Position numbers and translations under genes: made by a program
Assembly: GCA_951640195.1 (NCBI GenBank)
Contig: OX621167.1
Span: 1,054,001-1,118,000 of the forward strand
Direction of reading: 5' to 3'
From: Porpolomopsis calyptriformis
Lineage: Eukaryota > Basidiomycota > Agaricomycetes > Agaricales > Hygrophoraceae
Length of the DNA: 64,000 nt
Shown here: in pieces, positions 1 through 64,000 of the stretch
Layout of the letters: every line of letters begins with the position of its first letter
Position numbering within the stretch: position 1 is the first letter of the stretch
The notes under the pieces: model-generated
Database searches by the model: none
What the model saw: only the letters and a program-made list of their open reading frames with translations
What the model was told of the DNA's origin: nothing

Positions 1-1152
1 GCCGACGACGAATTCGGTGTGGGGATCGTGAATATGGAGCAGTGGCGGCTGTCCAGGGGCGGGATTTGTACTCCAGCTGGATTATGATACGTGAGGGGAA
101 GCTTGAACGGGGAAGAGCTCGTTGGACATACACGCGACACGTCATATCATAGCTCGCCGTTGCGAGTACGTCCGGGCGGTGGGGGCACCACTGGACCTTC
201 CTGACCGCATACTCGTGACCGGGCAGCTGGAGCTCACACGTCCCGCCGGCTCGCCCTGGCAGGTCAGAACTTGTTTTGATCATGCGGCAGTCCCAGACTT
301 TGACGAGCTTGTCCACGCCGGCGCTGGCGAGCACGAGCGGACGGTACTTGTTCCAGTCGAGGCTGAGAATTTCCGTGGCGGACGCGGGGACGGTCAGGGC
401 GGCGGCGGAAAGGGGGTGGGTGAAGGTGTTTGCGGTGGGGCCTGGTGCGTAGGCGGGGGTACGGAGGTCGAATATTTTCATGGTGCCGTCTGTGGAGCAT
501 GTCGCGATGAGATCGGGCTCGTGCGGAGAGAACAAGGCCTGGTAGACACAAGAGGTGTGGGCTTGCAGAGTCGTGATAGAGTGCGGCCGATCCGGGGCCC
601 ACTGCGGGTTGTGAGGTGAGAGAAAGGGATGAGGGGAGGGTACGTACTATTTTTACGGTGCCATCCCACGATGAGGACGCGAAAATATCCTTTTTTAAGT
701 TGGACCAGTCGACTGAAAATGCTTCGCGGGTGTGTTCTTGCCAGGCACGGACGGGGAGGTCCTAAGTGGATATTTTAACGAGGGGACAGCATGCCGATGG
801 ACGCTCACATTCAACATCACATCCCAGAGTTTAACAGAACCATCCCCGGAGGCGGTCACCAGCTGATTCTCGTGGATCTCAGACCACGCGAGATCAAAGA
901 GGCCGTCCTGGGTGTCAAACCTGGCGCGGTTGAGATCTCAGCTGGATCGATGGGAGAACGAACGCACTGTTTGTCGAGGTTGAGGAATTCGCCAGCGACG
1001 GAAATCAGGTGGAGCCGTCCGTTGCCGACGAGACCAAAGTTGGCGGACGAGGCGAGGGCGAGACGGGTGGTATGGAACGGGGACCAGGCCAACGAATAGT
1101 GCGCGAAACCGGGTGTGAGGAGTGCAGATGGGGGTCCGCGAGGGACCGCCAT
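1..1152 (-). CDS. PEX7: Peroxisomal PTS2 receptor Pex7 (WD40), partial
   Basis: Pex7 binds proteins carrying the N-terminal PTS2 signal in the cytosol and brings them to the peroxisomal import machinery. Exons 968-1152, 809-920, 648-761, 132-601 and 1-76 join into one frame of about 319 residues that continues beyond the left edge, close to the usual 320-380. Visible family segments, in order, are [14 protein letters not shown] near the N-terminus, [78 protein letters not shown] and HTEFVVG, all typical of Pex7 WD repeats. The start is the ATG at 1150-1152, just before the conserved first blade. All four introns are 46-55 nt GT-AG. It is divergent from phosphoglucomutase, with 68 bp between start codons. 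Family assignment is firm; the last residues lie outside the window. Confidence 0.93.
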
Positions 1153-1220
1153 TTTGGATGGGTTTGGAGAAAGTCGGGGAGGACCGCATCGATCCGCGTT
1201 TCGACCCGCAACCACATCGA
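1153..1220. promoter_or_regulatory. 68-bp divergent promoter, PEX7 / phosphoglucomutase
   Basis: Only 68 bp separate the start codons of two divergent housekeeping genes, so both core promoters and 5' UTRs must overlap here or extend into the opposite coding region. I saw no TATA box or repeated motif. Confidence 0.4.
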
Positions 1221-3234
<2,014 letters not shown>

Positions 3235-3370
3235 ATGTTATAACACGAGCTAGTACTACATGGATGCCAATGTGGGGGGGCACTGCCCAACCCGAAGTGA
3301 CAGCATAAATGATGTGCGTTAAGGATACAACAGCGAACGAAATACATATTGCGGGGGGTCGTAAGTTGAT

Positions 3371-4585
3371 CTAGTTGAATACGGCGACGTAATTAATCTT
3401 CCATTTCGCGTCTGAAGAAAGGTGAGTTAGGGGTTAGTGGCATAAAGGGGAATACGGACCAGAAAAGTTGGAAGGGTCAGCAACGGCCTCGGCGCAAGAG
3501 CCGGGGCATCCAAAACTCGAATAAACGGAACCAGCCCAGTCACCGCAGAGGGTGATATCAAAGGTTAAGACGTGATCGAAAAAGTGGCTAGAAATGTCGC
3601 AAGATTGAGCGGACCAAAAGGCAGCGGGAGGACCCCAAGTGGAAGGATTGGGTTGGTGTGAGTTGATATCAGCCGGGACATTGTCTCTGGGGAAATGCCA
3701 GGCTTTGATGCCCGTGTTGTCCCAGAGATGAGCGTAGACGCCACCGCCGATATTATTGAAGCCTTGACCGAAGCTACGGGAATCAGAGTCGATGAAGGCG
3801 CAACCGTTGTTGTTCTGTGGGCTGCTGGCGCACTGATTGTTGACGATCTGACCTGTGTGAAGACGGCTGGATACGGCGGAGTCGAGTGTGCAGCCGTCGG
3901 CGGTGTGAAGGGTGTACTGGTTTTGAGAACCGGTATTGACGCCCTCGATGACGTCGATTTCGCCGCCTTTTGGCCAGTTGGGGCCTACTGACCACCAGGC
4001 AGGCCAAACGCTGCAGCCTGTTGGCATTGCAAATACGTCTGTGATGAAGAGACCTCCGTTGTATGTTTTCTTGGTGCTGATCCGAACACTGAGGAGGTGG
4101 ATGAGCGGGGTTGAGGGAGGGAGGGAGGTGAGAGACGTACGAATTGCGATTTCCACCTACGGGGACATGAGTTGTGTTGTCGACGGCGAGGACGGCGGTG
4201 CCATCTGGCTGAACGTAGGCGAGACCAGTTGAGGTGGCGGTACCCTGGTCGACGTAAGTGACTAGACCGTGAGTGGGGTCTGAGCCAGTGAAAAACTCCC
4301 ATCCGCTAGAGAGGGGGGTGAGGCCACTGATTTGAAAGAAGAGGGGGGGACGTACTCTAAGAAATTGGCACCCTTGTACATGTCGGTGAGGGTGAAGGCA
4401 TTAGATGGTGTTGAGGTGGAAGTGGGCTGCAAAGAAGAAGACGAAGAAGTAGTGGTAGTCGTAGCAGTCGTGTGGTTAGAATGATGAGAGTGGCATTTGA
4501 TCGGATTATGGTGGTGTCGTGGTCTAAGAGAATGAGGACGAGCGAGAGATGAAGAAAGAAGAGAGAGAAAGAGAATAGAGAACAT
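3371..4585 (-). CDS. Secreted GH16 beta-1,3(4)-glucanase
   Basis: Exons 4356-4585, 4141-4305, 3460-4088 and 3371-3411 encode 354 residues. The first ~15 residues form a hydrophobic secretion signal, followed by a His/Ser/Thr-rich linker to about residue 65, then a GH16 domain of the fungal Lam16A type (ANFLDGWEFFTGSDP at its start). The retaining catalytic motif E-I-D-V-I-E is at residues 175-180: Glu175 nucleophile, Asp177 helper, Glu180 acid/base. Paired cysteines in the second half fit an extracellular enzyme. The substrate is probably fungal or plant beta-1,3/1,4-glucan, for wall remodelling or nutrition; the exact linkage cannot be read from sequence. The leader mRNA contains a tetranucleotide repeat just upstream of the ATG. 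Confidence 0.9.
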
Positions 4586-4598
4586 GATCAGTTCCAGC

Positions 4599-4632
4599 TG
4601 AGTGAGTGAGTGAGTGAGTGAGTGAGTGAGTG
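4599..4632. repeat. (TGAG)n microsatellite in 5' leader of GH16 gene
   Basis: About eight uninterrupted TGAG units lie 14 bp upstream of the GH16 start codon, so they would be CTCA repeats in its 5' UTR. Such tracts vary in length between isolates and could alter leader length. Confidence 0.85.
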
Positions 4633-4729
4633 GTGGGTAAGAGAAAGAAGGAAATGAGGTAGAAACGGGCTTTTATACCGAAAATGGATGATCGAGTCCT
4701 TTTAAGGTCAGCATTGTGCTTTAACCGTA

Positions 4730-4745
4730 CACGTGTTTACACGTG
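4730..4745. promoter_or_regulatory. Two CACGTG boxes 10 bp apart
   Basis: CACGTG occurs at 4730-4735 and 4740-4745, one helical turn apart, in the 342-bp region between the divergent GH16 and NAD(P)HX dehydratase genes. CACGTG is the core site of bHLH factors such as Cbf1 or Pho4. Function here is inferred. Confidence 0.4.
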
Positions 4746-4927
4746 ACTTTGTATGAATCATCGAGGTAACTAATGCATTTTTTCGTGGGAGTCTTTCACG
4801 TCTCGCTGCGTATCTCTCCACCATCTTTCGGCAACAAGGTTCACTGCCGTCGAAGAACGACGCTAAATATAGTATCATAGTTTTTTTGATCAGCTCACTG
4901 AGTGATAGGGTCGGAGGTGAATAAAAT

Positions 4928-6011
4928 ATGAGACCGTATCTCTTCATGATTCCCAAACATATAATCGATTCTATAAAATATCTTATTCCACCTCTTGATG
5001 GTTCTCTTCACAAAGGTCAATCAGGTCGTGTAGCCGTCTTCGGTGGTGCAAAAGAGTACACCGGTGCACCTTACTTTGCTGCCATTTCTGCCTTACGACT
5101 CGTCCGTTCTTATCATTCATCATATTTCTTATTTTTCACTCAATAACCCAGTAGGGTGCCGACCTGTCCCATGTCATATGCTCTCCCTCAGCCGCTCTCC
5201 CAATCAAATCATATTCCCCCGATCTTATCGTCCACCCCACTCTCGACCCTGATGCGTACGCCTTTCCTCCTCCACTTCTCCACTCTTTCTCATCATCTCC
5301 AGGCCACTCGACCAAGTCCGATCAGACATCATCTCCATCCTCTCCCGCCTCCACGTCCTCATCATCGGCCCTGGTCTCGGTCGCGAACAGTACATGCAGT
5401 CCTACGCCAAAACCGCCATCTCCCTCGCCCGCCAGCAGTCCATGTTCATCGTCATCGATGCCGACGCCCTCGATATCGTCCGCCAAGACCCCAGCACCAT
5501 CGCCGGCTACCCCCGCGCCGTCATCACCCCAAACCTCAACGAGTTCAACCGCCTCTTGGAAGCCTTGCGCATCGACAAACACGCCGGTGAGGACAAAATG
5601 GCCGCCTTGGTTTCAAAGGCACTCGGTGGCGTCACCGTGTTGCAAAAGGGCCCTATCGACACCATAGCTATAGATACCACCCACTTGACGACCCACCCCA
5701 TCCTCGAAACCATCCAAGTCGATGTCCCCGGTGGAATGAAGAGATGCGGTGGTCAAGGTGATATTTTAAGCGGTCTCGTCGGCACCATATTGGCTTGGGG
5801 AAAATGCTACGAGGACCGCGCCAGTTTCCATCCACACATCCTTCCCTCCCGCATCCCATTCCTTGCCGCCGTCGGCGGGAGCATGCTTACCAGAACCGCC
5901 AGTCGCCGTGCCTACTTCAATCAAGGCAGGAGCCTCGTCACTCAGGACATGCTTCCAGAGATTGGAACCTCCTTTTCTGACTGGTTTGGCAAGGAGGGTA
6001 GTTACATGTAA
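4928..6011 (+). CDS. ATP-dependent (S)-NAD(P)H-hydrate dehydratase
   Basis: Metabolite-repair enzyme that uses ATP to dehydrate damaged NAD(P)HX back to NAD(P)H; ribokinase-like fold, homologue of mammalian NAXD and yeast YKL151C. Exons 4928-5101, 5155-5255 and 5303-6011 give 327 residues. Family signatures are [29 protein letters not shown] with [11 protein letters not shown], the nucleotide-site segment IGPGLGR, TPNLNEF, and the catalytic GGQGDILSG with its conserved Asp. The ATG at 4928 is the first in frame; Met7 could also start. It converges on dihydroorotase and the two coding regions overlap by 10 bp. Confidence 0.92.
6002..6011. other. Shared palindromic stop of two converging genes
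   Basis: The palindrome TTACATGTAA reads Y-M-stop on both strands. It is the last two codons and stop of the dehydratase on plus and of dihydroorotase on minus. The two coding regions overlap exactly over these 10 bp. Confidence 0.85.
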
Positions 6012-7208
6012 TCTCTCCCAACAATTTCCCACCCAATACGTCTCCCTGCCCAGAAGGGTACAACCTTCTCCTCCCCCAAACTGTAACTATCCGGTACCTT
6101 CACACCCTCTCCTACCCTCCCCAAATTCACAATCTCTCTCTCCTTACCACTCGATAGCTTATAAAACCTTCTTCCGAACGTGCTCACAAACCCCTCCAGC
6201 TTCTCAACCGCACCAAACGTTTCCAATAGCTCCGCCACCAGTGGGAGCAGAATAGCCGACGTGTATATTCCTGCCGCACAGCCATCGGTCGGTGAGCAGG
6301 TTGATTTCCTTTCTGGCGGATGCGGTGCCGAATCGGACCCTAAGAAAAACCGAGGGTGACCTGAAGACGGTGTGAATGAATGAGTTGGAATCCAGCATTC
6401 ACAACTTGCCCTCTTTGATCACGTTCCTTAATGCCTCCCTGTCATCCGGGTACTTTGCCACAGGCTTGCAGTAGTTCCAGCTCTGGCCCGCCCAGTCGTT
6501 CACGGTGAGCGCGAGGTGGTGCGCGGTGATCGTGCACGCCACCGTGGGCCCGCACGCCCTCACGGCGTCGACGGCCGCCCGGGTCGTCGCGTGCTCGAGG
6601 ACGATCCGCAGACGCGGGAAGGCCGCGTGCAGCGCGAGGAGGTGCGGCAGGAAGCGTGGCTCCGCGTTCAGCACGTGCGTGTCCGTGTCCGTGTCCGACA
6701 CCTCGCCGTGCAGGTTGAGCACCATGTCCGCGTCCTGCATCGCACTGAAGATGGGGTAGAACGCCTCGTACGAGTCGACCCCGCTCTCAGAATGGGTGGT
6801 CACTCCCCTTGGGTACGATTTAACCCCTGTCGGGCTCGACTCAGGTTCAGAAGAAAAAGACTTGGGCTATATGACCTAACCCACGATCCCTGCTTTTTTT
6901 GCTTTTTTGATTTCATCAGGGGTGAGTTCGGCGGTGAGATAGAGCGTCATCAGATATTCGACAGTGGGATCTATCGCTTCTAGTTCGGCTTTGTATGCCA
7001 GTGCCTGCTCGGTGGTTGTGATGGGTGGTATCAGATTGGGCTGTGAAGTGTGATGAATGAGTGAGCAAACAGAAAGCTGATAACGAACCATGACATAGGC
7101 AACACCGAACCCCCCTTGTCTGATATGAGGAGTAACGAGCGCTGCCATCGCATTTTGACGGAGATGGACGTGAAAGTCTGCAGGAGATGATATACGAATG
7201 ATCGACAT
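6002..7208 (-). CDS. URA4: Dihydroorotase (class II, monofunctional)
   Basis: Third step of pyrimidine synthesis: cyclisation of carbamoyl-aspartate to dihydroorotate. Exons 7089-7208, 6881-7040, 6410-6826 and 6002-6360 give 351 residues, normal for the class. Zinc ligands are visible: His13 and His15 in DFHVHLRQ; the lysine normally carboxylated (Lys96) in VKSYPRG; His in LNLHGE and in VLEHATT; and Asp in GSDSAPH. Intron 3 (6361-6409) has a GCAAGT donor; the alternative GT four bases on breaks the frame. It is divergent from the Zn2Cys6-array gene, with 47 bp between start codons. Confidence 0.93.
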
Positions 7209-7255
7209 GGATTTCGGAGATCTAAATTAGAGCTCCGACAACTCCCTCAACCGCT
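7209..7255. promoter_or_regulatory. 47-bp divergent promoter, dihydroorotase / Zn2Cys6 array
   Basis: Start codons on opposite strands are 47 bp apart. No clear core element is visible, so one or both promoters must reach into the neighbouring coding sequence. The short gap slightly weakens confidence in the 7256 start. Confidence 0.35.
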
Positions 7256-8349
7256 ATGGACGGCTCAGTCCCGACTTCCGAAAACCCAACGATATGGCCG
7301 AGGAGGGCATCAAAGGTGCCGTGCTCTCTGTTTCAAAAACAAACACAACGTTGACATCAACCAGGCCTGCGCAGGTTGTAGGTAAGCCATGTCGTGGTAT
7401 ATCCTGTGTCCAAATCGAATCTGTCACTTCAGACACGATAAAACACGATGCGACGGGGCGAGGTAAGTCAAGTGCATCGCATCGCATCGCCCGCACACAC
7501 ACACAAACACGACACAGACCCTGCGGCGGCTGCGCGAAAAGGGGGCTCACGGCCGCGCAGTGCGTCGATGGCTGCGATCCCTGCCGGCGTGCTCGCGTCC
7601 GGTGCGAAGACGGGACGCCGTGCAGGCGGTGCCGCCAGATGGCGCTTCATTGCTCGGGCGCCCCCGATCCCGGAGACGCCCCGCAAGACGCTCCTCACCC
7701 TCACGTCCCGGTCTCGGCCCCGCGCAGGTCAGGTGGGAATGAACGTGCCAAGTTGGCTTGTCAGAGCTGTCGCCGGGATAACAAAAAGGTGAGTGATGTA
7801 TTTATGTGTTTTTTTTTTCGTTATTTGATATTTTTTTAGTGTGATGACCAGCGCCCGTGTGCTCGGTGCGTCGCTCGCGAAGAGGCGTGCGTGCATGTCG
7901 GGCGCGAACCCAAACTGGCCATGCTCCGGTGTATGAGATGCAGGCGGGAGAATAGGAAGTGCGAAGAGGCCAGGCCGTGCAGCCATTGTGTCGACAACGG
8001 GAGCGAGTGTGTCAGCTTTGGCAGGCGAGGCGGCAGTCAATGGCCAAGAGTGAAATCGGTCAGTGACCCTCTTTTCTCTCTCAGTCGTGTTTGACTTCTT
8101 TCCAGGCGTGTACCCATTGCAGGCATGCTTTTTTTCATTACGTTATCCTCGTAGTTGACTGTCCTACAGACGTGATAAGATTCGGTGTGACGGTATCAGG
8201 TATGACAAGGTTAATAACTGCGCTCATGGTTGACCCCCACTCCCAGACCGTGCACGGCTTGCATTCGAAAAGGATATGACTGTCGCGACCCGCCTTGTAG
8301 ATCCTGTGTCCAAAAAGGCGACCTAATGGGATGCACACACCAGAAGTAG
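7256..8349 (+). CDS. Tandem array of five Zn2Cys6 clusters, function unknown
   Basis: Exons 7256-7315, 7365-7381, 7433-7462, 7518-7788, 7840-8058, 8106-8122, 8170-8199 and 8247-8349 give 248 residues. Nearly all is C-x2-C-x6-C-x5-C-x2-C-x6-C, the binuclear zinc cluster of fungal Gal4-type factors. Clusters (first to last Cys): 22-51 (last gap x9), 55-81, 117-143, 157-183 and 201-227. Cysteines 217-244 make a sixth, overlapping copy. Each cluster has the usual basic run after Cys2, for example RRARVR, RRENRK, RRDKIR. No coiled coil, middle homology region or activation domain is seen. Clusters 1 and 5 are each split by two phase-2 introns at the same residues, leaving identical 17-nt and 30-nt exons. 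Intron 6 (8123-8169) starts GC. Alternatives: multivalent DNA binder, zinc store, or a gene formed by domain amplification. Confidence 0.72.
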
Positions 8350-8739
8350 TTAATACCTTTGTATACTATATGATAAAATGCATCCGCTTTGACCCATCGC
8401 TTTGTTTGACCATTGTTTTGCCGGCAATTACCGTGACCAGCGGCGGTGGAATGACAAGTCCCCCTCCGACCGCTTTGCTCTCATAAATCTTCTCCACTGA
8501 CCACCAGCTCGTTCAGATCCCGTCTCCCTTCGAGGAATCCCCCCAATTCGTGATTTACGCCGACCACATTATTTCTCACAATTATACAGGCCAACCCCCC
8601 GGTGGCATCCAACTCAGCGAACACCCCAGGCTCGTGGCCAACCCGCGTTCGGAAACAGAAGAAATTGTACGTGTCACCCAAGATTATCCTCGCCTTCTTT
8701 CACTTAAACTTCCTTCAAAACTGTCACCCTTCAGCCAGC
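8350..8739. other. Intergenic / leader of the C2HC gene
   Basis: No family is recognised in these 390 bp. A short plus frame at 8550-8666 is followed by a good donor (GTACGT at 8667) and an acceptor at 8734. This may be a 5' UTR exon and intron of the downstream gene, or an upstream coding exon whose frame I could not settle. Confidence 0.35.
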
Positions 8740-9639
8740 ATGATGACAAGGTAAGCCACCCCCGATTAGTCAGTTCACACCATGGCCCTCACTTCCGGCA
8801 AACGCTCGCTACAGTGCGGGGGGGAATCTCCCCAATGGCTCACAACCTGCTTCTGGGTAAATCCCTTCGAGAACGGTCTTTTTCTTTCTCCCCCCCTCTT
8901 ATATTTCCTCTTCAGCCACGGAGAAGTCGTCCAGACCGCGGCGGAGAAGGCGAGGGAGAAGAGGCTCCGTGACGACCCCATGGCCTACGTGCTTGGCCCC
9001 CTCTTTGTGATCTGTAACCGATGCGGGAGTCGCATCAAGTTGTCTCCGAAGAGCACCTACGACCCGTTTCATTGGCAGAAGCACAAAGAACGATGCCTCA
9101 AAAAGCCGGCCGGCACAGCGAAGCCAAGAGGACGTCTCCCCCGTCATTACACCGTACGTAGTCTCGTGATCGATCCTTTTTATCATACGCTTTCTCAGAT
9201 CGACATCCTCTGTTTTTAGCCCCCTCTGTACAGCAAACATCCCCCGACGGCATCCACCTCCAGGTTCGCCGTCGGCTCTACCGCCTCTTCTTCACGCACA
9301 ACAGATGAAGAAGAGGAGTTTGGGTACAATTGGATGAAGAAGGAATCCCCATCGCCGGGACTGAACGCATCTGCCGCTGCCGCCAAGCTGATCGCCACAC
9401 TCCGACCCCGCGACCTGGCATTCGAGGACTACATGGCCAACTCACACCGCACAACTATTCACGAGATCTATCCTCCCAGTAACTGGCGGTCGTGGTCCTG
9501 GTCCCAGCTGAAACCCGCCGTTTGGGACTTCCACGAGACTGAAATGTATGATGATGACGTGGACACCCAACCCCCTCGTCAACCTCCAGGTGGCACGACC
9601 TCTACCCATCCCCATCGTCAAGAAAATCCACCCTACTAG
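8740..9639 (+). CDS. C2HC zinc-finger protein, uncharacterised
   Basis: Exons 8740-8750, 8815-8856, 8916-9153 and 9220-9639 give 236 residues. A helical Lys/Arg/Glu-rich stretch (AAEKAREKRLRDDP) precedes a finger of the form C-x2-C-x15-H-x3-H-x3-C, seen as CNRCGSRIKLS through HWQKHKERC. This layout recurs in uncharacterised basidiomycete proteins and could bind nucleic acid or another protein. The second half is Ser/Thr/Pro- and acid-rich, probably disordered, with a WRSWSWSQLKP segment. The downstream joins are fixed by frame. The start is not certain: an upstream exon could extend the N-terminus. Confidence 0.6.
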
Positions 9640-10211
9640 CACCGCTGTCTGCGCTCACACGCTTTGCCTCGCTCTCGAGTTGGTATCATATCCCACACTA
9701 CTTGGAATCGAACTAGTCCATACACATACGCGACCTCTTGGGGTATCTGACTGGTTTCCTTTGGATCTAGAGCGCTTCTCATTTACTCTCTGCCTACATA
9801 GTCTGTTTACATAGTATAAATAAATTTGTATTGTAAGTCTGTAGAATTTCCCCGTATTCACCTTTACTTTGTTGTACTAGAACTGTAACATCAAATCCTC
9901 GTCGAGATCAACCGTGCAGAGCTTTAGACAACACCGCCGCTGATAATCCTTGGCGCCAATCCATCTCATAATGCATACCGCAGACTTTAGGAACTGTACT
10001 CATTCTCGTTGATTTCTGAAACGCAGATGTGAATGAGAGCAGGTACATCTGTGGCCACAGAAAACCGGAGAATTGCCTTATATGGGTTAGTCGGCGGCTT
10101 GTCCACCCCGTTACCGTATGGTTACCCCGTGCCTCGAGTTGACCATTTAAACTCGCCACCGATCCTCTCCTTATCGCTGTCAAAGTTTACCCCCACCCGT
10201 GTTTTGCCAAC
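9640..10211. other. Gene-free spacer
   Basis: These 572 bp hold the 3' region of the C2HC gene (AT-rich, with a TAAATAAA-like signal near 9816) and the promoter of the repeat protein downstream. Short frames here have no recognisable content. Confidence 0.5.
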
Positions 10212-12494
10212 ATGGATTCACTGGCAAGTTCTGCTAGCCCCCTCAGTTTTCAACCCTGCTAATGTTGACTGATACCGCCCCACCCCCCAGCCTGCGGATT
10301 TTCGCGTAAAATATGACCAGATGCGTACGGTCATAGACCCTCTCACCCAAAAGTCGGTCACGGACGTTATGGGTGGCTCCTTTTGGGGATTTAAGGAATA
10401 CGAGAACGGCGCTCGCCGATTTAATTTCTCCGAAGGCGATATCGCCTCTTTCGATCATACCAACCGATACCCCATCGTTTGTATTTATGGCCCTCTATTC
10501 AAGCGCTACGTCGAGCTCGGAGGACACGAGAGGAGCGCGCTCGGAAGACCCCTGACTGACGTGCGCGACCTCCCGGACGGCAGTCGATGTGCCGTCTTTG
10601 AAGGCGGCCACCTTCACCAGTGGGCGGACAACGTAGACTGGTCAGTGTGTTTTTTTTTTTTTTTTGATCCGGTCCTTGGGCACCAAACCCTCTTTCCTTT
10701 TTCTCCAGTTTCCCGGCCTCTCAATGCATGGCAACTTGGCAACCACCTCCCCCGCCTTTCGCGTTCGGTATGGGGCCGCATAATATGGTGAGTGCATCGA
10801 AGTATGGTCTCGAACAATTTAATAACCCCCTTCCCATACAGCCCCTTGTATTCCTTTATAAATGGCAGGAGCTTGCTTTAATACGCGATCCTCTTACCGG
10901 TCATACCGTCGGCCAAAAACTCGGCCCTATCGACTACGATGTGAGTAATATCGACGTCGGAGGACAGCGAATCGTGTTCTCCGGAGGGGAAATCGTCGTT
11001 CATGACAACAGAGGTTTCGGAGTCTACGGCCCAATATTCAAGTATTGGACTGGTGTCAACGGAGGATGGGGTCGTCCTATGACTGATGAACAAGAGCTGC
11101 AAGACGGTGGCCGCTGTCAGGTATTCGAAGGCGGACATATTCATCGATATGGTGACACCGCTGGACCGTGAGTCTTTTGAGTAGTTCCCCTCTTTTTATT
11201 ACTTCACATCCCTTGGACAGTGTCCCCCCGGAAAGATGTACTGCTAGATTTAGGCCGCTGCCAAGGCCTGGCCTGGCTTTCAATAGGATGGTGAGTTGCG
11301 AAATTCTTTCACGTTTTCTTTCTTTCTCTCGCTACATTTACGCTTGGCTTTTCTTCTGTATTTACTCGATCACAACAGAACCCTTTCTATCAATATAAAT
11401 GGAGCCAACTTCTCCTCGTGAATAAGCCAGACAATCAAAAACCCATTGCTTTAGGTACTGAATCCCCCCCCTCCTCTCATAAACTAAGCTGACGACTCTT
11501 TGCATGAAAGAACTGGGAGATCTCGACTGTTTCCATGAAAAATGGAACGGCAACAAGCCCGGACACTACTTCACCTTCAGCAATGGACTTCTTGGCAGTC
11601 ATACGCATGACATGCGTCCTGCTCCACCGGGCACACCCCTGGAACTTATGGCGCCGTTTGCCGTGTACGGCGGCATTTTCAGGTTCTGGTGGGACGCTGG
11701 CGGGTCTGACTCGAAATACGGTAGACCAATCTGTGACCAGCAAGGTTTGCCAGACGGTGGACGCTGTAATATTTTTGAGGGCGGGCATATTCATTTCTAC
11801 AACGGGGAGTCCCGAGAGTGAGTGCCATCCGTAGTGCATCTTTATTTTTTTTAAATGCTTCCCCCCCGTTTCCAGATTCCCTGCGCACGATTGTAAAGCA
11901 CCCTACCAGCCCCGGCCTCCCCGTGACACGTTACCCACTATGCCCAATCAACCATTCCTCCAGGGTCAGTCCCCGGAAGCATACTACCCTCCCTCGTCTG
12001 CCCCCGAAGGATTTGGCTCGTCTCCGCATCATCTTCCGACCGGAGGAGTATTTGGGTCATCTCCAGTTCATCTTCCGACCGGAGGAGGATTTGGGTCATC
12101 CCCTCTTCATCATCTTCCGACGTCTGTTCCTGGAGGATTTGGGGCGCACCTTCCGCACATGAACCTGCCATCTTTCTCTGACTCTCGGCCCCCTCAACCT
12201 GATGAGAATTCTTATAATGGCTATCAACCCCCACCTCAGCCTGACATGATCTTTCAACCGGCCCAACCTCCCGAACCAGCCGAAATAAACTACCCCCAGC
12301 CGCCCTTCCAACAACCGGTGGCAGACGGGCAGGGCTTCTCTATGCCTTTCTCCAACGCGAACAACGAGACATCTGGAGGGAAACCTCTCGGATTGATCGC
12401 AGCGCTGATCTTTGGAATAATCGGATACAATATTGAGAAGGATTGTAAGGGGGATGATGATGATGGCGGTTGCTGCTGCTGCTGCTGCTGTTGA
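10212..12494 (+). CDS. Triple LGFP-like repeat protein with TM and Cys7 tail
   Basis: Exons 10212-10223, 10291-10640, 10709-10787, 10842-11167, 11221-11290, 11379-11454, 11511-11817 and 11876-12494 give 612 residues. Three homologous modules lie at about 5-121, 148-256 and 280-407. Each opens with an aromatic Y-K-W or K-Y-D segment and a D-P-L-T turn, and ends in a unit like GRPLTDVRDLPDGSRCAVFE followed by GGH(L/I)H, resembling LGFP repeats. Linkers carry Cys and Pro-rich runs. Residues 408-575 are Pro/Gly-rich with three FGSSPxHLPTGG-type copies. A hydrophobic helix (PLGLIAALIFGIIGYNI), four Asp and seven terminal Cys follow. A phase-0 intron precedes each module, suggesting exon-wise duplication. 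The 12-nt first exon uses a GCAAGT donor; Met at 10321 is an alternative start. No enzymatic site is seen; a surface or membrane-anchored binding protein is inferred. Confidence 0.65.
12471..12491 (+). repeat. (TGC)n tract coding the Cys7 C-terminus
   Basis: Six TGC codons and one TGT directly precede the stop TGA, encoding seven consecutive cysteines. Triplet slippage would change the number of cysteines without changing frame. Confidence 0.85.
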
Positions 12495-12871
12495 TCTGTT
12501 CTCAGGAAAGGACTGGACAAAAAAATTTCGGATATCGATATTATGCACCATCTCATTTTGGGTCTAGTTTCGTTTGAGCTATATATATAAGTTTGGCCGG
12601 TCATCAACACAGTACTCAAAAAGATTGCCCGAATTGTTGAGCTGTGCATCTGTCAAAGACATATCGGTAACATCTCCGGGAACTGGACAACGGGGGTGGA
12701 AAGTCATGTCAATCGATCAGTCTCGTCTGTCTTGCTCAAGTTGATTCCTGGCCTTGACAACGATTATACTGGTTGAGGAGCCATACAACAGACGGAGATC
12801 CCCGCAAATTGGTGAACAGGCCAGTGTGCATTGCTGGCTCGGCTGGATATAAAATATCTGTACCGTCTAAT
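12495..12871. other. Convergent 3' region
   Basis: These 377 bp lie between the stops of the repeat protein (plus) and dolichyldiphosphatase (minus). No gene is seen; they should contain both 3' UTRs. Confidence 0.5.
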
Positions 12872-13801
12872 TTAAGAATGCCGTTTAGCGCTCGTGGAGC
12901 CCCGTGCGTCGAGCTCAGCCCTCCACCGTTTCCATTCTTGCTCGTGGCCTCCATCTGGCCATAGGAGCCAGCCATCGCGTATGCGCAGCCACGTAGAGAT
13001 GGGATTGGTTAGCACGAAGGTGCGTAGGCGTCCGAGAGGGGAGTCAGGTCGGACGGCAGGAATCAGCTCCGAGATAACATAAAAGGAAGTTCCGAAGGCT
13101 GTGCCGATAGCTAGTCCCCAAAGGACTTGGTGCGGCGTGTGATAGGTGAGATGAAATCTAGGTGTTATAAAGTTTGTCGGGGAAACTTTTCATTGGACGG
13201 ATATTGAGGTGAAAGTTTACCGAGAGTATGCGACGGCGGCTGCCCATCCTGTTATGAGGAGGTACAATACTGTCCTGAATATTCTGTCAAGGACCGGAAA
13301 CCCGGTTGTCGGGAGTCGATGGCGGAAATAGAGATGACAGACGAGGAAGGAGGAGAAGAAGCCCATGTACTGACTGTGTGAGGAGGGGAAACCGTAGCCA
13401 TTGAGGCTATCTAGGGAGGGGGGAGGTAAGCGAGGCTCAGGAAGTAAACGGGTATCAGACGCACCTGTCGGTCGATCTTGCTTGATTGCTCGCTTGAGGA
13501 CCCAATTGAAGGCTTCACAAAGAAACTGGCCGGCCCACATGTTGATAATGACCAGCTCCCTGGTTTGCACCGCAAGCGCGGCATAGGCCGGCTTTGTGGG
13601 TTGGGGTGAATTGGGCAGTGCTTGTGTTGACGATGGGTGACACGCACCATGAGGAGGATCGGGCTAAGGGTGACCAATGCGAGTACGAAAGAGAGAAGAG
13701 AGGACTGGTCATCTGGGTGTGTGAGCGACAGCCATCGAGCTTGGAAACGGCTTACAATGGACTTGGGTGAGATCCAGCGTGGCCGAAGACGTCCCTGGCA
13801 T
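12872..13801 (-). CDS. CAX4: Dolichyldiphosphatase (PAP2 family)
   Basis: ER-membrane phosphatase that hydrolyses dolichyl diphosphate on the lumenal side, recycling the N-glycosylation lipid carrier. Exons 13756-13801, 13648-13712, 13465-13591, 13221-13410 and 12872-13157 give 237 residues, the expected size. All three PAP2 motifs are present: KRAIKQDRP (K-x6-R-P), PSSHSQ, and SRFHLTYHTPHQV (S-R-x5-H-x3-Q-V). Hydrophobic segments around LLSFVLALVTLSPILLM, VLYLLITGWAAAVAY and VLWGLAIGTAFG fit a four-to-five-span membrane protein. The start ATG at 13801 follows from the conserved N-terminal segment before the first intron. Gene symbol by homology to yeast CAX4/CWH8. Confidence 0.93.
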
Positions 13802-14026
13802 CGATAATCCTCGAAAATGGACAAAAAGCTGTGCGTTTACGCTACACTGCCAAATCGATGATGATGAATGCCACCATGCAGGCACTTCGCTCGTACGTAT
13901 CCTCCGTGATCATCGCGAGTCATTGAGTACACACACTCATCTTCGAGTCAGACGGATACGGTCCCTTTATTTTTTCACGTATAAAACACGTTCATTCGCC
14001 ATCTTTCCAACATTCAAACACCCATC

Positions 14027-16113
14027 ATGGCCTCTTTCCAACTGCTCGAGCAGGCTTTTTCCGCCTTGGCTGGCACTACTAAAGAGACACCTAGCAACTC
14101 ATCAGCTGATGCTTCAGAGCCACAACCGCTACCGATGCCTACCAGCATATCGTCTTTCATCACCTTCTTGTTCTCCTTCTCTGCGTTGCGCGACTGGCTG
14201 AAGCTCATCGTCATCGGGAGCATCTTTGAGACCATCCGACGCTATGCTCTTTCCACCTTTCACTATATCATCGACTCCTTCTGGATCACAGCTTATTTTT
14301 GTGAGGACGACTCCAGTTACGGTATGTGTCCACCTGCCTCTCGTCGTCCCTCCATTGAATCTTCTCCCCAGATTGGATGATGGTCTGGCTCTCCAAACAA
14401 TCGTCGTGGAGTAAGCACCCCTCCCCTGCCTTCAGCTTGCAGTCTTCTCACCCTGCTGTGCCACACAGAGAAAGCAAGGGAAATACAAATCAGCACCCAC
14501 AACTTTGGCCTCAGTAGTTCCGCAACCGTCATTGATGGCGAGGATGAGGACACGAGCTCGATACTTTCTGGCAGTCGTAGGATTGCCTATCTTCCCAAGT
14601 AAGTTTACACGTTGAATCCATATGCTATTCTAATGCCACTGTATCTCAGCATCTCTTCCTCTTACACGATCTGGTACAAAAGGCGGATGATGTCGGTCAC
14701 TCGCACCCAGAACACGACAGGGTATTATGGACGGAGGGAAGAAACACTTCAGATTAGGTGCGCAATGAACCTTGACTGTCACTCGTATGTTACTGAAATC
14801 CCCGTTCTCAGTATCTTGACCCGTAGCCATAAACTCCTTAATGAGATTCTTCTCGAAGCCAAAAAAGATTACATGACCAGTCAACCCAACTGCATCTCAA
14901 TTTACATCTCTGATTCGTGAGTTATCTCGCTCAACATCTTCTTGACCAACTCACGAACATTATTGCCACAGTTCTCGCAATTGGCGTCACGTTGCTTCTC
15001 GTCCCAAGCGTCCCCTTCGCTCTATTGTTCTCGACCCTGGCGTCAAAGATCTCCTCATCGATGACGCACGGGACTTTTTGGAGAGCAAGAATTGGTACAC
15101 CGATCGTGGTATCCCATTCCGTCGTGGCTACTTGCTGGTGCGCACCCATTCAGTTTCGTTTTAGTTCTGGCACTAACCGTACTATGCAGTATGGCCCGCC
15201 AGGCACAGGCAAGACTTCCATGATTCACAGCATGGCTGGCGAACTCGGGCTCGATGTTTACGTGGTCTCGCTTTCGCGAGTTGGCCTTGATGATGAAGCC
15301 CTCAACCAACTCATTTTTGAACTTCCGGAAAAGTGTATTGCACTCATGGAGGACATCGATGCCGCCTTTCATCACACTTTGAACCGCGATACCCCCGCCG
15401 CACCTCCTCCCAACCCAAATGAACAGAATGGTGGGCAACCCCCACCCCCACCCAACCAGGGTGGCCCGCCCCCGACATCATCCAGCCGTATCAGTCTCAG
15501 CGGCCTGCTGAACGCCCTGGACGGTGTCGGTGCCCAAGAGGGTCGTATCCTGTACGCCACCACAAATAAGTACTCAGCTCTCGATCCCGCCCTCTGCCGG
15601 CCAGGGCGTATGGACTTGCATGTCGAGTTCAAATTGGCAAGCAAATACCAAGCGAAAGAACTCTATCATTCCTTCTACCTCCCGTACACCGATGCTGAGG
15701 AGGACGAGAGCGAGCGGAGCAGTGAAGATTCCGGGTACGGTTCAGCGTGTGGCCCTGAACCCGACCTCATCGAGCTCAACACTTCGGAGAAAGAACCTGA
15801 AGTGCCCGATCCAACTCCAACTCCAACTCCCGAACCTGAAGCCGCCGAACCTGATACTATTAGTGCTCTTATACAGAAATCTCACCGAGCTCGTTGTCCA
15901 ACCCTCTCACGAGACCAGGTCGATGAGCTTGCCGCTCGTTTTGCCGAATCGTTACCCGAACGGCAATTCTCGATGGCAGCCCTCCAAGGTTACCTGATGA
16001 GTTACAAGGTACGGCCGTTTGACGCGGTGAAGGACTTTAGTGGGTGGGTCGAGAAGGAAATGGCGGAGCAGGAGGCCAAGAAAAAAGCATCATTTGCCAA
16101 GCCTGTGGAGTAA
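14027..16113 (+). CDS. BCS1-like AAA ATPase
   Basis: Member of the BCS1 branch of AAA ATPases; Bcs1 itself translocates the Rieske protein across the inner mitochondrial membrane. Exons 14027-14321, 14372-14410, 14469-14598, 14650-14757, 14812-14916, 14972-15137 and 15190-16113 give 588 residues. An N-terminal hydrophobic helix lies within about 45-95. Next comes the BCS1-specific domain ending RSIVLDPGVKDLLIDDAR and RGIPFRRGYLL, then Walker A GPPGTGKT (283-290), Walker B ALMEDID (332-338), and an arginine finger region CRPGRMD. A proline-rich insert follows Walker B and the C-terminus is acidic. Agaricomycetes carry expanded BCS1-like families, so this copy may be a paralogue rather than the true Rieske chaperone. 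Confidence 0.88.
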
Positions 16114-16451
16114 ACATCGGTTGCTCCGAACGCATCAGAGACCAAACGCTGTGGTCAGGAGGATTAGGGTGATTTTATTTTTTCCCTGTCCATGCGCCAC
16201 CAGGCGTTTACAGGTGGGATTGGCACGCTTAATCCTGTCGGTGGGCTTTGGATCAACGGACCTCTGCCACTGACTTTGATATCACGATTTAATGGACGTT
16301 TACCGTAGATAACTAATGAAGAGTGCTGAAGTTTTACGAGATACCTCAATAAGTACTTGAGCTTGTAGAGAGCTACCTAGGACATGACATATTTACCCTC
16401 GTTCAAGCCGAAATCCCCCGTTCAATCATCTTTCGAGGAAGGCTTCAAATA
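16114..16451. other. Gene-free spacer
   Basis: These 338 bp between two plus-strand genes show no recognisable coding or RNA content. They probably hold the 3' UTR of the ATPase and the promoter of the GH128-type gene. Confidence 0.45.
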
Positions 16452-17830
16452 ATGGAAGAAACCCGTCGGAATGCCGCTCGTCGTAGGCCATCTCAGACTC
16501 GACTGCAACAAGTGATGGATCCCTCATGGCCAGTGAGTAACAATTAAATACCGCTTATCCATTTATCGATTAAAAATGACGCCCAAAGCTGTACCAGCGC
16601 TCCCCGTTGGTATTACCACCGAGGGCCGACTCCTTTTTCTCTTCAACACGCAAGAGGATCGCGATGTTAGTTGCGACAGTGATAGTGATCGTCGCTCTCA
16701 TCGTCACATATGCATTAACACATTCCACCGTTTCTCGTCCTTCCCCAAGATCCGTCACCAACGCCTCCAAAGCTGGTCTTGCCTGGCCCAATGGGAACGG
16801 TATCGATATAACCCAGTATGAATCCACGGATAAGGTTTCCTGGTACGGATATATTACTCCATCTCGATGGTTCACTCAACCATTCGCTAAGGTACTACAC
16901 CTGGTCGCCTAACGGGATAGACACCAACCTCGAATTTGTGCCAATGCTATGGGGTCAGGCCCAAGTCGATGATTTTACATCTTCCATTGGCCAAACGATC
17001 GCCACTGGGAACATTCATGCCATCCTGGGTATGAACGAGTGCGTCCGTTCGCGTTTCGACACCTCACCTCCAATTTTTTGACTCCAAATAAGACCACAGG
17101 AACCAGCCCAATCGAACCTCACTCCGGAACAAGGCGCGCAAATGTGGATGACGTATCTAGAACCGCATCGATCGCAGAGTGTCCAGCTCGGGAGCCCTGC
17201 GCCATCCAGTGCGCCCTCAGGCCTCACCTGGCTTCAAGCCTTTTTCACAGCATGTGCAGGTCATTGCACGGTAGATTTCATCGCACTCCGTTCGTCCATC
17301 TTCTTTCGTGCCCCATAATAACTTGAGCGATCCCCCCCCTCCACCCCTGCCATTGCAGACTGGTACGACGTCAATGCAACTGCCTTTCAGTCCTACTTGC
17401 AGACTTTTTACGATACCTTCCAGCGTCCGATATGGGTGACAGAGTGGGCTTGCCAGAATTACAATAACGCGAACGCACAGTGCACAAAGGATGATGTCGT
17501 CCTTTTTCTAAATCAGACTCAACATTTCATGGACACGACCCCATGGGTAGAGCGCTACGCATGGTTCGGCGCGATGGAGAACCTCGGGAGCGTCAATCAG
17601 GTAACTTGTCACTCTTTTTTTCAAGTAGGGAGGTTGATTCCCTCTACCAGGACAATGCATTGATGGATCGAAGCGGGAAGATTAATGATCTAGGGAAGCA
17701 ATATATCGGTGCGGAGCCTCCTATGCTCTCTGGGGCAGAGGCTAGTGGTGCACCTGTCAGAACAGAATGGCCGAATCTCGCAGTTCTTTCGGTCTCTGTT
17801 GTAATAATGGTTGTATTTGTGCTGAGATGA
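16452..17830 (+). CDS. GH128-type glycosidase, membrane-anchored
   Basis: Exons 16452-16532, 16589-16842, 16892-17042, 17100-17289, 17359-17600 and 17633-17830 give 371 residues. A Ser/Arg-rich cytosolic tail precedes a single helix (MLVATVIVIVALIVTYAL, about 50-70), then a TIM-barrel domain of the GH128 type. Seen segments are KAGLAWPNGN, SWYYTWSPNG, LEFVPMLWG, ILGMNE (acid/base Glu), GHCTVDFIALHWYDVN and WVTEWACQ (nucleophile Glu). The last 20 residues (WPNLAVLSVSVVIMVVFVLR) are again hydrophobic, either a GPI signal or a second span. GH128 members cleave beta-1,3-glucan; here a wall-remodelling role is inferred. The last intron would be only 32 nt (17601-17632), or 41 nt if the donor is GTCAAT at 17592. 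Confidence 0.82.
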
Positions 17831-17877
17831 TTGTTACAGCGCGCCCACACAGCTATGTACATTTTATAGAATTTAAT

Positions 17878-19193
17878 TTACGACACGAGGGACTTGGGTA
17901 TGCCATCAACTCCCAACAAGGACTCCTCCGGACCCAGCACTCTCGGACCGTCACCGACGCAAGTGTGAATGAGACCTTTGACTGCACCAACACCAAACCT
18001 CTTCGCTACCCCTTCATTAAAGTTATCCACAAGCGCTCCTCCACCCATTGCCGCACCTCCATAAAGGCCAAACGGGTCCTTGAATGGTTCAGCCTGCGGG
18101 AAATATCTGACAATCATATCGACGATTTGACGAATATCCTCCTTGAGCGCATAGATGACGGCATTCGGCCCAGCGTCGAACGTGTACGCCGCCTTGACCT
18201 TCCCTCCTTTCTCGACAGAGACACGATTGTACTCTACGACCAACGCGACGATCGCTCGGCTCACGTCATTCATATAAAAAATCGGCGGGTCGGTGTCGAG
18301 CGCGACGGCGTGGAACTGGTTCGAATCCTGCATCGTTATCCGGGCGAACGTGTCAAAGTCGCGGGCGAGGATGGCGGCAGAGATGGCCTGCATGCGTGCG
18401 GGGACGACGTGGGCGATGCGGTGCTGGAGAAGGGTGGAAGTCTGGACGGTGCGTTGCATGCCTGCGGTGGAGGACGTGCCCTTTTTGTCGTCTGAGACGA
18501 CACAGATGAGGGCGTGCATGTCGGGCCAGTGCTCGCGCGGGGCGACTTGCACGGCGAGGGAATCGGAGCCGTCCGGGGATGTGCCTTCTTGCCAGGCGAC
18601 GAAGCCGCCGAGGAGGGATCGACAGGCGGAACCGGAGCCTTGACGGGCGATAAGGGATAGGGCCGAGGGGGAGATAGGAAGGGCGTAAAGGGCTGCTAGG
18701 GAGGCTGCCAGGGCTGCGAAGCCAGAGGCAGAAGATGCAAGGCCTGCGGCGGTTGGGAAGTTGTTATGTGAGCATATGTGCACGGGAAACGTGGACAACT
18801 AACGAAGGGCATGAATTAGGATCGTATCGAGAATGAAGGACGGCGTACTTTGGGTTCGTCGGGATTCTGCTGTTCGACTTGTTTTCGCAACCGTTTCATT
18901 TCGGTGATACAGGTAGCCATCCGGCCACCATGCTTGATGACCTCTTCGTTTCCATTAAGCCAAAGCGTATCTTGGTTGAAAGAAGGATCTGCGCGAGATG
19001 TTGTTACGGATCGGAGGTGATCCTGGTCAAGGGTGACGGAGAGAGAGGAGTTGGTTGGAAGAATGAGTTTTGTGTCTCGTTTCCCCCAGTATCTGATTAA
19101 AGATGTCAAGGATGGATTGGCCAGGATTTGACATCCTCACTTGATACACGCGATATTGACCGGTGCAGAAGCTGTGGCTTGAAAGACAGACAT
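17878..19193 (-). CDS. MVD1: Diphosphomevalonate decarboxylase
   Basis: Last step of the mevalonate pathway, converting mevalonate diphosphate to isopentenyl diphosphate with ATP. Exons 19141-19193, 18849-19092 and 17878-18798 give 405 residues, as expected for a GHMP kinase-fold decarboxylase. Signatures are APVNIACIKYWGKRDTKL at the N-terminus, TNSSLSVTL, the ATP loop NNFPTAAGLASSASGFAALA, RQGSGSACRSLLGGFV, and FDAGPNAVIY near the C-terminus. The ATG at 19193 gives the family's short lead before APVNIA. It is divergent from the VPS9 gene with 96 bp between start codons. HMG-CoA synthase lies 6 kb away on the same strand. Confidence 0.95.
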
Positions 19194-19257
19194 GTGACAT
19201 ACGTGACATATATGTGTGTGACATATTTATTTTACAAAATGACGCGTAGATCACGTG
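19194..19257. promoter_or_regulatory. Divergent promoter with three GTGACATA and a CACGTG
   Basis: Between the MVD1 and VPS9 start codons, GTGACATA occurs at 19194-19201, 19203-19210 and 19218-19225, followed by TCACGTG at 19251-19257. Triple repetition in under 35 bp suggests a factor-binding array, perhaps serving the mevalonate gene. Function is inferred. Confidence 0.4.
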
Positions 19258-19263
19258 TTACTG

Positions 19264-19284
19264 TGCTGCTGCTGCTGCTGCTGC
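19264..19284. repeat. (GCT)n tract upstream of VPS9 start
   Basis: About seven GCT/CTG units lie just before the chosen ATG at 19290. If the upstream in-frame ATG at 19239 were used, they would encode a run of six leucines. Confidence 0.8.
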
Positions 19285-19289
19285 GAACG

Positions 19290-21999
19290 ATGGCTGAACA
19301 AGACTCGTCAACTGCACCCAAGGATTTGAATGATTCGCTTGATCCTTGGAATGACACCTCTTCGGAAATCGAACAACAGACGCATCGGCTGAGGACACCA
19401 GATCCATCATCTCTAGATGAATCAGTAGTAGGCGGGCTGAACTTGGGAGGGGACTCACAGTCGGACGTCAAACCTAGACCACTAACTGAGATCCTCGGCG
19501 AATTCGATCCACTCGCGCATCGGGATGAAGTCGAAGCTCGGGAGGCTTGGGAGAACTCAGAGACACATCCACCGCCACCACCACCACCACCACCACCGAC
19601 CCCGGCTTCTGCCGCGACTACCCCGCCAGCTAAAGAGCTTTCGGTCGAGTCCCCACCGCCGACGGCTGCCTCTTCGTCCAGTTTCTCGTCTCTTGCTGCT
19701 TTCACCCGAAATTTCGCTATTCCGAGCTTGCCCCGGCCGCGGCCGTTGTCGCTGGACATGGCCAAGCCAATTCCATCCCCAGCGACGTTGTCTGCGTTGG
19801 AGTCGCAGCCGACCACTCCGCGGACACGGACGGCAGATGGTAAGATGGAGAGCAATGACGGTGGAACTGAGTCTCCGCAGCCTGGGGGGAGTAGGGATCA
19901 GAATAAAGATAAAGCGGAGCGACCGTTTGACTTCCAAAAGTTCCTGGATCAGATGAAGTTGAAGGCTGCCGAACCTATTGCTAAATATCTCCGGTCGTGC
20001 GTATGGCTTTCGTCCGATTGTGATCGTTTACCATTTCCTTCCGTAGGTTCCTGAGCAATTTCGCAAAGAAAACATTTACCACTAATGATCAAGTCAAGAT
20101 TATCGGCGATTTCCTGCATGTGTGTCCGCGTGTCGTTTTCCCAGTTATAAAACTCAACAAGCAAGTTTAGTTCATCTCCGAGCAGATGCGAAATACAGAC
20201 GTCTGGAGGAATGCGACAGAGAGCGAGTTTGATAATGCGATGGAAGGAATGGAGAAACTAGTCATGAACCGATTGTATGATTTGTGAGTTTCTCTTCTTG
20301 ACAGACTCCACAGGCAAATGACCGATTATTCTACTCGCTGAAGCACATTCACCCCTCAAGTGGCCTTTGCAGTCCCGCGGCGACCCGTGACAGCTGATGA
20401 CCTCGAACGAGATCGAATTCTCAGTCAACGTATCGCCCTATTTGGATGGGTCGAGGAGAAACATCTAGACATCCCAGAAGGTGAAGGCAGTAAGGGGTTC
20501 CTGATGTTTGCACAACAAGGTTCGCCCTCCCTGTCGGTTTATGCCTCTTGTTTAATTTTTTTCCACACCAAGAACTCGTAAAGATTAACCACTACAAAGC
20601 CCCACGCGATAAACTCATCTGCATTCTAAACTGTTGCAAGGTTATCTTCGGTCCGCTAACCTCCGTCTTGTCTTTGTACAATTTATTAAGCGAGTTTGTA
20701 TAGGTCTAATCCGCCATTTGCGGAAAGACGAAGGCGCTGACGCGTTTGTCCCGATACTGATCTTCGTCGTGATCAAATCCAATCCAGATCATTTACTGTC
20801 GAACGTTGAGTGAATTGTATTTCCTGTCGCCGATGGGCTGTGAATGGGAGAGTGCTGACGCTGCGACAAGGTTTATCAACAGGTTCCGGAATCCCCAAAA
20901 GCTGCAAAGTGAAGCTGGGTATTACCTCTCGAGTCTCGTGCGTGCTATTATTCCTATACTTCATCTGCTGATCTTGAATTCAGATGGGTGCTGTATCCTT
21001 CATCGAGACGATGGATCATAGCTCGCTTTCGAACATATCGCAGGAGGAATTCGAGAGGTACTATAAATTTTCTCTAGAGGTTCTATCTCATCCTCTGGTT
21101 GTAGCAACGTCGAGGAGGCTATCCAGTCCCTTCCGCCTTCCGAACCCGAATCCCCTACGATCTCCCATTCTGAACCCTCCACACCCCATCGCAACGTTTC
21201 TGCGAACCCTACCCCACTCGCGTCACCCCATGCCGGAGAGGAATCCGCGCACCCCCTAGCCCTGCCCACGCCTGCCCAGACACTGAGCCACGACGCCCGG
21301 CGGCTGCTACAAAAAACGGGCGACACGATCTCGAGACCGCTGAACGCGATAAGCCGGATATTCAGCGGTGCACTGGACGAGGGGAAGCTGCTGTATCTAC
21401 CTGGGCCATTCGCACCAATCGAGCTCGGGAGGGAGAGCCGGATGGAACACCAGGCTGCAGCAGCAGCAGCAAAGGATGGAGGGAATTGGTCGCCTGGGCC
21501 ATTTTTGCAGACGCCTAGTGGTGGTGAGGGGACGTACCAAGCGCCGGTGCAGACGCCGTATAAGCAGCGGGTGCGGAGGACGCCGTCGCCGTCTTTGCTT
21601 CAGTCTCCGCTACCGTCGCCGGGGTTCCCGCTACCGGACGAGACGCCGACGCGGCAGCCGAGTGGGCCGCATACGCATCAGCCGCTGACGATGGGTCCCT
21701 CGCAGATGCTGTCGCCGCCGTATCACCCGCGGGTGCAGTCGCTGTCACAGGGTGGGACGGATGGGGTGTCTGCGCCGGTGTCGTCGGTATCTCGGACGCC
21801 GACGCCGATATTGGACATTGCGGGGATGCAGGCGCAGATTGATATGGCGCATGAGCAGGCGGCTGCGGCTGCGAGAGAGACGCTTTTCCAGATTTTCCCC
21901 GGGGTGGATAGGGAAGTTGTGGAGTGGGTGTTGGAGGCGAATGAGGGTGATTTGGGGAAGAGTATAGAGGGGCTTTTGGAGGTGAGTAGCGGGTCGTGA
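19290..21999 (+). CDS. VPS9: Vps9-type Rab5 GEF with C-terminal CUE domain
   Basis: Guanine nucleotide exchange factor for Rab5/Vps21, acting in endosome fusion and vacuolar sorting. Exons 19290-19996, 20047-20119, 20171-20283, 20344-20519, 20573-20650, 20704-20809, 20871-20937, 20984-21057 and 21105-21999 give 762 residues. A disordered acidic and proline-rich N-terminal 200 residues precedes the helical RABX5 bundle ([18 protein letters not shown] onward). The VPS9 domain follows: [37 protein letters not shown], and [16 protein letters not shown], with the catalytic Asp in the second segment. The tail ends in a CUE-like ubiquitin-binding segment ([20 protein letters not shown]). All splice joins restore conserved sequence. 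The ATG at 19239 is an in-frame alternative. Confidence 0.93.
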
Positions 22000-22045
22000 A
22001 AGTGAAAGTATTATGGGATGATGTCACGCAAGTCAGTTGGGTTAA

Positions 22046-23090
22046 TCAGAATAGAATTTCATTTGCGTTGCCGAGGATGATGTTATCTAATAATCGAGTC
22101 TTACCGACCCACAAGGCACCACTGAGGATGGCCGGATCCGGGTGGTCGTTCAGGGAAGATGTGGGGTCGAGAGATTCGAATGTGTGGGGGTGATTGATGT
22201 CTATGTAATCCAAGTTGATGTGTACATCGAGACGAGCGTCCTGTATTTCTCTCTGCTTTGCGTGGACGAGGTCGAGTGCGGCGTTGAGGGCGTGGTGTTT
22301 GGTGGAGCCTGCTGTCCAGGCGGTCTCGGCGGCGGTGAGTGCGGCGCGGAGGATGCCCGCGACGGGTCTTTCTAGAGGGGAGATGTAGGCGTTGCGAGAG
22401 GAGAGGGCGAGCCCGTCGGACGGGTCGCGAACGGTGGGGACGATGTGGAGATGGTCGGGATCGGGGTGGGTGAGGAAGAGGTCGGCGCAGAGACGTCGGA
22501 GGAGGAGAGCCTGCTGGATATCTTTTTGGCCGAAATAGGCGTTGGTGGGCTGTATGAGTATGAATGATGAGAGAGAGGGAAGGAAAGGAAGAAGGGTACT
22601 TGGACGAGATTGAAGAGCTTGGTGACGACTGTGGCGACGCCTCTGAAGAAGGTGGGTCTACTTTTGCCCTCCAATTGGTGATCGTAGCCGTATACTTGGA
22701 CAAAAGTGCCGTGTTGAGCGGAAATGTGCTGGGTGATGCCGGAAGGGTAGATGTCGTGTACGGATGGGAGAAAGACGGCGTGGGGCTGGGTCGGGAGGGT
22801 GGAGAGGAGGTTGAGGTCGGACTGGAGGGTGCGTGGGTAGGAGTGGAGGTCTTCGTGTGGTGCAAACTGGGCGGGGTTGAGGAAGATGGAGAGCAAAGTG
22901 CGCTCGTTCTGGGCGAGAGATGCCTGGACTGGATGAAAGTGAGGGATGATAGAGTATAGAAATGAAAGGGTATACCGAGTGCGAGATGGCCTTGATGGAG
23001 TGCACCCATGGTTGGCACGAAACCGAGTGAGTGTGTTGCATTTCTCACTTTCCAAGATCTCAATTCTGGAATGGATTTTAAAAAGATCAT
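22046..23090 (-). CDS. PAN6: Pantothenate synthetase
   Basis: Condenses pantoate and beta-alanine, with ATP, to make pantothenate, the precursor of coenzyme A. Exons 22976-23090, 22600-22928 and 22046-22549 give 315 residues, near the family norm. Motifs: VPTMGALHQGHL, with the HxGH nucleotide motif at 32-35; NPAQFAPHEDL; GKSRPTFFRGVATVVTKLFN; FGQKDIQQALLLRRL; and the second nucleotide signature SSRNAYIS. The ATG at 23090 starts immediately before the conserved N-terminal strand. It is divergent from an orphan proline-rich gene with only 23 bp between ATGs, and converges on VPS9 with 46 bp between stops. Confidence 0.94.
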
Positions 23091-23113
23091 TATAACCTGC
23101 CCTAAAGACAACA
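23091..23113. promoter_or_regulatory. 23-bp gap between divergent start codons
   Basis: Only 23 bp separate the ATGs of pantothenate synthetase and the proline-rich orphan. This leaves no room for two separate 5' UTRs, so transcription of one must start within the other's coding region, or the orphan starts further downstream. Confidence 0.35.
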
Positions 23114-23782
23114 ATGGGTCAACCTCTATTCTCACATTCTTACCCTTCAATCCCCCTCGTCCGCACCGAACCAGACCCAATCCCACCCGTTCGGTGCGAA
23201 AAGTGGTCTTACTGGAACCCATTTGACCCAGATTCAGACGAATTTTGCGAAAATGATCCAGTTTACGAGGCATTCATCCTCCCACCGCCTTCACCACAGC
23301 CCGATCTTGCCTTCATCCTAGATCCCGATGACGGTACCACTTCCGATCCGAGTAGCCACCCGGACCTCTCCGCCATACCCACCCACACCTCTCCCTCCTT
23401 CGATACCCCCATGTTCATCCGCGGCAACCGCCAACGATTCGCGACTCTCACCGTCCTCCCCGCCCCAACCGCCATCGACATCCTCCCCCGCACGTCGACC
23501 ATCACCCCGATCCCTATACCCTCCCGCCCCATCCTCCTCCGCTCGACCACGCCCCCACCCGAGTCCTCGCTTCCGCCGACCCCCCCTCCATTCGAGCTCA
23601 TCTCACCCGCTCCCATCCCCTTCATCCCCGGGTCCCCCTCCCCCCGGATCCTCACCTGGTCCTCCCGTCCGCCGTTCCCATCCCCATCCCCCTCCCCCTC
23701 TGGCCCGCTCACGAACCCTGATGCCCGGATGTCACTCGCTCACATCGCACCCACCGCTATTCGCGTGAGCGATGCCCTCTAA
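23114..23782 (+). CDS. Proline-rich orphan protein
   Basis: Single-exon frame of 222 residues. The first 60 residues are non-repetitive, with an aromatic-acidic motif (EKWSYWNPFDPDSDEF, ENDPVYEAFILPPP). The rest is Pro/Ser/Thr-rich with frequent TPI(P/I)xP and PSPSPS runs, probably disordered. I recognise no domain, signal peptide or membrane helix. The long open frame with a biased composition and a conserved-looking N-terminal block argues for a real gene; the 23-bp gap to the divergent pantothenate synthetase ATG and the lack of a known family argue for caution. Confidence 0.55.
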   Translation: MGQPLFSHSYPSIPLVRTEPDPIPPVRCEKWSYWNPFDPDSDEFCENDPVYEAFILPPPSPQPDLAFILDPDDGTTSDPSSHPDLSAIPTHTSPSFDTPMFIRGNRQRFATLTVLPAPTAIDILPRTSTITPIPIPSRPILLRSTTPPPESSLPPTPPPFELISPAPIPFIPGSPSPRILTWSSRPPFPSPSPSPSGPLTNPDARMSLAHIAPTAIRVSDAL

Positions 23783-23893
23783 AAATGACCTGTGCTTGCC
23801 ACACGAAAAACATCTTTTTTTGATCCTCTAGCTAGATAGTATACCCTTCCATGCCTTTCTCTTTCGTATTTTTTAATTGTAATTCGATCAACA

Positions 23894-25086
23894 TCACGTG
23901 ATATCTGCTGTATGAAGCCATCTTGTCCCCTCGCGCTCAATGAACAAGCACGACGTGTGCCCGTTACGTTCATGGGAAATAATACTCACAAATTGAGAAC
24001 GCTGTTCCCTGCAAAACTAAATTATGGGGGGATTTTCTAAATTGTTCATGACTTACATCAAACAGTTGATGACGGATTGCACAAACGAGCCGGAAAGTAA
24101 TCCTCGCCACCGAAGATGAGTAACGTGGCCGATTTGGAACGGTGCAGGCGGGTCGTACATGGCCACGTAAGGATCCACGGAATCGGTCGCTTGGAGCCTG
24201 GCAGGGGCTTCGTATGAAGATGGTGAGACAGTCATTCAGTCATTCACCTGTGAGTGCTGGCCGGGTCACTGCCGAGTGTGACGATCCCGACCCATTCGGA
24301 TAAGCTAGCCACGGCGGATGTCCAGTTGCCGTCGTCGAGATCCTCGTTCGAGGGAGGGGGTGGGACTATCGTGAGAGGGATACGGATATCTGGGATCTGG
24401 AAGGTCTCGCAGTGTACCACGCAAACCTCATGTCTTCGCTCGGTTGCCCACCGGGTTGTCATATCTTTTCCTTTGTCAACGGATGACGGCTGTATGGTGA
24501 GATACATACCGGGTGACGCGCAGTGGTATAACACATCCCAGGGTCCGATGCCCTCAGCGTTTCTCCTCGCGTCCCACGCCTCGAACGCGGCGCGAGACCT
24601 CGCACGATCGCCTGCAGGCTCAAATAACGAGATCTGAATATCTATCCCGAAAAATCAACTAAAAGTAATAGTGCTGTGTGTTGCGTTCTACGTACCGTAA
24701 CGATGGAGGCGACGCACGCCGACCAGCCCGAGCCGCTCGTAAGTCGCTTTGCAGACCCGAACGGTCAACACCCCGTCGTCGTCGATCGACCACGCGTCCT
24801 CTCCGGAGCGACTTGTGGCTAGAATGACCCATGGTCCCTGAGAGTGTGTATCGTTCCACGTCCTCGCATACTCGATGGCATCGCACAGTCCGAGTGCAGC
24901 CTTGGCATACGACGTACTTTCCGCCGAAAGCGGGTGTTGATCGCCTGATGAAGGAAAAACGACATCGAGCTGTGAAGATGGCTCGCCAAGTGCTAGTGCG
25001 GGGCTGAGCAAAGACCCGGTGGATATGATCATTATGGAAGATGACAGAGTAGTCTCCGAGTGGATATATACAATGAAAAAGTGCAT
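23894..25086 (-). CDS. RNase P 40-kDa subunit (Rpp40)-like protein
   Basis: Exons 24696-25086, 24510-24641, 24248-24464, 24057-24197 and 23894-24008 give about 331 residues; Met at 25032 would give 313. Similarity to the Rpp40 family is visible as short blocks in the right order: DDGVLTVRVCKATYERLGLV (family form: G-x-L-x(2)-D-K-x-T-Y-E-x(2)-G-L-x-G), ASLSEWVGIVTLG (family W-L-G block), and YVAMYDPPAPFQIGHVTHLR with GLLSGSFVQSVIN. Rpp40 belongs to the RNase P/MRP complexes that process tRNA and rRNA precursors. The 45-nt intron 24465-24509 is in frame and may instead be coding. It starts 41 bp downstream of the HMG-CoA synthase stop on the same strand. Assignment is tentative. Confidence 0.5.
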
Positions 25087-25126
25087 GCATGTATAGTTTC
25101 TATGTGAGAATGATATCTAACTGTTA

Positions 25127-26750
25127 TTACGCCTCGAGTGGCGCTCTGGAATACGTCCGCCTGTGCTTGTGGTCAACACTTTCGAGATAGTAGGCGCCTG
25201 GCCAGATATCGTCAATAGATCCTGAGGGTACGTACGACGCCGCATTGTGGTTCTTCTCTCGGAGCTAAAGAAACCGGCACGGATCAACACAATGGACTTT
25301 TTTGTTTCGTCTTTTTGTTTACTCACCGCTAAAGCATCGACAAATTCCTGACAAGGGACGACTTTCATGCTCGCCAATCGATCGAGCAGGTTCATTCTCT
25401 CTCGTATCTCGGTCGTATCCCCTTTGATGCGGAGTGTGAAGAAGCTCGAGGCACATCCGCTCCCGAACGCGAACAGGCTCACACGCTTGCCCTTGAGGTG
25501 GGTAGGCTCGACGGAGGACACGAGCGAGGCGAGACAGCCATAGAGGGAGGCAGTGTACATGTTACCGAGACGGCGGGAGCAGGCCATGGAGGGTTCTACT
25601 TGCTTGGCGAAACCGGACTTGGCGGCGGCGATAAACGTCTTTTCGAGTGCCTTGTCCGTCAGAGAGGATGAATAGGGCATGGAGAGGATGGCGTCTCGGT
25701 TGGGAATGTTGGCGAAACGGGGGGCGTCGGGAGCAGAAAGAAAGTCGTTGTACATGAGACGAGCGTGTGCCTTTACGGTTTGCTTCCCGTACGGACTGTG
25801 GAAGATGGCGTAATCGACGGCTTCAAGGGAGAAGGCTGCTTTCACATCATCCAGCTTGTGATCGTGGCCATTTATACCATTTGGGGAAGTGCCATTTAAG
25901 GTAGTGACCCGTTTCGCGATCTTTTCTCTGAAGCGGGAGTAGGCAGCATCGAGTGCGGTGACATAGGTCACTACTGACAGCGGACCATCGACTTGGGGGT
26001 ATTCCGAGGACAGCTGGGGTTTGTAGAAATCATATGTGTTGGCCATATAATTACCGTGGATGGCTAAAAAAAGGTCAGTGGGGGGGGGTGAAGGAAAAGT
26101 AGGGTACTTGCGTTCAAATAGGATCGGAGCGTTTGGGCCTATGAGCAAGGCGCAGGCGCCGGCGCCACCAGCCGGCCGGGCATTACCCTCGGCATAAATG
26201 GCGATATCGGCGGAGACCACGATGGCGTTTCGGCCGTCCCAAGATGAGGACTCGACCCAGTTGATGGCGTTGAAGAGGGCGGCGGTGGAGCCATAACACG
26301 CGTTTTTTGAGTCGACTCCCTCAATGTCAAAGTTGCGAGAGGGAGCGAAAAGATCCATTAGGGTGGTCTTGACGGACTTTGATTTATCGATAATGGTCTC
26401 TGTGCCGAGGTCGATGCGGCCGATAGAGGCGGGGTCAATGTTGTATTTTTCGAGAAGACCGGAGACGGCTGGCGGGGTGATGAGTACGAAGAAGGTTAAG
26501 GAGGGATAAAAGTACCGTTCAACGCGAAGGAATTGATGTCCTCGCGATCGTCGCAGCAGGCCATGTATTCCTGGCCGAGACCGATGGTGTATTTACCGGA
26601 TGGAACATGGTCATACTGCTCGAGATCGGCTTCTGAAATGCACTGATAACGGAAAGCATGTGAGAGGGAAATACGAGAGAAGAAAAGAGGGCATACTCTG
26701 CGAGGAAAGTACGTTTCGATAGCGAGGATACCAACGTCGAGCGGGGACAT
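25127..26750 (-). CDS. ERG13: Hydroxymethylglutaryl-CoA synthase
   Basis: Condenses acetyl-CoA and acetoacetyl-CoA to HMG-CoA, the entry to the mevalonate pathway; cytosolic. Exons 26697-26750, 26516-26642, 26112-26468, 25327-26063 and 25127-25264 give 470 residues, the typical size. The active-site cysteine is Cys118 in DSKNACYGSTAALFNA. Other signatures are GLGQEYMACCDDREDINS, GRNAIVVSADIA, HGNYMANTYDFYKP, YAIFHSPYGKQTVKAHARL and GSGCASSFF. The third intron (26064-26111) has a GCAAGT donor; the nearby GT would break the conserved EPIHGNYM. The stop TAA is followed at once by a second TAA. Confidence 0.96.
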
Positions 26751-27019
26751 GACAGTCGTTGTGAAGAATTAAAATGGTACGATTAAAAAAAAAACGGTTT
26801 AAAAAATTTAAATTAAATTCGATCGGTGAAGTAAAAAAAGGTATTTTATTATGTAATAGATTTTTTAATTACATAATAAAATAAATTACCTAATACGGAT
26901 CTTATACGGATATGGTCCTTTGGGGTTATCGGAATAACCCGTCACGATCCGGTGCAATTCGGAATCTGTTGGACCCCCGCTTGGCCCGCCTTTTCCTCTT
27001 CGTCCCTCTCTCTCTCTCC
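26751..27019. promoter_or_regulatory. AT-rich divergent promoter, HMG-CoA synthase / Reg1-like
   Basis: Strongly A/T-rich 269 bp, unlike the GC-balanced neighbourhood. It contains a perfect inverted repeat (26843-26882) and a direct repeat of ATACGGAT at 26893-26900 and 26904-26911. Probably the shared upstream region of both genes. Confidence 0.4.
26843..26882. repeat. Perfect 15-bp inverted repeat, 10-bp loop
   Basis: ATTTTATTATGTAAT at 26843-26857 is exactly inverted at 26868-26882 around a 10-bp spacer. It could form a hairpin or cruciform, or be a tandem palindromic binding site. Confidence 0.85.
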
Positions 27020-29751
27020 ATGGACTGTCTCTTCATCTCCTTCAGCACCACGAATGCCATCCCAGATGACCTTTCCATCATCACCATTCCCCGTGGTCAA
27101 GTTGACTACCTCTCCCATAATTGGCAGGAGGAGGATGTTTGGCGTTCGTGGAGGACAATGACCAAACAGAAGAACGAGATCGCGAACGGTATGAGACTCG
27201 AGAATGCGAGCTGGCGCACCTGGTGGAAGCAGAGGAACAAGCTCAAGACAGTCACTCCAGAGACTCTCAACTGGTCCGTCTCCCTCTCCGCACCTCATCT
27301 CCCTCTCATTTTTTTTCGCAGGTTAAAAGACTCGGACGTGACTTGGTTGTACGGCCCTCTCCACACCGCCGTCGACTGGTCTCCCCCGCCGAGACCAAAA
27401 CCAGCCCCACCCAACGATACCAATTCCACTCCCGACCGTCTCGACTTCAAACCCATCCTCAAGCATCGCAGCATCAGCCAACTCCTCACAAGTGATCTCC
27501 CAAGTCCCCTCTTTACCCCCGCCGACTCAGACGAAGACGAGCCGGTCACAAACTCTCTACTCGCCCAACTCGGCCGCCCAGATAAGCCCCCGAGAAAGAA
27601 ACCTCCATTGCTTCATACCAAGAGCGATACACACATCGTCCGCTGTAGCACTATCCGCCCCCGCCGCAAACCGTCCCCCTCATTTGCCGTCACTGACTAC
27701 GCCCCCCCTCACTCCAACTCGAACCTCACCTCTTACTTCCACCCCGCTTCCACCTCCAGATCCCCATCTACTTCTACTCACAGCAATGACAGGGACTCCA
27801 GCCCCCTTCACTCCAGCCCTCTTGCCTCCGCAAGCACCGGCAAGAAGAAACACATCAGTTTCAACACCTTTGTCGAGCAATGCATCGCTATCGAAAAACC
27901 AAAGAAGTCCTTCTCTTTCCGGAAGCTGGATCCGTACGTTATCCCCCCTCTTCTTCTCCATTCCTCTCATCTTCTTCCGCGCTTGTAGATCTGATCGAGG
28001 CCAAGCCGATGACATTACCCTTTGGAATCGCCGTAAGCACCTCGATTCAGACTCGGATGGCCAAGAAGAGGATGATGACGACGACGACGACGACGACGTC
28101 CTCGAAATGCGCACACCTTCCAATTTCGTATCCAAAGCACGCTCCAAATCCAAAGCTTCTTCTGCCTCCTCCTCCTCCTCTTCCTCCTCCGATCCAACCC
28201 GTTATCGTCCTCCACTCATACGCACAAATTCCGTCGATCGAGAGCACGTCTCGATCGCCCCTATCGCCCCTACCATCCTCAAGACCACCGACATCGATGA
28301 TGACCTCTACAGCTGGCCTGGTTCCTCCCCCTCTGATTCCAATGATGCCAACGCTGTCTACGATAGGGACCGCAAGGACAGTGGTGGAAGAACCCCTGTT
28401 GAACTCGTCTACGTTCCACCCCTTGGCAGCAACTATCAAGTCCAACCGGAGGATGGCGACATTTATCACTCCGATTCCTTTCTCAACTTCGGTGCCCTAG
28501 TCAGTTCACTTCACCCCCCCCTCACTCTAAATTTTTCTGAATTTTCATGTTCAATAGGTGTCACCACCACACCCTATTGCGAAGGAAACGGAAGAGGCAT
28601 CTGATTATTTCCACGGCCCTGATCTCAGAGATGACCTTCCGACAAGCTCTCGGAAGGGTCAGGTGGTTGATGATCCAGTCAACGGTCCCCGTCCCAATCC
28701 AGAGGTGGTTGTGAACGGCGGCAGTACCGAGTTAGTCACCAGAGCACCGTCGAGATCGAGATCGAGGACTCCTTCACCTGCTGAATTCCCGCCATCATCT
28801 ATCGTCACATCACCAAAGTCTTCTAGTCTGCCCGTACCGCGTCCGCGGGGTCGGAGTGCTTCATACTCACCTCCAGTATTACTTTCTCCACCTACTCGGG
28901 GCCGCAGCACCGTTCCGCAAAGGTCGGTATCGGCTACTCAGCTTGGTTGCGACTCTCAGCCTCAAACGCGTGGTCGCTCGTCCACCCGAACTTCGTCCTC
29001 CGTCTCAGAGCGTGAGCGCTCGAACCGTGGATCGGCTGTCTCTCCAGACGCCCCTTTATCACTGGGTGTAGGGATTTTTGGAGGACGATCGATCTATGGT
29101 AGGGATAGAGGCAGGAGTGATAGTGGTGGTGAAAGAGGGCGGGAACGGACTGAGAGGCGGTTGAGTGGCAGTCGAAGTCCTGACAATGTCAATGGCGGCG
29201 CTACTGAGTGGCGACAGCAATCCCTCTCATCCTCGTTCTCCACTGTTTCAAGCACCGAGACAGTGATGCCATCATGCACTGACTCCAGGAGTCAGGATAT
29301 CATGGCGACCACGCCGATACTCGAGACCACTACCACCATCACCACCACGATTTCTTCATATACCTCTGCATTTGAAAGATCTGACCGGAAGGAGGCGGAA
29401 CCCCCCAAGTCACGCAATCCAACACCTGCCCACCCCACACACACATCCAGGTCATCAATCTCTTCCCTCCTCACCCCGCCTGTCTCGCCCACGGCAGGTC
29501 CTATCTCACCCACCCTATCATCTTCTCCTGTGTCGGTCCCGCGGGCGCATACGAGCCGTGTGCCGTTAGTCACCACTCCTCCCGTAACGATGCTTAACAG
29601 GAGGAACAGTGCGGGTGGAGGCTTGTGTTCGGGCTTATCAGACGGACATGGACACGGATATGCACATGATGCAGAGCATGCCGGCCTTGTAGGCCGTCTC
29701 GTCTCGTCGGCTGGGCTATATTTGGGTCTTTGGCATAGCAGTGCTACTTAG
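27020..29751 (+). CDS. Reg1-like PP1 regulatory subunit (DUF1752)
   Basis: Exons 27020-27273, 27322-27933, 27989-28499 and 28558-29751 give 856 residues. The N-terminus has the GATA-AreA/Reg1-type DUF1752 block: SWRTMTKQKNEIANGMRLEN, SWRTWWKQ, then LKDSDVTWLYGPL. A protein phosphatase 1 docking site, KKKHISFNTFVEQCIAIEK, follows (K-H-I-S-F fits R/K-V/I-x-F and matches the yeast Reg1 segment). Then comes a nine-Asp run and a long Ser/Pro-rich, RS-dipeptide-rich disordered region. A short conserved-looking hydrophobic end reads GLVGRLVSSAGLYLGLWHS. In yeast, Reg1 targets Glc7 to Snf1 for glucose repression; the same role is inferred. An in-frame ATG lies upstream at 26912, but the AT-rich promoter context favours 27020. 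Confidence 0.8.
28071..28097 (+). repeat. GAT/GAC tract coding nine Asp
   Basis: Two GAT then seven GAC codons encode an Asp9 run inside the Reg1-like protein, just after the acidic segment LDSDSDGQEE. Confidence 0.8.
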
Positions 29752-30487
29752 ACGCATTTCGCAATCCTTCCCCCCTCACTCCTTCCCCTTCCAACCTTGG
29801 GCCATGGACTTTGGACTAGGCCAATTGCCACGCACATACCCCCTCCGCCTTCCCCCCCCCACCTCTTCCCTCTTGCTACCGTCCGAAACTTCTTACCTTA
29901 CGCTTGGGCTCTCATTTTCATCTTTTTTTTATCACTATTCTGTTTCTTCTTTCCGGTGATCATGCGATTTTTTTTCCATTCAATCCGTTCCGAATACTTA
30001 TTCTCAAGTTTATTCATCCATTCAATCCCATTCATCTTTTCCTCTCATTTTGACTCAAAGCCTCCAACTCCAACCCCTTATCTATTGTTGTTGGCGATGC
30101 TAACAACAACGGCAACAACACCGTACTGCATATATGTGTGTCTGCATGTTCTGTACTGTACTATTCATTTGTGTCAATATACAAGTAGAAAATTAATGTT
30201 TTTTTGGCGAATTTCCACCTTTGGGCCTAGCAATGAGAGCGAGCATGGTATTGATCCCGACAAGTCAATCCCCTTCCTTGTCTGCTCCCCCTAAAGCCAG
30301 CTCTAGGTGTGAGAAGAAGATTCTTTTAAGTTACAACTGAAACTACAGTATTCTCAACACTCTAACAGCCTCGATAGATAAGTTACAAGCTGTTCTCGAG
30401 TGCTAGATGCTAACCATATCCAAGATGTCCATATATAACCCGCAAAAACAAAAGAAAACACAAGCCCTTATATATCGAAGAAAAGGA
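29752..30487. other. Convergent 3' region, no gene seen
   Basis: These 736 bp separate the stops of the Reg1-like gene (plus) and the VWA gene (minus). The first half is pyrimidine-rich on plus, followed by AT-rich DNA. Open frames within it are low-complexity Phe/Ser/Pro strings with no domain. Confidence 0.5.
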
Positions 30488-33035
30488 CTAGTACGAGTAC
30501 GACGGGGGAGGTAGGTCGTAGCTGAGAAGAGGGAGAGAAAACAACAAAAAAGAAGTCAATGATACAAGAAAGACAGTGGGGATAATAATAATGAGAAAAA
30601 CGTACGCGGGGTTCATGATATCCTCGCGGGTGGGCGCGTTCTCCGCATAGATCCGCTGGAGAACATCGTACACGACCAGGCGCTCGCACAGCCGGCCGTG
30701 GCAGTCGTAATACTGGATGTGGTCGTTCGCCCTGCTGATCCGATCGAGTTCGTTCGCGTGACGGTGGTGGTGCGGACAGTTTTCTTGCCCGATCAGGAGG
30801 ATGGTGGCGTAGCACCATGTCTCGCCCAGGAGTCTGTTTTATTTCGTTCGTAAAAAAAAAAAAAAAAAAAGAGCGGGTTAAAACGTTAGGAAGGGAAAAT
30901 CTATCATTCATTTTTTTTTTAGTGACGCACTCGAGTTCGAATTCATCCACTGTGTGTGTGTATATTTTGTTAGATGGCACAGTGGAAAGGGAAGGGCCTC
31001 TCGACTTACTGTCCGTTGCTTCACCGTCTAACATGACCAGTAGGGACAGCTTGGGCATTTGCGGCGTCGCCTCTACATTATCGAGGCAATGTTAGCACCA
31101 CCGAAATGCGATAGTCTACCATGTGAAACTCACGCCATCCGCTGGAATAGAACAGAACGCGATCAGGTGAGACGGATTTAAAGTAAATACGAAGAATCAA
31201 CTCACTAGACTTCGTCATACCACGCCCTCCCATTGCTGCCGTGTAAATTGAAATGAAGGTTCTTGATCAGCTGCCAGCCTTTCATGACCTGAGTTCCGCC
31301 GCCTGTCAATCAGAACCTAGATCAGAGACTTGTCCTGGAAGAAAAACAATCATCAGCTGGCTTTACCCCTGTAAACTGCATCTTGTATCCGTCCCCATTG
31401 TCGCTCGAAGTTTTTAGGTCCGATCTTCCCCAATTGGAAACCAGTAGAGTTGAACAGAACTGTTTCTACGCCGTGGTGCCCTTTAGGATCAGGGTAATGA
31501 TCTCGGGATCCCATATCTATGTAACGAATGAACATCTCTAAAAATCGGGTAGAGTAATAAAACATACGGTAGATCGCCCTCCTCAGTATGTTATGAACAA
31601 CATCTAGATATAAATGTCTGGTAAGTGTGTCGACAGTAAGACTTCCAACATACCAACGTGGCGAGGCTGATCAAAGCCGTTATGGTCCCACCCCATGGAG
31701 GAAGAAACATCAAGAAGAATCATCGTGTCAACTTCGAGGTTGCCTTCATGAGCCGAATGCTGCATCTCGGCAAACTGCCTCCCAACAGGGGGCTTGATCA
31801 CTTGAGGGGTGTAGCCCAACCTACGGTACTTCGGGTTGGCGAGGAACAGATCCCCGTCCGAGGCGAAGCTCTGGTCAATGGCCTTCGCTTGCATCATGCG
31901 CTTGCGGGCCATGGCCAACTGAACGGATGTGGTTATCAGGCCGTTGACGAGACGACGACGGTGTTTATAACGAACCTCAGCTACCTCTGACGGCCGCATT
32001 TTGGGCAGACGCTGCTTACCCTCGTGGTAAGAATTATTGAGCACCCAATAAAGACGCTCCTCTGACAAGGTAGGAATGAGGTTCCATGCTAGGATGGTTA
32101 TATCGACGATGGCCTACCTGCACCGTCTTCAAAGTTGGAAAATGGTACCGGGGCCGTGAGAGGATTGTAATTGGAAGTAGACCAAGAGAGGGGGATAGGT
32201 TCGAAATAACCCTTGCGGAGGTATTTGAGATAATCTTTATGATATTCCGTCGCAAAGTGGGATACGCCAATAACCGCCTGGTACCTTCTCACAAGTTCAA
32301 GTCGCGTACCACTTCCCCACCGCTGGGTTTCCTCGTACATGCACTCTTCTATATACTCTCGGCTAGGAAAGATGAACAGCAGGTCGGTCACTTTGCAGTG
32401 AGCTAGGAAATCGGAAACTGACTTTTTCTCAAGTTTCTTTATGGCCTTCTTCTCGGCGGAGTGAGCAAAATGATCTTTGATACTGCCGAATAAACCGTGA
32501 TGTTCGTGGTGTTCTGGTCCGGAATTAGTCATGGTTCGCACAGGAGGGCACGACAGACTAAATGTTTACCTTTCTTATGTTCTTGAGGGGTTTCAACACC
32601 AGCCTGCGGATAATATGGGGCAGCGTAGGTTCCAGACATCTGCTGGCCAGGTTGTTGGCTAGGGTATTGAGGTGCTGAATAGCTAGGTATAGGTGCCCCA
32701 GGGCCGTGTTGGACACCAGAGTCTGGTTGGTTAGGGTAATGCTGGACTTGCGACCCACCAAGTCCACGATCGAAAGGCTGAGACGGTGGAGAGGCATACT
32801 GACTACCAGCGAACCCGGGCGCGTGAGTAGGATACTCTACGGACTCAGCGGGGGGACTGAGTACCACCAGTTGGTGTTGCTTATTGTCACGATCAAGCCT
32901 GGACTTGGCAGCCTCCACTTCCGTGAAGTAAGCAGGAGGTGGGGGTTGACCCGGAGGGGGTCCGAGGGGAGGCGGAGCAGCAGGTTTATGCCCTGGGTTG
33001 AAACCAGTCTGTTCTTCAGGGGGATAATATGACAT
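30488..33035 (-). CDS. von Willebrand A domain protein with terminal PPxY motifs
   Basis: Eleven exons (32570-33035, 32118-32513, 31654-32061, 31568-31603, 31367-31516, 31206-31302, 31134-31141, 31010-31072, 30931-30949, 30606-30833, 30488-30521) give 634 residues. Residues 1-155 are Pro/Gln/Tyr-rich with PPPPAYF. About 160-285 is a helical domain (FGSIKDHFAHSAEKKAIKKL, then LLFIFPSREYIEECMYEETQ). A VWA domain starts near 395 with a complete MIDAS start D405-V-S407-S-S409. LSLLVMLDGEATD and LLGETWCYATILLIG follow. The protein ends LPPPSYSY. PPxY pairs at both ends suggest binding to WW-domain ubiquitin ligases such as Rsp5. The 8-nt exon 31134-31141 is needed to avoid an in-frame stop. The family is common in fungi but its function is not known to me. 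Confidence 0.78.
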
Positions 33036-34631
33036 GAGAGCTACCTCGAAGCGTTCGTTCCCAGCCCTTTTATAAGAGCGGACCTTCAACAAACAGGGGG
33101 GAATAACGGGAAAGATCAGCACCGCCTTCAAAAATGTCATGCGACGTACAACCAAAAACAGCCTCAAAAGTGCTGTGCCTAATTGGCAAATATTCAGACA
33201 TTGGATTGCAGATCGAGGTTGGTTATGACTGACCAAGTGACCATGAATCCGGGTGGAAAGTCCCATGGCCTCGTCCGTGCACCGCATATATCCCAGTGCC
33301 TACTTCTTCTGACTTCCTTACAATTCGTTAACGATACCTTTCACTGCACTTCACAGGTCGAGAGATTGAATTAGATCGCTTAAACATTGCAGAGTTGCTG
33401 TGCGTGAAAGTCGCCGCTGTCATTGTACGCATTCAATCTCGACATGACTTGTACGTATTCTGGATGGGTCTCATTGAATGGCCTCTATCTGCAGGATTGT
33501 TAGGCAAAATTCTGACTCTGGTTCGTCTTCGATGACAAGGTTGTTCTTAGCGCCCCCCGCCCTGAGGGAATGCGCGAGTAAATGTTCTCCTCACGACGCT
33601 GAAAGCAGCATAGACGTCGCCGGACTTTTGGTACAAGAGGCCAGAAACTGGGAATCTACATCGAAGTTCAAGGAGCGTTGACTATGAGGTGCAACAAGCC
33701 TGATGTAGGCATCGATATCGTCAACGTGACCACCCACGCAGAGAAGCTGCCGGGTTACCTCGACGTTTCTTGTCCTTCAGGTGGCGTCATTCTTAAAACA
33801 GATTCACGACGATAACCTTGAATTGTACAGAGAACGAGCACAAAATCAATATTCCTACTTAATGCCAGGCAACCCAATTAACTACTGGTGGGGAGCTACC
33901 GACAGGTGTTACAATCGTTCATCCGTTGGAACAAGAATTCCACCAGTCTTGAAAGTCTTTTGTTTCTAGGTCGGATGCTTGATCTGTCAACAATGCATTG
34001 TTCTGCAACCTGAAGCTGTCTTGCATGCAAGCGTATAGGACATTTGATACAATCATTGAATTGTGACGCGGTTACAACGACAAGGCGGTTGCGAACCAGC
34101 CAGTTTATCCAGGCACTATTCTCATAGACTTTGCGATCGGGACCCTGACTTATCATGGATCGAGCGGAGACGTGTCAATGCAATGGCGCGACCAATCTCC
34201 CTGAGTGACGATCTGGACTCTATCACAACAAGACCCTTTTTCTCTCGACATCAATTTCTTTCGCTGTGGCAGACGTCCAAGTAACGATGCTTGATCTCTC
34301 GCATGATCTCAAGTCCACAGACGATGATCGATTGTCGTGCAACCATCGAACCACAGTTTCTCTGACAATGATCTCGGAAACGCATGTCCACGTCCTTGCA
34401 TTCGGTTGAAGCCTGGTTGTACATGTGATAGCTACTCAATCATCATACACCTTGCAAAGAAACAGATTTTGCAATATGTTTTTTTTAGGAAATGAGAGAG
34501 ATCTTCGAGCCAAGACATAAAAGTCCTGCTCGTCTTTATCACCAAATCGATACGTCACGAAAAAAGTTCCGAGGTCACTTTTCTTCAAAATCTGGTCACC
34601 TTGTCTTTGAAGGGTGCCGCTCTTCATTTTC
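33036..34631. other. 1.6-kb stretch without a convincing gene
   Basis: This is the longest unassigned part of the window, lying between two divergent genes. Candidate open segments are 33672-33779 and 33780-33919 (plus). The latter is flanked by an acceptor (TTCAG) and a donor (GTGTTA) and reads LKQIHDDNLELYRERAQNQY, but I cannot join it into a gene or place it in a family. It may be a decayed gene, a long regulatory region or a non-coding transcript. Confidence 0.4.
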
Positions 34632-35945
34632 ATGTCTGGCGAGGTTGAGTATGAAGCACTGCCGTCCAACGCAGGACTTGGCGTGAGCTCTATTCTTTAG
34701 CGCCTTTGTGCACGGCTCATTTTTCCGCGTTTGTTCAGGTCAGTATGCTGGCAGGTGCTCTTGTGAGTCGTTTCTAGGAGGAACGGACAAACGCATTCCC
34801 GCTGCTCGGGAGAGAGACTAAGCAACCTTTCATTCCGCGTATTCCAGGCCGGAATCACAGAACACGCAGTCATGTTTCCCGTCGATAGCATCAAAGTAAG
34901 TCAGCAGGAGAACTCCAATCTTTCCTCAAGTTTCTATGTTTTTAGACACGAATGCAAGTCTTTGCAACATCCCCGGCAGCAGTGTACACCGGAATCGGGA
35001 ACGCTTTTACTCGGATATCTTCAACGGAAGGGATGAGAGCACTCTGGCGAGGAGTGTCCTCCGTGATTTTGGGTGCGGGTCCAGCTCATTCCGTTCATTT
35101 TGGTATGTATGAAGCAATCAAGGAGCTGGCTGGTGGCAATGAGCGAGGAAATCACTGGTTTGCAACGTGTATGTCCTGTTTATTTTCCATTCGCGCCCAT
35201 CGGACTCAAAGTTGTCTTGTTCTCGATGATTGCTCGCTTTCGCTGGCTTGATTTCCGAATTTACACATGATATATAGCGTTGGCAGGTGCCTCCGCTACA
35301 ATTGCCAGTGATGCCCTCATGAATCCCTTTGATGGTAAGTTGGGTAATACATCTCTTTGCATTCTTCGGCCGACTATGCTTGCGACCATTGGCTTATAGT
35401 CATCAAGCAAAGGATGCAGGTTCATAAATCCGAATTTCGCTCGGTGTTTAGGTGTGCACACACCGTATACCGGAACGAAGGCCTGGGGGCCTTCTACGTA
35501 TCTTATCCAACAACGCTAACAATGTCGATACCGTTCACGGCAGCCCAATTTACTGTATACGAGCAGCTGAAAAGACTGCTGAATCCTTCTGGAACCTATT
35601 CACCGGTGACACATATCATTGCGGGTGGTCTGGCAGGTGGTGTGGCGGCTGGAGTGACGACGCCATTGGATGTCGCAAAAACCCTTCTGCAGACTAGAGG
35701 GACGTCCCATGACCCGGATATACGGCACGCGAGAGGAATGGTAGATGCTTTCCGGATTATTTGGTATAGACATGGACTGAGAGGGTTCACGAGAGGGCTG
35801 GCGCCGCGGGTGTTGACCTTCATGCCAAGTAATGCGCTTTGTTGGCTATCTTATGAATTCTTTAGTGAGTGTTTGATATTCTCGTTTACAATTCCTTAAC
35901 GTGCTAATTGTTTCTGCAGAGGCTGCTATACGCGAGTCCCCTTGA
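34632..35945 (+). CDS. MRS4: Mitoferrin-type mitochondrial iron carrier
   Basis: SLC25 carrier importing Fe2+ into the mitochondrial matrix for heme and Fe-S cluster synthesis. Exons 34632-34682, 34739-34762, 34848-34895, 34946-35168, 35278-35334, 35400-35864 and 35920-35945 give 297 residues. Three carrier signatures P-x-D/E-x2-K/R are seen: PVDSIKTRM, NPFDVIKQRM and TPLDVAKTLL. The N-terminal YEALPSNAGLG, MLAGALAGITEHAVMFPVD and the third-repeat GLAPRVLTFMPSNALCWLSYEFF are mitoferrin-like. The start comes from the short exon reading MSGEVEYEALPSNAGLG, the usual mitoferrin N-terminal pattern. No regulatory element was identified. Confidence 0.92.
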
Positions 35946-36082
35946 TTGATGTCGACCCAAAAGTAACCTGGATTGCTGCGCATTTTGTATCTATCTATCT
36001 TTGCAGTTTCAACTCGAACTAGAATATACATCCTTTGGAAAGCCTGATGATGATCACGTGAAGCATCCATCTCGTCTTCCCC

Positions 36083-38613
36083 ATGAGCGCCCACAGGAGA
36101 GGGCTTAGCCTGTGCTTGCAGCACACTTTCTTCTGTCTCTTGGCCTTTTCTTGTGTTCATTTCATTTGGGTTACTTGCTTTGTGCAGCCTCCTATCATAC
36201 AAACCGCAACGCTCGCCCTCTCTGTCAATCAAACCTCTCTGTCTCAGCCCATCCCCAGCGAAACTCGCTCGTACTCCGTGATAGAACTGTTAATGCGACC
36301 CGGTCTAGTCGACTCGAATTCCTTGACCGCAATTCTTCCTGTAACATACAGCTCTCTCCGCGAGATTGAAGCTATACTCGAGCCATTTCTCAATTCTGGC
36401 CCAAACCTCCGCGAAGTGATAGTAACCTGTCCAGAGTCAATTCTCTCAGAAACTCGGCGGTTGGTGCGAAAGGCTGTCATTGCTCTTGGAGATCACTCCC
36501 ACCTGGACTTATCATTGCGACCCTGGATCGGTCATTTGGACAAGAACGTTGCTGTGACCCGCGCGGCATCTCAGGTTACAACAGATTGGATGTTGCTTTT
36601 AGATGACACAGGCCTTTTACGCGTTGATAACCAAACGCGGAAGATGCTACTTAACCCCCAACTGTCGTCGTTTTTGGTTGATCGCGGAAGCAGAACTGGC
36701 TCGTCATCTGATGGATCCTGCGCTGTTATCCTGGACCTCCTTCAACCATATCTTCTTCCCCCTTTTGTCATGCCTACAGCTCTTTTCCCTCCGATGTTTT
36801 CAGAATCTGGCAACGTCTGGACCACCCTTAGTAAACAATTATCTGAATCTCTTGTTGAAGGTCTAATCGAGAATGTAACCTTGCCCGGGCCGTCAAGCCT
36901 TACTGGATGCCATCTTACCCCTCTAGAAGCCATGCTTCCCTTTAACGAGACACAATCCTCTAGCAACAAACCCCAAACACCCATCGAGGGCAACAGGTTG
37001 CATACACCATACCTTGCCCATCCAAGCCATGCCGTAAACTCCACGAAGCCGCCAGCAGTCTTCGCGCTACTTTTTCCATCCACAGAGGATATTGAATCTC
37101 TATCTTCACTAGTGTGCAAGCTGCTGGATAAAGGATATACGGTAGATATCCTTTTGACCGACCAACTCCCGGATACTAGGTCATTTCAGGGCGACTCCCA
37201 TGAATTTGTCTCAGAACAATGTCTTTGGCGATATGACATGATCCCCACTGACATACTGCGTCGACAGCGAGACGATTTCATTGCAGAGTGGATGGGCTCT
37301 CTGACCTATGTCCCTGATGTGATCATAACGTTGGCCGAGGATGAACTTACAGCAAGCGTCTCCCACCTCTGGCGTGGAGATTCCTCCTTTATCCGGCTCT
37401 CTCGGACTGATCTAATTCACTGTTTGTGGATGTCCACATTGTCTGTCGTGGAATGGAAGCGTCCGTCAGATTTCGTCCAATCTCAAGTTGCGCCTTCTAA
37501 TGTGTTTCGTAGACTGGAGCATCCCTCGTATCGACATCAGTATCATTACCGACGACCGACCTCATTCCCTTGAGCGTTTACTATCTTCGTTAACTAAGGG
37601 TATATTTTATGGTGACACCGTCAACGTTCGCGTGAACTTGGAACAGTCAAGCGATTCCGAAACGAAGCGAATCGCAGAAAGTATCCTCTGGGAACATGGC
37701 GACATCTTTGTCCATCATCGCGTGATTCTTGGCGGATTACTTCCTGCCGTGGTCGAGTCCTGGTATCCGCAATCTAATGATACATATGGTTTGCTACTTG
37801 AAGATGACGTCGAACTATCTCCGTTCTTCTATGCTTGGATAAAAATGGCTGTCTTACGGTATAGGTAGGCATTCGTTTTCGCCTTACGCAGGAATCTTAT
37901 CTCTGTTTTCAAGGTATGGCGAAGAAACGAACAGGTCACCACAGCTATTCGGAATTAGTTTATATCAACAGAAAGTTCTTGAACTGAAGCCGGAAGGCAG
38001 ACGACCGTTCAATGCAAGAACACTGTTTTCCAGCCTTGGTATTCAACCTACTCTCCCGTACTTATCTCAAATTCCATGCAGCTGGGGAGCAGTCTACTTC
38101 CCACAACACTGGAAAGAGTTCCACGAGTACCTTTCTTGGAGACTGTCGGAATCGGCAATCAAACTCAGCGACCCTGTTGTACCTAATGTCCGATCGAACA
38201 AGTGGACGAAATCCTGGAAGAAATATTTCATCGAGCTCTCCTATCTTCGTGGTTATGTCATGCTATATCCCAACTACGAGCATTTTGTTTCTTTGTCGAC
38301 TAACCATGTCGAGGTCGGTTCTCACGTCAAAGATCGCTCGGAGGCGAAAAGAGAACAATTCCTCCTACCGTTGATGAAGTTGCCCAACACTCGAGATACA
38401 GCGTCCATTGGACTTCTTGATCTTCCAGGCAATACACTTCCTGGCTGGAGCGCCCTGCCAATTCTTAACCTCACCGGATCACCGACGTCCTTGGAGACAT
38501 TGATCAGTGGTGGTTTAACCCGATCGATGGAACTCTCTGTATGCATCTCTACCCCACATAACGTGCGAGACCCTATGTGTACCCATGGCAATACATTTAA
38601 GAGGCTAGATTGA
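36083..38613 (+). CDS. Type II membrane glycosyltransferase-like protein
   Basis: Exons 36083-37460, 37513-37864 and 37914-38613 give 809 residues. A single hydrophobic segment near the N-terminus (FFCLLAFSCVHFIWVTCFV) suggests a type II Golgi or ER protein with a lumenal body carrying several N-x-S/T sites. The middle region PRIDISIITDDRPHSLERLL and the acidic GLLLEDDVELSPFF (Asp557-Asp558 as a DxD-like metal site) match GT-A type glycosyltransferases. FGISLYQQKVLELKP, CSWGAVYFPQHWKEFHEYL and MLYPNYEHFVSLSTNH are conserved-looking blocks of an uncharacterised fungal family. Donor and acceptor substrates cannot be inferred. The ATG at 36083 precedes the membrane anchor directly. Confidence 0.78.
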
Positions 38614-38751
38614 TTACATCCGGCGCTGCAGTACTATATCGTACTAGCTTTTGTCATGGGAAGCGAAACCCGAAATAGAGATTATGGATCATATTCGAGT
38701 GGCCTAACGTTAGTACTTAGTGGATTCCTCTGCGGAGATTGCGAGAAGGTA

Positions 38752-41700
38752 TCAGTGAGCTAGTCCTTCAGCTGAGGAAGACGATAACTGACAGGCCTTG
38801 AAAACAAATTGATTGCCGCTGAATTGAATTCCTAGTGCATTCAAGAATAAGTTAACGTTCGCCAATTTCGTCAGGGAATCTTCGCCATCGGCAACTTGAC
38901 TCATTTTAGCGTTCGCAATATTCTCCAGCACCTTCTCACGCAAAGTGGCAACCAAGACTTGTTGTTGCTCCGAAGAGGCATGCAATGCTAGTGCAGCCAG
39001 AAATTGCCAAACGGGTTGATCGATGATATCTATAGGTGCACTGTTAGACCCAGGCGGAAGCCCTGAGGCGAGGCGGGTAGAGGGGAAAAGTTGAAGAAGG
39101 TGGGGAGTAAGGAGTTGGAACAGATGATCCAACATGAGTTGCCTACACAATGTTTAGTTCTGACAAGAAGCTGAGGAGAGGAATCATCCTTACCACTGTT
39201 GGGTCTCTTCTGGAGATGGAAGTTCTGAGAGGTCGGTAGCGCTTGACATAGATTGCTTGATTACTTCCACACGACTGAGGAACAGAGTTAAAAGAGCTAA
39301 ACCAGGCTGAAAGTATGTTATGAGCCGAGATTCATGACAATGGATTCACCATCTACACACCCTTGTTTGTGTGATCACGGCGATATCACTTCGATCGAGC
39401 AAAAGACCCAGGAGTCCACTGACGAGTCGTAGACTGGCCTTGGCAACAACGGGAAGTATGCTCTGCAAAACACTTCCCAAAAATGCCTGTGTCTGGCGAT
39501 CCACCTCCTTACGTTCAGCGGTGTCTCGAAAAGAATCCAGCGAGGGAGCTTGAATTACAACATCCAGTTGATCGAAACAGGCGACAAGGAGGGTAAGCAT
39601 GGTAAGCATCTGTTGACTGCTCAAATGACGTGAAAGCCGAGGCAGTATCTTCTTGCCCTTAGTTGGGATTAAAAGGGAAACAAAAGGATGGGGATCACTA
39701 GAGTAGAGACATCAGTTTTGAGTGCTGTGAATGGGGGTGAGAAGATCTACCTAGTCTCCAGAGGGACCATGACTCTTAAGCCATCCCATATCTGCGTGAC
39801 GAGTTGCGCATATGAAATTTCCCTGGATGCTCGTGAGGACTGGAATGAAGTCTCTTTGATCGTACGCAAACTTACCACTCACGAAAATCCTCTTCTTCCT
39901 CCGCTGCAGGCTGATCTCTCCTCAGCTGCTCCACTCTCAGTACAAGATCATACAGGTTCTCCAGGATTACGAGAATTTGTCTGTGTGAAAGCGGATCTTG
40001 GCGAACCAGCCCGTCCGTCTGCAAGCGATCGTGGTTATTTAAAGCCATTCGCTGTGTGATAAACTTACTTGTGCGGCATTCCCAAGGGCCTCACGACCAA
40101 GTTTCGCGGCCTCCCTTGCAGCGCCTTCACCTTTAATGTACACAGCGTCTTCTTTGGAAATGTGAGCATGGGCATTAGAAAGTGTGGGGGATGTTCCGGT
40201 GCCACTGGGGTCAACCTGGAGAAGTTGGCGGGGGGCAGCCTTGTAGCTTCTACCGGATGTTTTACCAAGGGCTCCCTGGAGGCTGTGAAGTGCTATTGAA
40301 ACACATTCGTGTTGGTGGTCCTTTAGAAAAATTAGCGAAGAGTTAGGATACGCACAATGCAAACCTTTCTCCTTCTCTCTTATTCGGGAATTGTTGACAA
40401 TTCTCTCCACTTGAGCTTCCATTTTCTGCATGGCGCTAGGTCGTCGAGTCCCGCTCTTTTGGGGGAGGCCAAGACCGACGCCCCCACCAAAGCCAAATTT
40501 CAGGACCCGTTCGTCCTGAGATTGCAAACCCAAACGAGACCTCACAATGGCGCCATGTACTTGAGCATAAAAATCATCTGCATAAGGATCCTGGGTAACC
40601 AGTTGGGAAACTTGGATGCGTGTGATAAAATCTTTGTCTGACTGAGTCATGAGGTCGTTATATCGAGCCTAGTGAATGTCCAAAATGAATATTGTCATCA
40701 ATGAACAGAAAGTGACGAACCATATGAGCGATCTTGGCGGCTTTTCGACGTCTCTTTTCTTCCATCTTTTCGGCTTCCCCGATCTTGCGCATGGCCTCCA
40801 TTCGAATAGCGCCCTGCTCGTTCTGCATACCTCGCAGCATGTCCATTTGAGACAACTTTGACTGGAGGTGGTCTGATTGTACGGTCTGTGAAAGATGCTG
40901 CAGTGAGTGTTGCGATGGGGCTTGCAATCCTAGATCAACGAAGGCTGGAGAATGTCGGCGATGTTGTATCTCTGCCAAGGTAGGACGTGAGGGCTGATTT
41001 TGACTCCGCAACATTTGCTGGGTCAAAAGCAGACGTTCGGCTTCTTCTGAACGAATCTGCTCTTGAAGCTCCTGAAGACGCAATTGCTGCTGTTGTTCAT
41101 GTTGCTGTTGACGAAGGAGAAGCTGTCTCTGATGGTCATGGAACCGTGGCGACTGAGAGGCTGGGAGCATTCGCGGTGGTGGTGTATGTTGGTGCAATTG
41201 CAATTGCTGCTTCTGGAGGTGCTGCATTTGTAGACGCTGTTGATGAAACTCGAACTCCTGTTGTTGTTGGAGCTGAAGCTCATGCTGACGCTTTGCAGCA
41301 TTTCGGGATTGTTGGGCAGCCGCAAGCATTTCAGCCTCAATCTCCTGCAGTGTCCTAACGCCGGTTTGTGATATCCCCTGAGAAACAGACTGGTGACTTG
41401 TTGATGAAAGCTCGCCCGCGGACAAGTGAGAGATGTTGGAGGAAGATGATGTCCATTGATGCTCGGCGACGCGGTTGGTGCCGTTGACACGGGGTAGGAC
41501 AGAAAAAGGAGATTTATCGTCCCATATAGACTCTATAGAGTGGTTAGCGGAACGAGCTGTATTTAAAAACGATGATTAATGAGGAATGGAAACATTGCAT
41601 GAATGCCGTACGGGGAAGGCTTGATCTTGAAGGAGCGGTGTGCAGGTCAAATGGAGGAGCCTGCTCCTTTGGGATAGAGGCATTTTCTGGTATGCGGTCG

Positions 41701-41991
41701 AGAGGAGGTAGGGCAGGATGCGAAAAATCAAAGTCCTTCCCTAGCAAAAGAGAGAGTAGTCAATGGTTATAAAGGACCGAGAGATGGGCTCCTCTCACCG
41801 ATGCTGCCGGTTTGACCAAAAGTCTCGTCATTGAGTTCATCACGACCTTCCTGAAGTGCATCTCCGAGACCGTCATAACTTTCTTCCCCCCAAGTGTAGA
41901 CTGCGACGTCTTCAGATTCGTGCAGCCCACCTTCCAAAAATTTTACTCTTTCCTGTTCGAGATCGTCTTGTCCCAAGTCGAAGAAAGACAT
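38752..41991 (-). CDS. PAT1: mRNA decapping activator Pat1
   Basis: Pat1 links deadenylation to decapping, bridging the Lsm1-7 ring, Dhh1 and Dcp2 in P-bodies. Ten exons (41799-41991, 41612-41740, 40721-41556, 40365-40668, 40069-40292, 39876-40018, 39751-39822, 39361-39697, 39194-39306, 38752-39142) give 913 residues. The N-terminus has MSFFDLGQDDLEQERVKFLE and YTWGEESYDGLGDALQEG. A proline block SIWDDKSPFSVLPR and a very Gln-rich segment (about 200-290) follow, then IQVSQLVTQDPYADDFYAQV, typical of Pat1. The C-terminal alpha-solenoid (PatC) runs from KGKKILPRLSRHLSSQQ to the end. The proposed splice join 39823-39875 restores the W-E-x-S-Y-A-Q-L-V block. Confidence 0.92.
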
Positions 41992-42146
41992 GAGAGGGAT
42001 GAGAGCCCGAGCAAGATGAAATCTTTAAAACGTACAAGCCCTCGCGCAAGGCTGATGTGTGATGTAAAGTAGCTCGTAAAAAAAAACGCTGTACAGCCAC
42101 AGCCCAAAAAAGTTTAGAACAAAAATAATCTACACCCACACGACAC

Positions 42147-45100
42147 TCAGTCAATCTGCATCTTGTGCACAGTCTCTAAAAAGTCTAGCAATGTGCCCAC
42201 GCTCCAAGCTTGCGTGTTACAGGAGTCTGCGCACAGCTGGCCGTCCTCATTCGTCAACTCGGGTATACCAGCCCAAGCGTCGTTCTTGATATGCTGACGA
42301 GCAGCGAGTAGGATGCGATGGAGGTAGTGAAGTGTCACTTTGGGGTCCTGGGACAAATTTAATACCAATCCTATGTAAGATAAACCTTCGCACCTCTTTC
42401 CCAGCCCCGACTTTCGTATCAAAATGCAGATACGCTCGCAGGAAGTAGCCAAGAAGCCAACACCACTCGGGGCCCTAGCGGGTGAGTTTATCAGGACGTT
42501 TCGCTACACACAGAGAGAGAAGGCTGACGTTATGGTAGTTCCACCCCTTTGCAACGGTTGCGTCGGTTGAATCATCCGAGTTGTTGTACATCGGCCGATA
42601 TTGCATATCCCTTGGATCCAATGTTTTCATTCCAAGCGGACCCCGGAGGACTTGGTCAGCGAGCCGAAGAGCGTGTAGAGCATGGCTGTCGTCAAACAGC
42701 TCTGGCGCAACAGTCATGGCGACCGGGAAGTTCGGCCTGAACTGGTAATCCGACCATTCCCTTCCAACTCCAGACCCGTAAACATCCTTGTATATGCCTC
42801 TTCTGTTGATGAGACTGGGTGTCACATCATACATCTCGTCATCCTTCGGGTCTTATAGAGAAATGTTGTATCTCGCAAAGCGGAAAAGTGCATCAACACG
42901 TACCCAACGGTATATAGTAGCACTTTTCGAATGAGTTTTGCACTAATGTCTCCCATTCTCTGTAGGTGACCAAACGAACCTGGCCATTAACTAGAAGTCC
43001 AGATGGTAAACGTTAGCGAGACCACGAGACGCAGCTAAATTCACTCGCCCTCGGCTCGTACGCCCTGGAATGGAAAACTATCCGCATCGGACAAGTCACC
43101 CAGCCACCTCAGCGTACTCTTCAGCAAACCAGTGATCTCGACTGGCGCACCATCCCTCGGGGTTGCAGGAACTCCTTTGGTGCCAGCCTTTAGTGACTCG
43201 CCCATCTTGTCCATCCATGTCCCACAATTGTAACGACTCCCGCCAAAGATGAGCCCATTCGTCCAGTCGACCTTGATCTCGATGTTGAACCCTTCATGGC
43301 TCATTTGCGTGTCAAGATCCGGACCAGCCCCATGTTCCCGAAAAGAAATTCCTTTCGCGTGGCATTGCAGTATCTCTTGTATTATTTCGGCCACGGTGCT
43401 AGTGTAATTGTAGGCGGAAGGATCATTCCATAATACCCACGAATCGTCTTTGGGGAATCTTCGCCTTACGCGCTCTGAAAGAAGTGAAAGTCCATCTGGA
43501 GCGCTCAGAACGTAGTCCTGGATGCTCTGTAACATCCACCAAGGCGAATCACGCGAGTTGTACCTATGCGACAACTAAATTCATTGCCGAAGTCAAGCTC
43601 GAGAGGAATCAAAACTTACCTTGGATTCTTCACGGAGTCCAGCAAATTAGGAATCAACCCGTGTTTCAAAGTCGATGCAAATCCCAGAATATGCTTCTTC
43701 GCGTCCTCGAAATTGCCCGTTGTCAAGAAAAGTCCTCGTAAAGATATGAACACATCACGTCCCCAGCACCTTGCCCAATTAGTGGCAAAATGAGGCAACC
43801 CCGCCGCCAAACACGGTGTTATCTTTCCGGAAGTAAGAGAGGAAGACAGAACCAACCCATGCATTTGCACAGTACACATGGCCAGGTTTTGCGTGAAGTC
43901 GTGCCCTGTCAAGACGAACTCCGAGCATTGTTCGATCACAGCACGCCGGGAGGCCTTGTATGCTTCTGAAATGACGAGCGCGAAGTACTTTGGCCGCAGA
44001 AATGGTGGAGCGCTCTTCTTAACCCGCTCAAATCGTTCTCTGAACCATTGCGCAGGTTTCTCAAGCCTCGCTAAAGTTCCCGCTTGTCTAGTTATGACAA
44101 GTAATCAGCCTCAGCCCCACATCGAGTGAACGGAGACATACTTGAACAGTCGCGCATGCACATAATCCAGCGCCCATGTTCCATCTCGTAAATGTGCACA
44201 TAACGGATGGCCCAAATCATTAAATCGCATGATGTGTCTCAGTGGATGCATCCATCCCTCCAACCCGCAATAAACCATCTTGCCCAGCCCCGGTACATCA
44301 TACACGCCAAATTCGCCTTGAGTAATGTCACGTTCCTCGCCATCGGCACGATACAATACGATATTCAAGTCAACGAGATCCAGTGAGCCGAATATATCTT
44401 GTGCACCTGATGTGCAGAAACTGTCAAGCGACGTGTCAAGCTCCTGGAGTTGGGTTGCAAAGAGAAGGATGCTGCCTGGAGGAAAATCTTCGGGCACAAT
44501 AATTTCGGAAAAGGGACCTTCGTTATCTAGGCCCTGGGGGACGACAACGTGAGGGATGTGCACCAATGTTGAGGGAAGACCACGAATAATCTTCGGATCT
44601 TTGTCGATCTCGTACGAGGCAATGTCGATGCTAGCGCCCATGATGAATTTTACCCTCGTCTGACGAAGTTTGATTGGATTGACTGTAGACCAAAACAGGT
44701 CAGGATCTGGATGCGAACGGACGGTTACGGCGTACTAGAACCACGATCCTTCGAGCCTTTCGAGAATGCAGTATGGGCTATCAACAAGTACCCTTTCTGA
44801 GTACCCGGTTGGAGACGGTGAAAAACAATATACTGCACAAGGAAATATATCCAAGATCAGCTAGTGCCAGAGCGATAACGGACCACTCACATCGCCCTCT
44901 TGATGCACGTGTCCTTCCTTGAATTCACCTAGTACCATCTCCAAGTGCAGCGCATTCAATACCCTCCTAGCCGCTGCAATCCCACTCCTTTCCCCAACGC
45001 CGGTAACCTCATACCGCCTTTTTTCTGCCACAAGATCCAGCTGCTTAGGGTATAGTTCCTCGAACCCCTTCATGGACCCGATAGCCGAATACGAAAAAGT

Positions 45101-47647
45101 CACCAATGCCCCAGTGGATAAAGCGTCTTCTGCTGAACGCTTATCAAGCAAAGACTCGTTGTCATGAGTAGCGTCATAGAGTAGGGAGTGTGGCTTTGAT
45201 CCGTTTAACTGGATGGAAAGGCAGGAACGAATGGGACCTTTACCAGTGGGAGGTGGCAGTTCTCCCAGAACCATCATGGATGCGTCATCCATTGACCCTA
45301 ACTCCTGGTGTCAAGACGCGGGCACACATCAAAGCCGAGGATTCATACTCACCGAAAGGTTTCCCGATCCCATATACGTACAATAGCCTCGACAACTCCT
45401 CCGGATTCCACCCATTACCCATCTCTCTGATCAAACTATTGATGCCTAATCGACTCACAAATATAATATCCATCTCCTCACTCCCTGTGAAGAGCTCTGC
45501 GCACACATACAAATCGGGGTTCACTACCCGTGCGGCATCCAGCAGTGTAACGCCTACATGTAGTGGCGTAGAATGACAATTGTCGATGCGGAAGCCATGG
45601 AACATCCGTGCAAGCGATGTGACGTAGGTTGTCATGTGCGACCACAACCATGGGTTATCAGATGGTCTTTCACCATATCGCAGCTTCACGCAGTCGCTCC
45701 AGACTATAACTTCGCGACGAAAGTAGGCTTTAGATGGGAGTTGGGCAAAGTTTTGCAAAGGGTCAGCGTTCCAAATCCATCCATTATTGGCAAGCGAATA
45801 TTTCGACGGATCCAAATGTGCTTTTGAAGGTATACGAGTAAAATATGATTCGACAAGAGGTGACCTGAGTACTCATCTCAGCGCTATTGCGAGATACACG
45901 AAGCCAAAACTCACTGATCGGTTATGTCCCCTAATTTGGGTCCTTTCTCGTCTAGTCTCGTATACTTCACTCTGTTCTTTATATTTTCCAGAGCGGCTCT
46001 AGTGTCACCTTCCCACTCCTCGTAAAGTGGAACATTCAATACGTCCACGATCCGCGCCCATGCTTCAACGAGTGCGTCTCTATCATGGATGTCCAAAAAT
46101 GCCGCCTTGACTAGACCTGCAGCGATTCCTCCCTCCACGTGAACACCAAAACGGGAGGCATATTTCCCCAAACCGTTTACTTTATTTGAGCGCCTGAGTG
46201 TTTCCGCTAGCTCCACGACTGACTTGGAAGCCACATCAGGACCATCCCATGGGATGAGTTGTGCGGAAAGTGCATCCTTCACAGAGAGTTTCTCCCGGGC
46301 GACATCGAGAACATAGTATTGCCATAGATTGAGAGACTTGATGTATTCACCGAACGCACTCATGAGCATGTCAAGGTCCGCTTGGGAATTCACGCGTACG
46401 GGGAGACCCTTGGATGAGAGGGAAGCTGAGAACGCGAGCATAGCAGTATCAAGCTCCAAAGCGGGCATTAAATGCGGGCTGTTAGCGGGACTATAACCTA
46501 TTTCACGTTGTCAACCAGAAGTAGCATGAAACAGGAAAATACACGCGCCAGCTTCAGGATGTGCATTTAACCATGGACTGTCATTGGCCGTATGATTAAG
46601 AACCACATCAGTTAAGCTCAGCAATCCGTAATCTTCCCTGGCGATCCTCAAGATGCCTTCGATCTGGAGGTGTCTCTCCTTCTGCGAAGCGAAGAGAGAA
46701 GGATCATACTCCATCTGATTCCTTATTGAATATGGGCTGTCACTTTCTCCCCTCTCCTGCAGAGGAGTGTAATGCAGCATGTTATATCCTCGATCTCTAG
46801 CCTCCGAAAAATAAGACTTCCATTCAGAGAGCGGGCCCATCCATTTAGACACGACGGTAAGAATAGAAAGGCCGTCAAGAGGGATTTTGATGTTCTCTTG
46901 AGTGATCGCGCCACCGCCAGCGTCAAGTGAGAGGGGATTGGAATGGGCCGAAAGGATGGAAGTTCGCGCCTTCGCGCGGAGAATTGGATCGATGTTGAAG
47001 TATCCTTCTCGTCCCTTTATGCGTGCCCCTGACGCCTCGCCGTCGTACTCGACCCAATACACAAACGCTCCAGCATGCGAAATCGGTAGATCGACTGAGA
47101 TCGACTTGGAAAAGTCCGAGGGAAGTCTGACGCCAGAGTCCTTCTTAAGCACCCCCCACAGAAAATGCGAACACCTCACCTCCGTTCTGTAAAATTCTCG
47201 CGACCGAACGTCCCGCCATCGAGCGGAAAGTTGGTTTTGAATAGGCCGTTCTTGGATGCAGGCGTGCCAGCGTCGATAGTAACACGGAGAATATATGGTA
47301 CATAGGCGGGAGGCAAGCGAATGTACTGTAGGGCGCAGGTCGATAGAATGCTTGGCACCCAGAACACCTTCACTTACTGTTCGCTCTTTACTAGGACCGC
47401 CGTCCGGATCTAAAGGTAACTCGTATACGCGGATGGGACTCTCTCCTGCGTGCAAATCGGATTGAAAAAACTCGATTCCCTCATCTGCGGGCGTCTTTGG
47501 CGTGACTGGTGTAATGGGACTAGTCGAAAGCGAATCCTTTGGAGAGGTTGGATTGGGGTTGGATGGTATTTGGGTATTTTTGTTGTTCCTCGGAACAATC
47601 ACAGAGGGTTTGGGCTTGCCGGACTGAATTTTTTTTCCCTTTGCCAT
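42147..47647 (-). CDS. GDB1: Glycogen debranching enzyme
   Basis: Bifunctional 4-alpha-glucanotransferase and amylo-alpha-1,6-glucosidase that clears branch points during glycogen breakdown. Fourteen exons (47378-47647, 47180-47325, 46549-47126, 45915-46497, 45353-45864, 44891-45297, 44742-44832, 44142-44682, 43620-44087, 43049-43563, 42904-42990, 42529-42851, 42394-42474, 42147-42347) give 1600 residues. The GH13-like half has DVVLNHTANDSPW, GFRIDNCHSTPLHV (nucleophile Asp) and CAELFTGSEEMD. The C-terminal GH133 half has WGRDVFISLRGLFL, NCGTWMDKMGES, DVTPSLINRRGIYKDV and the end WAGIPELTNEDGQLC. The first ~60 residues are a low-complexity extension. Two introns, 46498-46548 (GCGCGT) and 42991-43048 (GCGAGT), appear to be GC-AG. 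Confidence 0.94.
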
Positions 47648-47873
47648 TTTTCGGGGAGTAAAAGGGGGGAAAGGATGGAAAAACGATTATCGCAGCAAGA
47701 TCGGGTTATATATGACAGATCAACGTGACGTCAATTTATCAGGAAGGTTCATTACCGTAAAAGGCAAATGCATGAGTTGGATAAGATGTACAAAACAACT
47801 GAGGAGTGCGATAACTAAAAGGTACAAGACAAATTCTTCACTGCGAACGCCTGGATTGGGGACTGCCCCAAAA

Positions 47874-49536
47874 TTACAACCTGTCTGTGGTCTCTGCATG
47901 AGCAGCTGGATAAATAATTTAATCGTCGAACCAGCTCACCGACATTCCCGAGGTCAATGCAGGCTTCTTTGACGCGAGCGCTAAGCGATTTCTCGCCCTC
48001 GCGAACCCATACTCGCGGGTCATAGTACTGCAAAACACCTAAGTGAAAAACTTGGCCAGCCTAGACCGATCGAGCATTACCTTCTTATTAGGTTTGTCGG
48101 CACCCTCAGGGTTACCAACTTGCGTTTTGAGATAATCCTTCTTCTTCTCGAAGAACTCCTGGATTGTACTTCAAAAGTTTGAAATCGGTCTGACAAAACA
48201 GGACGGGCTGACCCTAATCCCACAGAGGTAGGCAAATTGTGTGTCTGTGTCACGGTCGGCAAGAGGTATACTTGGGAGTAAGAAATCGAGATCCTACCCG
48301 TGTCGATGTTCATCTTGATGACCCCATGACCGACGGCCGTTTTGATTTCCTCTTTGGTAGATCCTGACCCACCATGGAACACAAGGTACCTGATTGGCGA
48401 CACATTGCATTGGCAGTGTCAACTTTAACAGAACTACTGGACTCACAAGGGCTTTTCTGGCTTCCCGCCTAACTTGTCGCTGGCGAGCTTCTGATGCTTT
48501 CCCAGTAGTTCCGGTCGTAACTTGACATTACCTGGCTTGTACACACCGTGCACATTTCCAAATGCGGCTGCAATGCTAAAGTTCTTCCCTACATTGCTAA
48601 GCGCCTGATACACGTCCCAAATATCCTCAGGCTGCGTGTACAGACTAGCATTGTCGACGCCGGTGTTGTCCACACCATCCTCTTCGCCGCCCGTGATGCC
48701 GATCTCCATCTCGAGCCAGATCCCGAGCGGTGCCATCCGCTTGAAGTACTTGACGCAAGTCGCAATGTTTTCCGCTTTCGGTTCCTCGGAGAGATCAAGC
48801 ATATGGGAGGAGAAGAGGGCAACCTGATGCTCCTTAAAGTACGCTTCGTCGGCCGCAAGCATGCCCTCGAACCAATCGAGGAGCTTGTGAGCACAGTGGT
48901 CACTGTGGAGGACTACCGGACTGGTGAACCCAAGTTGAGTTATAGTTGCAGTTGTAAAGGGAGGAACAAGGCTCACATGCCATATGCTTTGGCTACGGTT
49001 CGGACATGATGAGCAGCAGCGACGGCACCAAGGATGGACGCCTGCTGTTTGTCGTTTGCGAGTCCTTTTCCGGCAAAGTAAGCAGAACCTCCCTGAGAAA
49101 CTTGGATGATAATCGGAGACTTGATGTCTCTGAGGTTTCATTAACCGTCATCAAGAGCCCAGAGACGCATACAAACCTAGCAGCCTCAAGGGCAGCATTG
49201 GCAGTCGAAGACGAAGTTACGTTCTGTGGGGATTGTCAAGTAAGGGAAATACGTGGGAGGGGTCGAAGACTTACAATCGCCTGGCAAGTTGGGGAAAGTG
49301 AGGATGAGCAGGCGGGATTGAACCTACAAGAGGACTCACGGGAATCGCGAACTGGAGGAAACTTTAGTGACACGGTCCAAAATTGATAGAATGACTTGCC
49401 TGATGCTGTTTGGCGTAGTCGAACAATTTGCGGGTTTCATCTCCGGTCAGAACGCCAGCCTTTGTTGAAGCACTAAGGTTATTGGCCAAGATATCTCACC
49501 AGTCTGACTTACTGGTACAATATCAAGAACGCCCAT
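47874..49536 (-). CDS. FBA1: Class II fructose-bisphosphate aldolase
   Basis: Zinc-dependent glycolytic and gluconeogenic aldolase. Twelve exons (49513-49536, 49400-49459, 49340-49351, 49275-49280, 49177-49223, 48977-49129, 48447-48920, 48298-48389, 48213-48244, 48081-48158, 47940-48027, 47874-47884) give 358 residues, the exact family size. Motifs are FAIPAINVTSSST, VVLHSDHCAHK (catalytic Asp108, zinc ligand His109), LDLSEEP, EMEIGITGGEEDGVDN, YLVFHGGSGS and VIKMNIDTDTQ. The block FAIPAI is encoded by a 12-nt exon and a 6-nt micro-exon. The intron 49352-49399 starts GCAAGT. The last 11-nt exon, giving the end NVDRL, is the least certain; two other acceptors would alter the final residues. 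Confidence 0.93.
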
Positions 49537-49849
49537 GGTAGAAATTGCGGGAACCCAACAAGCCTTCGGTTGATATTATAACAAGGATTGAGTGCACGTG
49601 AATATGCGCGGAATACCGAAGTTATCGACGTTATCGACATTTATCGAGCAAAGGTACAAAGCGGCCCACTCCGGCCCGTTAAGCCCGGCCCGCCAAGATG
49701 ATGACGTTTCCCGCTCAGTCATCCTCGTAATTAATTATTAATCATTATTTCGATCTTGGGAGGTATGTCCACGTACTTAGGTGTTAGACAGATGCGCACT
49801 GATAGGAAATTTTCATTTCAGTTCGCACCCCACTTACCAAAGCAACATT
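49537..49849. promoter_or_regulatory. Divergent promoter, aldolase / sterol acyltransferase
   Basis: In 313 bp there is a CACGTG at 49595-49600. TTATCGA occurs three times at 49622, 49631 and 49641 (TTATC is the reverse of a GATAA core), spaced 9 and 10 bp. Three CGGCCC copies follow at 49662, 49672 and 49686. The phased repeats look like factor-binding arrays; which gene they serve is unknown. Confidence 0.45.
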
Positions 49850-52252
49850 ATGTCCCAGGCTGAAAGTTTGGGCGTATCTCTCTCTACTCGCACCGCCAGC
49901 GGAGGGTTCAACACAACCGAGGGTACCATATATGTTTCGAAACCATTCCGCTCAAAGGCTTCGAAAGATTTACGAGCAATGATCAAGTTCACTCCGCGCA
50001 CGTCGCATTTTGACACGACCAACGAATCTTCGGGTGCAAACGAATTTCGGGTGGGTAGTTTGCGCATATGATCGCATCTCGTAAAGCCAACTCGTGTGCC
50101 TCCCATACCTCAGGGCTTCTTCTCCCTCTTCTGGATATCGATGTTTCTCTTCGCCGTTCGGACATACATTCGCAGTTTGGAAACCAACGGTTACGCCTTG
50201 AGTCTCGCGTTTGCAGCAATGTTGTCAAGAGATGCCATTACACTTGCCTTGAGTGATGCCGTCATGGTTGCCAGCACCGCCATTTGCGTCCCTTTCGCCA
50301 AAGTCCTCAGTAAAGGCTGGATATCCTATTATTGGACCGGTGTCATATTGCAACATCTGCTTCAAACATTCATTCTGTTTGCTGCCGTCACTTGGACTTT
50401 CAATCGGTGCGTGAAACCGATGTTCTACTGATCATTTTTCAAACGAACAACCTTCAGCCAATGGCCGTGGGTGCAATCGGGATTTCTGACCCTTCATTCT
50501 CTCGTCAGTAGCCCACCCTTGATCTTGTATTTTTGCCTGAATTTTTGTGAACTAGGTTATGATAATGAAAATGCACTCTTATATCACCACAAACGGCCAG
50601 CTTAAGACGGCTGCTGATTATGCAAAAATTCTTTCAGATCAACTTCAGGTCGCCACACTGGACGCAGGAGGATGGGATAGGGCTATATCAGTTGCCATAG
50701 CCCGCCGTGCACAATTGGATGAGTTGTCCGGGATGAGCGACTCGGCTGACATGACCATGAATGGTACCCCGGATGCAAGTGCCGAGGGTACGAGCATCTC
50801 GTTTATGGACGCACCTACGGCTGCCGCGCTTCGAAAACGCCTCGTCGCCATCTCCTCCGATAACACTACCGACGCTTCTGCCGTACCAATGCCCCCATCT
50901 GAAACAATTTCCGCCCCCCTCAAAGACCGAATTCTAGAGGCCGGGTTCGTCGTCCATCCACTTATTGACCATCCCAACGCGAAAATATCCACACTCGCAA
51001 CAGAGTTCTCGGAAATTCAGAGTGAATTGACCAGTTCTGGTCCCTACCCCGTGCAATGGCCAAATAACATCACCCTAAAAAATTTCGCTATCTATCAGTT
51101 AATTCCTACGCTTGTCTATGAACTGGAATACCCCCGCACCGATCGGTTTGTGGTTTCCGTGTCGAGAATCCTAATCTGTATCACTCATTTTCCTTTTGGC
51201 CCTCTACAGTATCAGGCCGATATACATATTTGAGAAAACTGTCGCAACCTTCGGGACCTTCGCGCTTCTTTATACTGTAGCGGAAAGCTTCATTTTACCA
51301 CTTACGCCGACACCTGATCAATCGTTCTTCCGCTCTCTCATCGATCTTGCGCTTCCTTTCATGATATCTTATCTTCTCCTCTTCTATATCATATTTGGTG
51401 AGCACCAGTTGGATTTGAATGTTTGCCTCGTATCTGACTAGCGGAAGAATGTATATGTAATTGTTTCGCGGAATTATCGTAGTATGTGCCTCAAACTTCA
51501 TGGTACTCGCGATTCGCTACTCACCTCGCGCGTTGTTAGCTTTGCCGACAGGCAATTTTATGAGGACTGGGTAGGTTTTGTTCCGCACCTATGCAAAACT
51601 TCAACTAATTTGACCAATCCACATTAGTGCGTAACAGGCATTCCTCATGTTCTGGGGATTATTAACGACCCGGTCGTTGTAGGTGGAATTCGACATCTTT
51701 GGAGGGGTACGTTGCGTTCCACACTTTGGATTTATCCATCCGTTTATGTCTCTTATAGTGCGACACATTCACTATCGAGCGCGCGATGAGAATACTAAAT
51801 TTAAGGACCAGAATTCTCTCGCAAATGGAATAAACCGGTGCATACGTTTCTATTGAGACATGTGTATGCGTCTACGATCGCGAACTACGAAATATCGCGG
51901 ACGACCGCGATGTTCATTACATTTTTGTTAAGCGCGGCAGTACACGAACTGGTCATGGTTGTGGTAACACGGAAGATCCGGTGGGTCATGAAAAGCTTTT
52001 GTTGCTACCGTTCCGATGCCTGACATTTCTGCTGGCAATTTTCATTTAGTATGTATCTTTTTCTGTTACAGGTAAGCACGCGTTGGAAGAGGCACGCAGT
52101 TGTTGATGTTCTTGCAGCTCGTTCAACTCCCTCTCATCGCCGTCAGCCGTTTACCCATTATCAGACGCAACAAACTCTTGGGTAATGTCGTTTTTTGGCT
52201 GGGACTCTATGCTGGATTCCCATTGCTGTGTGTTGCCTACGTTGCATATTAA
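49850..52252 (+). CDS. ARE2: Sterol O-acyltransferase (MBOAT); one frame uncertain
   Basis: ER-membrane enzyme esterifying sterols with fatty acyl-CoA for storage in lipid droplets. Well-supported exons are 49850-50050, 50114-50406, 50458-50503, 50556-51145, 51210-51397, 51442 to about 51480, about 51540-51570, 51812-51980, 52050-52071 and 52118-52252. Signatures: GFFSLFWISMFLFAVR, IMKMHSYITTNG, FADRQFYEDW, the expected WNSTS block near 51684, EFSRKWNKPVHTFLLRHVY, and the catalytic-His segment LLSAAVHELVMVVV. Many hydrophobic spans fit MBOAT topology. The stretch 51571-51811 cannot be spliced with GT-AG introns so that D-W, W-N-S-T-S and E-F-S-R-K-W share one frame. This could be unusual splicing, a sequence error or a recent break. 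Everything on both sides is intact. Confidence 0.8.
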
Positions 52253-52572
52253 CGCCTTGTCATGAGCTTCTAGGGATCTTGGTTTCCGGGCATGCGTATA
52301 CACGTACCATTCTGAATGTGTTGTACTTTTTACCTATGAATATGATCGATCGGTGGGATCATTCACTGCGCCCGCGTGTCGTGGGGCACCGAAAGTGTCC
52401 ACTGCCATGCCTTTGTCGCATTTCGACCACACACAGCTTAAAACAGTCGACAGCAAGATACTCAAGTTCAAGATTTCGTGAACGGTCACCAATGCACTGG
52501 AAACGCTTGATCCGAACGTTTGTCGGTCACGTGCCACACACCACCTCCGTCTCTGAGTCCGCTCTGGGCACG
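52253..52572. other. Spacer upstream of TRAPPC12
   Basis: The frame is open from 52195 into the TRAPPC12 coding region, but this part has no conserved content and overlaps the end of the acyltransferase. It is treated as 3' UTR plus promoter. An in-frame ATG at 52492 is an alternative start for the next gene. Confidence 0.4.
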
Positions 52573-54656
52573 ATGAGCGACTATTTATTACAACAGGCAC
52601 CACAAATAACGTTGCCAGCATCGCTGAGATCTGGTTCCAGCAGCGAAGATGCTCTCTCAAATTCTACGTTGTCAAATTCTCGAGAGGGCGACCTCTCCGA
52701 TCAACCGAACTTGATGAACACTTCAGCAGATATTTCTTCGCTTTCCTCGGACCCCTCCAAAGAAGAACCCTCCCCTTCGTCGGTATCCAAGCGCTCTCCA
52801 AAGCCCTCCGTTAGTCTTAGCGAGGGTGCAGGCTCGCCCTCCCTCTTATCCATCACCGATAGGACACTCATGGAGAACACAGATGACGCCTCCCGTCTTC
52901 CAACGGAGCCCGCTGATCCAGATTCGTTTTTAATCGATGACCCAGACGACCCGGTGTCCGAGGATGATGATGCGAAACCATTATCAGCTTTGCGTCGGCT
53001 AGAGTCCGTTCCCGAGCAATCGAACCCAGTCGCAGAAGAGATCCCACTTTCACACTCATCTAATAGCGCCACTCCCCCAATTATGTTTCCGCGTATTGGA
53101 AAAGCAGACCCGCCTCCACTTCCCAACAGCAGCGACGAGGAAGAAGAAGAAACACCAGAGCTCTACCTTCCAGGGCTTGTCATCCCAACCATGTTCTTGC
53201 CAATTCCGAATGTACGTCTCCATTTTCATTTGATATAGTAGTTATCCAGACATACTACCAGACGGACCCATTGACTACCCTCCTCGCCAAATATATATTT
53301 CCTCCTGAAAAACGGCCTACGCGAGACGTGACGGGCGATTGGCAACAAACCGATTTCCATACTTTAGTTGTGCGTCTTAAACCGCAGCATTACAAGAAAT
53401 CACACTGACACACTTCCCAGATGACCAATAGCTGGAGAGCATTGGCGAGAATGACCCGCGACCGTATCGTCGCAACAACTCCAGAGGCATTGCCTCTCAT
53501 CCTAGGCGTAAGCACTCTGTAGCAAAATTTGATCATACGCTCACTTCGGTTCTTCAGCTCTGGTATCTCCGCCTGGCATGTCTCGCCCGCCTTCGTCTTT
53601 ACAGCCAGACTGTTGCCGAGTGTACGAATCTATTCTCCGTCCTGAACGCCGTCGGACCCCCCTCCACGCACGCACACCTCTTTGATCGTCTCCTGCCATT
53701 CGAACTCGAGGTCATGCAGGCGCGACTAAAATATTGGGCAGGCGATCACATGGCATACTTGGACAACCTATATGCGCTACTCAAAAAATGCAAGACGAAG
53801 GCACGCCTCGCCAAGTCGGATGCCCCGACTGTCGCGATGTGGAAAGAGAGGGGCGCGAGAATCTGTCTCATCATTGCCTCTCAGCTAGTGGAAATGAAGG
53901 TTGGTGTGTTTGAAATTCCAATTTATACCTCGTTCTTCCCTCCGTTAGCACTTTTGTGCATAGGATTTCACGGCAGCAGCAAATCTGCTCGAACCACTCT
54001 GCCTGCAGGGCCCGAATGTCTCGTCCCCAGCTCTCCGTTCCTCGATTGCTCGGATATATTTACAAGCGGGCCACATCGGCAAGGCGGCAAAACATTTTGC
54101 TGCCATCGCCAAAGACCCCGCCGCCGAACGGTCCTTGAAAGACATGAACGCTGCCCTACTGGCCTCCGCCGAGGGTGAGTGGGCAGAGGCGAGAGAATTA
54201 CTCGCCAGCTTGGTAGCGCAAGATTCTGAGAATTATGTGGTACATGTCGACTTTTCCTTGTCGCCGTCCTGAGCTGCCCAACTAATGGACTTCAGGCTGC
54301 AAACAATCTGTCCGTCGCCCTCCTTTGCGAAGGAAAATTGACAGAGGTGTGCCGACGTCATCCCGTTCTCTCATTTCCCCTCGGTTCTAAAGTCTCTGGT
54401 AGGGCATCGCGGTATTGGAGGCTGCTCTCGCATCCTCCCCTTCAAGCGTCGTGGTGGCAGAACCGTTCCTTTTCAATCTGTGTAAGCCCTACTTCCCAAT
54501 ACAAGGACCTTCCCTCACGGATCATTTCATTTAGCAACACTCTACGAATTGCATTCTGCCACAGCCACAGAAAATAAACAGCAACTGCTGATCGAGGTGG
54601 CAAAATGGAGCGGTGATGGTTTGAGAACCACATGCTTGAAGATGCCATCAAATTAA
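52573..54656 (+). CDS. TRAPPC12-like tetratricopeptide protein
   Basis: Exons 52573-53211, 53262-53369, 53421-53507, 53558-53899, 53964-54239, 54296-54346, 54403-54481 and 54535-54656 give 567 residues. The first ~200 residues are Ser/Pro/Asp-rich and disordered. The rest is helical TPR: SWRALARMTRDRIVATTPE, LWYLRLACLARLRLYSQTVA, LLPFELEVMQARLKYWAGD, IARIYLQAGHIGKAAKHFAA, ANNLSVALLCEGKLTE. This layout, with a variable N-terminus and a TPR half starting in that pattern, matches subunit 12 of the TRAPP tethering complex, which acts in ER-to-Golgi transport and, in animals, at kinetochores. All introns are phase 0 except the last. The start is the first ATG before the serine-rich run. Confidence 0.83.
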
Positions 54657-54779
54657 GAGAACATATTTGATAGGATAGCATGATAACGAGTGGATTTAGC
54701 GTGAATACAGTTGTGTGGTGATGTATATGAATATGAAAACTTGTAATCTTTGCTATGCTTTTTCCTTTGTCACACGGCG

Positions 54780-57643
54780 TTAAACGTCCAATCTTGAAAG
54801 CATGTAAAGTTGCAGATCCTGCCAACCTACATCGTCAAGGTATTCAGAATCACATAAAGAGAATTGAAGCCCTTTCACTCACCACCCCCGACACGACACA
54901 TGACCTTCTTTGTCGTTGTGGCTATGTCTCCGTTTGCCTTTGTGCCAGACCGAGTCATTGTTGTCAATCGACAGGTGACAACTTTTCGAGACAAGGCATT
55001 AGAAAAGGCATACTGAGCCCTGATCTCTACCCCTTCACGCGGTATCGTTCGAAGCGGCGGATCCACACGCTCCACAAGTAATCCATGGGGAATGGAGTTG
55101 GCCACAGCAGCCACCTCAACGTCCAAAGGATCCTTGGAGTTACCTGGGATGTATTCATGGACTGGGTTCTGCTCATAGGTTGGCGTGTACGCTCCCGCTC
55201 GTGACGCAGGCCGTGAACCGTTGGGTGTGCGGCAATCCCTGTAGCTCGAAGGAGGTAACTTCTGCAGTGACAGCCGTGCTGCCCTTGAACCAGTATAAAA
55301 AGGAATTTGCTGTGCTCTTGCTCGAAGAGCCGATTCCGGCGTTTGTGCCCTTGTTGCGGAGGACCTGAAAGATGACAACGCGGAGTATTCGCCAGTGTAC
55401 TGGGACATGGCCGATGATGGTCTCGACGTAGATGGCAACATGAGGCTGGGAAGAGGTATCATCGACCGACTGGGAGGGCGCGGAGGATATGCAGTACCCG
55501 AGGGCGAGAACGTACGTGGTAGAGTAGCTGTGTTCTCGTCCTCGTACCATCCGGTTTCAGACTGTCGCCCAGAAGTAGAGCGTAACTTTGCAGGAGCGGG
55601 AATGTGGCTGGGGGTCTTTGGTCTCGGTCGCGGCATCGAGGTTGGGATATAGGTTTGCGATGGCGTCTGGGCGCGAGAGGGAGGCCGGAACATAGAGGTC
55701 GGAGGATTGGAAGAAGCGGTGGTAGAAACTGATGACATCAAAGGCGACCATGGCCGAGAGGATGTCATCGAAGCCCTGGATATACTTCGACTGTACTGCG
55801 GTCCAAGGGGGGGAACTGGTGGGATATCCTCCGATTGTTTACGCGGGGCGCCAATAGAAGGTCGTTTCGGAGGAGTTGCTTTGATTGTCGATGCACGATC
55901 GTCGGGTGAAATTCTTGTCGAACTGTTCCACGGTTGTTTCACCTGCTGCCGAACCTTTATAGTAGAAGAATCCACAATGGACTTGGTCTCCCTCGGAGAT
56001 GGATCGGGTGTAAAACTATGACTATATCGGTGGCCGAGCCGGTCGGGAGTTACTGGTGTCGGTGGCTGAGTGCTGCGGAACGAGAAGAGCGATGAGCGTT
56101 GGCGTCGAATCGTCGGCATGGGGTCAGATGATGGTTCGCGAGACGAAACCTTGGTTATTGTGAGAGGGGTCACGGGAACGGCAGTATGCTTGGTTGCCCC
56201 AGTGATTTTCCGTGCAAATTTGCGAAAGGGAGATATTGATCGGGAGATTGCACTCATTTGTCCTTTATTGTGCGAAGAACGCGAAGCATTTGGTGGTGTG
56301 GCGAGATGTCCGTTCCTCAATGAGAACGAAGTAGCAGCCGACGTATGAGACTCTTCGCTTGGTGTGTTCCCTCCTGCAAAAAGCTTGCGCAAGCCCTCCA
56401 TTTCAGCGTTCGTCCTCGCAATGCGTTCTCGCAGATTTCGCCAACGTTGGGAAGACTCGGCATGTCGTCTAAGCGTTTCACCATTCTTCGTGACACGATC
56501 CTGGACCCCTTTGTCGATGATAGATAAGACTTTGGACGTTGCTGGTACGTAGTGTCTGTTGACTAACGTCAGACGAGTTGGTTAATGTTGCACAAACTTC
56601 GTACTTTTTCTTAGCCTCGAATGATTCCAGGAGCGAATTGAAAACTTCGACATTTAATGGCGACTTGTCACTCCGAACGGAACCGGACAAAGAGACTGAA
56701 GATGTTGATATATCTGGTCCATTCCGCTGTATTTGCCAGATAAAATCCTAGCTCCCGGTGACTGTAAAAAAGATGTGCCAGAGGGGATGAACGTCCACTC
56801 ACCTGACATCTATTCACAGCTTTTTCCAGACTTGACATCATTCCATCCGCCTGATCAGTCACCGTCCGAAATACAGTCAACCACTTGTCCTCCTTCAGCT
56901 CTTCCCTCAAGACATCGCTCTCGTCCTGCACAGCCTCCCACTCCGTCATCAGCGCAACATGCTTCCTGAGAATCGTCGCACTGTCGCTCGCGCCGCCATT
57001 CGTCGACAGGGTAGGGGTTTTCGCGGTTTGCAAGTAGGGAGCTAACGCATCGTTTACAGTTTTCATCCCTTTCGATACAGACTCGAGCTTCTCGTCGAGG
57101 TTCATTAATGACTGGTCGATGACACCGGTTGTTCCTGCACTATCGCCTGAGGATTGTGACTTGTGTCGAAGTTCTTGAATTTCTAGAGGGATGGTCAGAT
57201 TGAAACGCACTGAAGAAAAGAGACAACTCGCCAAATATTCGTGTCTGGATATCAGATATACTATATGAAAGTTCTGTGATATGGGTAGAAATAGCCAAAA
57301 GACGCAGATCCCTGAGCGTGTCCGCCAAAATGAGTACAGCCCGCGTTGACAAGAATGGCAACATACTCTTGGCTTTCGATCTTGCTATGTCTCCTGGCTG
57401 TACGGTTGGAGGTGACGGTAACATCTTGGGGGGGAAAGATGAGTAAATAACGCGACTCCAAGAATCGGGAAGAATTGGACCTTCATCGTCAACATCCGGG
57501 GAAACCCTAGAAGGCGGGTGTGAAGAGCTTGCACTAGACGCGCCTTGAGAAGGCGAGGCGTATTTAAAGCTTTGCTGAGAATAGGCGCTAAGAAGAGAGG
57601 CGCGAGACGATGAAGATGGGAGGGTAAGAGAGACCATGTTCAT
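54780..57643 (-). CDS. KAR9: Kar9-like spindle-positioning protein with GAS2-type end
   Basis: Kar9 links microtubule plus ends (via EB1/Bim1) to actin and type V myosin for spindle orientation. Exons 57232-57643, 56803-57182, 56605-56726, 54883-56555 and 54780-54826 give 877 residues. The N-terminal half is helical and Kar9-like (STRAVLILADTLRDLRLL, LTVFRTVTDQADGMMSSLEK, VLSIIDKGVQDRVTKNGETL). The middle is long, Ser/Pro/Arg-rich and disordered, with several S-x-I-P-like segments (for example TPSHIPAPAK). The C-terminus has a GAS2-type microtubule-binding signature (DPLDVEVAAVANSIPHGLLV, KKVMCRVGGGWQDLQLYML). The first intron (57183-57231) has a GCGAGT donor. Confidence 0.85.
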
Positions 57644-57864
57644 GTTTGGGAGAAAGAGTGAAAGTTATGAGATAATCAACAGGAACTTGACTTGATGCTG
57701 GTGGACGGCGAACAGAAGAGGGAAACCGGGAATGCGTTCGATGCTCGGCGAGGAATGAATGTTCAATACCGCCTTTGTGGTGAAGCCGTGACGGCCAAAA
57801 CGGAAATTGTCAGGCGAACTGCTTAGCCCAGCCAAAAATTATTACAGCGATTTATATTCCTAAA

Positions 57865-60433
57865 TCACCCATCGACATCCATGTGCTCCGAATGATCGTT
57901 ACCTTGTACTGGTTCCTCACCAAATTGCCAGTGTTCCTCGCCGACCTTACAAGCTTCTTCCAGATCCACTCGAGCTTCTTTATCTCCATCTTTCAGCATC
58001 GTCAATCGGCTCCGTTTCACTTCTATCGGATCCACCGAATTGAAATACCCGGGTGAGAGCCCTTCTAAAGCCCACAAATGATGGCCCTCGTGTAGTCCGC
58101 CCCCGTTTTCCTGAGGGTTTGTGCATGCCCTCACCGCTGGTTGCATAAGTGGATGGCGGAGGACTTGAGGATAGTATCTTCCGCTAAGAAGCGTGAGAGA
58201 GACAACAGCTTCGTGCTCGGGTGGCAAAACCGGTCTGAACTTGAAACCTGTCGGAGGATTTGGTAGCGGATAAGGCCAAGAAAGGGTGGGTTGGGAAAGT
58301 CCGGTATTTGGAGTAAAGGATTTCCCCGACGACGAAGAGCCGTTTGCGGAGTCTGCACCACCAAGATGCGATTGGCCTGATTTTCGCTTGTTTTTTCGAT
58401 GTTCTTCGGCGTGAGGGTCTGCCCAGTCCTCATCAGCAAGCTCATATAGCATCCCACTTGCTCTGCACTCTTTCCTCGTTCCTGTTCCATCCTCACTGGG
58501 AACATCAGCGATAAAAAGCCCCTCCAGCTTCATGAATACGCCCCTCCCTCCCGCCCCTAGATCAGGATCCTGGGCGGCGTCTGACCCAGGAACGCTCTCC
58601 GCGCTATACTCCAAGGTGCTTTGAGACGGTCCCGAGGGCGGATAAATGGCTGGCGCTCCTTCGGGCGCAAGCTGCCTACGCGCCAACTTCAATCTCACAA
58701 GTTCATCTACCCAAATTCGTTCTCCACCCCACCAGAGTCCCTGATATCGCTTTTGTGTGACGGTCTGAGCGGGATATGCTGGGGCACCAACCATTCGTGT
58801 ACCGAGATCCTGGAGTTCCGATGGTGTCAAGTCATGGCTTGGCCCAGATATATTGGGAGTCGGTGAGGGTGCTGAGGATACAGGCTCTCCCCCTGTAAAG
58901 GCGGCATTCCTGGATGCCGCTGCTGCGATGACGTTATGTAATGATTCTCGAGAACTCGTTGCCGCTACTGTGATGCCGGAATGTGATGGTTCTGGGCGAG
59001 AACCTGCTGCCGCCGCGCCGGGGATAACTAAATACTTGAAGTCCCACTCATCGGTAAGAGACCAGTATCCCGACACTTTGGCTGCGATCTGAACTGCTAG
59101 GCCATATGGAGCTACGGCCGCAGCAAACATCGATTCACTGTCCGGAAAGTCTGACCCTGGAGCCCCTGGAGACAACGAGGGACATGGGTTGAAGGTCGCG
59201 AGTGATTCGGGCCGGGTATCTAAATCTCTCCAAGACGATTGTCGGAGAGCATGAATGACCTCACTGGAAGGTGCATACCCCTGATATGGGAGGACCTTGT
59301 CATCGAGGACAGTGTAGGAATAGGAAACAGCCAGAAGTTTCATTTTGTATACCACCAACTGCCGGACGGTCCACGGAGTTGGGGAATCGTCTCCGTTACT
59401 GTCGCCAAATGGTGGGTCCCCAATGACATTCTCGTTCTCCGAAGCGGCTTCACTTTTGGTCTCGTGTTCAGAGGTTCGAGGCATAGACTCGCATCTTAGT
59501 TTGACCTCTTCAACGATGCCCGGCCAGAAGTCAATGCTAATCCCATCTTTGCTCCTTCGAATGGGTGGGTCCAGATGACACCAGAGCAGCTCGCCCTCTC
59601 GGAACAAACGGATCGATTTCGGGGATGAGTATGCCGCCCTCAGATCACTGTTCCGCTCGCGAAGCATGGGCAAAGTGGGCGCTGAATGATCGAGCTTTGG
59701 GGGCTTGGGCATTCTCTGTACAGCCGCATAGGGTTTGTACAATACACGTTGGTCGCGACCTGTCCCCCTAAGAGCCGTTGTGCGATCCTTCATATTTCTT
59801 TCGCGGACCTTTGACGTGCGGGATGAGGAGGGAGACTGAGAAAGAAAATCCATTGAAGAGGTTATCTCTCTTTGTGCCTTCTTGGCACAATATTTACACC
59901 CGCAATTCGAAGAATCCAAAGTGGGGTCAGTCATCAGCCATATGGCATGGGGCACGAATTCCGGGATCGAGCGAAAACGAGACTTTGAGCCTAGAGGACG
60001 AGGTGAGCGTTGAGCGGATGATGCGAAACCGTGATTACCTACCCATGAGATAATAATCATGTCGGAGAGCGGCCTGTAGGCCTTTGTGGTGATCGAACAT
60101 ACGATAGTTCTGTGGCCATTCCTTGAGCACATATGAGGGACCCTCTAAGGTGTCAATAAGCCATAGACCCACTTTTCAAGTCATTTGAATCAAGGACACA
60201 CCAGGCCATTTCAGCGCTCTTGCCATAGCAGCTGCTATTTCTACCCGCCATTTTACATTGGGACCTGGCTCGTCCAGAGGAACAGGACGCATGAAGTTCA
60301 CCTGTCCTTCGTGGTCGACCTCGAAAGTTGTGTTGTGAGGCCAACGACTCTCATCACCATCAGATCTCGGAAACTCGACCCAAGATGGGTCCGCTGGTAG
60401 TGTATGTTTGTCTGAATACTGTCGGCGAGCCAT
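57865..60433 (-). CDS. CLR2: Transcription-silencing protein Clr2
   Basis: In fission yeast Clr2 is part of the SHREC complex (with Clr1, Clr3 and Mit1) that deacetylates histones and silences heterochromatin. Exons 60202-60433, 60043-60144 and 57865-59990 give 819 residues. The N-terminal Clr2 domain is seen as YVLKEWPQNYRMFDHHKG, RSIPEFVPHAIWLMTD and the cysteine knot CGCKYC. A BAH-like strand region with GELLWCHLDPP, FWPGIVEEVKL, YQGLWWGGERIWVDELVRLK, GVFMKLEGLFIADV and LLSGRYYPQVL follows. The tail is acidic (GNDHSEHMDVDG). The start ATG at 60433 gives MARRQYSDKHT, followed by W-V-E-F-P-R as usual. An overlapping long frame on minus (to 60132) is just unspliced intron. Confidence 0.9.
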
Positions 60434-60779
60434 GGAGATGACCGCGAAAAGTTGAAGGCGGAGAATGATCAGGTCACGCAGCCACAGCAATTGATCTTTC
60501 ATTCACTCAGGCTCTGGTCTCGTAGTTGTATCATCCTCATCCATCATCATTTGGCAAACTCTTTACTGTGTGAATCTATAAGCTACCGAATCAACAGCCG
60601 GAGCGGAAAAGTAGCAGCAATGCCTGGGAGAAAGAAAAGAGGAGTGGGCGATGCAGATGCATGATCGTCCCCAGCTATCAGATCCAAGATGTGGGCACCA
60701 ATGTAAGGCTACACGCTTGCGTGATGGAGCGCATCATTGCCTGCCATAAAGGAATTGCACGAGAAACCTTCTCCGGAGT
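60434..60779. other. Spacer between Clr2 and Dpb4-like genes
   Basis: These 346 bp between two minus-strand genes hold no recognisable gene. A 14-codon plus frame at 60620-60664 (MPGRKKRGVGDADA) has no supporting context. Confidence 0.45.
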
Positions 60780-61827
60780 CTACGCGTCCATGTTTGCAGG
60801 GGAGGTATCTTCTAGCATCTGCGCATCCTGCCTCAACTCCTCCCGCTCAAGAGCCACGACGTCTTGCATTTCTTCGTCTTCCCCACCTTCCATTTCTCCT
60901 TCCTCTTCCTCCTCATCGACAGCATAGTCTTCTTCCGCGACTTCTTCCGCAACTTCTTCCTGTCCTTCGTCTTCCTCCATGAACTCGTCACCCTCCACTT
61001 CCCCCCTAGCCACTTCCTCGCCCCCAGCCACACCTCCCACGCCAGGGCCACTGGTGATAAACTCACTGGACGGACCGACCGTAGGCGGGAGGGGTACCGA
61101 TGTGAATGGCGGCAGAAGAGCAGCCAATTTCTCCTTCTCCTTGCCCTTTGACTTGGTTGATGCAGAAGCCGCCGAAGCGACATCTTTAGGTTTTCCCTTG
61201 CTTCCAGACGTCGCTGAACTGCCACTAGCATTGTTGATATTTGTGCTGCCTTTCTTGCTTTTGTCTGTCTTGGCGTACTGTCGGTATACTGGATAGTGTT
61301 CGGTTAGAACAGCGACGAGGAGGCAAGCAGCGAATAGGAAAACTCACTCTGGAGTTCAGGTTGGAGCAAATCCACCAAATCAGCGAACTCGATGAGTTCG
61401 AGCGCCCTCAAGACGTCAGATGCCGAGATGCTTTTGTGCTGTTTGGAGAGAGCAACATCGTGCGCGCTGAAATGAAAGAAGTTAGCCTCGCAAATTGCAA
61501 AAATATGAAGGACCAACGTTGCGGCTAAGAGGGATATAGTAAGAACAGGGCAACGGAGAGACGGACAAAGGACACACCAAGGTAGTTGATAAACACGGTC
61601 GAGCCTTTCACCAGCGATAGAACTGTCTCTTTCTGCAGTTTTACATTGGGAGGGACCTATTCCTGTGTGAGGAATTGTAAAATAATAATAGGTGAGGTGC
61701 GTACCGCTGATTTTGCTATCCTTGTTACGAGGGACTTTGGAAGTTCAAAGTTTTCGATTCCTTCAGAAACAAGGTCCTGTTGGGCTTGAGCTGATATCTG
61801 CCCTGTGCTCGTCTCTTTCCTTGGCAT
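60780..61827 (-). CDS. DPB4: Histone-fold DNA polymerase epsilon subunit (Dpb4/POLE3-like)
   Basis: Histone-fold protein of the NF-YB type that pairs with Dpb3/POLE4 in DNA polymerase epsilon, or with a partner in ISWI/CHRAC remodellers. Exons 61705-61827, 61578-61656, 61518-61524, 61348-61466 and 60780-61288 give 278 residues. The fold (about 29-110) reads FELPKSLVTRIAKSAVPPNV, KETVLSLVKGSTVFINYLA, TAHDVALSKQHKSISASDVL and ALELIEFADLVDLLQPEL. The rest is a Lys/Ser/Gly linker and a very acidic tail ending DTSPANMDA. Exon 3 is only 7 nt (CCGCAAC) and is required to join Y-L-A to A-T-A-H-D-V in frame. Confidence 0.9.
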
Positions 61828-62391
61828 GGTGAGGGTAGTTATATTTGTTCTTGTTTGGACCGGAGTCGTACTGTCCCCCCGTCAGGATAAATCCCGCAGG
61901 TCGAAAGTGAAATGGGCCTTCGAAATGCTTTGGTCTATGGAATCTATAAATCGCCACCCTCCGCTTCCGTTTCGTCGCATCCCAGATGGACAACGCTCTC
62001 TTTGGCGAGCAGAAGAATAGCGAATATGCTATCTACAAGCATCTCTTCGAACAAGTCTACCACACGATTGGTACTATTAGTTGTCTTCATGTTCACCTTT
62101 CATCCCGAGTCCTTACCTCACCACTCTTTACAAGTCCTCTTCGTTGGCCGCGATTATCTACGCCGTGGATACCATTTTCCACTCACACGGACGTTAAACG
62201 ACGCGGCCAGAGTAATTCATACCCTCGCAGATCGTCTGCCATGTTGTTCTACCAGGATTTGACGTTTTGATTGGGTAGCACATAATTATCAATTTAATAT
62301 ACCTTAGATTCCCTCTGTGTTCGTGAAGGTGTTTGAGTCTCGACGGGCGGGAGAAAAAGTCAATACATGTAGAGCACCCTCCTTCTCCCCA
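61828..62391. other. Spacer with a possible small plus-strand gene
   Basis: These 564 bp lie between two minus-strand genes. A plus frame at 61986-62270 (94 codons) begins MDNALFGEQKNSEYAIYKHL. Splicing at 62070 or 62096 gives shorter variants. The N-terminus looks protein-like, but no family is recognised and the rest is doubtful. Confidence 0.3.
61986..62270 (+). CDS. Possible small ORF, unknown
   Basis: Open frame of 94 residues, with helical-looking residues 1-28 (EQKNSEYAIYKHLFEQVYH) and then Ser/Thr/Arg-rich sequence. A donor-like GTACTA lies directly after the helical part, with an acceptor 64 nt on, so the true product may be shorter and different in its second half. No signal peptide, domain or codon evidence decides the case. 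It sits in the intergenic space upstream of DPB4 and downstream of TPT1. Confidence 0.2.
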   Translation: MDNALFGEQKNSEYAIYKHLFEQVYHTIGTISCLHVHLSSRVLTSPLFTSPLRWPRLSTPWIPFSTHTDVKRRGQSNSYPRRSSAMLFYQDLTF

Positions 62392-63346
62392 TTAAGTCGA
62401 ATCCGTAGTTGGTTCGACGGCCAAACGTTCCCAACCGGTGAGAGCCATACCCCTCGCATTTTCTACCCGACCGAAAAACTGCGGATCTAAGAATCCACGA
62501 CTATCACCCTCCGTTAGGACTACTCCATTTGAGGATAGAAAAAACTTGATTCCGGCCGACATGGCTTTGGCTACGTCAATGTAAATAAGAATCTGGGAGG
62601 AGCTTCGCATTCCTGGGTGGACATTCAGCGAAAGGAGATATCGATGGTATGATGAACTCCCACCGCTGACGACGCTATTTCTAGCGATTCCTTGGGCTAG
62701 ATGGATGTGATTGCGGTTCATCTTTGATAATCCTTCTTTCACTAGGCATGCGCACAAAGATAAGAGATCGAAATGTTGGCAGAGGTTACAAGACTCGTAC
62801 GAATGGACTCCCATGCTTTCCGACCCGTCCCATGGACAGCCATGCTGATATCCGTGGCTTTCAGAACTGGCTGGAGGTTGAGCTCTACGGACTGTAAGAA
62901 TGTGTTTAGCATGATGCCAGCCGATTCTGAAGCCCACGAACCGTCATAGAGTGCCCCTGATTGGCTCTTATCCACCACAATCTGACGTCTGATAGAGTCG
63001 AACCTGATATCTCAGCCTCGCACGTTTCGGGCTCGTGTAAGAGGTCGAACCGATTTTTGGCATCTTTGTTCACCATTTCTCGTAGTGATGAAAAGTCCAA
63101 GGACTGTAATTTTGGATGGGCTAGCTTATAGAACAAGAATGTCGTTGGCCGAACAAACGTCAAAAGGCAATAACGCACTAGGTCCGACACACGAAGGTAT
63201 CCATCTCTGCGCATTGGCAGACCTTCATTCTGGGCAGCGTGCCGGAGGAGCCACGATACAGTCTTCGAGATACGGACATCTGGGAGATCTTCTGGGCGAC
63301 CTCTGAGCTTTGTAGAACTTGTTGGCCTGATGTTTTTTGAACTCAT
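62392..63346 (-). CDS. TPT1: tRNA 2'-phosphotransferase
   Basis: Transfers the 2'-phosphate left at the tRNA splice junction to NAD+, the final step of fungal tRNA splicing. Exons 63179-63346, 62942-63124, 62801-62891 and 62392-62741 give 263 residues, the usual size. KptA/Tpt1 signatures: SKTVSWLLRHAAQNEGLPM with the catalytic Arg in L-L-R-H, DGYLRVSDLL, WWIRANQGHSM with Arg and His, VHGTGRKAWESI, MNRNHIHLAQGI, and LIYIDVAKAMSAGIKFFLSS. Met at 63346 fits; an upstream in-frame Met (63361) would add MRPTR. Its start codon lies 80 bp from the stop of argininosuccinate synthase on the same strand, with a TCACGTG box in the gap. Confidence 0.94.
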
Positions 63347-63379
63347 CCTCGTTGGTCGCATTTGCGACTCAATATCGAG

Positions 63380-63387
63380 TCACGTGA
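63380..63387. promoter_or_regulatory. TCACGTGA palindrome upstream of TPT1
   Basis: An 8-bp palindrome with a CACGTG core lies in the 80-bp gap before the TPT1 start. The same TCACGTG(A) string recurs near 19251, 23894 and 36053. Confidence 0.35.
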
Positions 63388-63426
63388 TAACGAATTTTAA
63401 TTTGGATAAAATTTTCTCTGCGACGA

Positions 63427-64000
63427 TCAGACGCGAGTTCCATAGACATCCTTAGGATCAACCCCACCTTGTCCTTTTCGAATGTTTGCTTGTGCCCACC
63501 TGCGAAATTGTCCTAAGTGTCATTAGGAAAATATGGAAGATAGTCCTTACTTTTTGATTCCGATAGACTCGATCTGGATGAAGCCGGTGGTATCAGTTGG
63601 CTCGAAGCCACCCAGTTCATCCATGGATGACTGTTGCTCGTCGTAAAGACCCTGGCGCGAAAAAATAATTGATCAGGAGCCACTCATTGAAGTGAATGCA
63701 CCCAACCCTCACCTCTTCGGATGATCTGCCTTCCACAGTGACATTTCCTTTATACAGCTTCAGCCTAACCACCCCATTGACCGTCCTCTGGCTAGCAGGA
63801 ATTGCACTGGTTACAAACTCCCGCTCCGGTGTAAAGAAGTGTCCGTTGTACAATATCCTGCTGAACTCCGTCGTTACAAACTGATCCCTCAAGGCACGCA
63901 CATTTCTATCCAACGTGAGGCCTTCGAGATCCATGTGTGCAACCCGAAGAATGGTCGCTCCAGGCGATTCATAACAGCCACGCGATTTGACGCTGATGAA
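63427..64000 (-). CDS. ARG1: Argininosuccinate synthase, C-terminal part
   Basis: Joins citrulline and aspartate with ATP in arginine synthesis. Only the 3' exons are inside the window: 63713-64000 (continuing past the right edge), 63551-63651 and 63427-63499, about 153 residues. They match the C-terminal multimerisation region: VKSRGCYESPGATIL, MDLEGLTLDRNVRALRDQ, YNGHFFTPEREFV, VRLKLYKGNVTVEGRSS, GLYDEQQSSMDELGGFEP and DTTGFIQIESIRIKKWAQ. The final exon, with a 23-residue tail ending GTRV, is typical in length though not in sequence. The catalytic N-terminal half lies outside. Confidence 0.93.

What the first reader, a model, noticed from the sequence alone, without database searches (positions are those of the whole stretch)
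7256..8349. A 248-residue protein built almost entirely from tandem Zn2Cys6 clusters
Gal4-type factors carry one binuclear zinc cluster next to a linker and a large regulatory domain. Here five complete C-x2-C-x6-C-x5-C-x2-C-x(6-9)-C clusters follow each other, with nothing else but short linkers. Cysteines 217, 220, 227, 232, 235 and 244 form a sixth cluster sharing half its ligands with the fifth. Every cluster keeps the basic residues that contact DNA. I know of no described family with this architecture. It could be a multivalent reader of repeated CGG-type sites, a zinc buffer, or a decoy or dimer partner for other zinc-cluster factors.
Basis: partly seen in the sequence, partly recalled or inferred. 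Interest (0 to 1): 0.88.

Follow-up and report, generated by a model that had tools for sequence, protein, structure and literature searches.

The report
Conserved five-fold zinc-cluster mushroom protein
This mushroom-class fungus carries a gene for a small protein made of five DNA-binding-type zinc clusters in a row; the same five-part design is found in many mushroom-class fungi, and its job has not been tested.

Summary
An eight-exon + strand gene at 7256-8349 encodes 248 residues with 33 Cys and five complete Zn2Cys6 clusters. It is not a fragment of a single-cluster factor: relatives match over nearly the whole protein at about 60% identity, and 44 of 131 listed hits have five complete clusters. 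All 67 named hosts are Agaricomycetes (three looked up, the rest recalled). Linkers of 3, 13 and 17 residues are nearly fixed, and intron positions are shared. The nearest solved relative is DNA-bound fission yeast Pho7, to cluster 3. Corrections: relatives run on 54-172 residues past cluster 5 in 42 of 44 cases, against 21 here, and the 'sixth cluster' is an optional appendage, kept in that spacing in 23 of 33. Best explanation: a nuclear protein binding DNA with several clusters at once, cluster 3 acting like Pho7. Zinc loading, DNA binding and multivalency are inferred, not shown. Seven full-text searches turned up no description of such a family. New variant of a known kind.

The parts
7256..7315 (+). 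exon 1: start codon and N-terminus MDGSVPTSENPTIWPRRASK
   Evidence: matches the WPRRAxK N-terminus of relatives
7365..7381 (+). exon 2 (17 nt): first CxxC of cluster 1
   Evidence: same length as exon 6
7433..7462 (+). exon 3 (30 nt): helix-1 part of cluster 1
   Evidence: same length as exon 7
7518..7788 (+). exon 4: rest of cluster 1, cluster 2, linker, start of cluster 3
   Evidence: PF00172 hit C5:1061570-1061668 = window 7570-7668
7840..8058 (+). exon 5: rest of cluster 3, cluster 4, linker 4-5
   Evidence: PF00172 hit C5:1061930-1062019 = window 7930-8019
8106..8122 (+). exon 6 (17 nt): first CxxC of cluster 5
8123..8169 (+). intron 6 with a non-canonical GC-AG pair
   Evidence: five relatives leave the family sequence at this place
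8170..8199 (+). exon 7 (30 nt): helix-1 part of cluster 5
8247..8349 (+). exon 8: rest of cluster 5, Cys-rich C-terminal appendage, stop codon
7368..7563 (+). zinc cluster 1 (residues 22-51), spread over exons 2-4
7573..7653 (+). zinc cluster 2 (residues 55-81), three residues after cluster 1
7759..7890 (+). zinc cluster 3 (residues 117-143), Pho7-like DNKKC, the most conserved; interrupted by intron 4
7930..8010 (+). zinc cluster 4 (residues 157-183)
8109..8283 (+). zinc cluster 5 (residues 201-227), closest to cluster 1; exons 6-8
   Evidence: this spacing kept in 23 of 33 five-cluster relatives

Best explanation
The gene encodes the local member of a conserved, apparently undescribed Agaricomycete family: a nuclear protein whose folded part is an array of five Zn2Cys6 clusters (about ten zinc ions if all load). 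It most likely binds DNA with several clusters at once. Cluster 3 plus its basic linker would act as a Pho7-like monomeric reader, and clusters 1-2, 4 and 5 would contact further CGG-like triplets or the backbone, giving a long composite site without dimerisation. In most relatives a disordered tail may recruit the transcription machinery; this copy lacks it, so here the protein may repress or compete rather than activate. Shown: gene structure as a model, five clusters, conservation, shared intron places, absent tail, predicted helix pattern (in a relative). Inferred: nuclear location, zinc loading, DNA binding, multivalency, regulatory sign.
For: Five PF00172 stretches. Linker 1-2 is 3 residues in 34 of 34, linker 3-4 is 13 in 32 of 34, linker 4-5 is 17 in 31 of 34; linkers 3-4 and 4-5 are basic, mean net charge +4.1 and +4.7 in 33 relatives. 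The 44-sequence alignment A3 has 18 invariant non-Cys residues, 10 of them R or K. Cluster 3 core identity across orthologues is 0.75, highest of the five. Family profile against the PDB: Pho7 at E 1.1e-11 and 1.5e-11, over cluster 3 and following linker; both entries are Pho7-DNA complexes. Passages of PMC5559640: Pho7 binds an asymmetric 12-nt motif and the authors raise monomer binding. The model of relative P0001 gives each cluster two short helices at blocks mostly 77-94 pLDDT.
Confidence: 0.6

Rival explanations
1. The array works mainly as a competitor, partner or repressor: it occupies CGG-type sites or pairs with other zinc-cluster factors without activating, especially in this tail-less copy.
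For: No regulatory-domain Pfam hit in any of 44 aligned members; the one extra hit is a marginal Extensin_1. The tail is absent in this copy.
Against: 42 of 44 five-cluster relatives run on 54 residues or more past cluster 5, many with a YYPVIDPxID-type motif. Pairing was not tested.
Confidence: 0.17
2. A zinc store or buffer of metallothionein type.
For: 33 Cys in 248 residues, 13.3%.
Against: Zn2Cys6 spacing, basic near-fixed linkers and invariant non-Cys residues; Pho7 similarity; no metallothionein Pfam hit.
Confidence: 0.06
3. The clusters bind RNA or proteins, for example in chromatin complexes, rather than specific DNA.
For: RSC3 and the CBF3 subunit, Zn2Cys6 proteins in large complexes, gave weaker profile matches.
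Against: The strongest matches are DNA-bound Pho7.
Confidence: 0.1
4. This copy is a decaying gene in its lineage, although the family is functional.
For: GC-AG intron, no tail, diverged linkers.
Against: Cluster Cys, start context, reading frame and intron places are intact.
Confidence: 0.12

Closest known systems
Pho7 (Schizosaccharomyces pombe; PDB 6e33, 6o19)
   Same: Cluster 3 and linker share the ACxxCxxDNKKCDDxRPCxRC core; top hit by sequence, profile and structure. May bind DNA as a monomer (passages of PMC5559640).
   Different: One cluster in the Pho7 DNA-binding domain; five here.
Gal4, Put3, Hap1, Leu3 type Zn2Cys6 factors
   Same: PF00172 profile, helix pattern and weak profile or structure matches.
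   Different: By recall these have one cluster, usually a dimerisation coil and a fungal_trans domain; no fungal_trans hit in 44 aligned members.
ERT1 / AcuK 'transcription activator of gluconeogenesis'
   Same: A label that seems to be meant by the cut-off UniRef names of some relatives.
   Different: By recall ERT1 has one cluster and a PAS domain; no PAS hit in 44 members. The label looks automatic (inference).
Unnamed Agaricomycete five-cluster proteins (e.g. P0001, Infundibulicybe gibba)
   Same: Same five clusters, near-identical spacing, shared intron places; P0001 60% identical.
   Different: Most carry a C-terminal tail that this copy lacks.

Membership tests
PF00172 Zn2Cys6 domain proteins | Zn_clus profile over its curated cut-off | tested here: met
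   114.8 bits against 21, five stretches
Agaricomycete five-cluster family | five clusters with linkers 3 / variable / 13 / 17 | tested here: met
   window 3, 35, 13, 17; 44 of 131 listed hits have five clusters
Agaricomycete five-cluster family | C-terminal tail (common but variable, so not taken as defining) | tested here: not met
   a tail profile from 51 relatives finds only exon 8 itself above inclusion in window 7000-13000
Gal4-type transcription factors | fungal_trans / middle homology domain | tested here: not met
   no such Pfam hit in the window protein or in 44 relatives
ERT1/AcuK | PAS domain (recalled) | tested here: not met
   no PAS hit in the window protein or in 44 relatives
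Pho7 | Zn2Cys6 domain with sequence-specific DNA binding | not testable with these tools
   only similarity of cluster 3 was seen
Metallothioneins | metallothionein profile | tested here: not met
   no Pfam hit

The most novel reading that the evidence does not exclude
The first described zinc-cluster factor that works as a covalent array, reading a long composite DNA element with five clusters in a single chain, much as C2H2 finger arrays do, instead of as a monomer or dimer of single clusters; it arose early in the Agaricomycetes.
Probability: 0.35. Interest if true: 0.82.

Novelty: new variant of a known kind. Interest (0 to 1): 0.68.

Why it matters
Zn2Cys6 factors are a very large fungal regulator class and are understood as one cluster per chain (recalled). 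A five-cluster chain conserved over several orders of mushroom-class fungi asks whether this fold can also read DNA as an array, and gives a defined family to remove in model mushrooms. It also shows that several public gene models of the family leave the true sequence at its short exons and introns.

Tried and rejected
Fragment of a single-cluster factor: rejected. A second tandem gene on own-genome contig C10: the three neighbouring PF00172 hits lie in separate reading frames with at most one cluster each. Hidden tail exon downstream: none found with a profile from 51 relatives. Naming the species: the best HMG-CoA synthase hits are 70-74% identical (Hohenbuehelia, Collybia, Amanita and others), so I place it only as an Agaricomycete. 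Comparison with single clusters of the own genome failed: the pattern returned 0 background sequences, so the identities between clusters have no outside baseline. Five-cluster counts from a greedy pattern (33 of 131) were too low; a lazy pattern gives 44 of 131; statements on spacing, charge and appendage use the 33 (plus the window where said). Structure searches gave no strong match for the array as a whole. Literature: searches turned up no description of such arrays. For most listed papers I saw the listing and start of abstract only; I saw passages of PMC10141177, PMC8396895, PMC10017718, PMC12421882 and PMC4192604, which were off the point, and passages of PMC5559640. Subscription papers and preprints are not in that library.

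Full report
1. Observation. The + strand at 7256-8349 splices into eight exons (60, 17, 30, 271, 219, 17, 30 and 103 nt) that encode 248 residues with 33 Cys. The seven introns are 47-55 nt long; six are GT-AG and one, 8123-8169, is GC-AG. Five complete Zn2Cys6 clusters start at residues 22, 55, 117, 157 and 201. Pfam gives five PF00172 stretches, 114.8 bits against a cut-off of 21, and no other family at E <= 1. Of 100,000 residue shuffles none had more than one cluster. In the own genome (33.5 Mb in 17 contigs) the protein search matches only this locus.

2. Is the gene model right? Relatives support it independently. The modelled start, MDGSVPTSENPTIWPRRASKACAGC, matches the family N-terminus; 42 of 131 listed hits have a start of the form M...W(P/R)(R/K)R...AC..C. 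Hits that leave the family sequence do so at places where the window has an intron: after DNKK in 35 of 131, after the DGxR of cluster 1 or 5 in 10, after RVK(A/T) in 16, and after ACxxCR of cluster 5 in five (P0024, P0034, P0040, P0116, P0130; the pattern gave six, and I drop P0098, whose match lies in cluster 3). Most but not all of these are readings into an intron; a few look like skipped exons (e.g. P0040, P0064). Some hits are probably spliced transcripts: P0015 has 358 residues on a contig of 1193 nt, too short for seven such introns (inference). No transcript of the window gene itself was available.

3. The family. The single-sequence search gives 88 hits; the best, P0001, is 60% identical over 99% of the query. 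The profile search gives 147, of which 120 are listed. Of the 131 distinct hits listed in the two calls, 44 have five complete clusters, 26 four, 12 three, 9 two, 39 one and 1 none; many of the short ones look unspliced or partial. Of the 120 rows, 67 bear a named host. I recognise all 67 as Agaricomycetes; I looked up three, which fall in Sistotremastrales, Hymenochaetales and Jaapiales. The spread over orders suggests an origin early in the class (inference).

4. Anatomy. In 33 relatives plus the window, linker 1-2 is 3 residues in 34 of 34, linker 2-3 varies, linker 3-4 is 13 in 32 of 34 (15 in P0048, 16 in P0109), and linker 4-5 is 17 in 31 of 34 (the exceptions are P0011, P0094 and P0018, the last with a read-through stretch). 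The members were picked by a Cys pattern, so their Cys conservation is partly by construction; the linker lengths are not. In alignment A3, chosen from the fuller hits, 28 cluster Cys and 18 other residues are invariant in 44 sequences. Linkers 3-4 and 4-5 are basic, mean net charge +4.1 and +4.7 in the 33 relatives; in the window they are +2 and +4. Across orthologues each cluster is more like its own counterpart (0.65, 0.61, 0.75, 0.48, 0.55 for clusters 1-5, non-Cys core columns) than like any other cluster (0.24-0.51), the margin being small for cluster 5 (0.55 against 0.51 with cluster 1). Clusters 1 and 5 are the most alike (0.53 within proteins) and share 17- and 30-nt exons, which points to an old duplication of one exon module (inference).

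5. The sixth cluster. C217-C244 matches the spacing, but C217, C220 and C227 also belong to cluster 5. The appendage is found in that spacing in 23 of 33 five-cluster relatives. The ten without it include four Russulales by recall (P0023, P0025, P0029, P0033) and P0018, a partial model; P0026 and P0109 keep Cys in other spacings. I read it as an optional, perhaps degenerate, copy of cluster 2 (inference).

6. The tail. Past the end of cluster 5 the window has 21 residues; 42 of the 44 five-cluster relatives have 54-172, the exceptions being P0018 (partial) and P0104 (38). Many share a YYPVIDPxID..NISSERY motif. In the model of P0001 most of the tail has pLDDT below 50. A profile of 51 tails finds, above inclusion, only exon 8 itself in window 7000-13000.

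8. DNA-contact residues. Gal4 Lys17 and Lys18 contact the CGG triplet (recalled). At position 18 the family has K in cluster 1 (34 of 34), R in cluster 2 (32 of 33), N in cluster 3 (34 of 34), N in cluster 4 (31 of 33) and K in cluster 5 (33 of 33). Pho7 has Asn there too (alignment) and binds DNA, so Asn does not rule binding out.

9. Mechanism. Best: a nuclear protein reading a composite DNA element with several clusters, cluster 3 being Pho7-like; the tail, where present, may recruit the transcription machinery. Binding, multivalency and sign of regulation are inferred. Rivals: competitor or partner, RNA or protein binding, zinc buffer, decaying copy.

10. Novelty. The domain is known. The conserved five-cluster chain was not found described in seven searches of the held library, of which I mostly saw listings. 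The sequences themselves are in databases as hypothetical proteins. New variant of a known kind.

Noticed in passing
17881-18798 (-) and 25117-26592 (-): Two mevalonate-pathway genes, diphosphomevalonate decarboxylase and HMG-CoA synthase, lie about 6.3 kb apart.
   Followed up: no
6402-7226 (-): Open frames that look like a dihydroorotase (recalled; only a sub-cut-off Amidohydro_2 hit for 6402-6866 and none for 6879-7226) lie head to head with the finding's gene; the nearer frame ends 30 bases before its start codon.
   Followed up: partly
L009 (own genome C10:1025500-1033500): Three PF00172 hits within about 3 kb, in separate frames with at most one cluster each: neighbouring ordinary zinc-cluster genes or exons.
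   Followed up: partly
relatives P0018, P0024, P0034, P0056, P0059 and others: Several public gene models of this family read into introns or break at the 17- and 30-nt exons.
   Followed up: yes
8770-9636 (+): Downstream open frames with a CNRCGSRIKLSPKSTYDPFHWQKHKERC stretch and no Pfam hit.
   Followed up: no
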